A DNA stretch of 64,000 bases from Dyella sp. EPa41 (GTDB taxonomy: Bacteria; Pseudomonadota; Gammaproteobacteria; Xanthomonadales; Rhodanobacteraceae). Position numbers and translations under genes: made by a program. Where the stretch lies: the NCBI RefSeq assembly GCF_016586165.1, contig NZ_BCPR01000001.1, forward strand, positions 1-64,000, read 5' to 3'. Shown here piece after piece: positions 1 through 64,000 of the stretch. The notes beneath the pieces are model-generated. The model saw only the letters and a program-made list of their open reading frames with translations. It did no database searches and was not told the origin of the DNA. The first letter of the stretch is position 1. Every line of letters starts with the position of its first letter.

Positions 1-390
1 GGTGTTGGCGGGGCCCTGCGGTCGCGCACTGGGTGCGCTCCTACAATGGTGTGTGGGTGGGCTGCGCCGTTGAGGTGCGATCGCCATGCGGTTGGTCTTC
101 GCGGGTGGTTCGCCTTGGTAAGCCCTCCGTTCCTGTAGGAGCGCACCCAGTGCGCGAAAAGCCTACGGAGTGGTGTTGGCGGGGCTCTGCGGTCGCGCAC
201 AGGGTGCGCTCCTACAACGGTGTTGGTATGGCTGCGCCGTTGAGGTGCGATCGTCATGCGGTTGGTCTTCGCGGGTGGTTCGCCTTGGTAAGCCCTCCGT
301 TCCTGTAGGAGCGCACCCAGTGCGCGAAAAGCCTACGGAGTGGTGCTGGCGGGGCTCTGCGGTCGCGCACAGGGTGCGCTCCTACAGGAT
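1..390. repeat. Tandem array of REP doublets (about 170-bp unit)
   Basis: A unit of 170-171 bp begins at 1, 172 and 342; two copies are complete and the third is cut off. Each full unit contains one REP in minus orientation (21-45, 192-216, 362-386) and one in plus orientation (134-157, 304-327), separated by a nearly invariant spacer. The REP core reads GTAGGAGCGCACCCAGTGCG in the plus orientation. The short ORFs here only translate the repeat and are not counted as genes. The following 391-677 is unassigned upstream sequence of the GH30 gene. Confidence 0.9.
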
Positions 391-677
391 GGTGGTCGGG
401 GAACGGCGTTGAAGAGGTGGGTCGGGGGCTGGGGCGTTCGAGGGCGTTCGACTGCGCTCAGGAAGCCGGTCACGTTGCCGATAGGTTTATCGAGGGCGGG
501 GCACTTTCCGCCGGGGTTCGGTGCTAACGTCCGCTTTAAGCGGACTGGACGTGTTCGGCGTCCGGCACCATACGCTGCCGTTTCGGCCATACGAGGCGGC
601 CCATGTCCAACGCGGAAGCACTGGGAGCTTCGTCATCCAAGTGGGTTGCAGCATGAACGACGGGTATTACAAGCGCC

Positions 678-2216
678 ATGGATGAGCAGAAGGTGGAATC
701 GAATCGGGGCGCTCCCGTCTTCATCGCTTTGATCACGCTGCTCACCCTGCTGGTGCTTGGCGCACCGCATTTCGAGTTTCCCAAGATCGCGCCCAAGATC
801 GTTCCGGTGGCACGCCCCATCGCGCCGACCGTCGATCTCTGGCTCAGCACGCAGGATCGCCGGTTGAGGCTCGAGCGGCAGCCGGAGATCGAGATGGCGG
901 CGCGCGGCTCGTCGCCCGTCGACGTGGTGATCGATGTCGACAAGAAGTTCCAGACCATGACCGGTTTCGGCGCCGCGATGACGGATTCATCGGCCTGGCT
1001 GCTGCAGAACAAGCTGGGTGGTTTGCAGCGCAGCGCGCTGCTGCACGAGATCTACGGGCCGCCGCCCAACCTCAACCTGACCATGATGCGCCTGACCATC
1101 GGCGCGTCGGATTTCTCGTTGAAGCCATACACGCTCGATGACGTGCCCTTCGGGCAGGACGACCCGGACCTGGCGCATTTCAACGTCACGCCCAATCTGC
1201 GCAACGTGATACCCACGGTGCGCGAGGCGCTCTCCATCAACCCCTCGCTGCTCATCGTCGCGTCGTCGTGGACGGCGCCGGCATGGATGAAGACCAGCCA
1301 GAACGTCATTGGCGGCGAGTTGCTGGAGCAGTACGAAGACACCTACGCGAGCTACCTGGTCAAGTATCTCGATGCCTACCGCAACTACGGCATCCCGATC
1401 TACGCATTGACGATGCAGAACGAGCCCAGCTTTGTCCCGATCACCTATCCGGGCATGGAAATGTCGGCGTCGACGCGCGCGCGCGTGATCGGGCAATACC
1501 TTGGCCCGAAGCTGGCGCGGCGCAAGCAGAAGACCCGCATCCTGGAATGGGACCACAACTGGAGCCAGCCCGAGCAGCCGTTGAGCGTGCTGTCCGACCC
1601 GGATGCCGCCAAATACATCGATGGCGTGGCCTGGCATTGCTATGAAGGCAGCCAGTACGCGCAGGGCCGGGTGCATCGCGCGTATCCCGACAAGGACACC
1701 TACATCACCGAATGTTCGGGCGGCGATTGGGCATCGGCCGCCAAGGGCGAGCTGATCTGGTTTTCGCGGAACCTGCTGGTCACGGGCATTCGCCAGTGGG
1801 CGCGCGGCGTCATCTACTGGAACTTGGCGCTGGACGAAAACCACGGTCCGCATTTCGGCGGCTGTACGCTCTGCAAGGGCGTGATCCTGATCGACTCGAA
1901 GACCGGCGAAGTGAGCCGCAACGACGAGTACTACGCGTTGGCGCACTTCAGCAAGTTCGTGCTGCCCGGCGCGGTGCGGGTGGAATCGACCGCGACCGAG
2001 AAGGAGCATCTGGACAACGTGGCCTTCCAGAATGTTTCCGATGGATCGATCGTGCTGGTGATGGTGAACAGCAACAAGGAGGCTCGCCACGTGTCGGTCG
2101 CGGAGAGCCAGAGCCGCTTCGAATACACCATGCCGCCGGAAAGCGTGGCCACCTTCACCTGGAACCCCAGCCAGGCCGGCGCGTGGATGGGGCGCGCGTA
2201 CTGGGCCTCCCCATGA
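678..2216 (+). CDS. GH30-family glycoside hydrolase (glucosylceramidase-like), membrane-anchored
   Basis: Predicted retaining beta-glycosidase of 512 aa. An N-terminal hydrophobic stretch (about residues 12-30) with no obvious signal-peptidase site suggests an inner-membrane signal anchor with the catalytic domain in the periplasm. The (beta/alpha)8 domain shows GH30 hallmarks: a QTMTGFGAAMTD motif near residue 92, the acid/base glutamate E249 in MQNEPSF, and the nucleophile E345 in TECSGG. A beta-rich C-terminal side domain follows. Family members cut glucosylceramide, beta-1,6-glucan or xylan, and the sequence alone does not choose among these. It is monocistronic, faces the hydrolase gene downstream, and has REP repeats upstream. 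The ATG at 678 is used; no strong ribosome site is visible. Confidence 0.85.
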   Translation: MDEQKVESNRGAPVFIALITLLTLLVLGAPHFEFPKIAPKIVPVARPIAPTVDLWLSTQDRRLRLERQPEIEMAARGSSPVDVVIDVDKKFQTMTGFGAAMTDSSAWLLQNKLGGLQRSALLHEIYGPPPNLNLTMMRLTIGASDFSLKPYTLDDVPFGQDDPDLAHFNVTPNLRNVIPTVREALSINPSLLIVASSWTAPAWMKTSQNVIGGELLEQYEDTYASYLVKYLDAYRNYGIPIYALTMQNEPSFVPITYPGMEMSASTRARVIGQYLGPKLARRKQKTRILEWDHNWSQPEQPLSVLSDPDAAKYIDGVAWHCYEGSQYAQGRVHRAYPDKDTYITECSGGDWASAAKGELIWFSRNLLVTGIRQWARGVIYWNLALDENHGPHFGGCTLCKGVILIDSKTGEVSRNDEYYALAHFSKFVLPGAVRVESTATEKEHLDNVAFQNVSDGSIVLVMVNSNKEARHVSVAESQSRFEYTMPPESVATFTWNPSQAGAWMGRAYWASP

Positions 2217-2243
2217 ACGCCGAGGGACGCAGGCGATAGCGTG

Positions 2244-3170
2244 CTATTTCGCCAAGGGTGCCAGCCACGCGAGCACGGCGTGCGACAGTTCAGTGCGCTT
2301 GTCGGAATACGCATGGTCGGTGGCGAGGTGCAGGGTGGTCACCTGATGATCACCTGCCTTGCGAAGGCCGGTGCTGAAAGCATCGTTCCACGGCGTGAGG
2401 CCATCGTCCGAGGTGATGACCAGGGCGGGGCGGTCCTTGAGCGCGGCGACCTTGGATAGAAAACGCCAATCGCGTGCATGCCCGGCCAGTTCCTGTGCCA
2501 GGCCGTCGGGCGTGCAGCCGCTGAGCGGCGCCATGCCTTCGTCGGCCAGCCCCGTGCTGGTGCCCTGGATGGCGGCCTGGCGGGTGCCCTTGCCGAGCAG
2601 CTCCTGAAACCTGCCGGCCATGTCGGCGGCCGAGATCATGCCGATGGCCTTGACCGCGGGGTCGGCCGCGCCGGCCTGCACGGCCATGAAGCCGCCCATG
2701 CTGTGCCCGATCAGGACGATGCGCGTGGTATCGATGCGGAGCCGCCTGGCGTTCTCGGGTTGCCGCAGATAGGCCAGGGCCGAGGCGACGTCCTCGACGC
2801 CGTGCGAGAAGGAGAAGTCGCCCGGCGTTCCCCATGATCCGCGGTAGTTGAAGTAAAGGACGTTCCAGCCCGCGCGGCGGATGTCCTGCGCGAGGTCCAG
2901 GTTGCGCTCGTTGCCGGGAAAGCCATGCAGCAGGACGACCGTCGGGTGCGGGCCGGCGCCTGCCGCCACGTAGACCAGGGCGTTCATCAGCGCGCCATGG
3001 CTGGGAATCTGCATCGTTTCCATGGAGGCGCGACGCTCGCCCTGCGGCGTCTGCGGGAGGCTGGTGGCATCGGTGTCCTTCATGGTTTCCGCGGTAGCGG
3101 AGGGAGGACACAGGACCAGGCCCGCCAACAGGCAAGCCGCCAGGAATGCACAGGTCGCGTGGCGCTTCAT
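2244..3170 (-). CDS. Secreted alpha/beta-hydrolase (dienelactone hydrolase/acyl-peptidase-like)
   Basis: A 308-aa protein with a signal peptide (hydrophobic residues 7-25, likely cleaved after an Ala-X-Ala near 26-28). The alpha/beta-hydrolase fold is shown by the oxyanion-hole strand VVLLHGFPG (residues 78-86), the nucleophile elbow GHSMGG with S157, an acidic residue at D255/D256 after VITS, and a catalytic histidine candidate H286 in TDHAYSD. Such proteins act as esterases or peptidases in the periplasm; the substrate is unknown. The gene converges on the GH30 gene, with 27 bp between the stops, so the two are not an operon. Confidence 0.8.
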   Translation of the reverse strand: MKRHATCAFLAACLLAGLVLCPPSATAETMKDTDATSLPQTPQGERRASMETMQIPSHGALMNALVYVAAGAGPHPTVVLLHGFPGNERNLDLAQDIRRAGWNVLYFNYRGSWGTPGDFSFSHGVEDVASALAYLRQPENARRLRIDTTRIVLIGHSMGGFMAVQAGAADPAVKAIGMISAADMAGRFQELLGKGTRQAAIQGTSTGLADEGMAPLSGCTPDGLAQELAGHARDWRFLSKVAALKDRPALVITSDDGLTPWNDAFSTGLRKAGDHQVTTLHLATDHAYSDKRTELSHAVLAWLAPLAK

Positions 3171-3269
3171 GGTCTTCTCCGGCGAGTGAATGGAAAGACG
3201 TGCAGTGGACGTGCGAGCACGGCCGCGATATGACGTCGTCGACCTGATGAAGCAGGTGCGTCGACGCGC

Positions 3270-3530
3270 CTACATCCAGGAGACGTCGACGACGTCGACT
3301 TCCATGCCCGGCGTCAGGGTGACTTCGCTGACCTCTTCGGCGTTGATCACGGCGCCGTTGCCCTCGCGACCCTGTGCGATCTCGGGCCAGCGCTGCACGG
3401 CGAGGTCGACCGCCTTGTCCAGGGCGGCGTTCGCATCGGCCGCCGAGACCACGCCGTACAGTTCGAAACTTGCGGTTCCGTCGAGGTGGGCAAAACCCTC
3501 CCCAACGGCCATCACGGCCCAAAGATTCAT
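3270..3530 (-). CDS. Small conserved-looking hypothetical protein (86 aa)
   Basis: An 86-aa acidic protein starting MNLWAVMAVGEGFAHLDG. It is preceded by a strong purine-rich ribosome site (GGGGGAAG ending 4 nt before the ATG at 3530), which favours this start over longer alternatives. The composition is soluble, with no signal peptide or membrane segment; the middle has an amphipathic helix (residues 30-50) and the C-terminal half is beta-like and rich in Val and Glu. I do not recognise the family. It lies divergently from the M14 peptidase gene. Good codon bias and the ribosome site argue that it is real. Confidence 0.65.
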   Translation of the reverse strand: MNLWAVMAVGEGFAHLDGTASFELYGVVSAADANAALDKAVDLAVQRWPEIAQGREGNGAVINAEEVSEVTLTPGMEVDVVDVSWM

Positions 3531-3779
3531 GTCTTCCCCCGATGTCCCAAGCCGGCCTTGCTTCAATGGCCGGCTGCCCTGGTATCCCCGGGCGCCAGTA
3601 TGGCAACTCTCCCGGGCGCTGGGGAGGCCGCCATGCGGCTTGGCCGTTTGGCCGTCCGTTTGGGTCGAACCTGGCGCCCCAGCCGCCTTCGGCCGCGTTG
3701 TGGGCGTCAGCGGCCACCTGCGCCATGGCGATCGGGCGCGAATGGTAAAATGCCCGCTTTCCCACACGACGATTCCGCC

Positions 3780-4703
3780 ATGGGCCACGAAGCTTTCTAT
3801 CCGATCGGCACGCCGGGACAGCCTTGGGGCGCGCAGGAACGCGCCACCTGGCTGGCCAAACAGGTCAAGCAGCGCAGCTACGCGCAGGATGTGTTGAGCG
3901 CCGTCGAGCGCCTGCGCGGCGACTTCGACGTGGCCGAGTACGGTGCGTTGACCTACGGCGCGGAGCATTACCCCTTGGTCGTCGTTCGCAGCCGCTCGTG
4001 GCGGGACGATCTGCCGGTGGTGCTGGTGACGGGTGGCGTGCATGGCTACGAAACCAGCGGCGTGCATGGCGCGCTGCAGTTCCTGCAGCAGCACGCGGGC
4101 GAATATGCGGGCCGTGCGAACCTGATGGTGGTGCCCTGCGTCAGCCCGTGGGCGTACGAGCGCATCCATCGCTGGAACCCCGACGCGCTCGATCCCAACC
4201 GCAATTTCCGCAAGGACAGCCCGGCGGGCGAGTCGGCCGCGCTGGTGGATCTGCTGGAGCCGTTGCGCGACGTCGTGCTGATGCACATCGACCTGCACGA
4301 AACCACCGACTCGGACGAATCGGAATACCGGCCCGCGCTGGCCGCGCGCGACGGCAAGCCGTTCGAGCCCGGTGAAGTGCCCGACGGCTTCTACCTGGTG
4401 GACGATGCCGATCAACCGCAGCCGGCGTTCCAGCAGGCCGTGGTCGAGGCCGTGGCCAAGGTCACCCACATCGCCGACGCCGACGCTCGCGGCGAGATCA
4501 TCGGGTCGCCGCTGCTGCTGCCAGGCGTGATCAAGTTTCCGGTGAAGCAGTGGAGCCTGTGCGCCGGCATCACCCATGCGCGCTACGCGACGACCACCGA
4601 GGTCTATCCCGACAGTCCGCGCGCCACGCCTCAGCAGTGCAATGACGCGCAGGTGGCGGCGGTGCGTGCGGCGATCGATTACGCGTTGACCCATCGCGAT
4701 TGA
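3780..4703 (+). CDS. M14-family zinc carboxypeptidase-like protein
   Basis: A 307-aa cytoplasmic protein with no signal peptide. The M14 zinc site is visible: H88 and E91 in GGVHGYETSG and a third ligand H173 in HIDLHETTDSDE. The substrate-carboxylate arginine fits R141 in DPNRNFR, and the general-base glutamate fits E274 in TTTEVYPD. Bacterial members of this short subgroup cleave C-terminal residues from peptides or act as amidases; the substrate is not known. A TAAAAT box at 3745-3750 could be a -10 element. An in-frame ATG lies at 3750, but 3780 gives the usual family start. A strong hairpin follows the gene. Confidence 0.8.
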   Translation: MGHEAFYPIGTPGQPWGAQERATWLAKQVKQRSYAQDVLSAVERLRGDFDVAEYGALTYGAEHYPLVVVRSRSWRDDLPVVLVTGGVHGYETSGVHGALQFLQQHAGEYAGRANLMVVPCVSPWAYERIHRWNPDALDPNRNFRKDSPAGESAALVDLLEPLRDVVLMHIDLHETTDSDESEYRPALAARDGKPFEPGEVPDGFYLVDDADQPQPAFQQAVVEAVAKVTHIADADARGEIIGSPLLLPGVIKFPVKQWSLCAGITHARYATTTEVYPDSPRATPQQCNDAQVAAVRAAIDYALTHRD

Positions 4704-4769
4704 TGGGCCCTGGCGCCGGGCGGGCGCCGCGCCTGGGCGATGGTTTGCCATTGGTTTGGACGTCCGTTT

Positions 4770-4804
4770 CCCCCGGGGCTCGCCGACACGGCGAGCCCCG
4801 GGGG
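4770..4804. terminator. Strong GC-rich hairpin after the M14 gene
   Basis: A perfect 16-bp stem (4770-4785 with 4789-4804) with a 3-nt loop lies between the M14 gene and the next plus-strand gene. There is no T-run on the plus strand, so it is not a textbook intrinsic terminator. It ends 17 nt before the start used for the next gene and could also limit access to the ribosome site there. Confidence 0.55.
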
Positions 4805-4821
4805 ATCTTCAGGAGATGTCG

Positions 4822-5469
4822 ATGCCGCAGCCCGAACGCCATCCATCCACCCTGGCCGCCATCGGCCTGCGGGCGCGCAAGGGCGGCGCCGTGGCGGTCG
4901 GTGTCTGCGTCGAGCACGGCGAGCCGCGCGTCGTCCTCTCCACGATGCTTGAAACCGGTACGGCAGGCGACCGGCTCGCCCTGGAGCCCTATCGGCTCGC
5001 CGCGGACATGGCGCGAAGCCCGACGGGCCGCGCGACCGGCGAGATGACGGCCATCGTTGCCGAGGGACGCCGACGGCAGGAGCAACAGGCCGCCGAGGCG
5101 TTGCGGGCCATCGTCGACCAGCTTGGCGCGGCCGCATGCAGGCCCGCCGTGGTCGCGCTGCTGGTGAACCGTGCCGGCTGGATCACCGACCTGCTCGATT
5201 ACAGCCTGGCCTGGGCCGAGCACGTGCCCGTGGCCGAAGCACTGGCGGTGCGCGATGCGCTTCGTGCCGCGTCCGCGCGATGCGGTATCGACAAGGTGGA
5301 GCTGGACGAAAAATCGCTGCCCGGGCTTGCCGTCCAAGTGCTCGGGCAGCCGACCGTCGACATCGAGCTGCGGCTCAAGCGCCTTGGCACGGCGGTGGGA
5401 AAGCCTTGGCGCAAAGAGCAGAAACTCGCCTGCCTCGCCGCCTGGCTCGCGGTGATCCAAAGGCATTGA
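4822..5469 (+). CDS. Uncharacterised protein, possible RNase H-like fold
   Basis: A 215-aa soluble protein. An AGGAG at 4811-4815 sits 6 nt before the ATG at 4822, which favours this start; an in-frame ATG at 4816 is too close. The N-terminal third alternates beta strands (IGLRARKGGAVAVGVCVE), the middle is helical, and the C-terminus ends with a basic GKPWRKEQKLACLAAWLA helix. The pattern resembles RNase H/RuvC-like nucleases, but no catalytic acid tetrad could be assigned, so this is only a suggestion. No family is recognised. It stands alone between the M14 gene and the convergent DUF2894 operon. Confidence 0.6.
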   Translation: MPQPERHPSTLAAIGLRARKGGAVAVGVCVEHGEPRVVLSTMLETGTAGDRLALEPYRLAADMARSPTGRATGEMTAIVAEGRRRQEQQAAEALRAIVDQLGAAACRPAVVALLVNRAGWITDLLDYSLAWAEHVPVAEALAVRDALRAASARCGIDKVELDEKSLPGLAVQVLGQPTVDIELRLKRLGTAVGKPWRKEQKLACLAAWLAVIQRH

Positions 5470-5571
5470 AGCGGCGCCGCACCGTTCGCGCGTCCGCAGG
5501 CCGTGCTGTCGAAAGGACGTCCGGATGGGCATCGGTGCGCGCTTCGTGCCACCGCTGCGCTGCCACGGCGA

Positions 5572-6213
5572 TCAGGATTCCCTGGCTTTGCGGCGGCTGC
5601 GCTTCTTCGCCGCCGGCGCAGGCGTTTCCTTGAGGGTTGGCGCGCTGGCGGCACCCAGCTGTTCCAGCCACGCCAGATCGTCGATATAGGCGAGGAACTG
5701 CTGCAGGTAGCCGGGCGAGAGGTCGCGCATGAGCGCGATCGAGCGATGCACGAGCGCGCTGGAATTGAGCGGTCCGGCATGGGTTGGCGCCTGCTCCATC
5801 GACTGGCGCACCTGGCTCTGCGTGCGCACCTGCGACCAGATCTGCTGGAACTCGTCGAGCGCCTCCAGCGGCGGCAGCGAAACGGCCTCGTCCGCGTCGA
5901 CACCCGGCGGCACGCGGTTGTCACGGGCCGCCACGCGCCGGCTGAGCTCATCGACCAGCGCGCCGAGCGGCCCGCGAGCGGACGATTCGGCCGTTGACGT
6001 ATCGACAGGCGCCGCCTTTGCCACGTCGCGCGCGTACGCATCGAGCAACGACGAGAGCTTCTCGTCGAGCACCTGGCGTACGGCGCCGGTCTGCTCGCGG
6101 GTGCGCCGTTCCAGCGCCTCGATGAAGTGAAAGCGCACGGCGTCGACGCGGTCGGCGCGTTGTGCGCGCCAGGTGTCGAGCAAGGTCCGCGCGCGCGTCA
6201 CCGCCTCAGTCAT
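5572..6213 (-). CDS. DUF2894-domain protein (fourth gene of the motor-like operon)
   Basis: A 213-aa protein, mostly helical, with a basic C-terminal tail (AAKKRSRRKARES). The N-terminal part (MTEAVTRARTLLDTWRAQ) and the middle (FIEALERRT, VLDEKLSSLLDAY) match my recollection of DUF2894, a family of unknown function found next to DUF3348, DUF802 and OmpA-like genes. There is no signal peptide or membrane helix, so it is probably cytosolic. Its start overlaps the OmpA-like gene by 8 bp, so translation is probably coupled. By position it may be the cytosolic partner or effector of the channel complex; that is inference. Confidence 0.8.
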   Translation of the reverse strand: MTEAVTRARTLLDTWRAQRADRVDAVRFHFIEALERRTREQTGAVRQVLDEKLSSLLDAYARDVAKAAPVDTSTAESSARGPLGALVDELSRRVAARDNRVPPGVDADEAVSLPPLEALDEFQQIWSQVRTQSQVRQSMEQAPTHAGPLNSSALVHRSIALMRDLSPGYLQQFLAYIDDLAWLEQLGAASAPTLKETPAPAAKKRSRRKARES

Positions 6214-6853
6214 GGGCGGCGACGGTGGTGTTGGACGGCTTGGGGATCGGCGCGATTTCCACGCGGCGGTTCTTCGCGCGCCCTTCTTCGTTCGCGTTCG
6301 AGCTCACCGGTTGCTCCGCGCCGAACGCGGCGGCAAACAGCGAGGTCGCCGGCACGCCTTCGGCGATCAAGGCGCGCGTGACGGTGAGCGCGCGTTCGGC
6401 CGAGAGTTCCCAGTTGTCGGTGAACTGGCGGTTGCCGTCGCGCACCTGGCGGTCGTCGGTGAAGCCGCTCACCATCAGGATCTCGTCGCGGGACTTCAGG
6501 TAGTTGGTAAGCGGACCGGCGAGGCTCTTCAGCAGCTCGCGGCCCTCCGGCTGCAGCTGGTCGGAGTTGAGCGCGAACAGCACGTTGCCACGGATGCCGA
6601 TGCGGCCGTTGACGAGCGTGACGCGGCCGGCGGCCAGCGGCGCGGCGAGTGCCTGCTCCAGGGTCATGCGTCGCTGCGCTTCGGCCTGGCGCTGCTTCAC
6701 CTCTTCGTCGAGCCGGTGCGAAAGCTGCAGCTGCACGCCGATCACGCCGACGAGGATCAGCACGAATGCGCCCAGCAGCACCGACATCAGGTCGCCGAAG
6801 GCGGCCCAGATGGGCGCGGAGGATTCGCCTTCGAGCTCGATGTCCTCGTTCAT
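6206..6853 (-). CDS. OmpA/MotB-like protein with single transmembrane helix
   Basis: A 215-aa protein with a short cytoplasmic N-terminus, one membrane helix (about residues 22-42) and a periplasmic OmpA-type peptidoglycan-binding domain (about 85-205; motifs VLFALNSDQLQPEG, LSAERALTVTRAL and NRRVEI). D21 in FGDLMSVLLGAF lies at the membrane entry, just where MotB and ZorB carry their ion-binding aspartate. This suggests a wall-anchored stator rather than a simple porin. It overlaps the upstream DUF802 gene by 4 bp (ATGA) and the downstream DUF2894 gene by 8 bp. It would form the channel with the DUF802 protein. Confidence 0.85.
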   Translation of the reverse strand: MNEDIELEGESSAPIWAAFGDLMSVLLGAFVLILVGVIGVQLQLSHRLDEEVKQRQAEAQRRMTLEQALAAPLAAGRVTLVNGRIGIRGNVLFALNSDQLQPEGRELLKSLAGPLTNYLKSRDEILMVSGFTDDRQVRDGNRQFTDNWELSAERALTVTRALIAEGVPATSLFAAAFGAEQPVSSNANEEGRAKNRRVEIAPIPKPSNTTVAAHD

Positions 6854-8943
6854 GCCGCGTCGGCTCCGGCGGTGCGCTGCCCGGCGAGCAACTGCACTTC
6901 CTCGATGATCTGCTTTTGCGACAGCATGCTGAGGTCGATGACTTCCTTCGCCTGCGCCACGTAGTACGCCAGCTGCTCGTCACTGCGCGCGAGCGACTTG
7001 TCCAGTGCGGCTTCGATGCCCTGCAACCGTTCCATCAGCATCTCGTTCGACTGGCCGAACAGCTGCACGGCGGCGCCGAAGGCTTCGCCCAGGCTCGCCA
7101 CTTCGATGGCGCTGCCGGTGACCTGCGCGGACACCGTTTCGAGCTTGCCGGTTTCGGCTTCGACATGATCGGTGAAGCGCGTGCCGACGCGTTCGAGCAA
7201 GGCGGCCGAGCTGCCGACCAGCGCATCCACGGCTTGCCGCTGCTCGGTCGAGGCGTGGTTGACGGCGTCGAGCAGCGTTTCCAGCGTGCCGAGCAGGCGC
7301 GCGCGTTCGTCCAGCATCGCGGTGTCGCGCACCATGCTGTCGGAGAGCTTCTGGCGCAGCTCGGCGATGACCTCGGCGGCCGCCTTGGGCGCCTCGGAGG
7401 CGGTCTGCACCAGGCGCGAGATCTCCGCGATGGTTTCCCTGGCGTGCGACTGGGCCTGGGCGGTGACGTCGCGCGCGGTTTGCGCGAGCGTGTCGCAGAT
7501 GCCCTGCTGGCGTTGCGCCACCTGCTCGCCCGCCTGCTCCCAGTGCTTGCCGAGCGCGTCGGTCATCGCGCCGAGCGTATCGGTCCAGGTGGCCAGGCGC
7601 TGCTGGTCGCGTGCTTCCAGCGCGGACTGCAGCTCGGCGTGGGAACCTTGCACCACGCGCACCAGCGAGCTTGCATGTTCCTCGAAGGTGGCCGCGGATG
7701 CGGCCAGCATCTGCTGGCTGCGCTCGGCGAGCTGCGCGTTGAGCGTGTCCTGGCGCGACAGCGCATCGCTCCATGCCTGGGCGGCGCGGTTCGTCGCGGC
7801 TTCCAGCTGCGTCGACGTGCCTTGCAGCAGATCGCCGGCGCGCTGTTCGAAGGTTGCGCTGAACTGCTCCAGCGTCTGGCCCAGCCGGCCGGCGAGCTTG
7901 CCGTTCGTTTCGCGGTGTTCCGCGAGCGCGCCCTGCCACAGGCCCGCCACGGTGGTGGTGGTCTTGTCCAGCTGGGCCGACACGCCGTCGAGCTGGCGCT
8001 GCACGGCCTGGGTGATGTGGTGGTGCAGCGCGCCCGTCTCGCGCGTCAGCCCGGCCATGGTCGCCTCGACCACCGGTTGCAACGCGGCACTCGCGGCGCT
8101 GGCGCTGCCGGCGATGCTTTCCTTCAGCGACGCTTCGACGGACGAGGCAAGGCGCGTGTAGACGGCTTCGGTGCGCGCATGGAACGCCTCGTGACTGGTC
8201 GTCTGGCGTTCGTGCGCGGTGAGATTCTGCCGTTCGATGGCGGTCATCATCGCCTGCAGCTGCTCGACCAGCGCCGGCATCTGGGCCGTCTGCTGCTGCA
8301 GCAGCTTGAACGCTTCCTCGCGCTGGTACGTCTTGGAGTAGACGCGCAGCGTGGTGGCGGCCTTCGAGTCGAGCTGCTGCGTGGCGTGCAGGCGCTCGCG
8401 GCGGCTCAGCGCGGAAAGCAGGCCCAGCATCGCCGAGCTGGCGACACCGGCGATGGAGGTGCCGAATGCAAAGCCGAGGCCCTTTACCGGTGCGGCCAGC
8501 GAACTGCGCATGGCTTCCAGGTCGGTGGCGCTTTCCAGTGCCAGGCCGGTGCCGCGCAGCGTCGCCATCATGCCCAGCAGCGTGCCCAGCATGCCGAGCA
8601 ACACCAGCATGCCGACCAGGTACGGCGTCAACGCCGGCGTCGGCATCGCCACGCGCTCGCCTTCGATGCGCAGGCGAGCGTTGTTGCGCACGCCGGGATG
8701 CAGGCGTTCCAGCCATTCGCCCAGGCTCGGCGGCGCCGCGGACAGATCCGCGACGGCACGCTGCAGCGAAGCCGTGGCCTGCCGGTACCGATGCAGTTCG
8801 AAGGCGCCGGCGAGATAGCACGCGGCGATCAGCATCGCGACGGCCGCGCCCAGCGGGTTGGAGCCGATGTAGCCGATGCCGATCCAGCAGGCGGCGGCAA
8901 GGCCGACGAGGAACACACCGAGATGGAGGAGGTTTCTGAGCAT
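6850..8943 (-). CDS. DUF802-domain protein, MotA/ExbB-like membrane part with long coiled-coil tail
   Basis: A 697-aa protein, starting at the ATG at 8943 (MLRNLLHLGVFL) after a GGAGG-like ribosome site; an upstream in-frame start would overlap DUF3348 and is rejected. There are about four membrane helices (residues 5-25, 31-48, 105-128, 152-180). The last two carry MotA/TolQ/ExbB-like glycine-rich signatures (GMLGTLLGMM and FGTSIAGVASSAML). From residue 190 to the end the protein is Ala/Gln/Glu-rich and predicted coiled coil with no catalytic motif. Topology and tail resemble ZorA of the Zorya defence system. DUF802 itself has no established function that I know of. Confidence 0.85.
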   Translation of the reverse strand: MLRNLLHLGVFLVGLAAACWIGIGYIGSNPLGAAVAMLIAACYLAGAFELHRYRQATASLQRAVADLSAAPPSLGEWLERLHPGVRNNARLRIEGERVAMPTPALTPYLVGMLVLLGMLGTLLGMMATLRGTGLALESATDLEAMRSSLAAPVKGLGFAFGTSIAGVASSAMLGLLSALSRRERLHATQQLDSKAATTLRVYSKTYQREEAFKLLQQQTAQMPALVEQLQAMMTAIERQNLTAHERQTTSHEAFHARTEAVYTRLASSVEASLKESIAGSASAASAALQPVVEATMAGLTRETGALHHHITQAVQRQLDGVSAQLDKTTTTVAGLWQGALAEHRETNGKLAGRLGQTLEQFSATFEQRAGDLLQGTSTQLEAATNRAAQAWSDALSRQDTLNAQLAERSQQMLAASAATFEEHASSLVRVVQGSHAELQSALEARDQQRLATWTDTLGAMTDALGKHWEQAGEQVAQRQQGICDTLAQTARDVTAQAQSHARETIAEISRLVQTASEAPKAAAEVIAELRQKLSDSMVRDTAMLDERARLLGTLETLLDAVNHASTEQRQAVDALVGSSAALLERVGTRFTDHVEAETGKLETVSAQVTGSAIEVASLGEAFGAAVQLFGQSNEMLMERLQGIEAALDKSLARSDEQLAYYVAQAKEVIDLSMLSQKQIIEEVQLLAGQRTAGADAA

Positions 8944-8953
8944 GACTAACCAG

Positions 8954-9637
8954 TTAGCGGGTGCGAAGAGCCGCGAGCAGCCCCTCGACCGGTTGAAAAC
9001 GAACATCCAGTTCGGCGAGCAACACGCTCTGCATGTCCCTGCGGAAAGTATCGAGCCATGCGCCGGCGGAGGTGTTCCCCACGGACGGCGCATCGGCCGG
9101 TGTGTGCTGCGCGCTGTTGCGCAGCCGTTCGAAATGCTCGCCGAGCAGATGGGGCACGGCGGCCAGCAGCGTGTGTTCGCGCGGGCTGAGCGCGCGCTCC
9201 ATGACCGCGTCCACCTCGGCGAGGCGGGCCATCTCGGGCGTCTTCTGGGCCAGCAGGTCGCGCAGGCGGCCGCGCAGGTTGCCCGTGGCGGTTTGCATGC
9301 GGCGTTGCATGGCGAGATAGCGCTGGCGGAAAGCCGTGTATTCCGCGTCGCCGTCGGTACTTTCCCCGGTGCCCTTGATCACCTCCGCGAGCGAGGCGCG
9401 CACGCGCGCGCACTCTTCCGCTTCGGCCTGGCCGAAGGCGGGCGCATCGAAGGCTTGCCCGGGTGCCCGGCGATCCATCGCCGTGGACAGCGCGATCGCA
9501 TGCGTCCAGTCGAGCCATTGGCTCAACCGGTCCGAGAGCGATGCCCGGGACGGGGAAACGCCAGCGTCCGTCAGGCGAGCCAGCAGGCGAATGAACGTCG
9601 AGCCGCGGATGCTTGTTCGTGGAGAGTCCTGCGCCAT
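8954..9637 (-). CDS. DUF3348-domain protein (first gene of the motor-like operon)
   Basis: A 227-aa soluble helical protein whose opening (SIRGSTFIRLLARLTDAG) and second block (QWLDWTHAIALSTAMD) fit DUF3348. No catalytic motif, signal peptide or membrane helix is visible. It is the promoter-proximal gene; only 10 bp separate it from the DUF802 gene, so all four genes are probably one transcript starting in the 9638-9758 gap. The function is unknown; it may be a cytosolic adaptor of the channel. Confidence 0.8.
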   Translation of the reverse strand: MAQDSPRTSIRGSTFIRLLARLTDAGVSPSRASLSDRLSQWLDWTHAIALSTAMDRRAPGQAFDAPAFGQAEAEECARVRASLAEVIKGTGESTDGDAEYTAFRQRYLAMQRRMQTATGNLRGRLRDLLAQKTPEMARLAEVDAVMERALSPREHTLLAAVPHLLGEHFERLRNSAQHTPADAPSVGNTSAGAWLDTFRRDMQSVLLAELDVRFQPVEGLLAALRTR

Positions 9638-9758
9638 ACTACGGACGTCAAAAACTCCATATTTTACACGGTTATGGAGCGAAGACGCCCTGCGGCGGAC
9701 ACGGCGTTGCCGGGATATCGTTCAGCACGGCGACGAATCGCCCCGCGACAGGTGGCCC

Positions 9759-10205
9759 ATGCAGCTCATCTTCACCAAAGGCGCCGGCAAGCACGACCGC
9801 ATGGAGGTCGTCCGCGAGGGCGCGCCGAACCGGCAGATCGACTGCCCCAAGCAGGGCATCATCCCGCATGACATGGTGCATTACGCCGTGGAGAGCGTGC
9901 TGCACAGGCGCGGCTTCGTCACGCGCGTGGCGACGGGCGAGACGCCGGATTTCCGCATGGACGCGCAAGCCGAAAGCGATGGCGTGGAGCGCCTGGTCGA
10001 GGTGTTCCAGGCCGACGGATGGGCCGGCTGGAGCAGCGCGCCGGCGGACATGCTGGATCTCTACCGCGTCACCTGCCAGGCCAGGCAGTGCGAGCCGCTG
10101 GCCGTGGACGTAGCGGACGTGCAGGCCGTGCGGGAACGCATCCTCGCGCTCACCACGCGCTGGCAGGCCACGGGCGTGGGCCAGTCGATGGCGCTGGCGT
10201 TCTAG
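9759..10205 (+). CDS. Conserved hypothetical protein (148 aa)
   Basis: A 148-aa soluble protein beginning MQLIFTKGAGKHDRMEVVREG. It has a beta-rich N-terminus, a HDMVHYAVESVLHRRGF helix near residue 38 and a helical C-terminus. I do not recognise a named family. The ATG at 9759 is chosen because sequence upstream of it reads as shadow coding; no strong ribosome site is seen. It is divergent from the DUF3348 operon and converges on the GntR regulator with 12 bp between stops, so it may share the promoter region of the DUF3348 operon. Confidence 0.7.
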   Translation: MQLIFTKGAGKHDRMEVVREGAPNRQIDCPKQGIIPHDMVHYAVESVLHRRGFVTRVATGETPDFRMDAQAESDGVERLVEVFQADGWAGWSSAPADMLDLYRVTCQARQCEPLAVDVADVQAVRERILALTTRWQATGVGQSMALAF

Positions 10206-10217
10206 CGCCGCGGGGCT

Positions 10218-10970
10218 TCAGTCCGTCTGCAGCTCGGCCACGAAATCGTAGATGTCGCCGCGATACCACGAGGTGGTGAACTCCACCACGCGGCCGTCGT
10301 CGAGGAAGCTGCGGCGCTCGATGTTGAGGCCCGCGCTGCCCGCCGGCACGTGCAACAGGCGCGCCTGCTGGGCGCCGAGCGAGACCGCGCGCAGGCGCTG
10401 CAAGGCGCGGCGAGGGCGCGCGCCAAGGGTTTCCAGCACCTGGTACAGCGAGTCGTGCACGATCATCGGGTCGGGCAGCACGCTGGCGGGCACCACGCTG
10501 CGCTCGATCGCCAACGGTTCTTCCTTGGCATAGCGGACGCGGTGCAGGCGCGCGACCAGCACGCCGGGCGAGAGGTTGAGCGCCATCGATTCCTCGGGCG
10601 TCACCTCGCCGATGCTGCGCTCGAAGAATTCCGAACGCGGGTTCAGGCCGCGGGCGCGCAGGTCTTCGGTGAAGCTGGTGAGGCGCGACATCGGCTTGAT
10701 GATGCGTTCGGCCACGAAGGTGCCGGCGCCATGGCGCTGGTTCAGCAGGCCCTCTTCGACAAGGCCGGCGATGGCCTTGCGCACGGTGACGCGCGAAAGC
10801 TGCAGCAGGCGCGAGAGATCGCGCTCGCTCGGCAGGGCCTGTCCCGGCTCGATGTCGCGGTGCTCCACCACGTTGCGGATGGCCCGGCGCAGGCGCAGGT
10901 AGGCCAGCGGCTGGTTCACGGCCGGATCACGGCTGAGGCGGCGATATTCGTTGACGAGGGCGGTTTCCAT
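10218..10970 (-). CDS. GntR/HutC-family transcriptional regulator next to the Entner-Doudoroff operon
   Basis: A 250-aa regulator with an N-terminal winged helix-turn-helix (residues 15-90; ALPSERDLSRLLQLSRVTVR and GAGTFVAERI) and a C-terminal UTRA effector domain (about 100-245) typical of HutC/NagR-like repressors that sense sugar phosphates or related ligands. It is transcribed away from zwf, and the 218-bp gap carries two similar TGGTAT-type sites, one of them 9 nt from its own start. It probably controls both itself and zwf-pgl-edd-eda; the ligand is unknown. A longer start at 11006 would run through the operator-like site and is less likely. Confidence 0.85.
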   Translation of the reverse strand: METALVNEYRRLSRDPAVNQPLAYLRLRRAIRNVVEHRDIEPGQALPSERDLSRLLQLSRVTVRKAIAGLVEEGLLNQRHGAGTFVAERIIKPMSRLTSFTEDLRARGLNPRSEFFERSIGEVTPEESMALNLSPGVLVARLHRVRYAKEEPLAIERSVVPASVLPDPMIVHDSLYQVLETLGARPRRALQRLRAVSLGAQQARLLHVPAGSAGLNIERRSFLDDGRVVEFTTSWYRGDIYDFVAELQTD

Positions 10971-10978
10971 GCCTGCAC

Positions 10979-11000
10979 GATACCAATGAGAATACCAATC
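10979..11000. promoter_or_regulatory. Operator-like TGGTAT direct repeat before gntR
   Basis: Read on the minus strand it is TGGTATTCTCATTGGTATCG, two TGGTAT half-sites 13 nt apart. A close relative lies at 11104-11126. The position just upstream of the gntR start suggests autoregulation. A TGGTACCA palindrome at 11033-11040 may be a further half-site. Confidence 0.5.
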
Positions 11001-11103
11001 GCGCAATCAGGCGCTGCGACGCGGCTTTCCGGTGGTACCAATTCAGGCGTTGGATCCGTGCTCAAGGCAGGCTGACAAAGGCGCGCCGGGGAACTGGTGT
11101 TGT

Positions 11104-11126
11104 CTGGTATTTCACTGGTACGATCG
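11104..11126. promoter_or_regulatory. Operator-like TGGTAT repeat before zwf
   Basis: TGGTATTTCACTGGTACGAT on the plus strand shares the TGGTATT-CA-TGGTA pattern with the site at 10979-11000 on the other strand. Two copies facing the two divergent genes fit a shared operator for the GntR/HutC protein. Confidence 0.5.
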
Positions 11127-11136
11127 TCAGGCATTG

Positions 11137-11158
11137 CACGTGGTATGCATGCCACGTG
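11137..11158. promoter_or_regulatory. 22-bp near-perfect palindrome upstream of zwf
   Basis: The arms CACGTGG and CCACGTG flank TATGCATG, and only one base pair departs from perfect symmetry. It lies 30 nt before the preferred zwf start and includes the alternative GTG at 11156. It differs from the TGGTAT sites, so it may bind a second regulator. Confidence 0.5.
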
Positions 11159-11188
11159 TCGCTCCCCGCATCGCTCGAGGTGACTGAA

Positions 11189-12655
11189 GTGACTGCTTCT
11201 CCCCTGCCGGTCGAACCCTTCGACCTGGTGATCTTCGGCGGAACCGGCGACCTCGCCGTACGCAAGCTGCTGCCCGCGCTGTACCACCGCTATGCGGACG
11301 GGCAGGTTCCCGAGACCAGCCGCATCATCGGCATCGCCCGCGAGGGGCTCGACGACGAGGGCTACCGTGCCAGCACGCGCAAGGCGCTGCAGGAAAACGG
11401 CGGCGACAAGAGCAAGATCGACGCCTTCCTGAAGCTGGTGAACTACCGCTCGCTGGATGCGCGCAAGGACGAGGGCTGGGACGATTTCGCCGCGATGATC
11501 GGCGGCCAGCCCGACCATGTGCGCGTGTTCTACCTGTCCACCTCGCCCGAGCTGTTCGTGGACATCTGCAACCGCCTTGGCCATCACGGCCTCAACAAGG
11601 GCAAGGCGCGCGTGGTGCTGGAAAAGCCCATCGGCCGCGACCTCAGCAGCGCCAACCAGATCAACGATGCGGTCGGTCGCGTGTTCGACGAATCGCAGAC
11701 CTATCGCATCGACCATTACCTCGGCAAGGAAACGGTGCAGAACCTGCTGGCGCTGCGCTTCGGCAACATCCTGTTCGAGCCGCTGTGGAACGCCGAGCAC
11801 ATCGACCACGTGCAGATCACCGTGGCCGAAACGCTGGGCGTGGGCCAGCGCGCGGGTTACTACGACCATGCCGGCGCGCTGCGCGACATGGTGCAGAACC
11901 ACATCCTGCAGCTGCTGTGCATGGTGGCGATGGAGCCGCCCTCCTCGCTGTCGCCCGACGCGGTGCGCGACGAGAAGCTCAAGGTGCTGCGCTCGCTCAA
12001 GCACATCGACGAAAGCAACGCCGGCCAGCTCACCGTGCGCGGCCAGTACCGCGCGGGCGCGGCCGAAGGCCAGAGCGTGCCCGGCTATCTCGACGAGCTG
12101 AAGGACCACAAGTCGAACACCGAAACCTTCGTGGCGGTGAAGGCGGAAATCGCCAACTGGCGCTGGGCCGGCGTGCCGTTCTACCTGCGCACCGGCAAGC
12201 GACTGCCCGAGCGCGTGTCCGAGATCGTGGTGGTGTTCAAGCCGGTGCCGCATTCGATCTTCGATCCGTCGGCGGGCGTGCTCGCGCAGAACCGCCTGGT
12301 GCTGCGCCTGCAGCCGGACGAGAACATCAAGCTGTGGGTGACCATCAAGCATCCCGGCCCGGGTGGCCTGCGGCTGCGCCACGTGTCGCTGGACATGAGC
12401 TTCGCCGAAGCCTTCGGCGTGCAGCAGCCCGATGCGTACGAGCGCCTCATCCTCGACGTGGTGCGCGGCAACCCGACCTTGTTCATGCGCCGCGACGAAG
12501 TGGAGGCGGCGTGGCATTGGGCCGATCCCATCCTTGCCGCGTGGGCGGACAGCGGCGAGTCGCCGCGACCGTACACCTCGGGCACCTGGGGCCCGAGCGC
12601 TGCCGTGGCGCTGATCGAGCGCGACGGACGTACCTGGAACGAGGACAGTGAATAA
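11189..12655 (+). CDS. zwf: Glucose-6-phosphate 1-dehydrogenase
   Basis: Oxidises glucose 6-phosphate to 6-phosphogluconolactone with NAD(P)+, the entry step to the Entner-Doudoroff and pentose phosphate pathways. It has 488 aa from the GTG at 11189, which is preceded by GAGG at a good distance; GTGs at 11180 and 11156 are in frame. Visible hallmarks are the dinucleotide-binding VIFGGTGDLAVRKL (residues 14-27), EKPIGRD, and the active-site RIDHYLGKE. It is the first gene of a four-gene operon and is likely controlled by the divergent GntR protein. Confidence 0.97.
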   Translation: MTASPLPVEPFDLVIFGGTGDLAVRKLLPALYHRYADGQVPETSRIIGIAREGLDDEGYRASTRKALQENGGDKSKIDAFLKLVNYRSLDARKDEGWDDFAAMIGGQPDHVRVFYLSTSPELFVDICNRLGHHGLNKGKARVVLEKPIGRDLSSANQINDAVGRVFDESQTYRIDHYLGKETVQNLLALRFGNILFEPLWNAEHIDHVQITVAETLGVGQRAGYYDHAGALRDMVQNHILQLLCMVAMEPPSSLSPDAVRDEKLKVLRSLKHIDESNAGQLTVRGQYRAGAAEGQSVPGYLDELKDHKSNTETFVAVKAEIANWRWAGVPFYLRTGKRLPERVSEIVVVFKPVPHSIFDPSAGVLAQNRLVLRLQPDENIKLWVTIKHPGPGGLRLRHVSLDMSFAEAFGVQQPDAYERLILDVVRGNPTLFMRRDEVEAAWHWADPILAAWADSGESPRPYTSGTWGPSAAVALIERDGRTWNEDSE

Positions 12656-12775
12656 GCCGGTGTCCAACACCGTCGATCGCCATGCACCGGCGTTTCACCT
12701 GTGCATGGCGGCCCCAGGCCTAGACTCGTGTTCCCGCCACGCGTGTGCCGTCCGCGCAGCCCGATTTGCCCAACC

Positions 12776-13489
12776 ATGCCGCCGATCTTGAACGTCACGA
12801 CCCATAGTTTCACCGACTGTCACGCCCTGGCCGACGCCCTGGCCGAGCGCATCGCGGACCGCCTGCGCGAAGGCATCGCCGAACGCGGCCACGCCCTGCT
12901 CGCCGTCTCGGGCGGCAGCACGCCGAAGCATCTGTTCGAGCGCCTGTCGCGGCAGGCGGTGGATTGGGCCAAGGTGCAGGTCACCCTGGTGGACGAGCGC
13001 TGGGTGCCCGAAACCAGCGAGCGCTCCAACGCCGCGATGGTGAAGGCCCTGTTGCTGCAGCACGCGGCGTCGGCCGCGCAGTTCGTGCCGCTGTACGCCG
13101 ATGCGCCCACGCCCGAAGCCGGACTCGTCGCCCTGCGCGCACGCGTGGCGTCGCTGCAGCTGCCGTTCGATGCGGTGGTGCTGGGCATGGGCAACGACGG
13201 CCACACGGCATCGTTCTTCCCCGGCGGCGATCGCCTGCCCGAAGCGCTCGACGCCCACAGCGAGGTGCGCGTGCTGCCGATGCGCGCGCCGGGCGCCGGC
13301 GAGCCGCGCGTCACGTTCACGCTGTCGGCGCTGCTGCAGACGCGCGCGCTGTACCTGCATATCGAAGGCGACGCCAAGCGCCAGCTGCTGGCGGATGCGC
13401 GGCTGGGCCTGGGCGAAGCCGCCCATTTCCCGGTGCGCTCGGTGCTGACGCAGGCACACGTACCGGTGGCCGTGTACTGGTGCCCGTAA
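12776..13489 (+). CDS. pgl: 6-phosphogluconolactonase
   Basis: Hydrolyses 6-phosphogluconolactone to 6-phosphogluconate. It has 237 aa, the normal length for the DevB/SOL type. Motifs: [12 protein letters not shown] (phosphate binding, near residue 45), LVDERWVP, and [14 protein letters not shown]. The ATG at 12776 gives the family-typical start; upstream in-frame codons look non-coding. It lies 120 bp after zwf and 67 bp before edd, so it is second in the operon. Confidence 0.95.
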
Positions 13490-13556
13490 GACGCGGCGCC
13501 ACCCTGATGGAAGGCGTGCCACGCGGCGCGCCAGCCGATTTTCCCGGAGTTGCAAC

Positions 13557-15374
13557 ATGACTGTGCTTCACCCCGTTCTTGCCGAAGTCACCGAGCGACT
13601 GCGCGAGCGCAGCCGCGAATCGCGTGCCGACTACCTGCGCCGCATCGATGGCGCGCAGGGCGGCAGCGTGCACCGCGAGCGCCTTTCCTGCGGCAACCTC
13701 GCCCACGGCTTCGCCGCATGCGGCGCCACCGACAAGGAGCGCCTGCGCGAAGGCCATGCGCCGAACCTCGCCATCATCAACGCGTACAACGACATGCTCT
13801 CGGCGCATCAGCCGTACGAGCGCTATCCGGAGCTGATCCGCAACGTCGCGCGCGACATCGGCATTACCGCGCAGATGGCCGGCGGCGTTCCGGCGATGTG
13901 CGATGGCATCACGCAGGGTCGCGCCGGCATGGAGATGTCGCTGTTCTCGCGCGACCTCATCGCCATGGCCACGGCGATCTCGCTCTCGCACGACATGTTC
14001 GACGGCGCGCTTTACCTCGGCATCTGCGACAAGATCGTGCCGGGCCTGCTGATCGGCGCGCTGAGCTTCGGCCATCTGCCCGGCATTTTCGTGCCCAGCG
14101 GCCCGATGCCCAGCGGCATTAGCAACGAGCAGAAGTCGAAGGTGCGCCAGGCCTATGCCGAGGGCAAGGCCACCAAGGCCGAGCTGCTGGAAGCCGAGGC
14201 CGCGTCCTACCACGCACCGGGCACCTGCACGTTCTACGGCACCGCCAACTCCAACCAGATGCTGATGGAGATCATGGGCCTGCACCTGCCGGGTGCGAGC
14301 TTCGTGGCGCCGGACACGCCGCTGCGCGACGCGCTGACGCGCGAGGCCGTGCTGCGCGTGGCCGAGCTGAGCGCGCCGGGTTCCTCGCATCTGCCGCTGG
14401 GCCACATCGTCGACGAGCGCGCCATCGTCAACGGCGTGATCGGCCTGCATGCCACCGGTGGCTCCACCAACCACCTGCTGCATCTGGTCGCCATCGCGCG
14501 TGCGGCCGGCATCGAGCTGCGCTGGGACGACTTCGACGCGCTGTCGTCGGTGATCCCGCTGCTGGCGCGCGTGTATCCGAACGGCTACGCCGACGTGAAC
14601 CAGTTCCACGAGGCCGGCGGCATGGCCTTCCTGATCGACCAGCTGCTGAGCCAAGGCCTGCTGCACGCCGACGTGCGCACCGTGTTCGGCACCGGTATGG
14701 ACGGCTATACGCAGGTGCCCCATATCGACGACGCCGGCGCCCTGGTGTGGAAGCCGGTTTCCAGGGAAAGCGGCAACCGCGGCGTATTGCGCGGCGTGGC
14801 CGAGCCGTTCCGCGCGGACGGTGGCCTGCGCATGCTGAGCGGCAACCTGGGCCGCGCGGTGATCAAGGTGTCCTCGGTGCCCGAGGACCGCCAGGTGATC
14901 GAGGCACCGGCCATCGTGTTCCACGACCAGGACGACGTGCGCAAGGCGTTCGAGCGCGGCGAACTCAACCGCGACTTCATCGCCGTGGTGCGCTTCCAGG
15001 GCCCGCAGGCGATCGGCATGCCGGAGCTGCACAAGCTGACGCCGACGCTGTCGGTGCTGCAGGACCGCGGCCACCGCATCGCGCTGCTCACCGACGGCCG
15101 CATGTCCGGCGCTTCCGGACGCGTGCCGGCGGCGATCCACGTGACGCCCGAAGCGCAGGACAACGGCGCCATCGCGCGCATCCGCGACGGCGACATCGTG
15201 CGCCTGGATGCGGTGAACGGACGCCTGGACGTGTTGGTCGACGCGGCGGAATTCGAGGCGCGCGTGCCGGCGACCGCGGATCTGTCGGCCCATCAGTTCG
15301 GGCTGGGACGCGAGCTGTTCGGCATGTTCCGTCGCAACGCCACGACCGCCGACCTTGGCGCGGGCGTGTTCTGA
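13557..15374 (+). CDS. edd: Phosphogluconate dehydratase
   Basis: Dehydrates 6-phosphogluconate to 2-keto-3-deoxy-6-phosphogluconate, the first committed Entner-Doudoroff step. It has 605 aa and belongs to the IlvD/Edd family of Fe-S dehydratases. Visible family segments include [41 protein letters not shown] and GSTNHLLHL. The cysteines in the first three blocks are the expected [4Fe-4S] ligands. A GGAG precedes the ATG. It is directly followed by eda. Confidence 0.97.
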
Positions 15375-15412
15375 CGCATTGCCCTCCTCTTTGAACGCAT
15401 TCACGGAACGCC

Positions 15413-16060
15413 ATGAGCATTGAACAGAAACAGCAGCAGGTTGAAGCCACCTTGCGCCTGGCGCCGGTGGTGCCGGTGGTGATCATCGAAAACGCGCGTG
15501 ACGCGGTGCCGATGGCGCGCGCGCTGGTCGCCGGTGGCACGCCCGCCATCGAGATCACGTTGCGCACGCCCGCCGCGCTCGACGCCATCAAGGCCGTCGC
15601 CGAGGAAGTGGAAGGCGCCGTGGTCGGCGTGGGCACCGTGCTCAGCGCCAAGGACCTGCGTGCCGCACACAAGGCGGGCGCGCGTTTTGCCGTGTCGCCG
15701 GGCGTGTCGCCAGGCCTGCTCGATGCGGCCGACGACAGCGAGCTGCCGTTGCTGCCCGGCACCGCCACCGCGAGCGAGGTAATGACGCTGCTAGAGCGCG
15801 GCTATCGCCATGTGAAGTTTTTCCCGGCGGTGCCGGCCGGCGGCGCCAAGCTGGTGGGCGCCTGGGCCAGCCCCCTGCCGCAGATGAAGTTCTGCCCCAC
15901 GGGTGGCATCTCGCTGGCGACGGCGCCGGACTTCCTGTCGTTGCCCAATGTCATCTGCGTCGGCGGTTCATGGCTGACGCCGGCCGACAAGCTGCGCAAC
16001 GGCGACTGGGCCGGCATCGAGCAGCTCGCGCGCGAGGCCGCGGCGCTGCGCGCGAAGTAA
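15413..16060 (+). CDS. eda: 2-dehydro-3-deoxy-phosphogluconate (KDPG) aldolase
   Basis: Splits KDPG to pyruvate and glyceraldehyde 3-phosphate. It is a 215-aa class I aldolase with the Schiff-base lysine K135 in YRHVKFFPA and the catalytic glutamate E47 in AIEITLRTP, plus the phosphate-binding CPTGGI segment. It is last in the zwf-pgl-edd-eda operon, 38 bp after edd. A REP doublet begins 6 bp after the stop and probably forms the 3' end of the transcript. Confidence 0.97.
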   Translation: MSIEQKQQQVEATLRLAPVVPVVIIENARDAVPMARALVAGGTPAIEITLRTPAALDAIKAVAEEVEGAVVGVGTVLSAKDLRAAHKAGARFAVSPGVSPGLLDAADDSELPLLPGTATASEVMTLLERGYRHVKFFPAVPAGGAKLVGAWASPLPQMKFCPTGGISLATAPDFLSLPNVICVGGSWLTPADKLRNGDWAGIEQLAREAAALRAK

Positions 16061-16065
16061 CCGCG

Positions 16066-16148
16066 GCAGGAGCGCACCCAGTGCGCGATCGCGATCCCCG
16101 CAATGACCCCTCGCATTGCTGCGGTCGCGCACTGGGTGCGCTCCTGCT
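16066..16148. repeat. REP doublet between eda and a convergent gene
   Basis: A plus REP at 16066-16090 and an inverted REP at 16123-16148 could fold into one long hairpin. The pair fills the gap between the convergent stops of eda and the lysozyme-inhibitor-like gene, a usual place for REPs acting as mRNA 3' ends. Confidence 0.85.
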
Positions 16149-16154
16149 TGAAGG

Positions 16155-16550
16155 TCAACGCACGGCGAGGGTGATCGTGAAGGCGGGGCTCTTGCCCTGG
16201 CGTGCCGCCGACCGCATCGGGTAGACGCGCACGGTGTAGTCGCCGTCCTGTTTCAGAGCGCCCGTCCAGCGGGCGTCGCCGGTGATCGAGGTGTTGACCA
16301 GGGCATCCTGGCCGCTCGGTGGCAACACGTTGAAGTACACCCCGCTGGGGCCCTGCAGCGCCACCGTCAGGCTCTGCCCGGCCTTCCCGCCCAGCACGTA
16401 GTCGTGCCCTTCGCCCAGCGCCGCGGTGAAGGTGGTGGAGTTCACGCCCTTGTCGAAACGGATGCGTTCGGAGGCGACGCTGCCGAAGCCTGTCAGCGCC
16501 ACCACGGCGAACAGCAAGACGGCGGTCCATGCGCGCTCACGTTTCTTCAT
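16155..16550 (-). CDS. Secreted small protein, PliG/PliI-like lysozyme inhibitor candidate
   Basis: A 131-aa protein from MKKRER (16550), with a basic N-terminus and a hydrophobic signal peptide (about residues 6-25). The mature part reads like the PliG/PliI periplasmic lysozyme inhibitors: an F-x-KG opening (IRFDKGVNSTTF), a middle KAGQSLTVAL, and the C-terminal DGDYTVRVYPMRSAARQG before a last beta strand. Members protect the wall against g- or i-type animal lysozymes. The match is from memory of the fold pattern, not from a search. It converges on eda. An in-frame ATG at 16559 is possible. Confidence 0.6.
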   Translation of the reverse strand: MKKRERAWTAVLLFAVVALTGFGSVASERIRFDKGVNSTTFTAALGEGHDYVLGGKAGQSLTVALQGPSGVYFNVLPPSGQDALVNTSITGDARWTGALKQDGDYTVRVYPMRSAARQGKSPAFTITLAVR

Positions 16551-16757
16551 CGATACCATGGCTGCGACTCCGTTGACCCGGCAACGTGCGGTGCGCTGTC
16601 AATGACTCGACTGGCGTGGCGGCTGGTTGCCCGCGACGGCTCGCGTCCAGGCCACTATCGTGGCGTCGTCGTGAAGCTCCCGTGGAGCAGTTCGCCGCTG
16701 ACGCGAACGTAACGACGCAGGGTGTTGAATGCCCGCACCTGACGGAGGGAGACGCAC

Positions 16758-17294
16758 ATGAACAAGCGCATCGGCGGCATGACCACGGGCTGCGTGGCCA
16801 TCGCCTTGAGCCTTGCCTGCAGCGCGGGCGGCGCGCAGGACCTTGGCAAACTGGGCAGCATGATTCCCGGCGGTGGCTCCATGACCTCGGGCAGCATGGG
16901 CAACGTGGCCGGCCTGCTGCAGTACTGCGTGAAGAACAACTACCTCGGCGGCGACTCCGGCGCGTCGGGCATCCAGCAGCAGTTGATGGGCAAGCTCGGC
17001 GGTGGTTCTCAGTCAGCCGCGGGCAACTCCGAGCAAGGGTCTAGCACCAGCGACATGCTGGGCCAGCTCACCGGACAGAAGAAGTCCAAGTCGAGCACGG
17101 AAGCCACCGGCAGCGCGGGCGCAACCAGCGACCCCGGCTATCTCAGCGGCGCCAAGGGCATCCTGCAGGGCAGCAACGGCCAGCACATGGACCTCAACAG
17201 CCTCGGCGGTGGCTCGAGCGACCTGAAATCCCAGCTCACCACCAAGGTGTGCGATACCGTGCTGAAGCAGGGCAAGTCGTTCCTGCACATGTAA
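16758..17294 (+). CDS. DUF2501-family secreted protein (YjjA-like)
   Basis: A 178-aa protein with a signal peptide (residues 1-25, ending GGAQ). The mature part has a conserved LLQYCVKNNYL near residue 53 and a C-terminal KVCDTVLKQGKSFL, the two cysteine blocks typical of DUF2501, which includes E. coli YjjA. The region between them is low-complexity, rich in Ser, Gly and Gln. The function is not established. It is monocistronic and followed within 25 bp by a composite repeat. Confidence 0.8.
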   Translation: MNKRIGGMTTGCVAIALSLACSAGGAQDLGKLGSMIPGGGSMTSGSMGNVAGLLQYCVKNNYLGGDSGASGIQQQLMGKLGGGSQSAAGNSEQGSSTSDMLGQLTGQKKSKSSTEATGSAGATSDPGYLSGAKGILQGSNGQHMDLNSLGGGSSDLKSQLTTKVCDTVLKQGKSFLHM

Positions 17295-17318
17295 CGCGCA
17301 TCGCGTTCTTTTTCTTTT

Positions 17319-17929
17319 GTAGGAGCGCACCCAGTGCGCGACCGCGGACTGACAGGGTTGCCTCGATCTGCGGTGGTCGCGACGACGCAAGGGCAAGGTG
17401 CGTTGCGACGCGGCGGTCGCGCACTGGGTGCGCTCCTACAGAGATAGGAGAGGTTTTGGCGAGCACCCACCCCTCACCCCAGCCCTCTCCTCGCTCCTCA
17501 AAGCCGCGGCCATCCATGGCCGCTCCCCGCGTGCCCCGGAGGGGAGAGGGAGAACGGATGCGGCGCCTCATAGGGTTCATCACGGCTCAGCGAGGTTGCT
17601 TTAAGTCCTCTTCGCGTCGGCGCGTGGCGGTGTAGCCGCGTCGTTCGAGATAGTAACGAGCGCATCCCAGCTGGCCTCAGTCATCCGACGCTTCTATCCC
17701 ACATATCGCTATGAGCCCTGGCTCTGAAGGCCATTTTCTTTGGGTTACTTTTCTTTTGGGCCAGCAAAAGAAAAGTGACTCGGCGGCCGGCAGGACGTCG
17801 AAACGCCCGCTGCGTAGGCGGCATGCTCGCGGAAGCGGGGCTACCGGAGGCAATAGCCCGCTTTCACAAGAGCAACAAACGTGCAGCCCACCGTGAAAGG
17901 CTGTCGCGCACAGGGTGCGCTCCTACAGG
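17319..17929 (+). repeat. REP-bounded composite repeat, copy 1
   Basis: About 610 bp without a gene, starting with a plus REP (17319-17342) followed by an inverted REP (17416-17440) and ending in an inverted REP (17905-17929). In between are a C-rich block with the palindrome GGCCATCCATGGCC, then a segment whose hairpin pairs ACTTTTCTTTTG with CAAAAGAAAAGT (17749-17778), then a conserved stretch up to the last REP. Near-identical blocks recur at 32460-33090 and, inverted, at 59652-60157. Short ORFs in it are considered artefacts. Its right end overlaps the stop codon of the SURF1 gene. Confidence 0.85.
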
Positions 17930-18693
17930 GGGGGCGGGGCTTTGCGCAGGCGGTATTCGTCGCGGCCCACGTAGATCGCCGCACCCAGCACCAGCAGCGC
18001 CAGCGCATACCAGGTGATCAGGTAACTGAGATGATTGTTCGGAAACGCGATCACCGTCAGCCCGCCCTGCGGCCATGAAGGCTTACCCTGGTCGAGTGTT
18101 CCGGGCGCAGCATCCTCGTCGACGAAGAACGGCGCGGCGCGATCCAGGCCACGAGCCTTGGCGATGCCGGCCACGTCGCGCGCGTACCAGCTGTTGCGCG
18201 CGGGATCGTTGCCACGCAGCAGCCCCGACGGCTCGCTCATGCGAAGCAGCCCGGTGAGCGTCGTCTCCCCATCGGGGACAAATGGGCAGGCGCGCCTGGC
18301 GCCACACCAGTCGGCCGGCGCGAAACCGCGGTTCACCAGCACGATCGAGCCGTCGTCCTGCTGCAGCGGCGTCATCACCCAGTAGCCGCTGCCGAAATCG
18401 GTCGCCGTCCACACCAGGGTCTGGCGATCGTGCAGAAAACGGCCGTGCAAGGACACATGCCGGTACTCCGCCGATTCCGCCGTGATGGCCGGCCATCGGT
18501 CCGGCGAGGGCACCGCAACGGGCGCCGCATGCACGCGCGCGTCCACGCGTGCGATCAGGTCGCGCTTCCAGGCGAGCCGCTTCACCTGCCACGTGCCGAG
18601 CGCCACGAAACCGGCGAACAGCACCAGCCCCAGCAGGGCGAACAGGCCGAGGGCGACGGGGCCGCGCGGCCGGCGGATCGAATCGTCAGTCAT
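17923..18693 (-). CDS. SURF1-family protein (oxidase assembly)
   Basis: A 256-aa inner-membrane protein with two terminal membrane helices (about residues 12-33 and 225-243) and a periplasmic middle, the SURF1/Shy1 topology. The family pattern is visible in LGTWQVKRLAWK, the YRHVSLHGRF block, and VLVNRGFAPADW. SURF1 proteins help insert heme into oxidase subunit I. It follows cyoD by 33 bp and is probably the last gene of the cyo operon. The stop codon TAG is made from the GTAG end of an abutting REP, so the natural C-terminus may have been altered by REP insertion. Confidence 0.88.
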   Translation of the reverse strand: MTDDSIRRPRGPVALGLFALLGLVLFAGFVALGTWQVKRLAWKRDLIARVDARVHAAPVAVPSPDRWPAITAESAEYRHVSLHGRFLHDRQTLVWTATDFGSGYWVMTPLQQDDGSIVLVNRGFAPADWCGARRACPFVPDGETTLTGLLRMSEPSGLLRGNDPARNSWYARDVAGIAKARGLDRAAPFFVDEDAAPGTLDQGKPSWPQGGLTVIAFPNNHLSYLITWYALALLVLGAAIYVGRDEYRLRKAPPPL

Positions 18694-18726
18694 CGATGGG
18701 GGGTGGCGGTGGAAACGCGCGATAGT

Positions 18727-19110
18727 CTACGGCAGGTTCGACGTATCCATCAGCGGCATCATGTTGTGGTTGAGGTGATACATGATCCAGATCGAGCCGC
18801 TCAGCGTGATCACCACGAGCACGATGGTGAACACCAGGGCCAGCATGTTCCAGCCGCCCTCGGATTTCGAGTTCATGTGCAGGAAGTAGATCATGTGCAC
18901 CACGATCTGCACGGCCGCCAGGCCAAGGATGATCACCGCCGCGGTGCTCGAATCCTTGATCACATGGCCCATTACCAGCCAGAACGGGATGATGGTGAGG
19001 ATCACCGCCAGCACGAAGCCGGTCATGTAGCCCTTGAAGGTGGCGTGGATGCCCAGGTCGTCATGATCATGGTCGTCGTGGGCGTGCTGCAATTCATCGT
19101 GCGCGCTCAT
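18727..19110 (-). CDS. cyoD: Cytochrome bo3 ubiquinol oxidase subunit IV
   Basis: A 127-aa protein with three membrane helices (about residues 28-48, 55-77, 88-110), the normal CyoD size and topology; it supports assembly of the quinol oxidase. A histidine- and aspartate-rich N-terminus (HAHDDHDHDD) is longer than in E. coli. The start at 19110 overlaps the cyoC stop by 4 bp. Confidence 0.92.
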   Translation of the reverse strand: MSAHDELQHAHDDHDHDDLGIHATFKGYMTGFVLAVILTIIPFWLVMGHVIKDSSTAAVIILGLAAVQIVVHMIYFLHMNSKSEGGWNMLALVFTIVLVVITLSGSIWIMYHLNHNMMPLMDTSNLP

Positions 19111-19745
19111 GGCAGCACCCCCATCAGATAGACGAAGCTGAAGACGCCCACCCACACCACGTCGAGGAAGTGCCAGAACATCGACAGGCACAGCAGCCTG
19201 CGCTTGTTGGCATGGATCAGGCCCTTCCTCATCACCTGTACCATCAATACGATCAGCCAGAGGATGCCGCAGGTGACATGCAGGCCATGCGTGCCCACCA
19301 GGCTGAAGAACGAGGTGAGGAAGGCGCTGCGCTGCGGGCCGTTGCCTTCGGCGATGAGGTGCGCAAACTCGCGAAGCTCCACCGTGAGGAAACCCGCGCC
19401 CAGCAGGCCGGTGACCACCAGCCACGCCAGCATCGGGTTCTTGCGGTCGCGCTGCATCTCGAGCACCGCAAAGCCGTAGGTGATGGAGGAAAGCAGCAGT
19501 AGCGTCGTGTTGAGCGCCACCGTGGGAAGCTCAAGCACTTCGGCGCCCGTCGGCCCGCCGGCGTACTCGCGGCCCAGAACGCCATAGGCGGCGAACAGGC
19601 AGGCGAAGATGAGGCAGTCGCTCATCAGGTACACCCAGAAACCGAGCAGGGTGCCGTTGGCCGTGTGGACGTCGCGCGCCTCGTGGAACAGCAGCTTCTC
19701 GCCCGGCCCGCCGTCCGGCGTCATCGTGGAGGACATGTCAGACAT
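19107..19745 (-). CDS. cyoC: Cytochrome bo3 ubiquinol oxidase subunit III
   Basis: A 212-aa protein with five membrane helices. COX3-family motifs are [34 protein letters not shown] and the C-terminal [13 protein letters not shown]. The start at 19745 (MSDMSSTM) overlaps the end of cyoB by 8 bp, supporting coupled translation; a longer in-frame start lies inside cyoB. Confidence 0.94.
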
Positions 19746-21732
19746 GGCTGGCCAGTAGCTCCGTGCGGGATTGTTCGACGCGTCGCACCTCATCGGCCGA
19801 CAGGTAGTACTCGCGCTCGTAATTGAACGTGTGCGTGATCCCGACCACCAGGATCGCCAGGAACGACAGCGCCGCCAACAGCCACATGTACCAGATCATC
19901 GCGAAGCCGAACACGAAGCTCAGCGCGCCGAGGACGAACCCGGTGCCGGTGTTGTGCGGCATGTGGATCGGAAGGAAGCCGTCGAGCGGCCGCTCGTACC
20001 TGTATTTCTTCATCATCCACCAGGCATCGTGGTCGTGGATGCGCGGCGTGAACGCGAAGTTGTACGGCGGTGGCGGCGACGAGGTCGACCATTCCAGCGT
20101 GCGCCCGTGCCAGGGATCGCCGGTGACATCACGAAGCTCCACGCGGCGGCGGAAGCTCACGTAAAACTGCATGATGGTGCAGGCGATGCCGAGCAGGATG
20201 AGGAAGGCGCCGAACGCGGCCAGCAGCGTCCAGATGCGCAGCGATGGATCGTCGAAATGGTTGAGGCGGCGCGTCACGCCCATCAGGCCCATGACGTAAA
20301 GCGGCATGAAGGCGAAGTAGAAGCCGATCACCCACAGCCAGAAGGAGCACTTGCCCCAGAAGCGGTCGAGCCGGAAGCCGAACGCCTTGGGAAACCAGTA
20401 GTTGATGCCGGCGAACAGGCCGAACAGCACGCCGCCGATGATCACGTTGTGGAAGTGCGCCACCAGGAACAGGCTGTTGTGCAGCGAGAAGTCCGCGGGC
20501 GGCACCGCCAGCAGCACGCCAGTCATGCCACCGATGACGAAGGTGACCATGAAGGCCACCGTCCACATCATCGGTATCTCGAACTCCACGCGGCCGCGGT
20601 ACATGGTGAACAGCCAGTTGAAGATCTTCGCCCCGGTGGGGATCGAGATGATCATCGTGGTGATGCCGAAGAACGAGTTGACGCTCGCGCCCGACCCCAT
20701 CGTGAAGAAGTGGTGCAGCCACACCAGGTACGACAGCACGGTGATCACCACCGTGGCGTAGACCATCGAGGCGTACCCGAACAGCGGCTTGCGGCAGAAG
20801 GTGGCGGTCACTTCGGAATAGATGCCGAAGGCGGGCAGCACCAGGATATAGACCTCGGGGTGGCCCCAGATCCAGATGAAGTTTATGTACATCATGGCGT
20901 TGCCGCCCGATGCCGTGGTGAAGAAATTGGTGCCGACGTAGCGGTCCAGCGCCAGCATGGCGAGTACCGCCGTAAGCACCGGGAACGCCGCCACGATCAG
21001 CACGTTGGTGCACAGCGCCGTCCAGGTGAACACGGGCATCTTCATGATCGTCATGCCGGGCGCGCGCATCTTCACGATGGTCACCAGCAGGTTGATGCCT
21101 GACAGCAAGGTGCCCACGCCCGCGATCTGCAGCGCCCATATGTAGTAATCGACGCCGGCGTCTGGGCTCGACACGATGTCCGACAGCGGCGGATAAGCCA
21201 GCCAGCCGGTGCGGGCGAACTCGCCGATGAACAGCGAGGCCATCACCAGCAGGGCGCCGGCCACCGTCATCCAGAAGCTGAAGTTGTTCAGGAAGGGGAA
21301 GGCCACGTCGCGGGCGCCGATCTGCAGCGGCATCACGAAGTTCATCAGGCCCGTCACCATCGGCATGGCGACGAAGAAGATCATGATCACGCCGTGCGCG
21401 GTGAAGATCTGGTCGTAGTGCTCCGGCGGCAGGTAACCCATGTTGTCGCCGAAGGCGATGGCCTGCTGCGCGCGCATCATGATGGCGTCGGAGAAGCCAC
21501 GCAGCAGCATCACGAAGCCGAGGATCATGTACATGATCCCGATCTTCTTGTGGTCGATGCTGGTGAACCACTCGCGCCACAGGTAGCCCCAAAGCCGGTA
21601 GTAGGTGATCACGCCGAGCAACGCGATGCCGCCCAGCGCCACCACGGCGAACGTGCCGACCAGGATCGGCTCGTGGAATGGCAACGATTCGAGCGTGAGG
21701 CGGCCGAACAGCAGTTTGGTCAGGTCGGGCAT
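19738..21732 (-). CDS. cyoB: Cytochrome bo3 ubiquinol oxidase subunit I
   Basis: A 664-aa heme-copper oxidase catalytic subunit that reduces oxygen and pumps protons. Visible landmarks include the low-spin heme region [15 protein letters not shown], the heme-copper [14 protein letters not shown] (CuB histidine and cross-linked tyrosine), the histidine pair in WLHHFF, and HFHNVI near the high-spin heme. It is the second gene of cyoABCD, 15 bp after cyoA. Confidence 0.97.
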
Positions 21733-21747
21733 GGCATCACCGCGGGA

Positions 21748-22695
21748 TCAGTCGGTACGGGAGGACATCGACATGCCGTCCATGTCGCCGGCATGCGCGT
21801 CGCCCGCCGGATGCGTGTTGCTCATGCACGAACGGCTGCCGGGGTCCACGCATTGCGTGAGGATGGTCTGGTAAAGCCCGGGCGCCACCGTGGCATAGGT
21901 GTGCACGGGCTCATAGCGGCTGGGCTGGGCGAGCTTCACGTACGCCTCACGACTCAGGTCGCCGCCGCCGCGCTTGGCGCGTTCCACCCATTGCGTGAAA
22001 CCGCCTTCGCTCATGCCGTGGAAGGCGAAGTGCATGCCGGAGAAACCCAGGCCGCTGTAGTTGGCGGAGAAGCCCTCGAACTCGCCCGGGTGGTTGATCA
22101 CCGCCTGCAGCGTGGTCTCCATGCCGGGCATGGCGTAGATCTGTCCGGCGAGCGCCGGGATGAAGAACGAGTTCATCACCGTCGACGCCGTAATCTTGAA
22201 GTTGATCGGCCGGTCCACCGGCGCGGCCAGCTCGTTCACGGTGGCAATGCCCTGTTCGGGGTATATGAACAGCCATTTCCAGTCGAGCGCCACCACGTAC
22301 ACGGTCAGCGGTCGCGCATCGGCAGGTATGGGCCGGCCCGGTGCGAGCTGGTCGAGCGGCCGATACGGATCGAGCTTGTGCGTGCTGACCCAGGTGATCG
22401 CACCGAGCGCGATGATGATCAGGAGCGGCGCCGACCAGATCAGCAGTTCAAGGATGGTCGAGTGGTCCCAGTCGGGGTCGTAGGTGGCTTTCTTGTTGGA
22501 CGCGCGGAAATGCCAGGCGAACGCCAGTGTCAGCACGATCACGGGAACGATGATGAGCAGCATCAGCACGGTTGAGGTGATGATGAGGTCCCGCTGTTGC
22601 CTGGCCAGGTCGCCCGACGGCGACATCAACACCGACTGGCAACCCGCCAGCGGCAGGGCGACGATGAACAGCAGCAATCCGCGCATAGCCTTCAT
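21748..22695 (-). CDS. cyoA: Cytochrome bo3 ubiquinol oxidase subunit II
   Basis: A 315-aa lipoprotein subunit: a signal peptide with lipobox PLAGC (C19 from this start), two membrane helices, and a periplasmic cupredoxin-like domain (about 125-250) in which the CuA ligand set is absent, as expected of a quinol oxidase. The C-terminal tail is extended and rich in His, Asp and Met. The ATG at 22695 has GGTGA upstream; a GTG at 22704 is in frame. First gene of cyoABCD, divergent from the MFS gene across about 150 bp. Confidence 0.93.
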   Translation of the reverse strand: MKAMRGLLLFIVALPLAGCQSVLMSPSGDLARQQRDLIITSTVLMLLIIVPVIVLTLAFAWHFRASNKKATYDPDWDHSTILELLIWSAPLLIIIALGAITWVSTHKLDPYRPLDQLAPGRPIPADARPLTVYVVALDWKWLFIYPEQGIATVNELAAPVDRPINFKITASTVMNSFFIPALAGQIYAMPGMETTLQAVINHPGEFEGFSANYSGLGFSGMHFAFHGMSEGGFTQWVERAKRGGGDLSREAYVKLAQPSRYEPVHTYATVAPGLYQTILTQCVDPGSRSCMSNTHPAGDAHAGDMDGMSMSSRTD

Positions 22696-22848
22696 AGACG
22701 TCACCGGCGCAACCGATGTTATGGGTGTCGTTGAACGGTCCGCCGATCAACACCGCGCAGGAGCGCATCGAAGCTCTCCTGCAGCGGCCAGGGCGTGGCG
22801 GCGCCATGCAGTTTGCCCTCACATCCTCCCCCTTTCCGAGTAACGACT

Positions 22849-24180
22849 ATGTCAAGCACCTACCCCGAACACGGCGGCGCAACGGAGCACTCGGCGGAGC
22901 AGATCGGGCGCCTGCATGCGCATGCAAGGGTGGCTCCGGGCGAGATCGCCGTCGGGGTGATCATCGGCCGCACGTCCGAACACTTCGACTTCTTCGTGTT
23001 CGGTATTTCTTGCGCACTGGTGTTCCCGCAGGTGTTGTTTCCCTTCGTCGACACGCTGCACGGCATGCTGTACGCCTTCACGGTCTTTTCACTGGCCTTC
23101 ATCGCGCGACCGTTCGGCACGGCGCTCTTCATGGACTTCCAGCGGCGCTGGAGCCGCGGCACCAAGCTCACCATCGCGCTGTTCCTGCTGGGCAGCGCCA
23201 CCGCGGGCATGGCGTTCCTGCCGAGCTACCGGCAGGTCGGCGACTGGGCGATCGGGTTGCTGGTGCTGTTTCGCATCCTCCAGGGCATCGCACTGGGCGG
23301 CTCGTGGGACGGCCTGCCCTCGTTGCTCGCCTTGAACGCGCCGCCCGACAAGCGCGGCTGGTACGCCATGCTCGGGCAGCTGTCCGCGCCGATCGGTTTC
23401 CTGGTGGCCGGTGCGTTGTTCCTGTTCCTGCACGAAAGCCTCTCCGATGAAGACTTCATCGACTGGGGCTGGCGCTATCCCTTCTTCGTCGCGTTCGCCA
23501 TCAACGTGGTCGCCTTGTTCGCACGCCTGCGCCTGGTGGTGACGGAGGAATACACGGTCGCGATGGAGGAGCGGGAGCTGGAACCCGTCGGCAGCCTGAC
23601 CATCCTGCGCACGCAGGGCTACAACATCTTCATCGGCGCGTTCGCTGCGCTGGCGAGCTACGCCTTGTTCCACCTGGTGACGATCTTTCCGCTGTCGTGG
23701 ATCGTCCTGGGCTCGATGCAACCGGTCAACTCGGTGCTGGTGGCCGAGATCATCGGCGCGTTCGCGTGCATCCTCGGCATGATCATCTCCGGCCTGCTCG
23801 CCGATCGCGTGGGTCGCCGCACCACGTTGGGCACGATGGCCGCGCTGATCGCGATATTCGCGCTGATCACGCCGTGGTTGCTGGGCGGCGGCAAGTGGGG
23901 GCAGGACGCCTTCATCATCCTGGGCTTCGGCGGGCTGGGCCTGTCTTATGGCCAAGCAGCAGGCAGCGTGACCTCCAACTTCGAGATGCGCCTGCGCTAT
24001 ACCGGCGCTGCCTTCACCACCGACTTCGCGTGGTTGATCGGCGCGGCATTCGCGCCGCTGGTCGCACTGGGTTTGTCGATGCGCTTCGGCCTGGTTGCCG
24101 TCAGCGCGTACCTGTTGTCGGGCGTGCTGTGCACGCTGGTGGCGCTGCGGGTGAATCGAGCGTTGGCAGAACGCGAGTAA
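22849..24180 (+). CDS. MFS transporter, metabolite:H+ symporter type
   Basis: A 443-aa protein with about 12 membrane helices. The N-terminal GRTSEHFDFFVFGISCALVFPQ and FIARPFGTALF, the loop GGSWDGLPSLLALNAPPDKRGW, and the second-half GLLADRVGRRTTLG are typical of the metabolite:H+ symporter family (KgtP/ShiA/ProP relatives). The substrate is unknown. It is divergent from cyoA, and the pair may share control, for example by oxygen or carbon supply; that is inference. Confidence 0.88.
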   Translation: MSSTYPEHGGATEHSAEQIGRLHAHARVAPGEIAVGVIIGRTSEHFDFFVFGISCALVFPQVLFPFVDTLHGMLYAFTVFSLAFIARPFGTALFMDFQRRWSRGTKLTIALFLLGSATAGMAFLPSYRQVGDWAIGLLVLFRILQGIALGGSWDGLPSLLALNAPPDKRGWYAMLGQLSAPIGFLVAGALFLFLHESLSDEDFIDWGWRYPFFVAFAINVVALFARLRLVVTEEYTVAMEERELEPVGSLTILRTQGYNIFIGAFAALASYALFHLVTIFPLSWIVLGSMQPVNSVLVAEIIGAFACILGMIISGLLADRVGRRTTLGTMAALIAIFALITPWLLGGGKWGQDAFIILGFGGLGLSYGQAAGSVTSNFEMRLRYTGAAFTTDFAWLIGAAFAPLVALGLSMRFGLVAVSAYLLSGVLCTLVALRVNRALAERE

Positions 24181-24182
24181 GG

Positions 24183-24300
24183 GCGCTCGGCCGGTACCCA
24201 GGGTGAAGTATTCGCCCGCGAAGTAGACGGCCTGGAACGCCAGCGCAAACACGGCTATGGCCAGCTGCAGCTCGCGGCTGGTGCAGCCATGCGCCCGGAC
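24183..24300 (-). pseudogene. Possible remnant of a membrane-protein gene
   Basis: On the minus strand this stretch reads SRELQLAIAVFALAFQAVYF followed by AGEYFTLGTGRAP, a convincing membrane-helix sequence with no start codon of its own before it in frame. A plausible start (MHTELMSVITGPGAW) lies just upstream in another frame. The good frame then runs into the antisense of the MFS gene without a proper end. A broken, frameshifted gene fragment is one explanation; chance is another. No family is recognised. Confidence 0.25.
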
Positions 24301-24458
24301 CCGTGATCACCGACATCAGCTCCGTGTGCATCGGATAGGCTCGCCGAGCAAGCGCCTCGGCATGCGTGATGCCGGGCACCCGGGCGCCGCCTGATTTCGC
24401 AGGGTACGAGACGCGGCCTTGCGATAATGCGCGACTGTCTTTCGTGGAGCCCCAACGC

Positions 24459-25739
24459 ATGAGCCGACGATCCGGAAGCGCCGACCTGCCGCTGCATGGC
24501 GGTCGCGTGCCGCGCTGGCTGGCCGATCGCATGACGACGCTGGGCGCACTGATGGCCGAGGCGATCGTGCGCGAGTACGGTCGCGACGAACTGCTGCGCC
24601 GCCTGTCGCATCCGTTCTGGTTCCAGTGCTTCGGCTCCGTGATGGGCATGGACTGGCACTCGTCCGGCATCACCACCAGCGTGATCGGCGCGCTCAAGCG
24701 TGGCCTGGCGCCGATGTCCGGCGAGTTGGGCATCCATGTGTGCGGTGGCCGCGGCAGGCATTCGCGCGCGACGCCGGCGGAACTGGTGGGCATCGGCGAG
24801 CGCGTGGGTTTCGATGGCGCCGCCCTGGCGCAGGCGAGCCGGCTGGTGGCGAAGGTGGACAGCGCCGCGGTGCAGGACGGTTTCGATCTCTACCTGCATG
24901 GTTTCGTGGTCAGCAATGACGGCCGCTGGGTGGTGATCCAGCAGGGCATGAATGGCGAGCGGCGCCAGGCACGGCGTTACCACTGGCTGTCGGAGGGGCT
25001 GCAGGGTTTTCTCGACGATCCGCATGCGGCCGTGGATGGCCCCGGCCAGGGCCGCATCATCAATCTCGCCGACCGTCGCGCGAGCGACTCGCGCGATGCC
25101 CAGCTGGCATTGCTGCACACGCTCGGGCCCGATCGCATCCTTCGCGAGTGGCGCCTGCTCGAAGGCGATCGTGGCCATGCCGAAGCGCCGCTGCAGCTCG
25201 GACTGCTGCCGCACCTGATGCTGCCTGACCATCATGACGTGCGCGCCAGCGACGTGGTCACCCGTCGCCTGCGCGGCAACCTCGCCGCCGCCGCGGAAAA
25301 CGGGCCGAAGGATTTCACCGAGCTGCTGCAGGTACCTGGCGTCGGCGCGCGCACGGTACGCGCCCTGGCGATGGTCGCCGAGGTGCTGCATGGCGCGCCG
25401 TGCCGCTTCAATGATCCCGCGCGTTTCTCGATGGCGCACGGCGGCAAGGATCGCCATCCGTTTCCCGTACCCACGCGCGTGTATGACCACACCATTGGCG
25501 TGCTGAAAACGGCGATCACGCAGTCCAGGCTGGGCAACGACGAACGCATGGCCGCCTTGCGTCGCCTGGATGAGCAGTCGCGCCGGCTGGAACGCGATGC
25601 GGGCGGGCCGTCCGTTCCCGAACTGATCGCCGAGGAGCGCCGCCTTTCCCACCGCTACGGAGGGCGCAGCGTGTTCGGCTGGGAGCCGGCGCCGACGCCG
25701 CGGGCGAACGAGTTGCCGAAGAAGCGGGCGCAACCGTAA
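24459..25739 (+). CDS. DUF763-domain protein with helix-hairpin-helix motif
   Basis: A 426-aa soluble protein. The opening DLPLHGGRVPRWLADRM and SHPFWFQCFGSVMGMDWHSSGITTS match my recollection of DUF763, a family shared by archaea and bacteria with no known function. Near residues 288-312 a FTELLQVPGVGARTVRALAM segment is a clear helix-hairpin-helix (PGVG), so non-specific DNA binding is likely. The 61-160 region and the HGFVVSNDGRWVVIQQGMN block look enzymatic, but no active site could be assigned. A GATAAT box at 24422-24427 may be the -10 element. Monocistronic. Confidence 0.85.
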   Translation: MSRRSGSADLPLHGGRVPRWLADRMTTLGALMAEAIVREYGRDELLRRLSHPFWFQCFGSVMGMDWHSSGITTSVIGALKRGLAPMSGELGIHVCGGRGRHSRATPAELVGIGERVGFDGAALAQASRLVAKVDSAAVQDGFDLYLHGFVVSNDGRWVVIQQGMNGERRQARRYHWLSEGLQGFLDDPHAAVDGPGQGRIINLADRRASDSRDAQLALLHTLGPDRILREWRLLEGDRGHAEAPLQLGLLPHLMLPDHHDVRASDVVTRRLRGNLAAAAENGPKDFTELLQVPGVGARTVRALAMVAEVLHGAPCRFNDPARFSMAHGGKDRHPFPVPTRVYDHTIGVLKTAITQSRLGNDERMAALRRLDEQSRRLERDAGGPSVPELIAEERRLSHRYGGRSVFGWEPAPTPRANELPKKRAQP

Positions 25740-25792
25740 CCCGCGACGCGGCGCATACCGCGCGATGACGGCACGGTGGCTAGCGTCGATGC

Positions 25793-26488
25793 ATGCGCGT
25801 CACGCTGCTCCTGTTGTTGCTCGTCGCGGCCGTATGCCTGGGCCTGTGGACCAGCGGCTGGCGTCCGCCCGATCGCTACAATCCCTGGGCGCCGCTGGAT
25901 CTGCGCGCCGTGCCCGACCTGTTCTTGGGCTACAAGCTGCACCGTCTGGGCGAGGATCCGCCGCGCTGCCGTGCTGCGTTGGCGCAGGCAGGCGCACGCT
26001 TCGTTCCACTTCCCGATCACGTTGGGAACGATGGTTGCGGCTGGCACGATGCGGTGCAGTTGAGTGGTACCGGATTCGCGCAGCTGACGCATGCCACGAC
26101 CGTGAGCTGCCCGCTTGCCGCGTCGCTGGTGCTGCTCGATCGCCATGTCGTGCAGCCGCTGGCGCACACCTCGTTCGACCAGCCCGTGCGCAAGATCGAT
26201 CATGTCGGCAGCTATGCCTGCCGCCATGTCTACGGTGAACGGGATGCGGCGTTGAGTGCGCACGCGACCGCCGACGCGATCGATGTCACCGCGTTCCAGC
26301 TCGCCAACGGTCAACAGATACGGATCCGCAGCGACTGGAGCCGTGGGCAGCCCGGGGTATTCCTGCACCGGCTGGAAGACCAGGGCTGCCGATACTTCGG
26401 CATCGTGCTCGGCCCCGACTACAACGCCGCGCACCAGACGCATTTCCACCTGCAGGCAGGCGGCGGGATCGGCGGATGGTGCCGGTGA
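25793..26488 (+). CDS. Extensin-like C-terminal-domain protein, possible LAS-type peptidase fold
   Basis: A 231-aa protein with an N-terminal membrane anchor or signal (residues 3-20). The rest matches the extensin-like C-terminal family: RCRAALAQAGARFVPLPD, GCGWHDAVQL, and SYACRHVYG with paired cysteines. The sequence holds H157-x6-D164 (SAHATADAIDV) and a late HFH (217-219), the metal-ligand spacing of D-Ala-D-Ala/LAS metallopeptidases, suggesting a peptidoglycan-directed zinc enzyme. That activity is inferred. Its stop abuts the stop of the convergent cyclase gene with no spacer. Confidence 0.85.
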   Translation: MRVTLLLLLLVAAVCLGLWTSGWRPPDRYNPWAPLDLRAVPDLFLGYKLHRLGEDPPRCRAALAQAGARFVPLPDHVGNDGCGWHDAVQLSGTGFAQLTHATTVSCPLAASLVLLDRHVVQPLAHTSFDQPVRKIDHVGSYACRHVYGERDAALSAHATADAIDVTAFQLANGQQIRIRSDWSRGQPGVFLHRLEDQGCRYFGIVLGPDYNAAHQTHFHLQAGGGIGGWCR

Positions 26489-28675
26489 TCAAGGCGTGTC
26501 GGAGGTGAGGTCGTAGCGGGCGCGACCGCGTTCCTTGGCGCGATAAAGTGCCTGGTCGGCGGTGTGCATCAGGGCATCGGCGTTGTCGACGCCCCGGCAC
26601 AGCGCCACGCCGACACTGAGCGTGACCTGCAGGCGCCGATCCTCGAAGACCACCGGGCGCGTCATGGTGGCGGTGACCTTGCGGGCGAGTGCTTCGGCGG
26701 CATCGCGCGTGGTGATGTCCTCGCACAGTATCACGAACTCGTCGCCGCCCAGCCGCGCCAGCAGGTCGGATGCGCGTATGGCCGCCTGCAGCCGGTGCGC
26801 CACCTCATGCAGCACGGCATCGCCCGCGGCGTGGCCGTTGGTGTCGTTGATCTGCTTGAAGTGGTCCACGTCGATCATCATCAGCATCAGCGGCGCATCG
26901 ATGAGCGATGCATGCCGTATCGCGCTGTCGATGCCTTCGTTGAACGAGAGGCGATTGGCGATGCCGGTCAGCGTGTCGTGGTGCGCGAGGAAGGCGAGCT
27001 GCCGCTCCGCCTGCTTGATCCGCGTGATCTCGGTGGTGAGCGCAATGATGCCGTTCGGGTCGCCGTTGGCGCTGCGCGCCGGCAGGTAGGTGGCCTGGTA
27101 GTAGTCATGCCGGTTCCCGTAGCGCGCCTCGTACTCGAAGGTGGTGGCGGCACCCGTCAGCGCCAGTTCGATATGCGGCCTGAGCACGGCATAGACCTCC
27201 GGGCCGCGCACGTCCTCGACGGTCCGGCCGAGCATCGCCGAGGGCTCGATGCCCACCATGGTGCTCACATAGCCATTGACGAACGTATAGCGCTGTTCGG
27301 CATCGATATGGGCAATGACCGCCGGTACGTTGTCGGTAATCGTGCGCAGCCGCTGTTCGCTCTCCGCGAGCGCCTGCTGGGCTTCCTTCGCCTCGGTGAT
27401 GTCGCGGCCGGTGTAGACCAGCTCCATGTCGCCGGGTCGGTCGGGGCTAGGCGCCACGCGCGCGAGCGCCTCCAGCCACAGGTAGTCCCCGGAGCGACGG
27501 CGCACGCGGTATTCCGTGAGCGAAGGCTTGCCGGTTTCCCACAGCCGGGCGACCGCGGCGGCGACGGGTGCGCGATCGTCGGGATGGATCAGCTCGACGC
27601 CGCTGTCCATGAACTCGTCGACGTCCCAGCCGAGCAGCTCCTTGACCGACGGGGATACGTACCTTCGCGTTCCATCGCGCGAGATGCGCATGATGAGGTC
27701 GCTCGCGTAGTCGGCGAGCAGCCGGTAACGGCTTTCGCTTTCGCCGACCTGCCGCTCGAGGCGTCGCCGATCGGCCAGGGCGAGCGCCACCGGCACGGCA
27801 ACCACGCACAGCACGCCAAGATAGACCTGCGCCAGCAGTGCACGTTCGCCCGAGGTGGCGGCAAGGATGAGGTCGAACGGTCCGCGGCCCAGCGCCGTCG
27901 CCACCGTGGTCACGGCCGCCACGATGGCGATGCCGATCACCAGGCCGGGAAACCGGTAGTGGAACACCAGGTAGAGCAGCGGTGCGAACACGATGAACAA
28001 CAACGGATAGCGTGACTGCGCGAAGACCGCGATGGTGATGGCGGCGTGCAACGCGACATCGCGCAGCATGCGCAGGCGGCTGCCGGGGTGGCCGAACATG
28101 CGGCGCTGCTGGATCAGCGTCACCAGGCTCAGTGTGCCCACGATCACCATGCCGAGCACGCGGGAACGAAACCACCAGTCCGCCGTGTTCCAGTACGGCG
28201 CGCCGATGACCACCCGCAGGATGAGGGCCGCCATCAGCGCGGAAACCGCCGACGCCACCAGCGTGGACGCGAACGCGATGCGGCCCAGGCGCAGGAAGCG
28301 CGTGTCTTCGGCGATCTGGGGAAAGCCATGGTGTATCGCCGTGGCCACGATGAGGATTTCCACGCAGTTGATCAGCGCCAGCGCGATGGCCATCCACGGA
28401 TGCGAGCCCAGCAGGCCTCCGGATGCCACGTCATGCGCGAGCATGAAGGCTGCGATGTAGATCAACAGATAGGCCAGCCATCGGCGTTCGGGCGCGTACA
28501 GCAGTACGGCCACCAGGATGCCGTTCGGAATCCAGATCGACATGACGGTGCCGGTGTGCCGCGCCAGCAGCATGGAGCCGCCGGCGGTGACGAAGATCGC
28601 CAGGAATACCGCGGCTCCCTTGGCGAGCAGGATCCATCGCTCGCGATGTCGCTGGGATGGCTGATGCATGACCAT
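26489..28675 (-). CDS. Diguanylate cyclase with MASE1 and two PAS domains
   Basis: A 728-aa membrane protein that probably makes cyclic di-GMP. Domains in order: MASE1 sensor with about eight membrane helices (1-300), PAS/PAC 1 (about 310-435, ending YTGRDITEAKEA), PAS 2 (about 440-560), and GGDEF (about 565-728). The active site LGGDEF is intact, and an RASD five residues before it is a product-inhibition I-site (RxxD). No EAL domain follows. The ATG at 28675 is preferred; a GTG at 28705 and an ATG at 28669 are in frame. The input signal is unknown. Confidence 0.93.
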   Translation of the reverse strand: MVMHQPSQRHRERWILLAKGAAVFLAIFVTAGGSMLLARHTGTVMSIWIPNGILVAVLLYAPERRWLAYLLIYIAAFMLAHDVASGGLLGSHPWMAIALALINCVEILIVATAIHHGFPQIAEDTRFLRLGRIAFASTLVASAVSALMAALILRVVIGAPYWNTADWWFRSRVLGMVIVGTLSLVTLIQQRRMFGHPGSRLRMLRDVALHAAITIAVFAQSRYPLLFIVFAPLLYLVFHYRFPGLVIGIAIVAAVTTVATALGRGPFDLILAATSGERALLAQVYLGVLCVVAVPVALALADRRRLERQVGESESRYRLLADYASDLIMRISRDGTRRYVSPSVKELLGWDVDEFMDSGVELIHPDDRAPVAAAVARLWETGKPSLTEYRVRRRSGDYLWLEALARVAPSPDRPGDMELVYTGRDITEAKEAQQALAESEQRLRTITDNVPAVIAHIDAEQRYTFVNGYVSTMVGIEPSAMLGRTVEDVRGPEVYAVLRPHIELALTGAATTFEYEARYGNRHDYYQATYLPARSANGDPNGIIALTTEITRIKQAERQLAFLAHHDTLTGIANRLSFNEGIDSAIRHASLIDAPLMLMMIDVDHFKQINDTNGHAAGDAVLHEVAHRLQAAIRASDLLARLGGDEFVILCEDITTRDAAEALARKVTATMTRPVVFEDRRLQVTLSVGVALCRGVDNADALMHTADQALYRAKERGRARYDLTSDTP

Positions 28676-28757
28676 GGTCGGCAGCTGTGGCGGCGGGCCC
28701 GCCACGCCATCTTTAGGATGCCCGCGTCAACGCTTTGTCGTTGCGCCTGGCCTGCAG

Positions 28758-29063
28758 TCAGCGTTGCTCGGGGGAGAGCTCGCCTGCCAAGGCCGCGAAG
28801 GCGGCGTGCGCCTGGAGATCCACCGGCTGGTGCGTGATGCGCGTTGTCGCGGGATGCCGCGGCAATGCGTTGCCGTTCTTCCAGTCGTGCAAAGGCCGGA
28901 TGGGCCGCGGTGTGAAGCCGCCGCCGCAATTCGGGCAGACGTTTTGCAGCAACCTCACGCAATCGCGGCAGAACGTGCATTCGAACGAGCAGATCATCGC
29001 CTCGGTCGAATGCGGCGGCAGCCGCTTGTTGCAGTGCTCGCAGGTGGGACGAAGCTCCAGCAT
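28758..29063 (-). CDS. DUF1272 zinc-ribbon-like protein
   Basis: A 101-aa protein with eight cysteines in the first half (C8, C11, C25, C29, C32, C35, C43, C46), including CEHCNKRLPP, ICSFECTFC and CPNCGGG, the DUF1272 pattern. It probably binds two metals, likely zinc. The tail beyond residue 60 is variable. The function is unknown. It lies 39 bp after the GNAT gene in the same direction and may be the third gene of the rhodanese-GNAT transcript. Confidence 0.85.
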   Translation of the reverse strand: MLELRPTCEHCNKRLPPHSTEAMICSFECTFCRDCVRLLQNVCPNCGGGFTPRPIRPLHDWKNGNALPRHPATTRITHQPVDLQAHAAFAALAGELSPEQR

Positions 29064-29102
29064 GAAACCTCCTGCCGCCGGGGGAAGGGCGATCGTAGCG
29101 CG

Positions 29103-29567
29103 TCAGGTATCGGCGAGCGACAGGCAGTAGCGCAGCTTGGCGTGCTCGGTTGCGCCCAGCCGCCGGTAGAAGCGCGCGGCGTCCACGTTCCACCACGGTG
29201 TCTGCCATTGGATGGCGAGGCACTGGCTGGCTCGCGCAAAATCGCGGACAGCGTCCCACAGGCGGCGCCCGATGCCTTGTCCCCGCCAGCCTTCCCGCAC
29301 GTACAGGCAGTCCGTGTGCAGGTAGAACGCGGCATCGAGCGTGGAAAAATCCCGCGTGGCGCTTGCGTAGCCCACTGCGCCGCCATCGCTCTCGGCGAGC
29401 CAGGCGTGCAGTCGCGGCGGTTCGTGCTCCAGCGCGCTCGCGAGTGCCGCGGGGCGCTGGGCCGCCTGATGGCGCAGCTGCTCGAACGCGGCATGTTCGG
29501 CACCGAGCTGCAGCAGGGCGTTGAGGTCGGCTCCGCCGGCACGCCGTATCGCGATGGCGCCGGGCAT
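29103..29567 (-). CDS. GNAT-family N-acetyltransferase
   Basis: A 154-aa protein with a complete GNAT fold: an N-terminal IRRAGGADLNALLQL motif C-type start, strand VGYASA, and the acetyl-CoA pyrophosphate loop RGQGIGRRL (motif A, near residue 98) followed by WNVDAARFYRRLGA (motif B). The acceptor substrate is unknown. The start codon abuts the stop of the rhodanese gene with no gap, so the two are co-translated. Confidence 0.9.
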   Translation of the reverse strand: MPGAIAIRRAGGADLNALLQLGAEHAAFEQLRHQAAQRPAALASALEHEPPRLHAWLAESDGGAVGYASATRDFSTLDAAFYLHTDCLYVREGWRGQGIGRRLWDAVRDFARASQCLAIQWQTPWWNVDAARFYRRLGATEHAKLRYCLSLADT

Positions 29568-29960
29568 TCAGCGCTCCAGTCCGAAGCCTTCGTCGATCCA
29601 GCCGGTCAGTCCGCCGATCATCTCCTTCACCGGCCGACCGTACTGCGCGAGCTTTACCGCGGCCTTGTTGGCGCCGTTGCAGTGGGGGCCCGCGCAGTAC
29701 ACGACGAACAAGGTGTCCGCCGGATACTCGGCCAGGCGCTGCTCGCTGATGGTGCGGGTGGGCATGTTGATGGCGCCGGGCACGTGGCCGGCCGCGTAGA
29801 GCGTGGGGGTGCGGACGTCCAGCAGCACGAAGTCCTTCGTTTCGTGGTTCGTCGCGTAGTAGACGTCGGCGCAGTCGGCTTCGAAACCGAGCCGTGCCTG
29901 GAAATGCGCCAATGCGTCGGTGCTGGCGGCGGCGGGAAAACGCAGGACGACACTGCTCAT
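29568..29960 (-). CDS. Single-domain rhodanese-like protein
   Basis: A 130-aa protein with one rhodanese domain: VLLDVRTPTLYAAGHVPGAINMP (residues 45-67) and the active-site loop YCAGPHCNGANKA, whose catalytic cysteine is C89. It likely handles sulfane sulfur or a related thiol chemistry in the cytosol. Rhodanese genes next to ftrA-type regulators are a familiar arrangement. Together with the GNAT gene it is divergent from the regulator and probably its target. Confidence 0.88.
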   Translation of the reverse strand: MSSVVLRFPAAASTDALAHFQARLGFEADCADVYYATNHETKDFVLLDVRTPTLYAAGHVPGAINMPTRTISEQRLAEYPADTLFVVYCAGPHCNGANKAAVKLAQYGRPVKEMIGGLTGWIDEGFGLER

Positions 29961-30018
29961 GACGGGCTCCGTGTGAAAGGACGGTGCCAGTATCGGCACT
30001 GGCGCCCGCGCCCGACAT

Positions 30019-30032
30019 TGGCAAGAATGCCA
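30019..30032. promoter_or_regulatory. Palindromic site between rhodanese and ftrA-like genes
   Basis: TGGCA-AGAA-TGCCA is a perfect 5-bp inverted repeat in the 78-bp gap between divergent genes. It overlaps the alternative ATG at 30027 of the regulator. A second imperfect repeat, TGCC-N6-GGCA, lies at 29986-29999. These may bind the AraC-type regulator. Confidence 0.45.
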
Positions 30033-30038
30033 TTCACC

Positions 30039-31037
30039 ATGAAAAATCCGCCAAAGCGTTCCAGACGTCCATCCGTGCCGGCCAACCGCGACGTGGCGGT
30101 GCTGGTGTACGACGGCCTGTGCACGTTCGAGTTCGGCATCGCCGTGGAAATGTTCGGCCTGTCGCGCCCCGAACTGAAGGATTGGTATCGCTTCGGCCTG
30201 TGCGCGGTCGACAAGGGCCCGATGCGAGCCGCGGGCGGCATGCGCGTGCTGGCCGACGCGGGGCTGGAAGCGCTGGCCGGCGCAGGCACGGTGATCGTGC
30301 CTGGCTGGCGCGGCGTGGATGCCGAGCCGCCCCGCGCCTTGCTCGATGCCCTGCGCAAGGCGCATGCCATGGGCGCGCGCCTGGTGTCGTTCTGTTCCGG
30401 CGTTTTCGTCCTGGCCGCCACGGGCCTGCTCGACGATCGCCGCGCCACGACGCATTGGCGTTACGTCGACGCGCTGTCGGCGCGGTTTCCGCGCATCCAC
30501 ATCGAGCCCGATGTGCTCTACGTCGACGAAGGCGACCTGCTGACTTCCGCGGGTTCCGCCGCCGCGCTGGACCTGTCGCTGCACCTGATCCGCCGCGACT
30601 ACGGACCGGAAGTCGCCAACTCGGTGGCACGCCGCGCCGTGGTGCCGGCGCATCGTGATGGCGGGCAGGCGCAGTTCATCCAGGCGCCATTGCCCGAACA
30701 GGGCGCGACGCTGGGCAAGCTGCTGGATTGGATGCGCCGCCATCTCGACCAGCCGTTGCCGCTGCCCGAACTTGCCGAACGCGCGCGCATGAGCGAGCGC
30801 ACCTTGCTGCGCCGTTTCGAGGAAGCCACCGGCTGCTCGCCCAAGCAATGGCTGACGCGCGAGCGCCTCCATCGCGCGCGCGAGCTGCTGGAGGGCAGCG
30901 ATCTCCCCGTCGAGCGCGTGGCGGATGTGTGCGGCTTCGGCAGCGCCGATACCTTGCGCCACCATTTCCGCCATCATGTGAAGCTGAGCCCGGCACGCTA
31001 CCGCGAGCGGTTCGCACACGGCAGCCTGCTCCCCTGA
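30039..31037 (+). CDS. ftrA: GlxA/FtrA-type AraC-family regulator with DJ-1/PfpI domain
   Basis: A 332-aa regulator with an N-terminal DJ-1/PfpI-like domain (about 20-190; SFCSGVFVLAATGLLDDRRATTHW holds the nucleophile-elbow cysteine position) and a C-terminal AraC pair of helix-turn-helix motifs (about 225-325; LAERARMSERTLLRRFEEATG and VADVCGFGSADTLRHHFRHH). This is the GlxA/FtrA architecture. It is divergent from the rhodanese-GNAT-DUF1272 genes, its probable regulon. A start at 30027 is possible, but it lies inside the palindrome. Confidence 0.87.
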   Translation: MKNPPKRSRRPSVPANRDVAVLVYDGLCTFEFGIAVEMFGLSRPELKDWYRFGLCAVDKGPMRAAGGMRVLADAGLEALAGAGTVIVPGWRGVDAEPPRALLDALRKAHAMGARLVSFCSGVFVLAATGLLDDRRATTHWRYVDALSARFPRIHIEPDVLYVDEGDLLTSAGSAAALDLSLHLIRRDYGPEVANSVARRAVVPAHRDGGQAQFIQAPLPEQGATLGKLLDWMRRHLDQPLPLPELAERARMSERTLLRRFEEATGCSPKQWLTRERLHRARELLEGSDLPVERVADVCGFGSADTLRHHFRHHVKLSPARYRERFAHGSLLP

Positions 31038-31123
31038 TCGTTGCTTATCCGGCCGGGTGACGCCCGCAAGGCGATCCGGTGTATAGGCGGGGCTCGCCCG
31101 GCCACCGCCCGACAAGGACACCC

Positions 31124-31978
31124 ATGATTTACGTGTTGATGAGCGTTGCCTGCAGCGTGCTGGTATCGGTGCTGCTGAAGCTCGCGCGACGGCTGGAAGT
31201 GGACGTGGGCCAGGCCATCGCATGGAACTACGTCGCGACCAGCGTGCTCACCTGGACGGTATTCCATCCAACGCTCGACGTGCTGCGCGGCGCGCAGGCG
31301 CCATGGATGGGCTTCGTGGGCCTGGGCCTGCTGTTGCCGCTGATCTTCCTCGCGCTGGCGTCCTCCGTGCGCAGTGCGGGCATCGTGCGCACGGATGCCG
31401 CGCAACGCCTGTCGCTGCTGATCTCCCTGCTCGCCGCGTTCCTGCTGTTCGGCGAAACCTTGAACCTCGCCAAGGGCGCCGGCATCGCGCTTGGCCTGCT
31501 CGCGCTGCTGTGCATGGTGTGGAAGGTCGATGCGCGCGGACCGGACGAGGCGCGCGGCTGGCTATGGCCCCTGGTGGTGTTCATCGGCTTCGGCCTCATC
31601 GACATCCTGTTCAAGCACGTGGCGCGTGCCGGCACGCCATTCGCCGCGTCGTTGCAGGCCATGTTCGCGCTGGCCTTCGTGGTTTCCCTTGCCCTGCTGC
31701 TGTGGCGACGCTGGCATGACCGCACCTTCTTCACCCTGCGTGACGCCATCGCCGGCCTGCTGCTCGGCCTCGCCAACTTCGGCAACATCGTGTTCTACGT
31801 GCGCGGCCACCAGGCCTTGCCCGATCATCCGTCGCTGGTGTTCGCGAGCATGAATTTAGGCGTGGTCGTCCTGGGCGCCGTGGTCGGCACGGTGGCGTTC
31901 CGCGAGCGGTTGAGTGGGGTCAATGTGTTGGGGTTGGGGTTGGCGCTGGGGGCGATCGGGTTGATCGCGTGGGGGTGA
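31124..31978 (+). CDS. EamA/DMT-family transporter
   Basis: A 284-aa protein with about ten short hydrophobic helices in two repeated halves, as in drug/metabolite transporters. AQRLSLLISLLAAFLLFGET in the first half and SLVFASMNLGVVVLGAVVGT with FRERLSGVNVLGLGLALGAI at the C-terminus are EamA hallmarks. The substrate is unknown. The ATG at 31124 follows an acceptable purine stretch. It is monocistronic and followed by 1.4 kb of repeat DNA. Confidence 0.85.
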   Translation: MIYVLMSVACSVLVSVLLKLARRLEVDVGQAIAWNYVATSVLTWTVFHPTLDVLRGAQAPWMGFVGLGLLLPLIFLALASSVRSAGIVRTDAAQRLSLLISLLAAFLLFGETLNLAKGAGIALGLLALLCMVWKVDARGPDEARGWLWPLVVFIGFGLIDILFKHVARAGTPFAASLQAMFALAFVVSLALLLWRRWHDRTFFTLRDAIAGLLLGLANFGNIVFYVRGHQALPDHPSLVFASMNLGVVVLGAVVGTVAFRERLSGVNVLGLGLALGAIGLIAWG

Positions 31979-32049
31979 GCGTTGGGCATTCTGTTCTCGC
32001 ACGGGCACCGGCCAACCCCCGTCACCCCTGATGTGCGATGCTCCTCGTG

Positions 32050-32380
32050 TGTAGGAGCGCACCCAGTGCGCGACCGCCTTTCGCGCCGGTCTGCATGTTC
32101 ATCGTGTCGATGCATGGAGATTTCTGGTGCTGTCGTTGCCGGGTTTCTGCGACCTGGCTCGCCTGCGGCGGGCTTCCGAGTCGCTGCCGCGGCCCGGGTC
32201 ACTTTCTCTTGCTTGCCCAAGAGAAAGTAACCAAAGAGAACGGCACCCCGCGTGGCGCTGTCTGGGCGTTGCCCAGCCAGTGCGTGAGGGGCGGCCGGGC
32301 TTTTCGACCGGGCTCCTGCCCGGACGAAAAGTGCCCGACGTCCTGTCGGGCACCCCTGCGGGGCCTGCTCGTCCACCCCT
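32050..32380 (-). repeat. Degenerate composite repeat in inverted orientation
   Basis: Starts with a plus REP (32050-32073) and contains the hairpin ACTTTCTCTTGCTTGCCCAAGAGAAAGT (two arms at 32203-32230), a variant of the hairpin in the other composite repeats but in the opposite direction. Other inverted repeats at 32303-32340 (GACCGGG/CCCGG) follow. No gene is supported; it faces copy 2, which begins at 32460. Confidence 0.6.
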
Positions 32381-32459
32381 CACCGCCCCACAGGGGAGGG
32401 GTGAAGGCTCGTGCCGCTGGGCGGCACATCGCATCGAGGAGCTGAAGACTTCGGTTCGT

Positions 32460-33090
32460 TGTGGGAGCGCACCCTGTGCGCGACCGCGGACTGACGTGGT
32501 TGCCTCGATTCGCGATCGTCGCGACTGGAAGGTAAAGGAGCATCGCCACGTTGCGGTCGCGCACTGGGTGCGCTCCTACAGAGATAGGAGAGGTTTTGGC
32601 GAGCACCCACCCCTCACCCCAGCCCTCTCCTCGCTCCTCAAAGCCGCGGCCATCCATGGCCGCTCCCTGCGTGCCCCGGAGGGGAGAGCGGGAAAGAATG
32701 AGGCGCCCATAAAGTCCATCGCGGCTCAGCGAAGTGGCTTTAAGTCCTCTTCGCATCGGCGCGTTGCGGTGTGGCGGCTCCGTTCGAGGTAGTAACGAGC
32801 ACGCCACGGCTAACCTCGGTCGGCCGACGCTCCTATCCTGCATATCGCCATGAGCCTTGGCTCTGAAGGCCATTTTCTTTGGGTTACTTTTCTTTTGGGC
32901 CAGCAAAAGAAAAGTGACTCGGCGGTCCCACGGGACTAGCTTCGCGTCGCCGGCAGGACGTCGAAACGCCCGCTGCGTAAGCGGCACCCTGGCGGTAGCG
33001 GGGCTACCGAAGGCAATGGCCCGCTCTCATAAGAGCAATAAACGTGCAGACCACCGCGAAAGGCTGTCGCGCACAGGGTGCGCTCCTACA
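32460..33090 (+). repeat. REP-bounded composite repeat, copy 2
   Basis: Same order as copy 1: plus REP (32460-32485), inverted REP (32556-32580), C-rich block with GGCCATCCATGGCC (32600-32690, almost identical to 17460-17551), the ACTTTTCTTTTG hairpin (32887-32916), conserved tail and final inverted REP (33066-33090). It differs from copy 1 by an insertion of about 22 bp near 32926. No gene is supported. Confidence 0.85.
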
Positions 33091-33262
33091 AAGGCCGGCA
33101 GGACGTCGAAACGCCCGCTGCGTCCCACGGGGACTTCCTACGGTCGTAAGCGGCGCCCTGGCGACAGCATGGCAACCGAAAGCAACACCCCTCTCTCACG
33201 AGAGCCACAACCATGCCGCCCACCGCGAAAGGCCATCGCGCACAAGGTGCGCTCCTACACAC
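33091..33262 (+). repeat. Partial tandem copy of the composite-repeat tail
   Basis: Repeats the last part of copy 2 (GGCAGGACGTCGAAACGCCC onward) in a more diverged form and again ends in an inverted REP (33236-33259). The remaining 33263-33387 leads into the S10 peptidase gene and shows no feature I can name. Confidence 0.7.
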
Positions 33263-33387
33263 GGCAGAAATGGCGGAAAGGCGCGCCCCGGGCACCCCGC
33301 CAATGACTTCTGGCGTATGAAAACCCTCCCCCGCGCTCCCTAATCTGGCGGTCTCGCGCCCCGCGCCCTCCAAAGGTTCCACCCTCC

Positions 33388-34992
33388 ATGCGCAAGCTCC
33401 CTCTCGCCATCGCCCTGGCGGCACTGACCCTCGGCACCGGTGCCTACGCGGCCGACAAGCACGACAAGGATCAGAAGCCCGACGACAAGCCCGACGCCGC
33501 GCTGCTCAAACCGCAGTCGTCGGAAACCTCGGGCACGGTGAAGGTCGAGGGCAAGAGCATCGACTACAAGGCGGTGGCCGGGACGCTGGTGCTGCATGGC
33601 AGCGGCGACAAGGAGAACGAGCCGCAGGTCAGCATGTTCTACGCGGCCTACTTCAAGAAGGGCGTGGAACCGGGCAAGCGTCCCATTACCTTCATCTACA
33701 ACGGCGGCCCGGGTTCGGCCACGGTGTGGCTGCACATGGGTGCGTTCGGCCCCAAGCGCGTGGTGACCAGCGACGACTCGCATACGCCTGCCGCGCCCTA
33801 TGGCCTGGTCAACAACGACTACAGCTTGCTCGACGCCTCCGATCTCGTCTTCATCGACGCGCCCGGCGCGGGCTTCAGCCGCCTGATCGCCGATGAGCAG
33901 GACAAGGGCAAGCGCGATGAGCAGATGAAAGATCGCAAGAAGCAGGTCTACGGGGTGGACGGCGACGGTCATGCGTTCGCGCAGTTCATCACCCAGTTCC
34001 TCTCCAAGTACAACCGCTGGAATTCTCCCAAGTACCTGTTCGGCGAAAGCTACGGCACTACCCGCTCGGCGGTGGTGGCGAACATCCTGGAGAACGAGGA
34101 CAGCGTCGACCTCAACGGCGTGATCCTGCTCTCGCAGATCCTCGCCTTCGATACCAGCATCGACGGCGCGGCCAACAATCCGGGCGTGGACCTGCCGTAT
34201 GTCGTCGGCCTGCCGACCTACGCGGCCACGGCCTACTACCACCACAAGCTGCCGCAGCAGCCGGCGGCGCTGGAGCCTTTCCTGCGCGAAGTGGAGCAGT
34301 TCGCGCTGACCGACTACGCCTCCGCCTTGATGGCCGGCTCGCGGCTCGACGACGCACGCAAGCAGGCCGTGGCGCAGCGGTTGCACCAGTACACCGGCCT
34401 GCCGGTGGCCTACCTGATGAAGGCCAACCTGCGCGTCGACGGCGGCATGTTCGAGCATGAGCTGCAGGCCGACGGCGACATCACCACGGGCCGCCTGGAC
34501 ACCCGTTTCTCGGGTCCGTCGCTCGATCCGCTGAGCAAGGCGTCCGAGTACGATCCGCAGTCCTCCTCGATCAGCTCGGCCTATGTGGCGGCATTCAACG
34601 ACTACGTGCGCCGCGACCTGAAGTTCGGCGACGGCCAGAGCTACCGCCTGTTCGCGGACATCGACCACTGGGAGTTCTCGCACAAGGCGCCGGGCGCGAC
34701 CGAGGCGTTGCAGCAGTCCACCAACGTGATGGGTGATCTCGCCACGGCGATGAAGACCAACCCGAACCTGCGCGTGTCGCTGCATGGCGGCTACTACGAT
34801 CTCGCCACGCCCTACTTCGCGGCCGACTACGAAATGCACCACATGCCGATTCCGGTCAACCTGCAGAAAAACATCTCGTACGCCTGGTATCCGTCGGGCC
34901 ACATGGTCTACGCGCACGAAGACTCGCTGAAGCAGCTGCACGACAACGTGGCGCGGTTCATCGGCGAAACCGACAACGTCGGCAAGCACTGA
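33388..34992 (+). CDS. S10-family serine carboxypeptidase-like exported protein
   Basis: A 534-aa protein with a signal peptide (residues 1-21, AYA cleavage). Family S10 features are the oxyanion segment FIYNGGPGSATVWLHMG (103-119), the nucleophile S221 in FGESYGTTRS, D471 in GGYYDLATP and H505 in YPSGHMVY, a complete catalytic triad. It probably removes C-terminal residues from peptides in the periplasm at acidic pH. A Lys/Asp-rich linker (24-36) follows the signal. Monocistronic. Confidence 0.92.
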   Translation: MRKLPLAIALAALTLGTGAYAADKHDKDQKPDDKPDAALLKPQSSETSGTVKVEGKSIDYKAVAGTLVLHGSGDKENEPQVSMFYAAYFKKGVEPGKRPITFIYNGGPGSATVWLHMGAFGPKRVVTSDDSHTPAAPYGLVNNDYSLLDASDLVFIDAPGAGFSRLIADEQDKGKRDEQMKDRKKQVYGVDGDGHAFAQFITQFLSKYNRWNSPKYLFGESYGTTRSAVVANILENEDSVDLNGVILLSQILAFDTSIDGAANNPGVDLPYVVGLPTYAATAYYHHKLPQQPAALEPFLREVEQFALTDYASALMAGSRLDDARKQAVAQRLHQYTGLPVAYLMKANLRVDGGMFEHELQADGDITTGRLDTRFSGPSLDPLSKASEYDPQSSSISSAYVAAFNDYVRRDLKFGDGQSYRLFADIDHWEFSHKAPGATEALQQSTNVMGDLATAMKTNPNLRVSLHGGYYDLATPYFAADYEMHHMPIPVNLQKNISYAWYPSGHMVYAHEDSLKQLHDNVARFIGETDNVGKH

Positions 34993-35088
34993 CCTCACCG
35001 GCGCGGCGGCCATCCGCCGCCGCGCCTTCACGCCCGGATTCCAGGCGCGGCGCTAGGCTCACCAGACCCCTTTGCCGGAGTCGTCGCC

Positions 35089-35460
35089 ATGAGTACCGAA
35101 GCCGTCGCCAAGCGCCTGGTCGCCATGTGTCGCCATGGCCAGTTCGAGGAAGCGCAGCACGAGTTGTATGCCAAGGACGCCGTCAGCATCGAACCCGAGT
35201 CGGCGGCGAATGGCCCGTTGGGCAACGTGAAGGGCCTCGATGCGATCCTGGAGAAAGGCAAGCGTTTCCAGGCGGGCGTGCAGCAGATCCACGGCATCGA
35301 AGTGAGCGACCCGTTGGTTGCTGGCAACTGGTTCAGCATCTCGATGACGCTCGATGTGACCATGAAGGAATACGGGCGCAACACCATGACCGAGATCTGC
35401 GTCTATCACGTCAAGGACGACAAGATCGACTCGGAGCAGTTTTTCTACGACATGGGGTGA
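35089..35460 (+). CDS. NTF2-like/SnoaL-like protein
   Basis: A 123-aa single-domain protein. The pattern of an N-terminal helix (VAKRLVAMCRHGQFEEAQHELY), a YAKDAVSIEP turn, then long beta strands (NWFSISMTLDVTM, EICVYHVKDDKI) ending DSEQFFYDMG fits the SnoaL/NTF2-like fold. Possible roles are ligand binding or isomerase-type chemistry; no catalytic residues are assigned. A REP doublet follows the stop. Confidence 0.8.
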   Translation: MSTEAVAKRLVAMCRHGQFEEAQHELYAKDAVSIEPESAANGPLGNVKGLDAILEKGKRFQAGVQQIHGIEVSDPLVAGNWFSISMTLDVTMKEYGRNTMTEICVYHVKDDKIDSEQFFYDMG

Positions 35461-35475
35461 TGCGGGATCGCCCTT

Positions 35476-35580
35476 TGTAGGAGCGCACCCAGTGCGCGAC
35501 CGCGAACCGTCAGGTCGCCACGTCCCGAACGCCGCACTGTCGTCCCGCAGGCCTATCGCGCACTGGGTGCGCTCCTACAG
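35476..35580. repeat. REP doublet
   Basis: A plus REP at 35476-35500 and an inverted REP at 35555-35580 flank a 54-bp spacer. The pair sits between the convergent stops of the NTF2-like gene and rpoD, just before the rpoD terminator. Confidence 0.9.
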
Positions 35581-35590
35581 CGCCGCCCCC

Positions 35591-35619
35591 AAACAAAAAG
35601 CCCCGCTTTCGCGGGGCTT
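35591..35619 (-). terminator. Intrinsic terminator of rpoD
   Basis: A 9-bp stem (35598-35606 with 35611-35619) with a 4-nt loop is followed on the minus strand by a run of U interrupted once (complement of 35591-35599). It lies 26 bp after the rpoD stop. Confidence 0.9.
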
Positions 35620-35644
35620 CCTGCAACTTGCACCAGCGTAGTGC

Positions 35645-37504
<1,860 letters not shown>

Positions 37505-37533
37505 ACCTACCGCCGCGTATGCAGGAACCGATC

Positions 37534-37562
37534 AGTATACCCATGTGATGCTTTTTTGACCA
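37534..37562 (-). promoter_or_regulatory. Sigma-70 promoter of rpoD
   Basis: On the minus strand, TGGTCA (37562-37557) and TATACT (37539-37534) are 17 nt apart, 30 nt before the rpoD ATG. The -10 is one base from consensus. Confidence 0.65.
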
Positions 37563-37670
37563 GTTTTCAAGTGAAATAAACGGAACGACCGACACGCAAA
37601 AATCGCGCCAAATAGGCATCTTCCGGGGATTTTCTCGACAAAGGAGGAGGCGTGCCGTACCGGCCGGTGG

Positions 37671-38111
37671 TCATGGCGTCTCCAGCCAGAAAGTGACCGG
37701 ACCATCGTTGACCAGATGCACCTTCATATGGGCGCCGAAGCGTCCGATTTCCACCCTGGGGTGCGCGGCGCGTGCCAGTTCCACCAGTCGATCGAACCAG
37801 CGCCGGCCTTCCTCGGGCGTTGCCGCACGGGTGAAGCTCGGGCGCATGCCCGAGCGGGTGTCGGCGGCTAGGGTGAACTGGCTGACCAGCAGCAGCTCGC
37901 CGCCGGTGTCGGCCAGCGAACGGTTCATGCGCCCCTGCCCATCGGCGAAAACCCGATAGCCCAGTAGGCGTTCCAGCATGCGTTTCGTGCGCGCCTCGTC
38001 GTCTCCGGGCTGCACGGCCACCAGGGCCAGCAGCCCGGGGCCGATGGCTCCCACGGTTTCGTTGTCGACATCCACGCGGGCGGACAGGACGCGCTGAATC
38101 AGGGCGATCAT
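37671..38111 (-). CDS. dtd: D-aminoacyl-tRNA deacylase
   Basis: A 146-aa cytosolic enzyme that frees tRNA from mischarged D-amino acids. The two DTD signatures are present: [17 protein letters not shown] (near residue 78) and the C-terminal [10 protein letters not shown] (GP motif). The length equals the family norm. The start at 38111 (MIALIQRV) is typical; an ATG at 38120 is in frame. It stands alone between rpoD and the divergent acyltransferase gene. Confidence 0.95.
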
Positions 38112-38246
38112 GGAAGGCATAAGGGCTGAAGTGGCCGGAAGCTTAGGGCCTGGCCAGCAGCGGCGATAGCCTCGGGCGCAGGCATGGCAACACGACCGCG
38201 CCGCGACCCGTGAACCGGCACGCGGGCCGGTTACACTGCGGCGCTC

Positions 38247-39143
38247 ATGCGATTCGACATCACCCTCCTTTATCTCGTCCTGCGCCTGTTCGGAAAGCTG
38301 CCCCTGCGCACGCTGCACGGCCTGGGCGCCGCCATTGGCCGGTTCTCGCTGTGGCGCGATAGCCGCACCGCGCACAACACCTCGGTCAACCTGCGCATCG
38401 TCCGCCGCGGCCTCGACGAGGCCGCCCATGCGGCGTTGCTGCGCAAGGTGATGGAGGAAAGCGGCAAGTCGGCCGTCGAGATCGCCGGCATCTGGGGTCG
38501 CGATGCCGAGCGTGCGCTCGACCTGGTGCGCGAGGTGCGCGGCGAGGCGTTGTTCGACGCGGCCCTGGCCGCGGGCAAGGGCGTGATCATCGCCGCGCCG
38601 CACCTGGGCTGCTGGGAGCTGCTCAATTACTGGCTGTGCCGCAAGACGCCGATGGCGATCCTCTATCGACCACCGCGCATCGCCGCGGTGGAAGGCCTGC
38701 TGCGCAAGGTACGCGGTGCGCTGGCGCCGGAGCAGGTGCGCGCGGAAGGCGCCGGCGTGCGCACGCTGTACAAGCGCCTGGCCGCGGGCGGCACCGTCGG
38801 CATCCTGCCCGACCAGAAGCCGCGCGCGGGGGAAGGCGAGTTCGCGCCGTTCTTCGGCCGCGACGCGCTTACCATGGTGCTGTTGCCGCGACTGGCGGCG
38901 CGCACCGGGGCCACCGTGCTGTTCGCGTTCGCCGAACGTCTGCCGGAGGGCGCGGGCTATCGCATCCACCTGCTGCCCGCGCCCGAGGGCGTGGCCGATG
39001 CCGATCTCGCCGTGGCGTGCCGGGCCTTGAACCAGGGCGTGGAGCATTGCGTGGAGCTCGCCTTCGCGCAGTACCAGTGGCACTACAAGCGCTATTCGGC
39101 GGATGACCGCACCAGTCCCTACGATCACCCGGAAGTGATCTAG
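38247..39143 (+). CDS. LpxL/LpxM-type lipid A acyltransferase-like protein
   Basis: A 298-aa inner-membrane protein of the LpxL/HtrB family, which adds secondary acyl chains to lipid A from acyl-ACP. The catalytic H-x4-D/E motif is H119-E124 in APHLGCWE, and a downstream [12 protein letters not shown] is the usual second block. An N-terminal hydrophobic segment is present. TTACACT at 38231-38237, just upstream, resembles a -10 box. The gene converges on the TPR gene with 23 bp between stops. Confidence 0.9.
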
Positions 39144-39166
39144 GGCGGCGCCCAGGCGCCGTGGCG

Positions 39167-39481
39167 TCAGCCCAGGCGCCTCAGGAACACCGTCATCTCT
39201 TTCTCGGCCTGCTTGTCGCCACGCGCCTGCGCCACGGCGATGCCTTGCCGCCAGGCCTCGGCGGCGCCGGGTTTGTCCTCCAGCGCGAGGCAGGCCTTGC
39301 CAAGCAGCTTCCAGGCCGCCGAGTAAGCGGGGTCGAACACCACCGCCTGCTTCAACTCGGCAGCCGCACTGGCCGCGTCGCCAGCGGCAAGCAGGGCGTT
39401 GCCCAGCGAGAAGCGCAGCAACGCGCCGTCGCGCGGACCACCGCATTGCGCGCGCAGGTTGGCGATCAGCGCGTCGTTCAT
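39167..39481 (-). CDS. Small tetratricopeptide-repeat protein
   Basis: A 104-aa protein holding about two and a half TPR units ([46 protein letters not shown]). No signal peptide is seen. TPRs bind other proteins, here perhaps in glycan assembly. It starts only 4 bp after the stop of the GT39 gene and is co-transcribed with it. Confidence 0.85.
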
Positions 39482-39485
39482 GCCC

Positions 39486-41192
39486 TTACTGCAGGGCGCG
39501 GAAGCGCCACTCGTCGACCTGGTAGATGCGCGTCGGATGCGGCGGCTCGGCGGGCACGCGACCGGCGCGCAGGTCCGCCAGCGACCTGGCCGGCCAGATC
39601 ACCACCCACGAGGAGCGGAACGGTTGCACCAGCAGCGGGTAGCGCAGGTCGGTCGGCTCCAGCTTTTCGGGCCGGGCCACGATCAGGCCGTCCGGGTGCT
39701 CCTGCGCGAATTTCTGCAGGGCGTCGCCTTCGCTCAGCCGCTCGATCGGCCGCGTGATGCGTCCTTCGAAATGGAACTGCCCCTCGTAGTTGCCCAGGTA
39801 GCCGATCGCCCGGCCCTCGCCGTCGGCGGCGCCCAGCAGGTGCGCGGACGGACGCAGGTCGAAGTTCTGCCACATGGTCAGGGTGAACAGCGCATTGAGC
39901 GCCAGCGTGCCGGCCAGGCCGGCGAAGGCGAGGCGACGCACCTCGCCGCGGCCGCGCACCAGCAGCAGCAAACCGAGCAGCACGAACACGATGCTGAAGA
40001 AGCGGCTGTAGCGCTGGGTACTGTCGAACCATTCGCCGTGCAGGTGGTTGTGCGCGACCAGCACCGGCAGCACGAACAGGAACACACCGAACAGGATGCC
40101 GCCCACGCCCAGCGGCCACGTGCCCAGCCATGCGCTGTTGGCGAGCTGCGGACGCTGGTCACGCAGCACGGCGACCGCGCCGGCGATCAGCAGCGCGCCA
40201 CCGGCGAACTCCGGCAGCGGGTAATAGAGCTGCTTGCCGCTGATGAAGGAGAAACACACCATCACCGGCAGCAGCCAGCACAGCGCGAAGCGGATGCCGC
40301 TGTCGAGCGGACGGCGCAGCGTGACCAGCGCCGCCCAGGCGCGCGGCCAGCCGCTGAAGGGAAACAGCAGCGCCGGAATCATCGGCAGGTACCACCAGAA
40401 CGGGCGGGCGTGGTCAAACGCATCCACCACGCGGCCGGCGGTCTGCGTGAAGAACAGGCGCTGGCGATAGGCCTCGCCGCCGGCAAAACCGGCGGGCAGC
40501 GCCCACGCCAGCAGCATGGCGCCGCCCAGCAGCACGGCGAGCGCGCCGCGCCCGTACCAGCGCGCGCGGTTGTCGCGCGCCCAGTCGTTCCACAGCGGGC
40601 CCAGCAACCACGGGAAGGCGACGTGCAGCAGCATCACCGGGCCCTTGGTCAGCAGGCCGGCGCCGATGCACAGGCCGAACAGCAGCCAGCGCGGTTCCGC
40701 GCGCTGCGGCTTGGGCGTCAGGCACAGCAGCGAGGCCAGCACGCACACGGCCAGCAGCACCTCGTACATGATCTGCAGGCCGAACAGGAACGCGTAGCCC
40801 AGCGCCAGCAGCATCCATGGCGCGCCCTTGGCCACCCACGGGCGATTCGGGAACAGCCGGTTCGCCAGCACCGATACCAGCACCAGCTGCGTGCCGCCGA
40901 AGATCACTTCCAGCACGCGCGGCCAGATGTCGTTGACGCCGAACACCGCCCAGCCGGCGTGGATCAGCCAGAACAGCAGCGGCACCTTCTCGCTGTACGG
41001 CTGGCCATTGATGTACGGCACCAGCCAGTGGTGGTGGTTCCACATTTCCCACGCCACGGCGAGCGTGCGGGTGGAGTACAGCGGCATCGGACCGTGCGAG
41101 AAGATCGCCAGCAAGGCGGCCAGGCCCCACAGCGGCAGCCACGGCCAGAGGGAGCGCAGGTGTTCGGAGCGGCTGTAGCTGCTGGATGCCAC
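39486..41192 (-). CDS. GT39/ArnT-like membrane glycosyltransferase
   Basis: A 568-aa protein with about 11-12 membrane helices. The N-terminal first loop has the acidic position of the GT-C superfamily (YSTRTLAVAWEMW), then a NGQPYSEKVPLLFWLIHAGW block typical of ArnT/PMT proteins that move a sugar from a polyprenyl-phosphate donor to lipid A or protein. The C-terminal region (about 450-568) is a soluble periplasmic domain. The GTG at 41192 gives a usual length; an ATG at 41273 is in frame. The donor and acceptor are unknown. A paralogue lies at 46989-48719. Confidence 0.85.
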   Translation of the reverse strand: MASSSYSRSEHLRSLWPWLPLWGLAALLAIFSHGPMPLYSTRTLAVAWEMWNHHHWLVPYINGQPYSEKVPLLFWLIHAGWAVFGVNDIWPRVLEVIFGGTQLVLVSVLANRLFPNRPWVAKGAPWMLLALGYAFLFGLQIMYEVLLAVCVLASLLCLTPKPQRAEPRWLLFGLCIGAGLLTKGPVMLLHVAFPWLLGPLWNDWARDNRARWYGRGALAVLLGGAMLLAWALPAGFAGGEAYRQRLFFTQTAGRVVDAFDHARPFWWYLPMIPALLFPFSGWPRAWAALVTLRRPLDSGIRFALCWLLPVMVCFSFISGKQLYYPLPEFAGGALLIAGAVAVLRDQRPQLANSAWLGTWPLGVGGILFGVFLFVLPVLVAHNHLHGEWFDSTQRYSRFFSIVFVLLGLLLLVRGRGEVRRLAFAGLAGTLALNALFTLTMWQNFDLRPSAHLLGAADGEGRAIGYLGNYEGQFHFEGRITRPIERLSEGDALQKFAQEHPDGLIVARPEKLEPTDLRYPLLVQPFRSSWVVIWPARSLADLRAGRVPAEPPHPTRIYQVDEWRFRALQ

Positions 41193-41346
41193 GGGCAGTC
41201 TTCTTGATGGGATTGAGACGATTCTATCCCGAGCCGTGGAGACCGGTTCGAACGGGAATTCAGGGAGGGCCATGCGGCCAAGCCCCGCTTCGCCGGTGCC
41301 TCATCCGTCCTCCGGCCGCCGGCGGGAGCAGGGGTTCGAGCGCTGG

Positions 41347-41369
41347 CCCCTCTCCCGTCGGGAGAGGGG
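41347..41369. terminator. Hairpin between two glycan gene groups
   Basis: A perfect 10-bp stem (41347-41356 with 41360-41369) and 3-nt loop lie between the TagB-like gene (stop at 41413) and the GT39 gene. There is no clear T-run, so it may act as a weak terminator or as a processing site. Confidence 0.45.
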
Positions 41370-41412
41370 GTGGGGTGAGGGTGCGGGCCCGCGCCCGCGC
41401 CGCCCCGACGCC

Positions 41413-42456
41413 TTAGACCGGCCCCCAGTAGCCGATGCGGCGGCGGATCTTCAGCTTTCGCCAGAAATTCCACGGCTTTCGGCGGCGGTTGCGGGCCCCG
41501 GCGGCGATGAAGCCGTCGATGGCCTTGAGGATGCGCTCGCTGGAATGACCGTCGCGGTACGGATGGATGGCATCACCGTACTCACGGATGGCCTGCATCA
41601 GCTCGGGCGGCCGGGACAGTGCCCGCTCGATCGCCGGCTCGAACTGGGCCGCGTCGTCAATGTCGATCAGCTGCGGGCCCGGGCGGCGGTTCTTGAAGGT
41701 CACCACCGGCTTGCCGGTGAGCAGGAACTCGTTGAGCGCGGACGAGGTGTCCGAGCACATCATGTCGACCTGCGGGAACAGCTCGAGGATGTTGTCGTTC
41801 TCGGCGAAGGTCAGGTACTCGTTCTGCAGCGCCTTGTACTTGGCGGTCGTCTCCGGGTTCATCTTCGGATGGAAGGTGACGATCCAGCGCCAGCGGCCAT
41901 CGCGGGAGAGGCGCTTCACTTCCTCGTACAGGGTTTCGGCCGCGCTCCACGAGGGCGAGAAGGTGGAGTGGTAGAGGATCACGGGCGGCTGGCGCACGGG
42001 CGGGATCGGGCCGGTGATCTGCTTCATGAAAGGGTCGAGCTTGGGAAAGCCCGTTTCCACCACCGAAAAGTGGCCCACGCGGTCGGCGATCTCCTTGAAC
42101 TTCGCCGTATCGCGCGGCCCGGTCGTGCAGTACAGGTCGAAGAAGCCGCGCACGTAGATATGCCGCGGCTTGCCCGCATCGAAGCCGTGGAAGGTTTCCA
42201 CCTTCACGCCCGGGAAGAAGTGCGGCACCGCGTTGCTGGAGGTGATCACCGCGCGCGGCTTCCACGCACGCACTTCCTGCACGGTGAGCAGGCGCTCGCC
42301 TTCGACCAGGTCTTCCGCGCCGGGGCCGTCGAAGAACCACGCGGCCTCGTCGCCGCGCGCGCGGATCGCCTCCTGCACCGGGCGCAGGATGGCCAGCGCG
42401 TAGCGCTCGGAGCCGTAGAGGAGGTAATGCTGCTTGGGATCGGACTGCTTGCTCAT
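41413..42456 (-). CDS. CDP-glycerol glycerophosphotransferase family protein (TagB/SpsB-like)
   Basis: A 347-aa soluble or membrane-associated transferase. Its GT-B-like layout resembles TagB/TagF-type enzymes: NAVPHFFPGVKVETFHGF, YCTTGPRD, LYHSTFSPSWSA, TFHPKMNPET and the donor-site DMMCSDTSSALNEFLLTGKPVV. In Gram-negative bacteria such proteins modify LPS core or O-antigen with phosphoglycerol-like groups; the substrate here is not known. The start overlaps the preceding WaaE-like gene by 4 bp (ATGA). The C-terminus is strongly basic. Confidence 0.8.
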   Translation of the reverse strand: MSKQSDPKQHYLLYGSERYALAILRPVQEAIRARGDEAAWFFDGPGAEDLVEGERLLTVQEVRAWKPRAVITSSNAVPHFFPGVKVETFHGFDAGKPRHIYVRGFFDLYCTTGPRDTAKFKEIADRVGHFSVVETGFPKLDPFMKQITGPIPPVRQPPVILYHSTFSPSWSAAETLYEEVKRLSRDGRWRWIVTFHPKMNPETTAKYKALQNEYLTFAENDNILELFPQVDMMCSDTSSALNEFLLTGKPVVTFKNRRPGPQLIDIDDAAQFEPAIERALSRPPELMQAIREYGDAIHPYRDGHSSERILKAIDGFIAAGARNRRRKPWNFWRKLKIRRRIGYWGPV

Positions 42457-43268
42457 CGATCGATACCGTGGCGGGTCAGTGCATCTGCCGCACTCTCGAC
42501 CGAGGCGGGGTTTCGGCGCATCTCGTAGTACCGCATGCGCTTGTAGGCCGCGTACGAGGCGGCTGTCTGGGCGATCACGAATCCTCGCCAGCCGTCGAGG
42601 AAGGCGAGGCGGAAGATGTAATCCTTGATGAAGGCCAGCAGGTACACGAACGGCGTCTGCCACATGCGCACCGGCTTGTTCTTCTCCAGCCAGTCGCGGC
42701 ATTTCAGCTCCGCGTAGCGCAGCACCTTGATCTGCTTCTGCGGCAGGCTGGGATTGTTCTCGTGGTTGAAGCGCGCATGCAGCGTGACCGACGGGCCGTC
42801 GAACACCAGCGATTCATGCACGCGCACGTCCTTCCAGCGCGCGCGGTCGCGGTGGAACAGGCGCGCCATCTTCTCGCCCATCGACGGCAGGTACCAGCGC
42901 ATCGGCGCGCCCATGTAGATGGTGGCGCGGCGCAGGATCACGGCGCTGTTGTCGCTGGCCATCAGCTCGGGCAGGCGTCGCTCCAGCTCGGCGGCCAGTT
43001 CGGGCGAGAGGTATTCGTCGGCGTCCAGCGCCAGGATCCAGTCATGGCTGCACTGGGTGGTGGCGAAGTTGCGCTGCGCGCCGAACCCCAGCCAGTCCTG
43101 CTGCACCACGCGCGCGCCATGGGCCTGCGCGATGGCGATGGTGTCGTCGGTGCTGCCGCTGTCGATCACCAGCTTCTCGGCCGCGAACGGCACGCTGTCG
43201 AGGCAACGGGCGATGCTGTTCGCCTCGTTGTAGGTGATGACCACGAGGGTGAGGGGAAAGGTAGGCAT
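42453..43268 (-). CDS. Family 2 glycosyltransferase, WaaE-like LPS core enzyme
   Basis: A 271-aa GT-A-fold inverting enzyme. The nucleotide-sugar site begins LTLVVITYNEANSIARCLDS, with DSGSTDDT and the metal-binding DADEYL (DxD-type) near residue 82. The WaaE/KdtX-like second half has HESLVFDGPSVTL and a C-terminal membrane-associated helix (FVYLLAFIKDYIFRLAFLDG). Known homologues add a glucose to heptose I of the LPS core. It lies within a group of envelope glycan genes. Confidence 0.88.
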   Translation of the reverse strand: MPTFPLTLVVITYNEANSIARCLDSVPFAAEKLVIDSGSTDDTIAIAQAHGARVVQQDWLGFGAQRNFATTQCSHDWILALDADEYLSPELAAELERRLPELMASDNSAVILRRATIYMGAPMRWYLPSMGEKMARLFHRDRARWKDVRVHESLVFDGPSVTLHARFNHENNPSLPQKQIKVLRYAELKCRDWLEKNKPVRMWQTPFVYLLAFIKDYIFRLAFLDGWRGFVIAQTAASYAAYKRMRYYEMRRNPASVESAADALTRHGIDR

Positions 43269-43345
43269 GAGGAGATTCTAGAGGCGGCGGGAAGGCCAAG
43301 GCCACGAATCCGTGCCCGGGTGCTCCCTGCGCGGTGGTCGCCGGG

Positions 43346-44320
43346 TCAGAGCAGCTGCCGCAGCGCCGCGCCCAGCCGTGCATCGAAACCTTTCTGGTTG
43401 TCCACGTACCACGCGCGGGCAGCGGCCCCCAGCTGTTCCCATTCGGCCCGTTCCATGCGGCTGCAGCGCTCGACCGCGGCCTCCAGCGCGGCTTCGTCGA
43501 ACAGGTAGCGGGTGGCGAGGTTGAGCGGGCCGTCCGGCGTCGCCGCGACCGGCATGCCGCGCGTGGCCGTCACCAGTTCGTTCATGGGTGGCGCGTCGCA
43601 GGTCAGCACCACGGCGCCGCAGCTCAGGGCCTCGACGATGTAGTGGCCCCAGCCTTCCGTCTCGGACAGGCACAGGTGGAACACGTGGCTGTTCTGCAGC
43701 GTGCGGATGTCGGCGATGTCGGCCACGTACTCGCGGCGATGCACGATGTTGGGCGCCGACAGGTCGGTATCCGGCCCGACGCCCGGTGCCTGCAGCACGT
43801 GCAGCATGGGCCACTCGGGATGCCGCCGCCATGTCGCCAGCAGGCGCTCGGTGCCCTTCATCCGGCTGGCGCCGGCCAGGTGCAGGAAGGTGGGCTCGCG
43901 CTCGCGCTCGCGCCGCAGGCAGTCCGTGCTCTGGAAGCCGATGGGCAACGTGCGCATGCCTAGTTGCTGGAAGATCCCGGTGGCTTCGCGCGTCTTGGTG
44001 AGCACGGCGTCGTATCGCGCCAGTTGCTTGCGGTCGCGCTGGGAAAACCACTCGGGATTGGGAATGAACGCATTGAGCCGCGCCAGCGGCAGGTGCTCGG
44101 GGCTGGCGTGTTCCAGCGTGATGTTGAGGTCGTACAGCGGCGCCTTGCGGCTGGCGTTCCAGCGCAGGGCAAGCTTTTGCCACCAGCGACGTTTCCGCGG
44201 TGCGCTCGCCGGCGTGAAGCTCACTTCGTGGCCCAGCTCGCGCAACGCCTCGCGCAGCAGCCGGATGTCATGGCTCAGGCCACGGTTGTTGTCCCACGCG
44301 ATGAGGTTGATGCGGGCCAT
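43346..44320 (-). CDS. GT4-like glycosyltransferase
   Basis: A 324-aa GT-B-fold protein. The N-terminal domain opens INLIAWDNNRGLSHDIRLL, and the C-terminal domain carries HLAGASRMKGTERLLATW and a donor-site motif LSETEGWGHYIVEALSCGAV, matching the E-x7-E signature of GT4 enzymes (EGWGHYIVEAL). The sugar is unknown. It lies 77 bp upstream of the WaaE-like gene in the same direction. Confidence 0.85.
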   Translation of the reverse strand: MARINLIAWDNNRGLSHDIRLLREALRELGHEVSFTPASAPRKRRWWQKLALRWNASRKAPLYDLNITLEHASPEHLPLARLNAFIPNPEWFSQRDRKQLARYDAVLTKTREATGIFQQLGMRTLPIGFQSTDCLRREREREPTFLHLAGASRMKGTERLLATWRRHPEWPMLHVLQAPGVGPDTDLSAPNIVHRREYVADIADIRTLQNSHVFHLCLSETEGWGHYIVEALSCGAVVLTCDAPPMNELVTATRGMPVAATPDGPLNLATRYLFDEAALEAAVERCSRMERAEWEQLGAAARAWYVDNQKGFDARLGAALRQLL

Positions 44321-44368
44321 GGAGTCGCGCTGAAAGAGGGAAGTGGGGCCGCCGCCATGATGGCGCGG

Positions 44369-45625
44369 TCAGGCTCCGGTTGCGCGCAGGCGGCTGATCT
44401 GCACCGTCATGCCCAGCACCAGGAAGAAGAACAGCGAATGCGGCATGGAGCGATACAGCACGTTGTCCGTCAGCCCGCACAGCGCATACATCGCCACCGT
44501 CAGCAGGCCGACCATGGCCGAGACGGCCACGGCGTCATCAGGATCGAACACGCGCCGCGCGAACAGCACCAGCGGCATGCCGAACAGCAGCAGCAACAGG
44601 ATCAGTCCGGGCACGCCGCCGGCCACCGCGGCCTCCAGGTATTCGCTGTGCGGGTGCTCGTACTTGGCGATGGAGTCGCTGGCCAGGCCGAGCTTCATCT
44701 GCGACTGCGTGTACTTGCCGAACTGGTCGATGCCCACGCCGGCCACGGGATGCTCGGCGAAGGCGCGCGTGGCGACCCGCCACATTTCCAGGCGTTCGCG
44801 CACGGCGCCCTGCGTATCGTTGCTGCTGTAGGTGCGTACTTCGTGCCCGATGGCATCGAAGCGGGCCACGATCTCGCCACGCATCAGCAGCACCGCGCCC
44901 GAGGCCACCAGCACCGCGCCCGCCAGCACGACCAGCGGCGCCCGCCACTGCCGCGTGCGGTAGATCGAGCAGCCGATCACCAGCGCGAATACGGGGGCGC
45001 AGGCCAGCAGCGGGCCGCGGCTCTGCGTCAGCAGCGCGCCGAACATGCCGAGCGCGGCGCATCCGGCATGGAAGACGCGCTCGGGCATCGCGAGCTGCGG
45101 CCGCAGCAGCTGGACCACGCCGCTCAGCGACAACACCAGCATGAACATGGCCAGCTCGATCACGCCCCAATCGCCGCCATCGATGCCCGAGGCGCGCTCG
45201 GCGCCCTGGAAATAATGCTGGTAGATGCAGACCAGGCCGAGCACGGCCGCCGCCATGCTGAGCCCGCGCCAGAACCACGCCAGCCGCAGCGGCTGGGTAA
45301 AGACCGCGGTAATGCCCAGGAACAGCAGGATGTGCGAAGGCAGGTCGAATTCGTTCCAGCGCAGGCCGTGGCCCAGGATGTTCGCCGCCGCAAACAGCAC
45401 CAAGGCCCAGCACAGCCAGGTCACCGGACGCGCGCCGCGGTAGATGGCGCGGGCCTGCCGGTTGGCGATCAGCAGATACAGCCCATAGAAGAACAGCACG
45501 CCGACCAGGGCCACCTTGGCCCGGCCAGGCGTTGCGAATGAGAGGGGAAGCAGGGCCAGCAACAACGTGGATACCAGCGGGGCGATACGACGTTCGGCCG
45601 CGGTGGCAGGTGGAACTACTCTCAT
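44369..45625 (-). CDS. O-antigen ligase-like (WaaL/Wzy-type) membrane protein
   Basis: A 418-aa protein with about 11-12 membrane helices and a large periplasmic loop (about 240-310) bearing HPVAGVGIDQFG and HPHSEYLEAAVAGGVPGL, the latter with the conserved His of the O-antigen ligase/polymerase family. It may join O-antigen or another polymer to lipid A core, or polymerise units; the fold does not decide. First gene of the minus-strand glycan group and divergent from the GT4 gene. The ATG at 45625 is chosen; 45670 is in frame. Confidence 0.87.
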   Translation of the reverse strand: MRVVPPATAAERRIAPLVSTLLLALLPLSFATPGRAKVALVGVLFFYGLYLLIANRQARAIYRGARPVTWLCWALVLFAAANILGHGLRWNEFDLPSHILLFLGITAVFTQPLRLAWFWRGLSMAAAVLGLVCIYQHYFQGAERASGIDGGDWGVIELAMFMLVLSLSGVVQLLRPQLAMPERVFHAGCAALGMFGALLTQSRGPLLACAPVFALVIGCSIYRTRQWRAPLVVLAGAVLVASGAVLLMRGEIVARFDAIGHEVRTYSSNDTQGAVRERLEMWRVATRAFAEHPVAGVGIDQFGKYTQSQMKLGLASDSIAKYEHPHSEYLEAAVAGGVPGLILLLLLFGMPLVLFARRVFDPDDAVAVSAMVGLLTVAMYALCGLTDNVLYRSMPHSLFFFLVLGMTVQISRLRATGA

Positions 45626-45841
45626 TCGATCCTCGATCAATGCCAGCCGGCGAAGCCAGCCCGACGCCATACATCCCGGCGTGCCGCTGCTCCGCTCGTG
45701 CCGAAGGGAACAGGAAACCGCCTATACAATCTATGACATTCTATGAGGAAAACCCGACTCCTCCCCTAGTACAAGAGAGATAGGGTTCATATCCCGGCAG
45801 ATTCCTGCGGCGGATTCGTTGTCCTTCCTTGAGGCTTGGGC

Positions 45842-46951
45842 GTGAAGCTTTTGTTCACCAACTTCCACTCGGGTGATGGTGGAGGTCACACCACCTACAT
45901 CCGCACGCTCGCCGCGGCCCTGGCATCGCACCACGAGATTCACGTCGCCGCCCCGCCCGGCAGCCGGCTCAATCGCGAGGCGCGAACCCTGCCCGGCGTA
46001 TTCGTGCTCGACCAGCCCTTTCCCAACGGCCTGGGCCGGTGGCGCGCCCGACGGCGCGCCCGGGCGCAGCTTGCGCACTACCTGCGCACGCAAGCCTTCG
46101 ACATCGTCCACGTGAACGGTTCGGCCGATCACCGGCTGGTGCTTTCGGCGATGCCCCCGAAGCGGCCCGCCCTGGTCTGGACCAAGCACAACTCCAAGCC
46201 GGTGCGCGGCATCGGCCATTGGCTGCGTGCGCGCCGCACCGACCAGGTGATCGCCGTGTGCGACTACACGCGGCGCGAACTGGCCGCGACGGCCTATCGG
46301 CGATGCCGCCTGTCCACCGTGCACAACGGCATCGATATCGACCACTGGTCGCCCTGGCCGGCGGGCGACGCCGCGGCGGAATCCGCCCGTTGGCGTAGGG
46401 ATGACGACCTGCTCCTGCTTGGCAGCAACGCGGGCACGGCGGCCTACAAAGGCTGGCTGGATCTGCTGGAAGCCGTGGCCACGCTTGCGCCCGAGCTGCG
46501 CCGGCGCCTGCGTATCCTGATCGCCGGCGTGCCGCCCAAGGCGGCCGAGCGCGAGCGCGTGGCGGCGCTGGGGCTGCAGGACGCCGTGGTGTTTCCCGGC
46601 GTGCTCGCCGATCCACGCCCCATGGTGGCGGCGCTCGATGCGGGCTTCGTACTGTCTTACGACGTCGAGACCATCTCGTTCGCCTGCCGCGAGATGATGG
46701 CGATGGGCAAGCCGGTGCTGCTCAGCAACTACGCCGGCCTGCCGGAGAACCTGGCGGCGGGCCAGGATGGCTGGCTGGTTCCGGCGCGCGACAGGGCGTC
46801 CATCGCCGCCGCCGTCACGTCCATCCTGGAGCAGCGCTCGTCTTTGCCCGCCATGGGCGCCGCTGCCCGCGCGCATGCGGAGCGCGACTTCGGGCTTCCC
46901 CTGTTCATCCAGCGCACCGAAGCGGTCTACCGCGCGCTGCTGGCGGGATAG
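45842..46951 (+). CDS. GT4-family glycosyltransferase
   Basis: A 369-aa GT-B-fold enzyme, opening KLLFTNFHSGDGGGHTTYIR (donor/acceptor loop) with a HNGIDIDHW hinge and a C-terminal ETISFACREMMAMGKPVLLSNYAGLPE donor motif. The GTG at 45842 has GAGG 7 nt upstream, so it is the likely start. It is the only plus-strand gene in this glycan region and is divergent from the ligase-like gene. Confidence 0.88.
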   Translation: MKLLFTNFHSGDGGGHTTYIRTLAAALASHHEIHVAAPPGSRLNREARTLPGVFVLDQPFPNGLGRWRARRRARAQLAHYLRTQAFDIVHVNGSADHRLVLSAMPPKRPALVWTKHNSKPVRGIGHWLRARRTDQVIAVCDYTRRELAATAYRRCRLSTVHNGIDIDHWSPWPAGDAAAESARWRRDDDLLLLGSNAGTAAYKGWLDLLEAVATLAPELRRRLRILIAGVPPKAAERERVAALGLQDAVVFPGVLADPRPMVAALDAGFVLSYDVETISFACREMMAMGKPVLLSNYAGLPENLAAGQDGWLVPARDRASIAAAVTSILEQRSSLPAMGAAARAHAERDFGLPLFIQRTEAVYRALLAG

Positions 46952-46988
46952 CCAGGGCGGTCGCCCGTGCGCGACCGCCGGCGGACGA

Positions 46989-48719
46989 TCACTCGTCGAC
47001 GGCGGCGGCCGGCAGGCGATCGATGCTCTCGTCAGGCAGGCAGCCCGGCACCACGGCATCGGCCTTGAACATCCACCATTCGCGGCGGTTCGCATGGCCC
47101 AGGCTGATCGCCTTGCTGCGGTCCACGCACTGGCCCATCACCGGGTCGAGCACGAACAGCCAGCGATGCGCCGGATCCTGCGCCTGCCACTTCACGCCGG
47201 CGGCGTATTGGTCGTGCCACGGCTGGGTGAAGCCGAAATCGACGGCCGGGTGGTTGAGCATCAGCAGGTTCTGTTCCTTCCACGCCACCATGCCGAGCTG
47301 GTCGCCGGCCGGCAGGCGATCGCGCACTTCCTGCATCACGCCCGTGGCGGAGCTGGAATCATTGAGGATCGGATAGGCCCAGAGGCCCAGCACCAGCCAC
47401 ATCGCCGCCATGCCGCCAGCCACCGCGGCCACGGCCCGGCGCACGCGCAGCGTGGCGACCAGCAGCAACAGGATGGCGCCGAGCGTGGTGCCCATCCACC
47501 ACAAGGCGCGGCCGCCGTCCTCGAAGCCGCGGGCGATCGCGAAATCGGTGGTGAACTTCGGATGCACGGCCAGCCCCGCGATGCCTAGGCCGAGCATCGC
47601 CGCGCCCATCACGCCGATGAAGACCAGCCCCGCGATGCGCAGCCAGCGCTTCTGCAGCAGCTCGCCCAGGTACGGCGCGCTGACCAGCGCCAGCATCGGC
47701 AGCGCCGGCATGATGTAGACGTCGCGCTTGCCCTTGGGGATGGAGAAGAACACCAGCAGCAGCACGATCCAGCCCAGCGGCAGCAGGATGCGGGCATCCT
47801 TTTCCTTCAATGCGCGCCACCAGCGCGGCAGCGTGCCCGGGTAGGTCAGCGACAGCGGCAGCCAGGTGAACAGCACGATCGGCAGGTAGTACAGCACCGG
47901 GTGATGGTGGTCCCACGACTTGCCGTAGCGTCCCGCCGTCTGGTGGAACAGGATGTCGTTGACGTAGGCGGCGTAGGCCGGATCGTTCGCGTGCGCTTTC
48001 GCGCCCAGCAGCATCGGCACCAGCCACAACGCCATGGCCGCCAGCAGGGCGACGAGCCCAAGCGCCCAGCGCCACCACGCGCCCGCACCCATGCGCGCCA
48101 CGCCGTTCCATTGGCCGAAGCTGGCGACGAGGTAAGGCACTAGCATCAACAGCGCGAGCACGCCCACGCCCTTGGTGATCACGCCGAGTCCCGCGCAGAA
48201 ACAGCCGAACCAGAACGCCCGCCAGTTCGGACCCTTGAGGAGGTGCAGCAGCAGGCCCCAGTTCGCCGCGGTGATGTAGAACATCACCAGCGGATCGATC
48301 TGCGCGCGCTTGGTCTGGTAGACGAACTGGAACGTGATCAGCAGGGCCGACGCGGCATACAGGCCCACCTGGCGATTCCACAGGCGCCGCCCGAGGTCGT
48401 ACACGCACAACAGGCAGCCCAGCGCGGCCAGCAGCGACGGCAGCAGGAACGCCAGGCGCCAGCTGCCGATCACGGTGTAGCTGGCGGCCTCCAGCCAGAA
48501 CAGCATCGGCGGTTTGTCCGAGTACAGCTCGCTGCCGCGATGCGGAAACAGCCAGTCGCCGCTCTCCACCATCTGCTTGGCGGCCAGCGCAAAGCGCGGC
48601 TCGTCGGAAGGCCAGGGATCGCGCAGGCCCATGCCGGCGCCGATCACGACCAGGGCGATCAACAACAGCAGCCAGAACTGGCGGCGTTCCTGGGGGGTGG
48701 CTTGGGAGGTGGCGAGCAT
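46989..48719 (-). CDS. GT39/ArnT-like membrane glycosyltransferase (second)
   Basis: A 576-aa protein with about 12 membrane helices. The first periplasmic loop carries LRDPWPSDEPRFALAAKQMV, the D-E-x-R-F pattern shared by ArnT enzymes (aminoarabinose transfer to lipid A) and relatives, followed by YSDKPPMLFWLEAASY. A soluble C-terminal domain covers about 450-576. The ATG at 48719 is favoured over an upstream in-frame ATG at 48752. The acceptor is unknown; no arnBCAD genes are seen nearby, so aminoarabinose transfer cannot be claimed. Confidence 0.87.
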   Translation of the reverse strand: MLATSQATPQERRQFWLLLLIALVVIGAGMGLRDPWPSDEPRFALAAKQMVESGDWLFPHRGSELYSDKPPMLFWLEAASYTVIGSWRLAFLLPSLLAALGCLLCVYDLGRRLWNRQVGLYAASALLITFQFVYQTKRAQIDPLVMFYITAANWGLLLHLLKGPNWRAFWFGCFCAGLGVITKGVGVLALLMLVPYLVASFGQWNGVARMGAGAWWRWALGLVALLAAMALWLVPMLLGAKAHANDPAYAAYVNDILFHQTAGRYGKSWDHHHPVLYYLPIVLFTWLPLSLTYPGTLPRWWRALKEKDARILLPLGWIVLLLVFFSIPKGKRDVYIMPALPMLALVSAPYLGELLQKRWLRIAGLVFIGVMGAAMLGLGIAGLAVHPKFTTDFAIARGFEDGGRALWWMGTTLGAILLLLVATLRVRRAVAAVAGGMAAMWLVLGLWAYPILNDSSSATGVMQEVRDRLPAGDQLGMVAWKEQNLLMLNHPAVDFGFTQPWHDQYAAGVKWQAQDPAHRWLFVLDPVMGQCVDRSKAISLGHANRREWWMFKADAVVPGCLPDESIDRLPAAAVDE

Positions 48720-48843
48720 GCGTGGATTCCGGAGGCGGCATGGCCGCGTCACAAGCAGTTCTAAAGCGTCACGGGTCGCCGCTCAGGGCGCACCGGGCCG
48801 CGGTGGCATGGCTGCCATGCGCGCGGCGCGCGAAGCGGCGGCC

Positions 48844-50139
48844 TCAGGACTTCTCGAGCACCGCATAGTACATGCCGTCGAGGTCGCCATCGCCGGGCAG
48901 TACCTGCCAGCCCACCGCCGCCGGCTGTCCCGCGGGCAACGAGAAGCCCGCGGCACGGGCATCCTGGTGCCGTTCCAGCCAGTCGTTCACCACGGCCTCG
49001 TTCTCCTCGCGCAGCAGCGAACACGTGATGTAGAGGAGCTTGCCGCCCGGGGCGAGCAACGGCCACAGCGCCTCCAGGATGCGCCGCTGCTGCGCGACCA
49101 GGGGCGCGATATCGCTGTCGCGGCGGTGCAGGCGCACGTCGGGCCGGCGGCGCATGACGCCGGTGGCCGAGCAGGGAGCATCGATGAGGATGCGGTCGAA
49201 GGCCTGGCCATCCCACCAGGCGGGCGGATCGCCGGCATCGCCGATGACGATGTCGGCCTTGAGCCCAAGGCGATCGAGATTCTGCGTGATGCGCTGCGCG
49301 CGTTTGGGTTCGAACTCCAGCGCGGTCAGCGCGATGTCCTCGCGCTCCAGCAGGTGGCAGGCCTTGCCACCCGGTGCGGCACAGGCGTCGAGCACGCGTT
49401 GCCCACGCTTGAGATCCGCCAGGTCGCCGGCAATTTGCGCGGCGCCGTCCTGCACGGCGAACTCGCCGGCGGCGAAGCCCGGCATGCGGGTGATGTCCGT
49501 GCTGTGCGGAAGCACGATGCCGTCCGCCAGCCAGGGATGCGCATCCGCGGTATAGCCGTCCAAACGCAGGCGCTCGATCAACGACTCGCGATCGGTGCGC
49601 CGGCGGTTCACGCGCAGCATCAGCGGTGGCTCGAGGTTGTCCGAGGCCATTACGGCATCGGCCTGCGCGGGCCAGTCGCGCCCGATCGCCCTGGCGAGCC
49701 AGGCCGGGTGCGCGTGGCGCGTCTGCGGCTTGGCGTCGAGCGCCGCCAGCAGTTCGGCGCGTTCGCGCTGCCAGCGCCGCAGCACCGCATTGACCAGTCC
49801 GGCGAAGCGGGGCCGCTGCAACGCCTTGGCGGCCTGCACCGTCGCCGCCACGGCGGCATAGTCGGGCAGCTGCAGGATCTCCAGCTGCACCAGCCCCAGC
49901 ACGAGCAGCGCATGGATGGTGGGTTCCTTCTGGCGCAGCGGCTTGTCCAGCAGGCGGTCGAGCGCCGCATCGAAGCGCAGCCACCAGCGCGCACCGTCGC
50001 TCAGCAGCGCCATCAGCAGGGCGCGGTCACGCGCGTCGGGCAGCTTGGGCGCATAGCGCTCCATCGCGTCCCGCAGCGAGGCGCCACGCAGGGCGACGTC
50101 GGCGAGAGCTTGGGCGGCGAGGGCGCGGGTATCGGTCAT
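48844..50139 (-). CDS. rsmB: 16S rRNA m5C967 methyltransferase
   Basis: A 431-aa RNA methyltransferase with an N-terminal NusB-like helical domain (1-140) and a SAM-dependent catalytic domain. Motifs: DACAAPGGKACHLLE (SAM binding, near residue 246), the DAPCSATGVMRRRPD cysteine motif IV, and the YITCSLLREENE motif VI with the nucleophilic cysteine. Order def-fmt-rsmB is the classic arrangement. A 170-bp gap separates it from fmt, wider than usual. Confidence 0.95.
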   Translation of the reverse strand: MTDTRALAAQALADVALRGASLRDAMERYAPKLPDARDRALLMALLSDGARWWLRFDAALDRLLDKPLRQKEPTIHALLVLGLVQLEILQLPDYAAVAATVQAAKALQRPRFAGLVNAVLRRWQRERAELLAALDAKPQTRHAHPAWLARAIGRDWPAQADAVMASDNLEPPLMLRVNRRRTDRESLIERLRLDGYTADAHPWLADGIVLPHSTDITRMPGFAAGEFAVQDGAAQIAGDLADLKRGQRVLDACAAPGGKACHLLEREDIALTALEFEPKRAQRITQNLDRLGLKADIVIGDAGDPPAWWDGQAFDRILIDAPCSATGVMRRRPDVRLHRRDSDIAPLVAQQRRILEALWPLLAPGGKLLYITCSLLREENEAVVNDWLERHQDARAAGFSLPAGQPAAVGWQVLPGDGDLDGMYYAVLEKS

Positions 50140-50309
50140 GGGCAGAAAGTAGCGGAGAGGTGTGAGAAGCGGGAGTCAAGGCCATAACCCTCAGGTCCGG
50201 CATGCCGGCGGACGTATCGTCGGGCTGTCGCGAGAGCCCGTGGGCCGTTCTTTCGCGACAAGCCGGCGTTGCCGCCACTGGGCTCCGGCCCGCGCCGGAG
50301 CGACGGTGT

Positions 50310-51260
50310 TCAGGTGCCGCGGGTCTTGGTGGCGTTGAGGTAGTCGGCCGCCGTGATGCGCTTGCCGCCGGCGCGCTGCAGCGCCGTCACGCGCAGTGCG
50401 CCTTCGCCGCAGGCGATGTCGATGCCGTCGCGAGTCACGCTCAGCACGCTGCCGGGCGCGGCGCCGGGCTGCCCGTGGACGGCTCGCGCGGCCCAGATGC
50501 GTAGCATTTCACCCGCGACCTCGCCTTCGGCCACCGGCCACGGATCGAACGCGCGCACCTGGCGTTCCAGTTCAATCGCCGGCCGCGCGAAGTCCAGTCG
50601 CGCCTCGGCCTTGTCCAGCTTGTGGGCATACGTGACGCCCTCGTCGGGCTGCGCGCGCGATGCCAGCGTCTCGCCGGCGATCACCCGGGCGAGGCCTTCG
50701 GCGAGCACGTCCGCGCCGAGCGCCGCGAGGCGGTCGTGCAGCGAGCCGCCGGTGTCCTCACGGGTGATCGGCGTGCGGCGTTCCAGCAGTACCGGACCGG
50801 TGTCGAGGCCGGCCTCCATCTGCATCAGGTCGACGCCGCTCTCGGCATCGCCCGCGAGGATCGCGCGCTGGATCGGCGCCGCCCCACGCCAGCGCGGCAG
50901 CAGGCTGGCGTGAACGTTCCAGCAGCCCAGGCGCGGAATCGCCAGCACCTTGCGCGGCAGGATCAAGCCATAGGCCACCACGACCATGAGGTCCGGCGCG
51001 TAGGCGGCAAGCGTGGCCTGCGCGTCGGCGGACTTCAGCGATTGGGGCTGCTCGACCGGGATACCAGCCGCCTCGGCGGCCTGCTTCACCGGGCTCGGCG
51101 TCAGCTTGCGGCCGCGTCCCGCGGGGCGGTCGGGCTGGGTATACACGGCCACCACCTCGGCGCCGCTGGCGCGGCAGGCCTGGAGGCAGGGTACGGAAAA
51201 GTCGGGAGTGCCCGCGAAAACGACGCGGAGCTTAAGGCGACGCTGACCAAGTATCACCAT
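50310..51260 (-). CDS. fmt: Methionyl-tRNA formyltransferase
   Basis: Formylates initiator Met-tRNA using 10-formyl-tetrahydrofolate. It has 316 aa. [17 protein letters not shown] is the usual N-terminus, and the catalytic N-H-D set lies in [17 protein letters not shown] and GLDTGPVL. The first codons (MVILGQRRL) lie inside the left arm of a nested inverted-repeat element, so the start region may have been remodelled. The ATG at 51260 gives the family length; a GTG at 51257 is also in frame. def lies upstream across 262 bp. Confidence 0.94.
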
Positions 51261-51523
51261 CGTCACCCGTTCTGTCTGTTTGCAGGCCACAGGAACGACG
51301 GCGAAGGCAGACTGGCCGTCTGTCTAGACGGCGGGCCGAAGGCCTGCGGACAGACAGAACGGGCCCCAGCTGATTGAATTTCAAATGATGGGGTGATGCC
51401 TGGAAGGCCCGCGGGCTGCGCCGCGCGGCTTGGCAAGACGGCCAGTCTTCCCGGCGACACTCGGCGCAGCCCGCGGGCCTTCCAGGCATCATGACGATGG
51501 CGATACTTGGTCAGCGTCGCCTT
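51234..51523. repeat. Nested inverted-repeat element 1 between def and fmt
   Basis: The outer arms of 32 nt (51234-51265 and 51492-51523) are inverted copies with one mismatch. Inside, directly abutting the left arm, arm A pairs 51266-51288 with 51341-51363 (23 nt, two mismatches) and contains a 7-bp hairpin (51315-51332). Arm B pairs 51395-51422 with 51463-51490 (28 nt, perfect) and contains AAGAC-GTCTT at its tip. The whole folds as a four-way junction. The right arm starts at the last base of the def stop, and the left arm encodes the first codons of fmt. No ORF within it is supported. Confidence 0.85.
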
Positions 51524-52032
51524 CAAGCGCTGGCCGCCTGCTTGCGCTGCTTTTCCAGGCGCTTGAGCAGCATGGAGCGCTTGAGCGGCGAGAGGTAATC
51601 CACGAACACCTTGCCGGCGAGGTGGTCCATCTCGTGCTGGATGCACACGGCCAGCGGGCCTTCGAACTCGCGTTCGATGGTGTTGCCGTCCACGTCCTGC
51701 GCCTTGACCTTGACCTTGAGCGCCCGCGTCACGTCGGCATAGATGCCGGGAAACGACAGGCAGCCTTCCTGGTAGACCTGCGCGCCGTCCTTCTCGACGA
51801 TCTGCGCATTGATGAGCGCGAGCGGCTCGTTGCGCTCCTCGCTCATGTCGGCAACCAGCACCTGCTGGTGCACATTGACCTGGGTGGCGGCCAGTCCCAC
51901 GCCGTTGGCGTCGTACATGGTCTCGAACATGTCGGCCACGAACTGCTTGAGGTCCGCGTCGAAAACGCGCACGGGCTCGGCCTTGGTGCGCAGGCGGGGA
52001 TCGGGAAATTCGATGATGGTCAGGACGGACAT
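51523..52032 (-). CDS. def: Peptide deformylase
   Basis: A 169-aa metalloprotease that removes the formyl group from nascent proteins. The three signature motifs are present: GVGLAATQV (near residue 45), EGCLSFPG with the metal-binding cysteine, and [16 protein letters not shown] with both histidines and the catalytic glutamate. It is usually co-transcribed with fmt, but here a 290-bp structured element lies between them and starts at the def stop codon. A second such element lies 72 bp upstream of its start. Confidence 0.97.
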
Positions 52033-52103
52033 GGCTTTAACCTCAAGCGCTCAAACTGCGGGCGAATTGGTGAAAACCAAGCCCGGGCGCGATCTAGAAT
52101 GAC

Positions 52104-52369
52104 AGCGTTTGCTCAGCATCTGCACGTCACCCGCGTTGTGCTGGTAGGGCCGCTACGGGGCAGTGCGTGGCGAAGCGCCTGACTGGTGGTCAGGTCGAGC
52201 CGCGCGGTGTCCCGTAGCGGCCCTACCAGCACAACCCTTCGGGCCGGACTGTTTGCCCGCCTGACCGCGTCATCACTCGGTTGTGTATCGACATACACGC
52301 CCTCGTTCTTCCTTGTCATGCGGGCAAACAGTCTCGGCGCGGGTCACGTGCAGATGCTGAGCAAGCGCT
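52104..52369. repeat. Nested inverted-repeat element 2 upstream of def
   Basis: The outer arms of 32 nt (52104-52135 and 52338-52369) are inverted copies with two mismatches. Arm A pairs 52136-52159 with 52211-52234 (24 nt, perfect) and has a CCTGAC-GTCAGG tip. Arm B pairs 52247-52260 with 52320-52333 (14 nt, perfect) and has a GTGTAT-ATACAC tip. Arms and outer stem abut with almost no gaps. The architecture is the same as element 1, but the sequences differ. It fills most of the space between the divergent def and LysM genes; no ORF is supported. Confidence 0.85.
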
Positions 52370-52424
52370 TTATTGTACGCCGCCAACTGCCCGGAAGGCA
52401 TGCCGTTTTGCCAACTGGACACGG

Positions 52425-52452
52425 TTGCGTGGACAAGAGGTTCGGTTAAACT
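52425..52452 (+). promoter_or_regulatory. Candidate promoter of the LysM gene
   Basis: TTGCGT (52425-52430) and TAAACT (52447-52452) are 16 nt apart, about 35 nt before the ATG at 52487. This lies just outside element 2. Confidence 0.45.
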
Positions 52453-52486
52453 CGCCCGAGCGTCGGGGGATGGGGGATTCCCGTTT

Positions 52487-53614
52487 ATGATCAGAAAGTC
52501 CATTGGGCTGCTGGCCGGCATGCTGGTCACGGTGGCTGTTTATGCTGCGGGTGCGCAACTGCGCGCCGATCACCCCGATACCTATACGGTGCGCAAGGGC
52601 GACACGCTCTGGGCGATCTCTGCACGCTTCCTGTCCAAGCCGTGGCTGTGGCCCGAGATCTGGCAGGCGAACCCGCAGGTGCAGAACCCGCACCTGATCT
52701 ATCCGGGCGATGTGCTCAACCTCTCCTTCATCAACGGTCCGCGCGTGGGCTTGCAGCCGCGTGTACGCACCGAAGGCGAGCCGATTCCGGCGATTCCCCT
52801 TTCCGACCTGCGCATGTTCCTGAAGGAAATGCGCGTGCTCGACAGCAACCAGGTGAAGTCGCTGCCGTACGTGGTGGGCTTTGAAGAAGCCGACCTGCGC
52901 GGCACCGTGGGCCGCAATGTCTACGTGCGCAACCTGCAGGCCGAACCGGGCCAGCGCGTTGCCATCGTGCGCCCCACCCAGACCTTCCGCAATTACGACG
53001 GCGGCAAGGGCCGCGACAACGGCGGCGACCTGCTGGCGCATCCGCTCGACAGCGACGTGTCCACCGTGCGCACGCCGTGGTACGAGGACACGCGCAACGA
53101 CGGCCATTACGGCAAGGGCGAGGACATCGGCACCGAAGTCAGCGTGATCGGCACCGCCGAAGTGCTGCGTACCGGCGATCCGACCACCCTGCTGCTGCTC
53201 GACTCCACGCTCGAGATCCGCAAGGGCGACCGCATCCTGCCGATCGACGAGAAGCCCTACGACCCGTATTACTACCCGCATGCGCCGAAGTCGCTGCCGG
53301 GCAACGCACGCGTCATCGCCTTCACCGACGCCCACGACGCCGTGGGTCCGCGCCAGGTGGTGGCGTTGAACATCGGCTCGCAGGATGGCGTGGAAAACGG
53401 CCAGACCTATTCGATCTACCAGCCGGGCGAAACCATCGCCGACGACGTGGCCAGCAACAGCTGGGACCGCGGCACCGGCAAGAGCGTGACGCTGCCGCAG
53501 GAGTTCGTGGGCCACGTGATGGTGTTCCGCACCTTCGATCGCGTGAGCTACGGCCTGATCATGGATGGCCTGCGCCCCGTGCATCGGCACGACAAGCTCG
53601 AACTGCCCGAATAA
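52487..53614 (+). CDS. LysM-domain exported protein
   Basis: A 375-aa protein with a signal peptide or anchor (residues 6-24) and a LysM domain near the N-terminus (DTYTVRKGDTLWAISARFLS, ending about residue 78), which binds peptidoglycan. The remaining roughly 280 residues form an uncharacterised, beta-rich periplasmic region. A LysM gene at this place next to dprA, divergent from def, is a known arrangement in Gammaproteobacteria. A strong terminator follows. Confidence 0.9.
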   Translation: MIRKSIGLLAGMLVTVAVYAAGAQLRADHPDTYTVRKGDTLWAISARFLSKPWLWPEIWQANPQVQNPHLIYPGDVLNLSFINGPRVGLQPRVRTEGEPIPAIPLSDLRMFLKEMRVLDSNQVKSLPYVVGFEEADLRGTVGRNVYVRNLQAEPGQRVAIVRPTQTFRNYDGGKGRDNGGDLLAHPLDSDVSTVRTPWYEDTRNDGHYGKGEDIGTEVSVIGTAEVLRTGDPTTLLLLDSTLEIRKGDRILPIDEKPYDPYYYPHAPKSLPGNARVIAFTDAHDAVGPRQVVALNIGSQDGVENGQTYSIYQPGETIADDVASNSWDRGTGKSVTLPQEFVGHVMVFRTFDRVSYGLIMDGLRPVHRHDKLELPE

Positions 53615-53637
53615 GCCGTCGCGGCAAGGGACGACAG

Positions 53638-53670
53638 AACGGCGCGGTGATCACCGCGCCGTTTCTTTTT
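53638..53670 (+). terminator. Intrinsic terminator after the LysM gene
   Basis: A perfect 13-bp palindromic stem without a loop spacer (53638-53663) is followed by TCTTTTT. It separates the LysM transcript from dprA, which starts only 25 bp later. Confidence 0.9.
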
Positions 53671-53694
53671 GGGCCGCCCCTAGGCTTGGCGGCC

Positions 53695-54813
53695 ATGATC
53701 GATAACGACCTTTTCCGCGCGTGGCTGATCCTGCTGCGCACGCCCGCCCTCGGCCCGGCTGGGCTGCGCGAACGACTGAGAGCCCAGTCGGGTGACATCC
53801 ACGCGGTGCTGCGGGCCTTGCGAGAGCAGGCCGCCTCGCTGCCCGATGACGCCCGCGACTGGCTCCGGCGCCCGAACGAAGCGCGCCTCGCCGCCGATCT
53901 CGCCTGGCTGGCCAAACCCGGCCACCGCCTGATGTGCTGCACCGACGAGGATTTCCCGCCGCTGCTGGACACCATCGCGCAGCCGCCTGCCGCCCTGTTC
54001 GTGTCCGGCAACGCCGAGCTGCTGCTGCATCCGCAGGTCGCCATCGTCGGCGCCCGCGCCGCGAGCCTGAGTGGCCGCACCAACGCCCGGGCCTTCGCCC
54101 AGGCCCTGGGGCGGGCGGGATTCACCATCACCAGCGGCATGGCCGATGGCATCGACGGCGCGGCCCACGCGGCGGCGCTGGACGCCGGGGTACCCACGGT
54201 GGCGGTGATCGGCACGGGCCCGGATCGTGTCTATCCGCGCAAGCATCACGCGCTGGCGCGCCGCATCGCGGACGAGGGCGTGCTGGTCAGCGAGTTCCCG
54301 CCGGGTACGGCCGCCCGCGCCGACCACTTCCCGCGTCGCAATCGCCTCCTGGCGGGGCTGGCGCTGGGTACGCTGGTGGTGGAGGCCGGCCTCCCCTCCG
54401 GCTCGCTGATCACGGCCCGGTTGGCGGCCGAGCAGGGGCGGGAGGTATTCGCCCTCCCCGGTTCCATTCATAATCCGCTCGCGCGCGGTTGCCACCAGTT
54501 GATCCGCGATGGCGCACGGCTGGTTGAGACGGCGGGCGAAATCGTGGAGGCGCTGGCGCCGGCCGCGGTGGCGCTGGGCCGGGAACTGGCCAGCCGGCTC
54601 GACGAGCCCGGCGATCCCGCGCCGGCCGCACCGACGGATGCGGTCGGCCAGATCGTGCTGGATGCGCTCGGGCATGGCCCCATGGCGCTCGATGAGCTGG
54701 CCGATTGCGTGGCCCAGCCTGTCGCCGGCCTGACGACCGCGCTGTTGTTGCTGGAACTGGACGGCAGGGTTGAAGCCTTGCCCGGCAATCGCTACCAGCG
54801 GCTGCCGGGCTAG
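53695..54813 (+). CDS. dprA: DNA-processing protein DprA (Smf)
   Basis: A 372-aa protein that loads RecA on incoming single-stranded DNA during transformation. Its Rossmann-like domain shows VAIVGARAASLSG, ITSGMADGIDGAAH and RNRLLAGLALGTLVVEAG. The C-terminal winged-helix-like domain (about 310-372) is present. The ATG at 53695 gives the normal length. The smg (DUF494) gene often found between dprA and topA is missing. Confidence 0.95.
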   Translation: MIDNDLFRAWLILLRTPALGPAGLRERLRAQSGDIHAVLRALREQAASLPDDARDWLRRPNEARLAADLAWLAKPGHRLMCCTDEDFPPLLDTIAQPPAALFVSGNAELLLHPQVAIVGARAASLSGRTNARAFAQALGRAGFTITSGMADGIDGAAHAAALDAGVPTVAVIGTGPDRVYPRKHHALARRIADEGVLVSEFPPGTAARADHFPRRNRLLAGLALGTLVVEAGLPSGSLITARLAAEQGREVFALPGSIHNPLARGCHQLIRDGARLVETAGEIVEALAPAAVALGRELASRLDEPGDPAPAAPTDAVGQIVLDALGHGPMALDELADCVAQPVAGLTTALLLLELDGRVEALPGNRYQRLPG

Positions 54814-54851
54814 CCAAACCCGTACCGCCACTCGTTTTCACATGGCCGAGC

Positions 54852-54888
54852 TTGACGAGCTTGAGTCGGCATGCCTTTAACTAAATAT
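54852..54888 (+). promoter_or_regulatory. Candidate promoter region of topA
   Basis: An AT-rich stretch in an otherwise GC-rich gap contains TTGACG (54852-54857) and TTGAGT (54861-54866) as -35 candidates and AAATAT (54883-54888) as a -10 candidate at 16 nt from the second. Confidence 0.35.
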
Positions 54889-54938
54889 AGGAAGCCAGCC
54901 CGGACGGGCCTGGCCATTGATGGCGGATACCGAGTTTC

Positions 54939-57458
54939 ATGGCAAAAAACCTGCTTATCGTCGAGTCGCCGGCCAAGGCCAAGACGATCAACAAATACCT
55001 CGGCAAGGACTTCCAGGTCCTGGCCTCCTATGGTCACGTGCGTGACCTGAAGCCGAAGGAAGGGGCGGTAGACCCCGACCACGGCTTCGCCATGGCCTAC
55101 GAGGTGATCGACCGCAACGAAAAGCACGTCGACGCCATCGCCAAGGCGGCCAAGGTGGCCGACGACATCTACCTCGCGACCGACTTGGATCGCGAGGGTG
55201 AAGCGATCTCCTGGCACATCAGCGAAATCCTGAAGGAGCGCGGCCTGACCAAGGGCAAGCAGCTCCATCGCGTGGTGTTTTCCGAGATCACGCCCAAGGC
55301 GATCAAGGCCGCCGTCGCGGCGCCGCGCCAGCTCTCGCTGGACATGGTCGATGCGCAGCAGGCGCGTCGCGCGCTGGACTACCTGGTGGGCTTCAACCTG
55401 TCGCCGGTGCTGTGGCGCAAGGTGCAGCGCGGGCTTTCCGCCGGCCGCGTGCAATCGCCCGCGCTGCGCATGATCGTGGAGCGCGAGGAAGAGATCGAAG
55501 CGTTCAAGGCGCGCGAGTACTGGACCGTCGAGGCCGCGCTGCGCCATCCGGAAGGCGACTTCAGCGCGCGCCTCACCAAGCTGCACGGCAAGAAGTTCGA
55601 GCAGTTCGACCTCACCAACGAGGCCGATGCGATGGCCGCGCGCGCGGCGCTGAAGGAGGCCGCGCACGGCCGCCTCACCGTCAGCGAAGTAGGCAGCAAG
55701 GAACGCAAGCGCCGCCCGGCGCCGCCGTTCACCACCTCCACCTTGCAGCAGGAAGCCGCGCGCAAGCTGGGCTTCTCCACCAGCCGCACCATGAAAGTGG
55801 CGCAGGGCCTGTACGAAGGCGTGTCGCTGGGCACCGAGGGCAACGTCGGCCTGATCACCTACATGCGTACCGATTCGGTGGCGCTGTCCGAGGACGCCCT
55901 GGGCGAGCTGCGCGAGCTGATCGCGCGCGACTTCGGCCGCAAGGCGCTGCCGGATCATCCGCAGGCCTACAAGGCCAAGTCCAAGAACGCGCAGGAAGCG
56001 CACGAGGCGATCCGCCCGACCTCGGCCATGCGCACGCCGCGCGAAGTGGCCTCGTTCCTCAACGACGAGCAGCGCAAGCTGTACGAGCTGATCTGGAAGC
56101 GCACCGTCGCCTGCCAGATGATCCACGCCACGCTCAACACCGTGTCGGTGGATTTCGACCTCAAGCACGTCGCCGGCGGCGACGCCGCGTTCCGTTCGAC
56201 CGGCACCACCGTGGTCGATCCGGGCTTCCTCGCCGTGTACGAGGAAGGTCGCGACCAGAAGAGCGCGGAGGACGACGACGAAGGCCGCCGCCTGCCGAAG
56301 CTGGAGGTCGGCGAGCAGGTCGCGTTGCACGACATCGTGGCCGACCAGCACTTCACCGAGCCGCCGCCGCGCTATTCCGAAGCGAGCCTGGTGAAGGCGC
56401 TGGAGGAATACGGCATCGGCCGCCCGTCCACCTACGCCAGCATCATCCAGGTGCTGCTCAACCGCGAGTACGTGTTCCTCGACAGCCGGCGCTTCAAGCC
56501 CACCGACGTGGGCCGCGCGGTGAGCAAGTTCCTCACCTCGCACTTCACGCGCTACGTCGACTACGACTTCACCGCCAAGCTCGAGGACGAGCTCGACGCG
56601 GTGAGCCGGGGCGAAGAAGCGTGGGTGCCGCTGATGGAGCGCTTCTGGCAGCCGTTCAAGCAGCAGGTGGAAGAAAAGACCGAGACGGTCGATCGCAGTG
56701 AAGCCACCGGCGCGCGCGAGCTGGGCACCGACCCCAAGAGCGGCAAGCCGGTCTCGGTGCGCCTGGGCCGCTACGGGCCGTACGCGCAGATCGGCGACAA
56801 GGATACGGACGAGAAGCTGCAGTTCGCCTCGCTGCGCCCCGGCCAGAGCATGCACACCATCACGCTGGAGGAGGCGCTGGAGCTGTTCAAGCTGCCGCGC
56901 AAACTCGGCCACGCCGAGAACGGTGACGAGGTGAGCGTGGGCGTGGGCCGCTTCGGTCCGTTCGTGAAGCAGGGCAGCACCTATGCCTCGCTCAAGGCCG
57001 AGGACGACCCGTACACCATCGAGCTGCCGCGTGCCCTGCAGATCGTGCAGGAAAAGCTGGAGATGATCGCCAACCGCATCATCAAGGACTTCGGCAACGG
57101 CGTGCAGGTGCTCAATGGCCGCTTCGGCCCGTACATCACCGATGGCGAGAAGAACGCGCGCATCCCCAAGGACCAGGAGCCGAAGGACCTGACCGAGGCC
57201 CAGTGCATCGAGCTGCTGGCGGCGGCGCCGGTCAAGAAGGGACGCGGCGCGTTCAAGAAGGCGGCGGCCAAGAAGGCGACGGCCGAGAAGAAGCCGGCGG
57301 CGAAGAAGGCCGCAGCCAAGACGGCCACCGCCAAGAAGACCGCGACCAAGAAGGCACAGGCGGCGAAAAAGGCGGCTGCCAAGAAGACCGTCGCCAAGAA
57401 GGCTCCGGCGAAGAAGGCCACCGCCAAGAAAGCCGCCAGCAAGAAGACGACCGCCTGA
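54939..57458 (+). CDS. topA: DNA topoisomerase I
   Basis: An 839-aa type IA topoisomerase that relaxes negative supercoils. The TOPRIM site has E9 and the D82-x-D84-x-E86 set (ATDLDREGEA). The catalytic tyrosine is Y308 in GLITYMRTDSV. The C-terminus lacks four-cysteine zinc ribbons; instead it carries topo C-terminal repeats (RLGRYGPYAQIG, VGRFGPFVK, NGRFGPYITDG) and a tail of about 75 residues made of Ala-Lys repeats, like histone H1. The tail probably binds DNA. tsaC follows directly. Confidence 0.97.
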   Translation: MAKNLLIVESPAKAKTINKYLGKDFQVLASYGHVRDLKPKEGAVDPDHGFAMAYEVIDRNEKHVDAIAKAAKVADDIYLATDLDREGEAISWHISEILKERGLTKGKQLHRVVFSEITPKAIKAAVAAPRQLSLDMVDAQQARRALDYLVGFNLSPVLWRKVQRGLSAGRVQSPALRMIVEREEEIEAFKAREYWTVEAALRHPEGDFSARLTKLHGKKFEQFDLTNEADAMAARAALKEAAHGRLTVSEVGSKERKRRPAPPFTTSTLQQEAARKLGFSTSRTMKVAQGLYEGVSLGTEGNVGLITYMRTDSVALSEDALGELRELIARDFGRKALPDHPQAYKAKSKNAQEAHEAIRPTSAMRTPREVASFLNDEQRKLYELIWKRTVACQMIHATLNTVSVDFDLKHVAGGDAAFRSTGTTVVDPGFLAVYEEGRDQKSAEDDDEGRRLPKLEVGEQVALHDIVADQHFTEPPPRYSEASLVKALEEYGIGRPSTYASIIQVLLNREYVFLDSRRFKPTDVGRAVSKFLTSHFTRYVDYDFTAKLEDELDAVSRGEEAWVPLMERFWQPFKQQVEEKTETVDRSEATGARELGTDPKSGKPVSVRLGRYGPYAQIGDKDTDEKLQFASLRPGQSMHTITLEEALELFKLPRKLGHAENGDEVSVGVGRFGPFVKQGSTYASLKAEDDPYTIELPRALQIVQEKLEMIANRIIKDFGNGVQVLNGRFGPYITDGEKNARIPKDQEPKDLTEAQCIELLAAAPVKKGRGAFKKAAAKKATAEKKPAAKKAAAKTATAKKTATKKAQAAKKAAAKKTVAKKAPAKKATAKKAASKKTTA

Positions 57459-58031
57459 GTGGCGGTCCGTTTCACCCTCGCCGAGCTTGATGCCGCCGCC
57501 GCGCTGCTGCGCCGCGGCGGCGTGATCGGCTATCCCACCGAGGCCGTGTTCGGCCTGGGTTGCGACCCGCATGACCGTGCCGCGTTCGAGCGCATCTTCG
57601 CGCTCAAGCAGCGTCCCGCCACCCAGGGCGTGCTGCTGATCGCGGCGGATTTCGCCCAGGTCGAGCGCTATATCGATCTGGCGGCCGTGCCGGCGGCCGT
57701 GCTGGCCCAGGTCCGCGCCAGCTGGCCCGGCCCCTATACCTGGATCTTCCCGCGTTCGGCCGCCGTGCCCGACTGGGTCGCCGGCGCGCATGCCGGCATC
57801 GCCCTGCGCGTGACCGCCCATGCCCCCGCTGCCGCGCTTTGCCGTGCGTTCGGCGGGGCGCTGGTATCCACCAGCGCCAACCCCCATGGCGAGCCGCCGG
57901 CCCGCAGTCCGGCCGTGCTCGAGGCCTATTTCGGCGACCGGCTCGATGGTCTGCTCGATGCCCCGCTGGGCGATCAGCAAAAGCCTACGGTCATCCGCGA
58001 CGCCATTTCAGGCGCTATCATCCGGTCCTGA
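57459..58031 (+). CDS. tsaC: Threonylcarbamoyl-AMP synthase
   Basis: A 190-aa YrdC/Sua5-family enzyme that makes threonylcarbamoyl-AMP for the t6A base of tRNAs. Motifs: GVIGYPTEAVFGLGCDP (near residue 22), the KQRP segment of the active site, and STSANPHGEPP. The GTG start lies directly after the topA stop with no spacer, so translation is probably coupled. The short length (lacking a Sua5 domain) fits TsaC. Confidence 0.93.
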   Translation: MAVRFTLAELDAAAALLRRGGVIGYPTEAVFGLGCDPHDRAAFERIFALKQRPATQGVLLIAADFAQVERYIDLAAVPAAVLAQVRASWPGPYTWIFPRSAAVPDWVAGAHAGIALRVTAHAPAAALCRAFGGALVSTSANPHGEPPARSPAVLEAYFGDRLDGLLDAPLGDQQKPTVIRDAISGAIIRS

Positions 58032-58214
58032 TAGAGATTGTTCGGTTCGCCAGATCTTGCGAATCATGAACAAGCTCCGCACGCCACGAAGCGCCGGTAA
58101 AGGCGGATTCAGTGGTTGCCCTGAGGATGGGGACCTCGTGGGCTCCTTGGTGTTCACCGTTCGCACGGCGGCCTGCGCGAGCCGGCTTGCCGGTGTCATG
58201 GCAGTGTTTGGGAG

Positions 58215-59585
58215 ATGAGCTTGGCCATCGTTTTCGAAAGCTTCCAGCGGGACCAGGCGGCCAATGGCCTGCCCTTGCTGGTCGCCGGCCACCCGGACCG
58301 CACCGTGGCCTGGCGCCAGGGCGCAGCGGTCAGCGCCGCGCGATTCATGGCCCACGTGCAGGCCATCGCGGCCCAGCTCCCGCCGGCCGCCACGGCGGTG
58401 AACCTGTGCGAAGACCGCTACGCCTTCCTGGTCGCCTTCTGCGCCATCGCGCTGCGCGGCCAGGCCAACCTGCTGCCCTCCTCCCGCGCGCCGCAGGCGG
58501 TGGCCGAAGTGATGGCGGCACATCCGGGCTGCTACGCCGTGGGGGAGTTGGCGCTGGACCATCCCCCGCCGCACTACCGCCATCTTCCGGCGCTGTCGGT
58601 CACGCCCGAAACGGACGACGACTGCGCCTGGCTCGCGCTGCCGGCCGACCAGGTGGTGGCGATCGGCTACACCTCCGGTTCCACCGGCGTGCCCAAGGGC
58701 AATGCCAAGACCTGGGGCAGCTTCCACGCCAGCAACGCCGGCAACCTGCGCATGCTGCATGCCGCCGTGGGCAAGGGCTTCCACGTGGTGGCCACGGTGC
58801 CGCCGCAGCACATGTACGGCATGGAGATGTCGGTGGTGCTGCCGCTGCTGGGCGATCTCAGCGTGCATGCGGGACGCCCGCTCTTTCCGGCCGATGTCGC
58901 AGCCGCCCTTGCCGAGGTTCCCGCGCCGCGCGTGCTGGTGACCACGCCGGTGCATCTGCGTGCGCTGATCGAATCCGGCGTGGCCTTGCCGCCGATCGCC
59001 GCCATGGTATCGGCCACGGCGCCGATGCCCGTGGAGCTGGCCCAGGCGGCCGAGCAGCGCTACGGCGCGCCGCTGCTGGAAGTGTTCGGCTCCACGGAAA
59101 CCTGCGTGTTCGCCAGCCGTCGTGCCGCGGCCGACGAGCCGTGGACCTTGTTCGAGGGCGTGCACCTGCACCCGCAGCCCGATGGCACCCAGGTGCGCGC
59201 GCCGCAGCTGGATGAGCCGATGACCCTGGCCGACATCGTCACCCTGCATGACGGCGGTCAGCGCTTCCGCCTGTGCGGCCGTCATTCCGACCTGCTGGAG
59301 ATCGCCGGCAAGCGCGCCTCCCTCGGCGACCTCACGCGCCGCCTGCTGGCTGTCCCTGGCGTGAAGGATGGCGTGGTGTTCCAGCTCGACGGCGGCGACG
59401 CGCTGGGCGTGCAGCGCATCGCGGCGCTGGCGGTGGCGCCGGGCATGCACGAGCAGTCCATCCTCGATGGCCTGCGCCAGGCGATCGACCCGGTGTTTCT
59501 GCCGCGGCCGTTGAAGTTGGTGGATGGGTTGCCGCGGAATGAGACGGGGAAGTTGCCCAGGGCAGCGCTGTTGGCGCTGCTGTAG
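58215..59585 (+). CDS. AMP-binding acyl/aryl-adenylating enzyme
   Basis: A 456-aa enzyme of the ANL superfamily. The adenylate-forming signature is GYTSGSTGVPKGN (near residue 154), with a FGSTETCVFASR motif A5 and a C-terminal motif PRNETGKLPR ending in the catalytic Lys. The short N-terminal domain resembles AMP-ligases of aryl-polyene (xanthomonadin-type) pigment clusters, but none of those genes are here, so this is only a possibility. Monocistronic; a composite repeat follows. Confidence 0.85.
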   Translation: MSLAIVFESFQRDQAANGLPLLVAGHPDRTVAWRQGAAVSAARFMAHVQAIAAQLPPAATAVNLCEDRYAFLVAFCAIALRGQANLLPSSRAPQAVAEVMAAHPGCYAVGELALDHPPPHYRHLPALSVTPETDDDCAWLALPADQVVAIGYTSGSTGVPKGNAKTWGSFHASNAGNLRMLHAAVGKGFHVVATVPPQHMYGMEMSVVLPLLGDLSVHAGRPLFPADVAAALAEVPAPRVLVTTPVHLRALIESGVALPPIAAMVSATAPMPVELAQAAEQRYGAPLLEVFGSTETCVFASRRAAADEPWTLFEGVHLHPQPDGTQVRAPQLDEPMTLADIVTLHDGGQRFRLCGRHSDLLEIAGKRASLGDLTRRLLAVPGVKDGVVFQLDGGDALGVQRIAALAVAPGMHEQSILDGLRQAIDPVFLPRPLKLVDGLPRNETGKLPRAALLALL

Positions 59586-59651
59586 CTTCCCTCCTGGCTG
59601 ACCAACACCCCTTGCACTGACCACGCCCCCTTGTACTGACCACGCCCCCTT

Positions 59652-60157
59652 TGTAGGAGCGCACCCTGTGCGCGACATCCTTTCGCGGCGGGCTGCATGG
59701 TTGTTTTTTGAGATTGGGTTATCGCCTTCGGTAGCCCCGCTACCGCGAGGTTGCCGCTTACGCAGCGGGCGTTTCGACGTCCTGCCGGCCGCCGAGTCAC
59801 TTTTCTTTTGCTTGCCCAAAAGAAAAGTAACCCAAGAAAATGGCCTTGAGAGCCAAGGCTCACAGCGATATGGGGGATAGGAGCGTCGGACGACCGAGGC
59901 CAGCCGTGATGCGCTCGTTACTAGCTCGAACGGCGCGGCTACACCGCCACGCGCCGACGCGAAGAGGACTTAAAGCCACTTCGCTGAGCCGTGATGAAGC
60001 CTATGGGCTGCCGCCCCCTTTCTCCCTCTCCCCTCCGGGGCACGCGGGGAGCGGCCATGGATGGCCGCGGCTTTGAGGAGCGAGGAGAGGGCTGGGGTGA
60101 GGGGCGGGGCTCGCGAAATTCCTGCCTACCTCTGTAGGAGCGCACCCAGTGCGCGAT
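59652..60157 (-). repeat. REP-bounded composite repeat, copy 3 (inverted)
   Basis: Contains the same parts as copies 1 and 2 in reverse order: a plus REP (59652-59676), the conserved tail, the hairpin with ACTTTTCTTTTGC and its complement (59798-59829), the C-rich block with the GGCCATGGATGGCC palindrome (60050-60063), and an end REP (60133-60157). It lies between the AMP-ligase and purD. No gene is supported; short ORFs in it are repeat translations. Confidence 0.85.
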
Positions 60158-60288
60158 CCGCGCTCGCGCTCACCAACCCCCACCTGACTCCCTCCCCCTC
60201 CCCCTTGCTGCGCTGCGCAAAGCCACCCCAGCCACTACAATGACGGGCTGCGCCGGCCATGGCGCCTTCTTTCGCAGTTGGAGTCCCC

Positions 60289-61572
60289 ATGAAAGTCCTG
60301 GTTATCGGCAGCGGCGGGCGCGAGCATGCGCTGGCGTGGAAGCTCAAGCAGTCGCCGCGGGTGAGCGAGGTGATCGTTGCGCCGGGCAATGCCGGTACGG
60401 CGCGCGAGAAGGGGCTGCGCAACGCGAATGTGGCGGTTACCGACATCGATGGCCTGCTCAAGCTGGCGAAGGCCGAGAAGATCGCGCTGACCGTGGTCGG
60501 TCCCGAGGTGCCGCTGGTGGCGGGCCTGGTCGACAGGTTCCGTGCGGCGGGCCTGCGCTGCTTCGGTCCGCGTGCGGTCGCCGCGCAGCTGGAGGGTTCC
60601 AAGGCGTTCGCCAAGGATTTCCTGCTACGCCACAACATTCCCACCGCGCGCTACGCGGTGTTCACCGAGCTCAATCCGGCGCTGGCCTATGTGCGCCAGC
60701 ACGGCGCGCCGATCGTCATCAAGGCGGATGGCCTGGCAGCGGGCAAGGGCGTGGTGGTTGCGCTTACCCTGGCCGACGCGGAGCAGGCATTGCGCGACAT
60801 GCTCGGCGCGCACCAGTTCGGCGATGCGTCCGCGCGCGTGGTGATCGAGGAATTCCTCGACGGCGAGGAAGCCAGCTACATCGTGATGAGCGATGGCCAG
60901 CATGCGCTGCCCATGGCGAGCAGCCAGGACCACAAGCGCCGTGACGAAGGCGACCTCGGTCCGAACACGGGCGGCATGGGTGCCTACTCCCCCGCGCCGG
61001 TGGTGACGCCCGAGGTGGAGAAGCGCATCCTCAAGGAAGTGATCGAGCCGACGCTGCACGGCATGGCGATGGAAGGCGCCCCCTTCATCGGCTTCCTCTA
61101 CGCGGGCCTGATGATCGACAAGAGCGGCACGCCGAAGGTGATCGAATTCAACGTGCGCTTCGGCGATCCGGAAACGCAGCCGATCATGCTGCGCCTGAAG
61201 TCCGACCTGGTCGACCTGATCGAAGCCGCGCTCGACGGCGAACTGCACCACACCCATGCGCAATGGGATTCGCGTCCGTCGCTCGGCGTGGTGATGGCGG
61301 CGGGCGGCTACCCTGGCAAGGTGCGCAACGGCGACGTCATCACCGGGCTGGACGGCGATTTCGGTGCGGACGTGAAAGTGTTCCACGCGGGCACGCAGCT
61401 CGATGCCAACGGCAAGGTCGTGACGGCGGGCGGCCGCGTGCTGACCGTCTGTGCACTCGGCAAGGACATCGCCGCGGCACGCGAACATGCCTACGCGGCG
61501 GTCGGCAAGATCCATTACGAAGGTGCGTTCTGCCGGCGCGATATCGCCCATCGTGCGCTGCATCGCGGCTGA
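60289..61572 (+). CDS. purD: Phosphoribosylamine-glycine ligase
   Basis: A 427-aa ATP-grasp enzyme that joins glycine to 5-phosphoribosylamine in purine synthesis. The N-terminal KVLVIGSGGREHALAWKLKQ, the GPEVPLVAGLVDRF region, an ATP-grasp core (VIKADGLAAGKGVVVA) and the NVRFGDPETQP segment are all present. The ATG at 60289 is the family start. purH, its common neighbour, is not next to it. A terminator follows. Confidence 0.97.
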   Translation: MKVLVIGSGGREHALAWKLKQSPRVSEVIVAPGNAGTAREKGLRNANVAVTDIDGLLKLAKAEKIALTVVGPEVPLVAGLVDRFRAAGLRCFGPRAVAAQLEGSKAFAKDFLLRHNIPTARYAVFTELNPALAYVRQHGAPIVIKADGLAAGKGVVVALTLADAEQALRDMLGAHQFGDASARVVIEEFLDGEEASYIVMSDGQHALPMASSQDHKRRDEGDLGPNTGGMGAYSPAPVVTPEVEKRILKEVIEPTLHGMAMEGAPFIGFLYAGLMIDKSGTPKVIEFNVRFGDPETQPIMLRLKSDLVDLIEAALDGELHHTHAQWDSRPSLGVVMAAGGYPGKVRNGDVITGLDGDFGADVKVFHAGTQLDANGKVVTAGGRVLTVCALGKDIAAAREHAYAAVGKIHYEGAFCRRDIAHRALHRG

Positions 61573-61593
61573 CGCGCGACGCCACCCTTCAGG

Positions 61594-61628
61594 AAAAAAG
61601 CCCCGGCCGCCATGCCGGGGCTTTTTTT
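61594..61628 (+). terminator. Intrinsic terminator of purD
   Basis: A stem of AAAAAGCCCCGGC and its complement (61595-61607 with 61614-61626) with a 6-nt loop is followed by a T run to 61628. The A-run on the left arm makes it potentially bidirectional, serving the convergent SRPBCC gene too. Confidence 0.9.
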
Positions 61629-61695
61629 ATGGAAGCGCTCGGAGTGCTGCAAAGAGGCCGTGTCGTCGCGACACCGCATGAGTGCATTGATCTCT

Positions 61696-62103
61696 TCAGC
61701 GCCGCTTCGCCACCACCTTCAGCGCGCGCAGCACTTCACCGAAATCGCCCGTCACCATCGGGCCGAACGCCTCGGCCGACGGACCGGTGATGCGGGTGCT
61801 GTAGGTGACGCGCACGTCGCCCGACGCCATCGGGTGGATGCGGTGCTCGACGATCACGCGGGTGCCGTCGATCACCGTCTCATCGGTGAAGCCTTCGCGC
61901 GCGCGGACATCGACGAGCGTGCTGACGAAGGCGTCCGCGCCGGGTGGCTGCATGGTGAAGGTCGAGCCGGTGGCAAAGGCGCCGTGCAACTCGATGCGAT
62001 CGATGCCGGCGTTCCAGGCCTTCCAGCCCGCCACGTCGGCGAACAGTTCCCAGACGCGCGCCGGCGTGGCGCGGATCTCGATGCTTTCTTCATGCGTCCA
62101 CAT
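61696..62103 (-). CDS. SRPBCC-family protein
   Basis: A 135-aa protein with the START/SRPBCC pattern: an EIRATPARVWELFADVAGWKAW opening, middle beta strands and a C-terminal helix (GDFGEVLRALKVVAKRR). It is the polyketide-cyclase/dehydrase-like type that binds a hydrophobic ligand; no specific substrate is suggested. Second of two SRPBCC genes in tandem, 52 bp after the first. Confidence 0.85.
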   Translation of the reverse strand: MWTHEESIEIRATPARVWELFADVAGWKAWNAGIDRIELHGAFATGSTFTMQPPGADAFVSTLVDVRAREGFTDETVIDGTRVIVEHRIHPMASGDVRVTYSTRITGPSAEAFGPMVTGDFGEVLRALKVVAKRR

Positions 62104-62155
62104 GACAAGTCCTTGTGCGGGTGGAGGGGCATGATGGCATACGGCCAGGCATCGC

Positions 62156-62602
62156 TCAGCCCGGGATCTCCGGTTCGACCAGCGCGGCCAGGTGCAGCAG
62201 CGATTCCTGCCAGCCGAGGTAGCAGCCATCGACCGGAATCACCTCCGGAATGCCCTCCTGCACGACGGTCAATTCGGTGCCGCAGGACACCTTGCGCAGC
62301 GTGATGGTGGTCTGCATCTCGCCCGGCAGGTTTGGATCGTCGAAGCTCGCCGAATAACGGATGCGCTCGCCCGGCACGAGCTCATGGTACGTGCCGCCAA
62401 ACGCGTGGCTGTGTCCGGTGCTGAAGTTGGTGAACGACATGCGGTAGCCGCCGCCGACCTTGGCGTCCATCTGGTGCACCTTGCCCGTGAAGCCGTTCGG
62501 CGGCAGCCACCGCGCCATGGCATCGACGTCCGTGAAGGCGCGATAGATCTTTTCGGGCGTGGTACGCAGTACGCGGTGAAGCTTGACGGTGTTGCCGGCC
62601 AT
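62156..62602 (-). CDS. SRPBCC-family protein (AHSA1-like)
   Basis: A 148-aa protein of the AHSA1-like SRPBCC group: VLRTTPEKIYRAFTDVDAMARWLPP, GGTYHELVPGERIRY, and a long C-terminal helix (GCYLGWQESLLHLAALVEP) closing the ligand pocket. Its ligand is unknown. It is first of the SRPBCC pair and lies 107 bp after the reductase-like gene on the same strand. Confidence 0.88.
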   Translation of the reverse strand: MAGNTVKLHRVLRTTPEKIYRAFTDVDAMARWLPPNGFTGKVHQMDAKVGGGYRMSFTNFSTGHSHAFGGTYHELVPGERIRYSASFDDPNLPGEMQTTITLRKVSCGTELTVVQEGIPEVIPVDGCYLGWQESLLHLAALVEPEIPG

Positions 62603-62709
62603 GATGCTTTTCTCCAGAGGGTTTCGATAACCAGCAGCGTTTGCTGTGCTGGCATGTCAACGACGAACGGTCGGGCCGCGAATCGACACGGATGTGGAAC
62701 ACACGCGCT

Positions 62710-63357
62710 TCAGGACCGCTTGCGCAGGAACGCATGCAGCGCCCGCTCACCCTGCATGTGGTGATGGCATTCGTAACCGAGCGCACGCAGGTCGAGGTCC
62801 TGGAAGAGGTTCTCGCCCGAGCCCAGCAGCACCGGACGAACGGCCAGGTGCAGCTCGTCGATCAGTCGCTCCTGCAGGTATTGGCGCACCGTGGCCACGC
62901 CACCGCCGAGGCGCACATCGAGACCGCCTGCGGCGGCTTTGGCCTGTGCCAGCGCGGCATGAATGCCGCCGGTGACGAAATGGAACGTCGTGCCGCCCGC
63001 CATCGGCAGCGGTGGCCGTGGGTGGTGCGTGAGCACGAACACCGGCACGTGGTACGGCGGTTCTTCACCCCACCAGCCGCGCCAGCTCTCATCCGGCCAG
63101 GGGCCGCGCACCGGGCCGAACATGTTGCGTCCGAGTATCCATGCGCCGACGTTCTTGAAACCCGCTTCGGCCAGGGTGTTGTCGACACCGGTTTCGCCGC
63201 CGCCTTCGCCATACATCGACTGCCACAGCCGCGTGGGGAAGAACCATTCCATGAGTTCCGGGCCGCCGACGCCCAACGGGTTTTCCAGGTCCTGGCGGGG
63301 GCCGGCGCCGTAGCCGTCGAGGGAAAGGGCAAAGCTCTGGACGCGGAGTTTCGACAT
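62710..63357 (-). CDS. RibD C-terminal/dihydrofolate reductase-like protein
   Basis: A 215-aa protein of the RibD-C/YwjB family with a DHFR-like fold. SFALSLDGYGAG opens the pocket, NVGAWILGRNMFG and PVFVLTHHPRPPLPM follow, and GGGVATVRQYLQERLIDELHL is the NAD(P)H-binding motif. These proteins are often pyrimidine- or small-molecule reductases; the role here is unknown. It is 70 bp after the DUF3175 gene on the same strand. Confidence 0.88.
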   Translation of the reverse strand: MSKLRVQSFALSLDGYGAGPRQDLENPLGVGGPELMEWFFPTRLWQSMYGEGGGETGVDNTLAEAGFKNVGAWILGRNMFGPVRGPWPDESWRGWWGEEPPYHVPVFVLTHHPRPPLPMAGGTTFHFVTGGIHAALAQAKAAAGGLDVRLGGGVATVRQYLQERLIDELHLAVRPVLLGSGENLFQDLDLRALGYECHHHMQGERALHAFLRKRS

Positions 63358-63427
63358 GGCCTGCTCGCTATCGTGGTGGACTCATTCCTGCGACGAATCG
63401 GCAGGCCCGATTTCGACAGGATAGGCC

Positions 63428-63772
63428 TCACGCGCGCTTCTTGCGACGACGCGTGGCGCGCCGCCGGGGACGGCCGAACAGCACGCGCAGCTCATCCTTG
63501 GCGTCTTCAAGATGCTTCTTCTGCTGCGCAGGCAACTGGCGGCCGCCGCGGTTGATGTAGAAGTTGAGCATCGACATGGCCGAGCGGAACGGCGACGACT
63601 TTCTGCGCCGGCTGTGCTCGGCCGAGGCCTTGAGCGACTTGGCGATGTCGGTGGGGTCGTGCTTGGTGAACATGCCCGATTTCAGGTCGAGCGCGTCGCT
63701 GGTCTCCATGACGTGCTTGGACCAGCGGCGCTTGCCGCGCGGGGAGCGCGGGTGGCGAGTACGTTTTGCCAT
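63428..63772 (-). CDS. DUF3175-domain protein
   Basis: A 114-aa basic protein from MAKRTRHPRS (63772). The conserved block KRRWSKHVMETSDALDLKSG, MFTKHDPTDIAKSLKASAE, SPFRSAMSMLNFYINRGG fits DUF3175, a small family of unknown function. The C-terminus (RRRATRRRKKRA) is strongly positive, suggesting nucleic-acid binding. The start is chosen by composition; the upstream frame reads as non-coding. Confidence 0.85.
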   Translation of the reverse strand: MAKRTRHPRSPRGKRRWSKHVMETSDALDLKSGMFTKHDPTDIAKSLKASAEHSRRRKSSPFRSAMSMLNFYINRGGRQLPAQQKKHLEDAKDELRVLFGRPRRRATRRRKKRA

Positions 63773-63916
63773 GGGTGTACGGCTCGAGGAAAGACCCTTC
63801 ATCACTAGCGCGCGGCCGGTCATGGCCACGTGTCCGCCGCCTGATGCGTGCGTGATCATGACGGGTGCAGGCCCCGCGCAAGCGCATGTCATGACCGCGG
63901 CGCTCGCGGCCATGGC

Positions 63917-64000
63917 CTAGGGAGGATCCTTGTCGAATGCCGCGATGCCGGGCGGCAGCGTCACCCATGGATGACGCCTGCAGTCGTAGACGGAAACCGT
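63917..64000 (-). CDS. Possible 3' end of a gene cut by the window edge
   Basis: The minus-strand frame entering at 64000 is open for 27 codons (ending PPGIAAFDKDPP) and stops at 63917 before the DUF3175 gene. The composition is compatible with coding, but no family is recognised and the piece is too short to be sure. Confidence 0.3.
   Translation of the reverse strand, partial: TVSVYDCRRHPWVTLPPGIAAFDKDPP

Follow-up and report, generated by a model that had tools for sequence, protein, structure and literature searches.

Two strongly folded repeat elements, element 1 and element 2, lie on either side of def in the 64,000-nucleotide stretch of DNA analysed here (the window), and we put at about 75% the reading that they are non-autonomous MITEs, of IS5 type for the family of element 2 (F2) and probably also for that of element 1 (F1), with a fold that is probably needed for, or restored during, movement, and with a placement around def that is coincidental. 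The structure is striking and real, and it is of a known kind, that of inserted MITEs, with an unusually structured, modular interior.

Both of the folded elements that the first-pass annotation had picked out are present, and their fold goes far beyond that of shuffled controls. The outer arms lie at 51234-51265/51492-51523 in element 1 (97% complementary) and at 52104-52135/52338-52369 in element 2 (94% complementary), and each pair encloses two inner hairpins (51266-51363 and 51394-51491 in element 1; 52135-52235 and about 52243-52337 in element 2). As single-stranded DNA, element 1 has a predicted folding energy of -136 kcal/mol against a shuffle mean of -58.8 (z -19.1), and element 2 one of -115.8 kcal/mol against a shuffle mean of -54.6 (z -16.6), with none of 200 shuffles being as good in either case. 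When the whole 64-kb window was scanned for inverted repeats (seed 10, maximum distance 450), the other pairs above the score limit were one REP-like repeat found in several places and one 17-nt hairpin; no Rfam family matched within the window at its gathering score. The elements measure 266-290 bp, occur in dispersed copies and have no transposase gene; despite overlapping open frames, they are judged non-coding by reading. The arm length of 32 nt proposed in the annotation is correct for both elements, but the arms extend into target-site copies, and on our reading element 1 proper spans 51236-51521. The features are as follows.

51232-51235, no strand: target-site copy to the left of element 1, TTAA (from comparing empty and filled sites in 19 congeners; most relatives have TTCA at the empty site).
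51236-51521, no strand: element 1, F1-type MITE, 286 bp between target copies (repeat copies and net 290-bp gain relative to congeners).
51236-51265, plus: left terminal inverted repeat of element 1; its minus strand contains ATG 51260-51258, from which fmt may now start.
51266-51363, minus: hairpin A of element 1 (R1 model, 41 bits on the minus strand; the Y profile alone is not above shuffles).
51364-51393, no strand: short linker hairpin of element 1, about CCCC..GGGG (fold).
51394-51491, minus: hairpin B of element 1, related to F2 hairpin X on the minus strand (profile, 18.2 bits).
51492-51521, minus: right terminal inverted repeat of element 1 (arm pairing, repeat copies).
51522-51525, no strand: right target-site copy TTCA of element 1, containing the def stop codon (51523-51525, minus) (congener comparison).
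52104-52369, no strand: element 2, F2-type MITE, with its own target duplication no longer readable (arms, fold, copies, empty sites).
52104-52135, plus: left outer arm of element 2, divergent with respect to the family form AGAGCCTGTTCAATG (comparison with F2 copies).
52135-52235, plus: hairpin X of element 2, with a variable yet paired stem and a conserved tip with CTGACTGG..GTCAGG (F2 alignments).
52235-52243, plus: linker hairpin CCCTTCGGG of element 2 (F2 copies).
52243-52337, plus: hairpin Y of element 2, with a strongly conserved loop region at 52267-52315 (GCGTCATCACTCGG..GTATCGACATAC..GTTCTTCCTTG) (F2 alignments).
52338-52369, minus: right terminal arm of element 2 (arm pairing).

The gene between the elements is def (51523-52032, minus strand), with fmt downstream of it in the same orientation (the gene names at this locus were assigned by reading translations). 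At the fmt-def-lysM locus, both elements are absent in all 19 congeners. The spacing between anchors in fmt and def is 44 nt in 17 of these genomes and 53 nt in the other two, versus 334 nt in the window; the 290 bp gained with element 1 are interpreted as 286 bp plus a 4-bp duplication (TTAA on the left, TTCA on the right), this 4-bp reading being based on other F1 copies with flanking TTAA. The def-lysM spacer, with element 2, measures 456 nt between anchors, versus 190-193 nt in all 19 congeners. Because of this double absence, the window elements are lineage-specific insertions, and they look recent. On our reading, the TGA stop of def overlaps the TTG start of fmt in most relatives, and over window positions 51228-51290 the two genes are set apart by element 1. 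The fmt frame in the window runs back into element 1, an arm of which offers an ATG (51260-51258), and this ATG may be the new fmt start. Among 20 elements of the same genome compared with three relatives, 18 have an empty orthologous site in at least one relative, and five have a filled one. At one F1 site (L003), a short remnant occurs in one relative and filled copies, recognised from their flanks, in two others (L350, L356). The remnant (L219, G005:C4:340900-342300) leaves about 83 nt between the flank anchors, with the ends retained and the interior mostly gone.

Similar elements recur both in the genome itself, with F1 at eight distinct places and F2 at 23, and in related soil bacteria. 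R1, a covariance model of the second hairpin of F2 built from 16 sequences, gives 29 matches in the genome itself (the 23 F2 places, four reverse-strand echoes of F2, and two F1 hairpins) and has matches in 29 of 61 genomes, this one included, with up to 28 matches each. The distribution is patchy even within the genus, with no R1 match in two of 20 genus genomes. A pattern scan of named genomes yielded 60 loci, 59 of which carry Lysobacterales titles (the genera Dyella, Rhodanobacter, Frateuria, Luteimonas, Lysobacter and Pseudoxanthomonas, or MAGs whose names stop at the family or order level); the remaining locus is titled only Proteobacteria. Plasmids gave no match for element 1 or element 2, and viral contigs gave 0 matches for one pattern. 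After de-duplication, 135 F2 sites span, on crude gene calls, all gene arrangements, with two inside frames and 16 undetermined. The 41-bit match of R1 to element 1 is weak evidence for kinship between F1 and F2, since R1 also gives 30-38 bits to four F2 reverse strands. Several copies (L036, L032, L009, L059) carry an extra palindrome, GGCGCCATCCATGGCGCC or the like, nested between or beside their hairpins, which is perhaps another repeat inserted into some copies.

Terminal inverted repeats are present in both F1 and F2 elements, and recent copies duplicate their target. One genome of the genus (G018) harbors ten closely similar F2 copies, nine of which, on our reading, show an exact TNA duplication. 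Both ends could be recognised in 115 F2 copies overall, of which 27 have identical flanking 3-mers, versus 16 in a mismatched control; such a weak family-wide signal is what we assume to be expected if most copies are old or if targets are mixed (TA/TNA). For F1, 20 loci were fetched, one of which (L358) has a single end; TTAA stands on both sides in nine of the 19 two-ended copies, corresponding to seven sites (two pairs share a site). These TTAA-flanked copies have the ends GGCAACAC..GTGTTGCC or a near form, and one of them is a 129-nt short form. Several insertions in the genome itself appear, on our reading, to have lost 1-6 bp of target. Insertion without duplication, which was the first reading of the empty sites, was overturned by the TNA and TTAA found at recent copies. 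The target rules of IS5 subgroups include TNA and YTAR. As regards REP/REPIN sequences, described in the part of the source consulted as 20-40 bp palindromes tagged with GTAG or CGTC (PMC3733652), the elements differ in their ends (GAGCCTG or GGCAACAC) and in their size (266-290 bp).

Candidate helpers for F2 came from a PF01609 search of eight genomes, which led to insertion sequences with ends beginning like those of F2: AGAGCCTGTTCAAAATCTT in G018, GGGCCTGTTAACACTA as the left end in G021, and TAGAGCCTGTCGTCATG as the left end in G035, the right end differing by one base in the latter two. In G035, both ends are common to 13 of the 14 loci compared. F2 arms carry the same kinds of ends as these insertion sequences, over a short match of about 8-13 bp. 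All six transposase pieces from the three genomes have NF033580 (IS5) as their best NCBIfam family, and four of the six pass its whole-protein cut-off. Within the genus, PF01609 matches occur in five of 20 genomes and NF033580 matches of any score in four, and the NF033580 cut-off is passed only in G018, the genome with the F2 burst. Its insertion sequence copy with both ends is broken by two stops; the genome that contains the window has no PF01609 or NF033580 match, and the two profiles revealed no intact helper in the 20 genus genomes. A long copy with F2 ends was searched for in the genome itself with one 15-base pattern, and none was found; likewise, when 41 genomes were scanned with one 20-base pattern, with up to three mismatches, no two F1 ends were spaced as in a transposon. 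The G035 genome also contains many near-identical IS5 copies (L325-L338), together with 12 F2-type model matches.

F2 is, therefore, filed as an IS5-type MITE on the basis of its ends and targets, and F1 as a MITE whose IS5 type is probable, an assignment based on the TTAA target and on the hairpin X that it has in common with F2. The annotation had named a match to a known IS/MITE family as an outcome that would refute it; such a match was found for the most part for the family of element 2, and in part for that of element 1. It had also suggested that the folded shape is what matters. The outer arms carry IS-like ends and recent copies duplicate their target, which speaks against shape alone as the explanation of the arms, and outer-arm covariation can arise because both ends are bound by the same transposase. 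This calls for caution: covariation among dispersed repeats, even when strong, is not by itself a sign of a conserved cellular RNA.

The idea that a shape is retained while stem sequence is free is borne out. In 12 full F2 copies, 65 of 99 pairs show double-sided compensatory change. In a set of 32 F2 copies, hand-picked from 65 new full-length copies and scored against the structure obtained for the first 61, 97.8% of the cells are paired and 66 of 97 pairs are double-changed; none of 500 shuffles scored as high, although related sequences may exceed such shuffles without any structure. Sliding the alignment by 1-3 columns lowers the pairing to 35-41%. Double-changed pairs make up 23 of 29 in the outer stem and 29 of 35 in the X stem, and the loops are strongly conserved while the stems vary in compensatory ways, the Y loop region being 49 nt long. 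Within the otherwise near-perfect and freely varying F2 outer stem, column 25 (52128 versus 52345; C.C in element 2) is a common A.C mismatch, found in 25 of 59 elements.

The sequences of the two elements had been said not to match, and this is true by eye, but hairpin 51394-51491 of element 1 (minus strand) matches the profile of the first F2 hairpin at 18.2 bits. With the ends excluded, 21 of 23 F1 elements reach 18.2-37.1 bits against this X profile (DNA) and one more reaches 6.3 bits, the best of 460 shuffles reaching 5.6 bits and the 129-nt F1 form (L357) having been left out beforehand. The elements can, therefore, no longer be called unrelated in sequence. Pairwise alignment of F1 with F2 gives mostly non-significant homology, and the Y profile in F1 elements is not above shuffles (4.4 versus 4.5). 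F1 and F2 thus have hairpin X (about 100 nt) in common, and not their ends. Short F2 forms of about 160-217 nt exist that, on our reading, are devoid of X, and X is, therefore, optional.

Copies standing at the same site in different species offer another view of the pairing. Nine such pairs, representing seven sites at 88-99% identity, display five compensatory versus 60 one-sided paired differences. At 96-98% identity, compensatory differences number 0 of 15 between same-site copies versus 9 of 140 between different-site copies, and at 93-95% identity, 2 of 20 versus 61 of 283. At 87-92% identity, they number 3 of 30 versus 715 of 1,491, in a class that comprises only two same-site pairs, one of them a decaying copy. 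It is only this last class that shows a clear contrast, with few sites at matched identity, and the pairs of different-site copies throughout lack independence. When one same-site pair (L059/L235) is aligned with gaps, three changes on one arm are matched on the other. On our reading, standing copies would decay and moving lineages would retain pairing.

Under the preferred MITE reading, an IS5-family transposase, present from time to time, would bind both F2 ends and move the element in trans, and F1 would use another, unseen transposase. This helper would come and go, as only G018 passes the NF033580 cut-off in the genus, as its two-ended copy is broken, and as the genome that contains the window has none. 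The interior fold would probably be required for, or restored during, movement, because the stems compensate between sites but change mostly one-sidedly at one site; the likelier reason would be a single-stranded interior (RNA or ssDNA) that aids spread or host toleration. The interior is modular rather than random filler, X being common to both families and Y being added in F2. A bolder proposal, which we hold to be rather unlikely, is that hairpin X is a selfish module captured by, or switching between, at least two end systems, the TTAA-type ends of F1 and the TNA-type ends of F2. Its single strand would be recognised in movement or would render insertions harmless, and spread would be confined to copies that fold correctly. 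If X does move between transposon systems, it would constitute a structured parasite of parasites.

The pairing could instead be maintained by a structured RNA, the interior being transcribed with its neighbours and acting as an RNase III or RNase E substrate, a stabiliser, or a shield against Rho polarity. Sporadic mismatches in hairpin X, read on the X-to-Y strand, favor G.T over A.C in two sets (72:21 and 70:20; by columns, 16:7 and 21:7), some columns being conserved as T.G, and this wobble bias hints at a single-stranded role, as RNA or ssDNA. The loops are strongly conserved, many copies lie tightly between co-directional genes, and effects on transcripts have precedents in Correia and ERIC, in the excerpts consulted (PMC10969869, PMC3049150). 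Nevertheless, the X excess is smaller when restricted to pairs found in the folds of both strands (45:19 and 68:20), where the excess by columns does not reach significance (11:7, p 0.48; 16:7, p 0.09), and G.T and A.C are even in the outer stem (31:30 and 23:29) and in hairpin Y (13:11 and 12:9). An early count over all stems of 18 F2 elements of the genome itself gave 13 G.T to 16 A.C. A first count of 20 A.C to 2 G.T in the other hairpin of F1 was discarded, a strand-neutral alignment of 16 elements giving 4 to 5. Sense-strand bias was dropped as evidence for RNA, as 31:13 in the first set became 11:13 in the second; among co-directional genes, both sets together hold 42 sense versus 26 antisense copies (p 0.07). 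As standing copies also change mostly one-sidedly, an RNA role is possible but, on balance, doubtful.

A mutational by-product, in which quasipalindrome template switching or arm-to-arm conversion keeps the arms alike and the fold has no role, would agree with an outer stem that is almost perfectly paired and strand-symmetric; one-step copying would produce double changes fast, and the three two-arm changes of L059/L235, as well as the five compensatory changes at standing sites, could be of this origin. The 60 one-sided changes at those sites make conversion at rest look weak, albeit with few sites at matched identity, and the conserved loops are left unexplained; the explanation thus has less than an even chance, even though a variant, with arm conversion acting during transposition, could be conceived. 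Movement as ssDNA by a fold-recognising Y1 enzyme (IS200/605 or RAYT), an integron or a similar enzyme would suit the large hairpins, the sequence-free stems and the A.C mismatch common at column 25 of the outer stem (25 of 59 elements), but recent copies are flanked by TNA or TTAA and the terminal repeats resemble those of DDE-type insertion sequences, which makes it very improbable. The least credible explanation is that of conserved shapes placed to serve def. The bracketing of def, to which the annotation drew attention, is true, and element 1 does part def from fmt, which overlap in most relatives; nevertheless, both elements are insertions without counterpart in the 19 congeners, and F2 sites occur in all gene arrangements. 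The position around def is probably a coincidence, and we give a service to this gene almost no weight.

Among known systems, BOX and CIR appear to be the closest to F1/F2 in design, by description and within the parts of the sources consulted. BOX (Streptococcus) is modular and strongly folded, with an optional internal module and ends said to resemble ISSpn2, and in S. suis other terminal modules (boxE/boxF) enclose the same boxB, according to the excerpt consulted (PMC3049150). Like BOX so described, F1/F2 are modular and folded, with terminal repeats and an optional module; unlike it, they place one internal hairpin under two end types with different targets (TTAA, TNA), and their stems covary around conserved loops. 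CIR (Caulobacter/Brucella) is presented, in the portion consulted, as an intergenic and only partly MITE-like repeat with two long hairpin arms and a linker (PMC2229807). F1/F2 share the two hairpin arms joined by a linker with this description, but are enclosed by terminal repeats, and their recent copies show target duplication. Small MITEs with transcripts that form long stems include Correia/NEMIS, ERIC, RUP and QMITE, the ends of RUP resembling IS630-Spn1 (PMC10969869, PMC2229807), and other bacterial repeats are described as having no arms or linkers, with one stem-loop formed from two ends (PMC2229807); these accounts were also seen in part. Unlike Correia/NEMIS, ERIC, RUP and QMITE as described there, F1/F2 have two inner hairpins of conserved design. 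With IS5-family insertion sequences (NF033580), F2 shares ends that match over the first 8-13 bp in G018, G021 and G035, but it has no transposase and, judged by reading, a different interior. A screen of open-licence papers, at search-result level, gave no account of the F1/F2 family.

F1/F2 copies constitute a natural data set that sets structure-preserving change against decay, and more same-site pairs would test selection for the fold during the spread of bacterial MITEs. The window also contains a second repeat system, in which TGTAGGAGCGCACCCAGTGCGCGA or a similar form occurs in REP/REPIN-like inverted pairs, at 22-389, 16066-16147, 17318-17440, 32460-32580 and 35476-35579.
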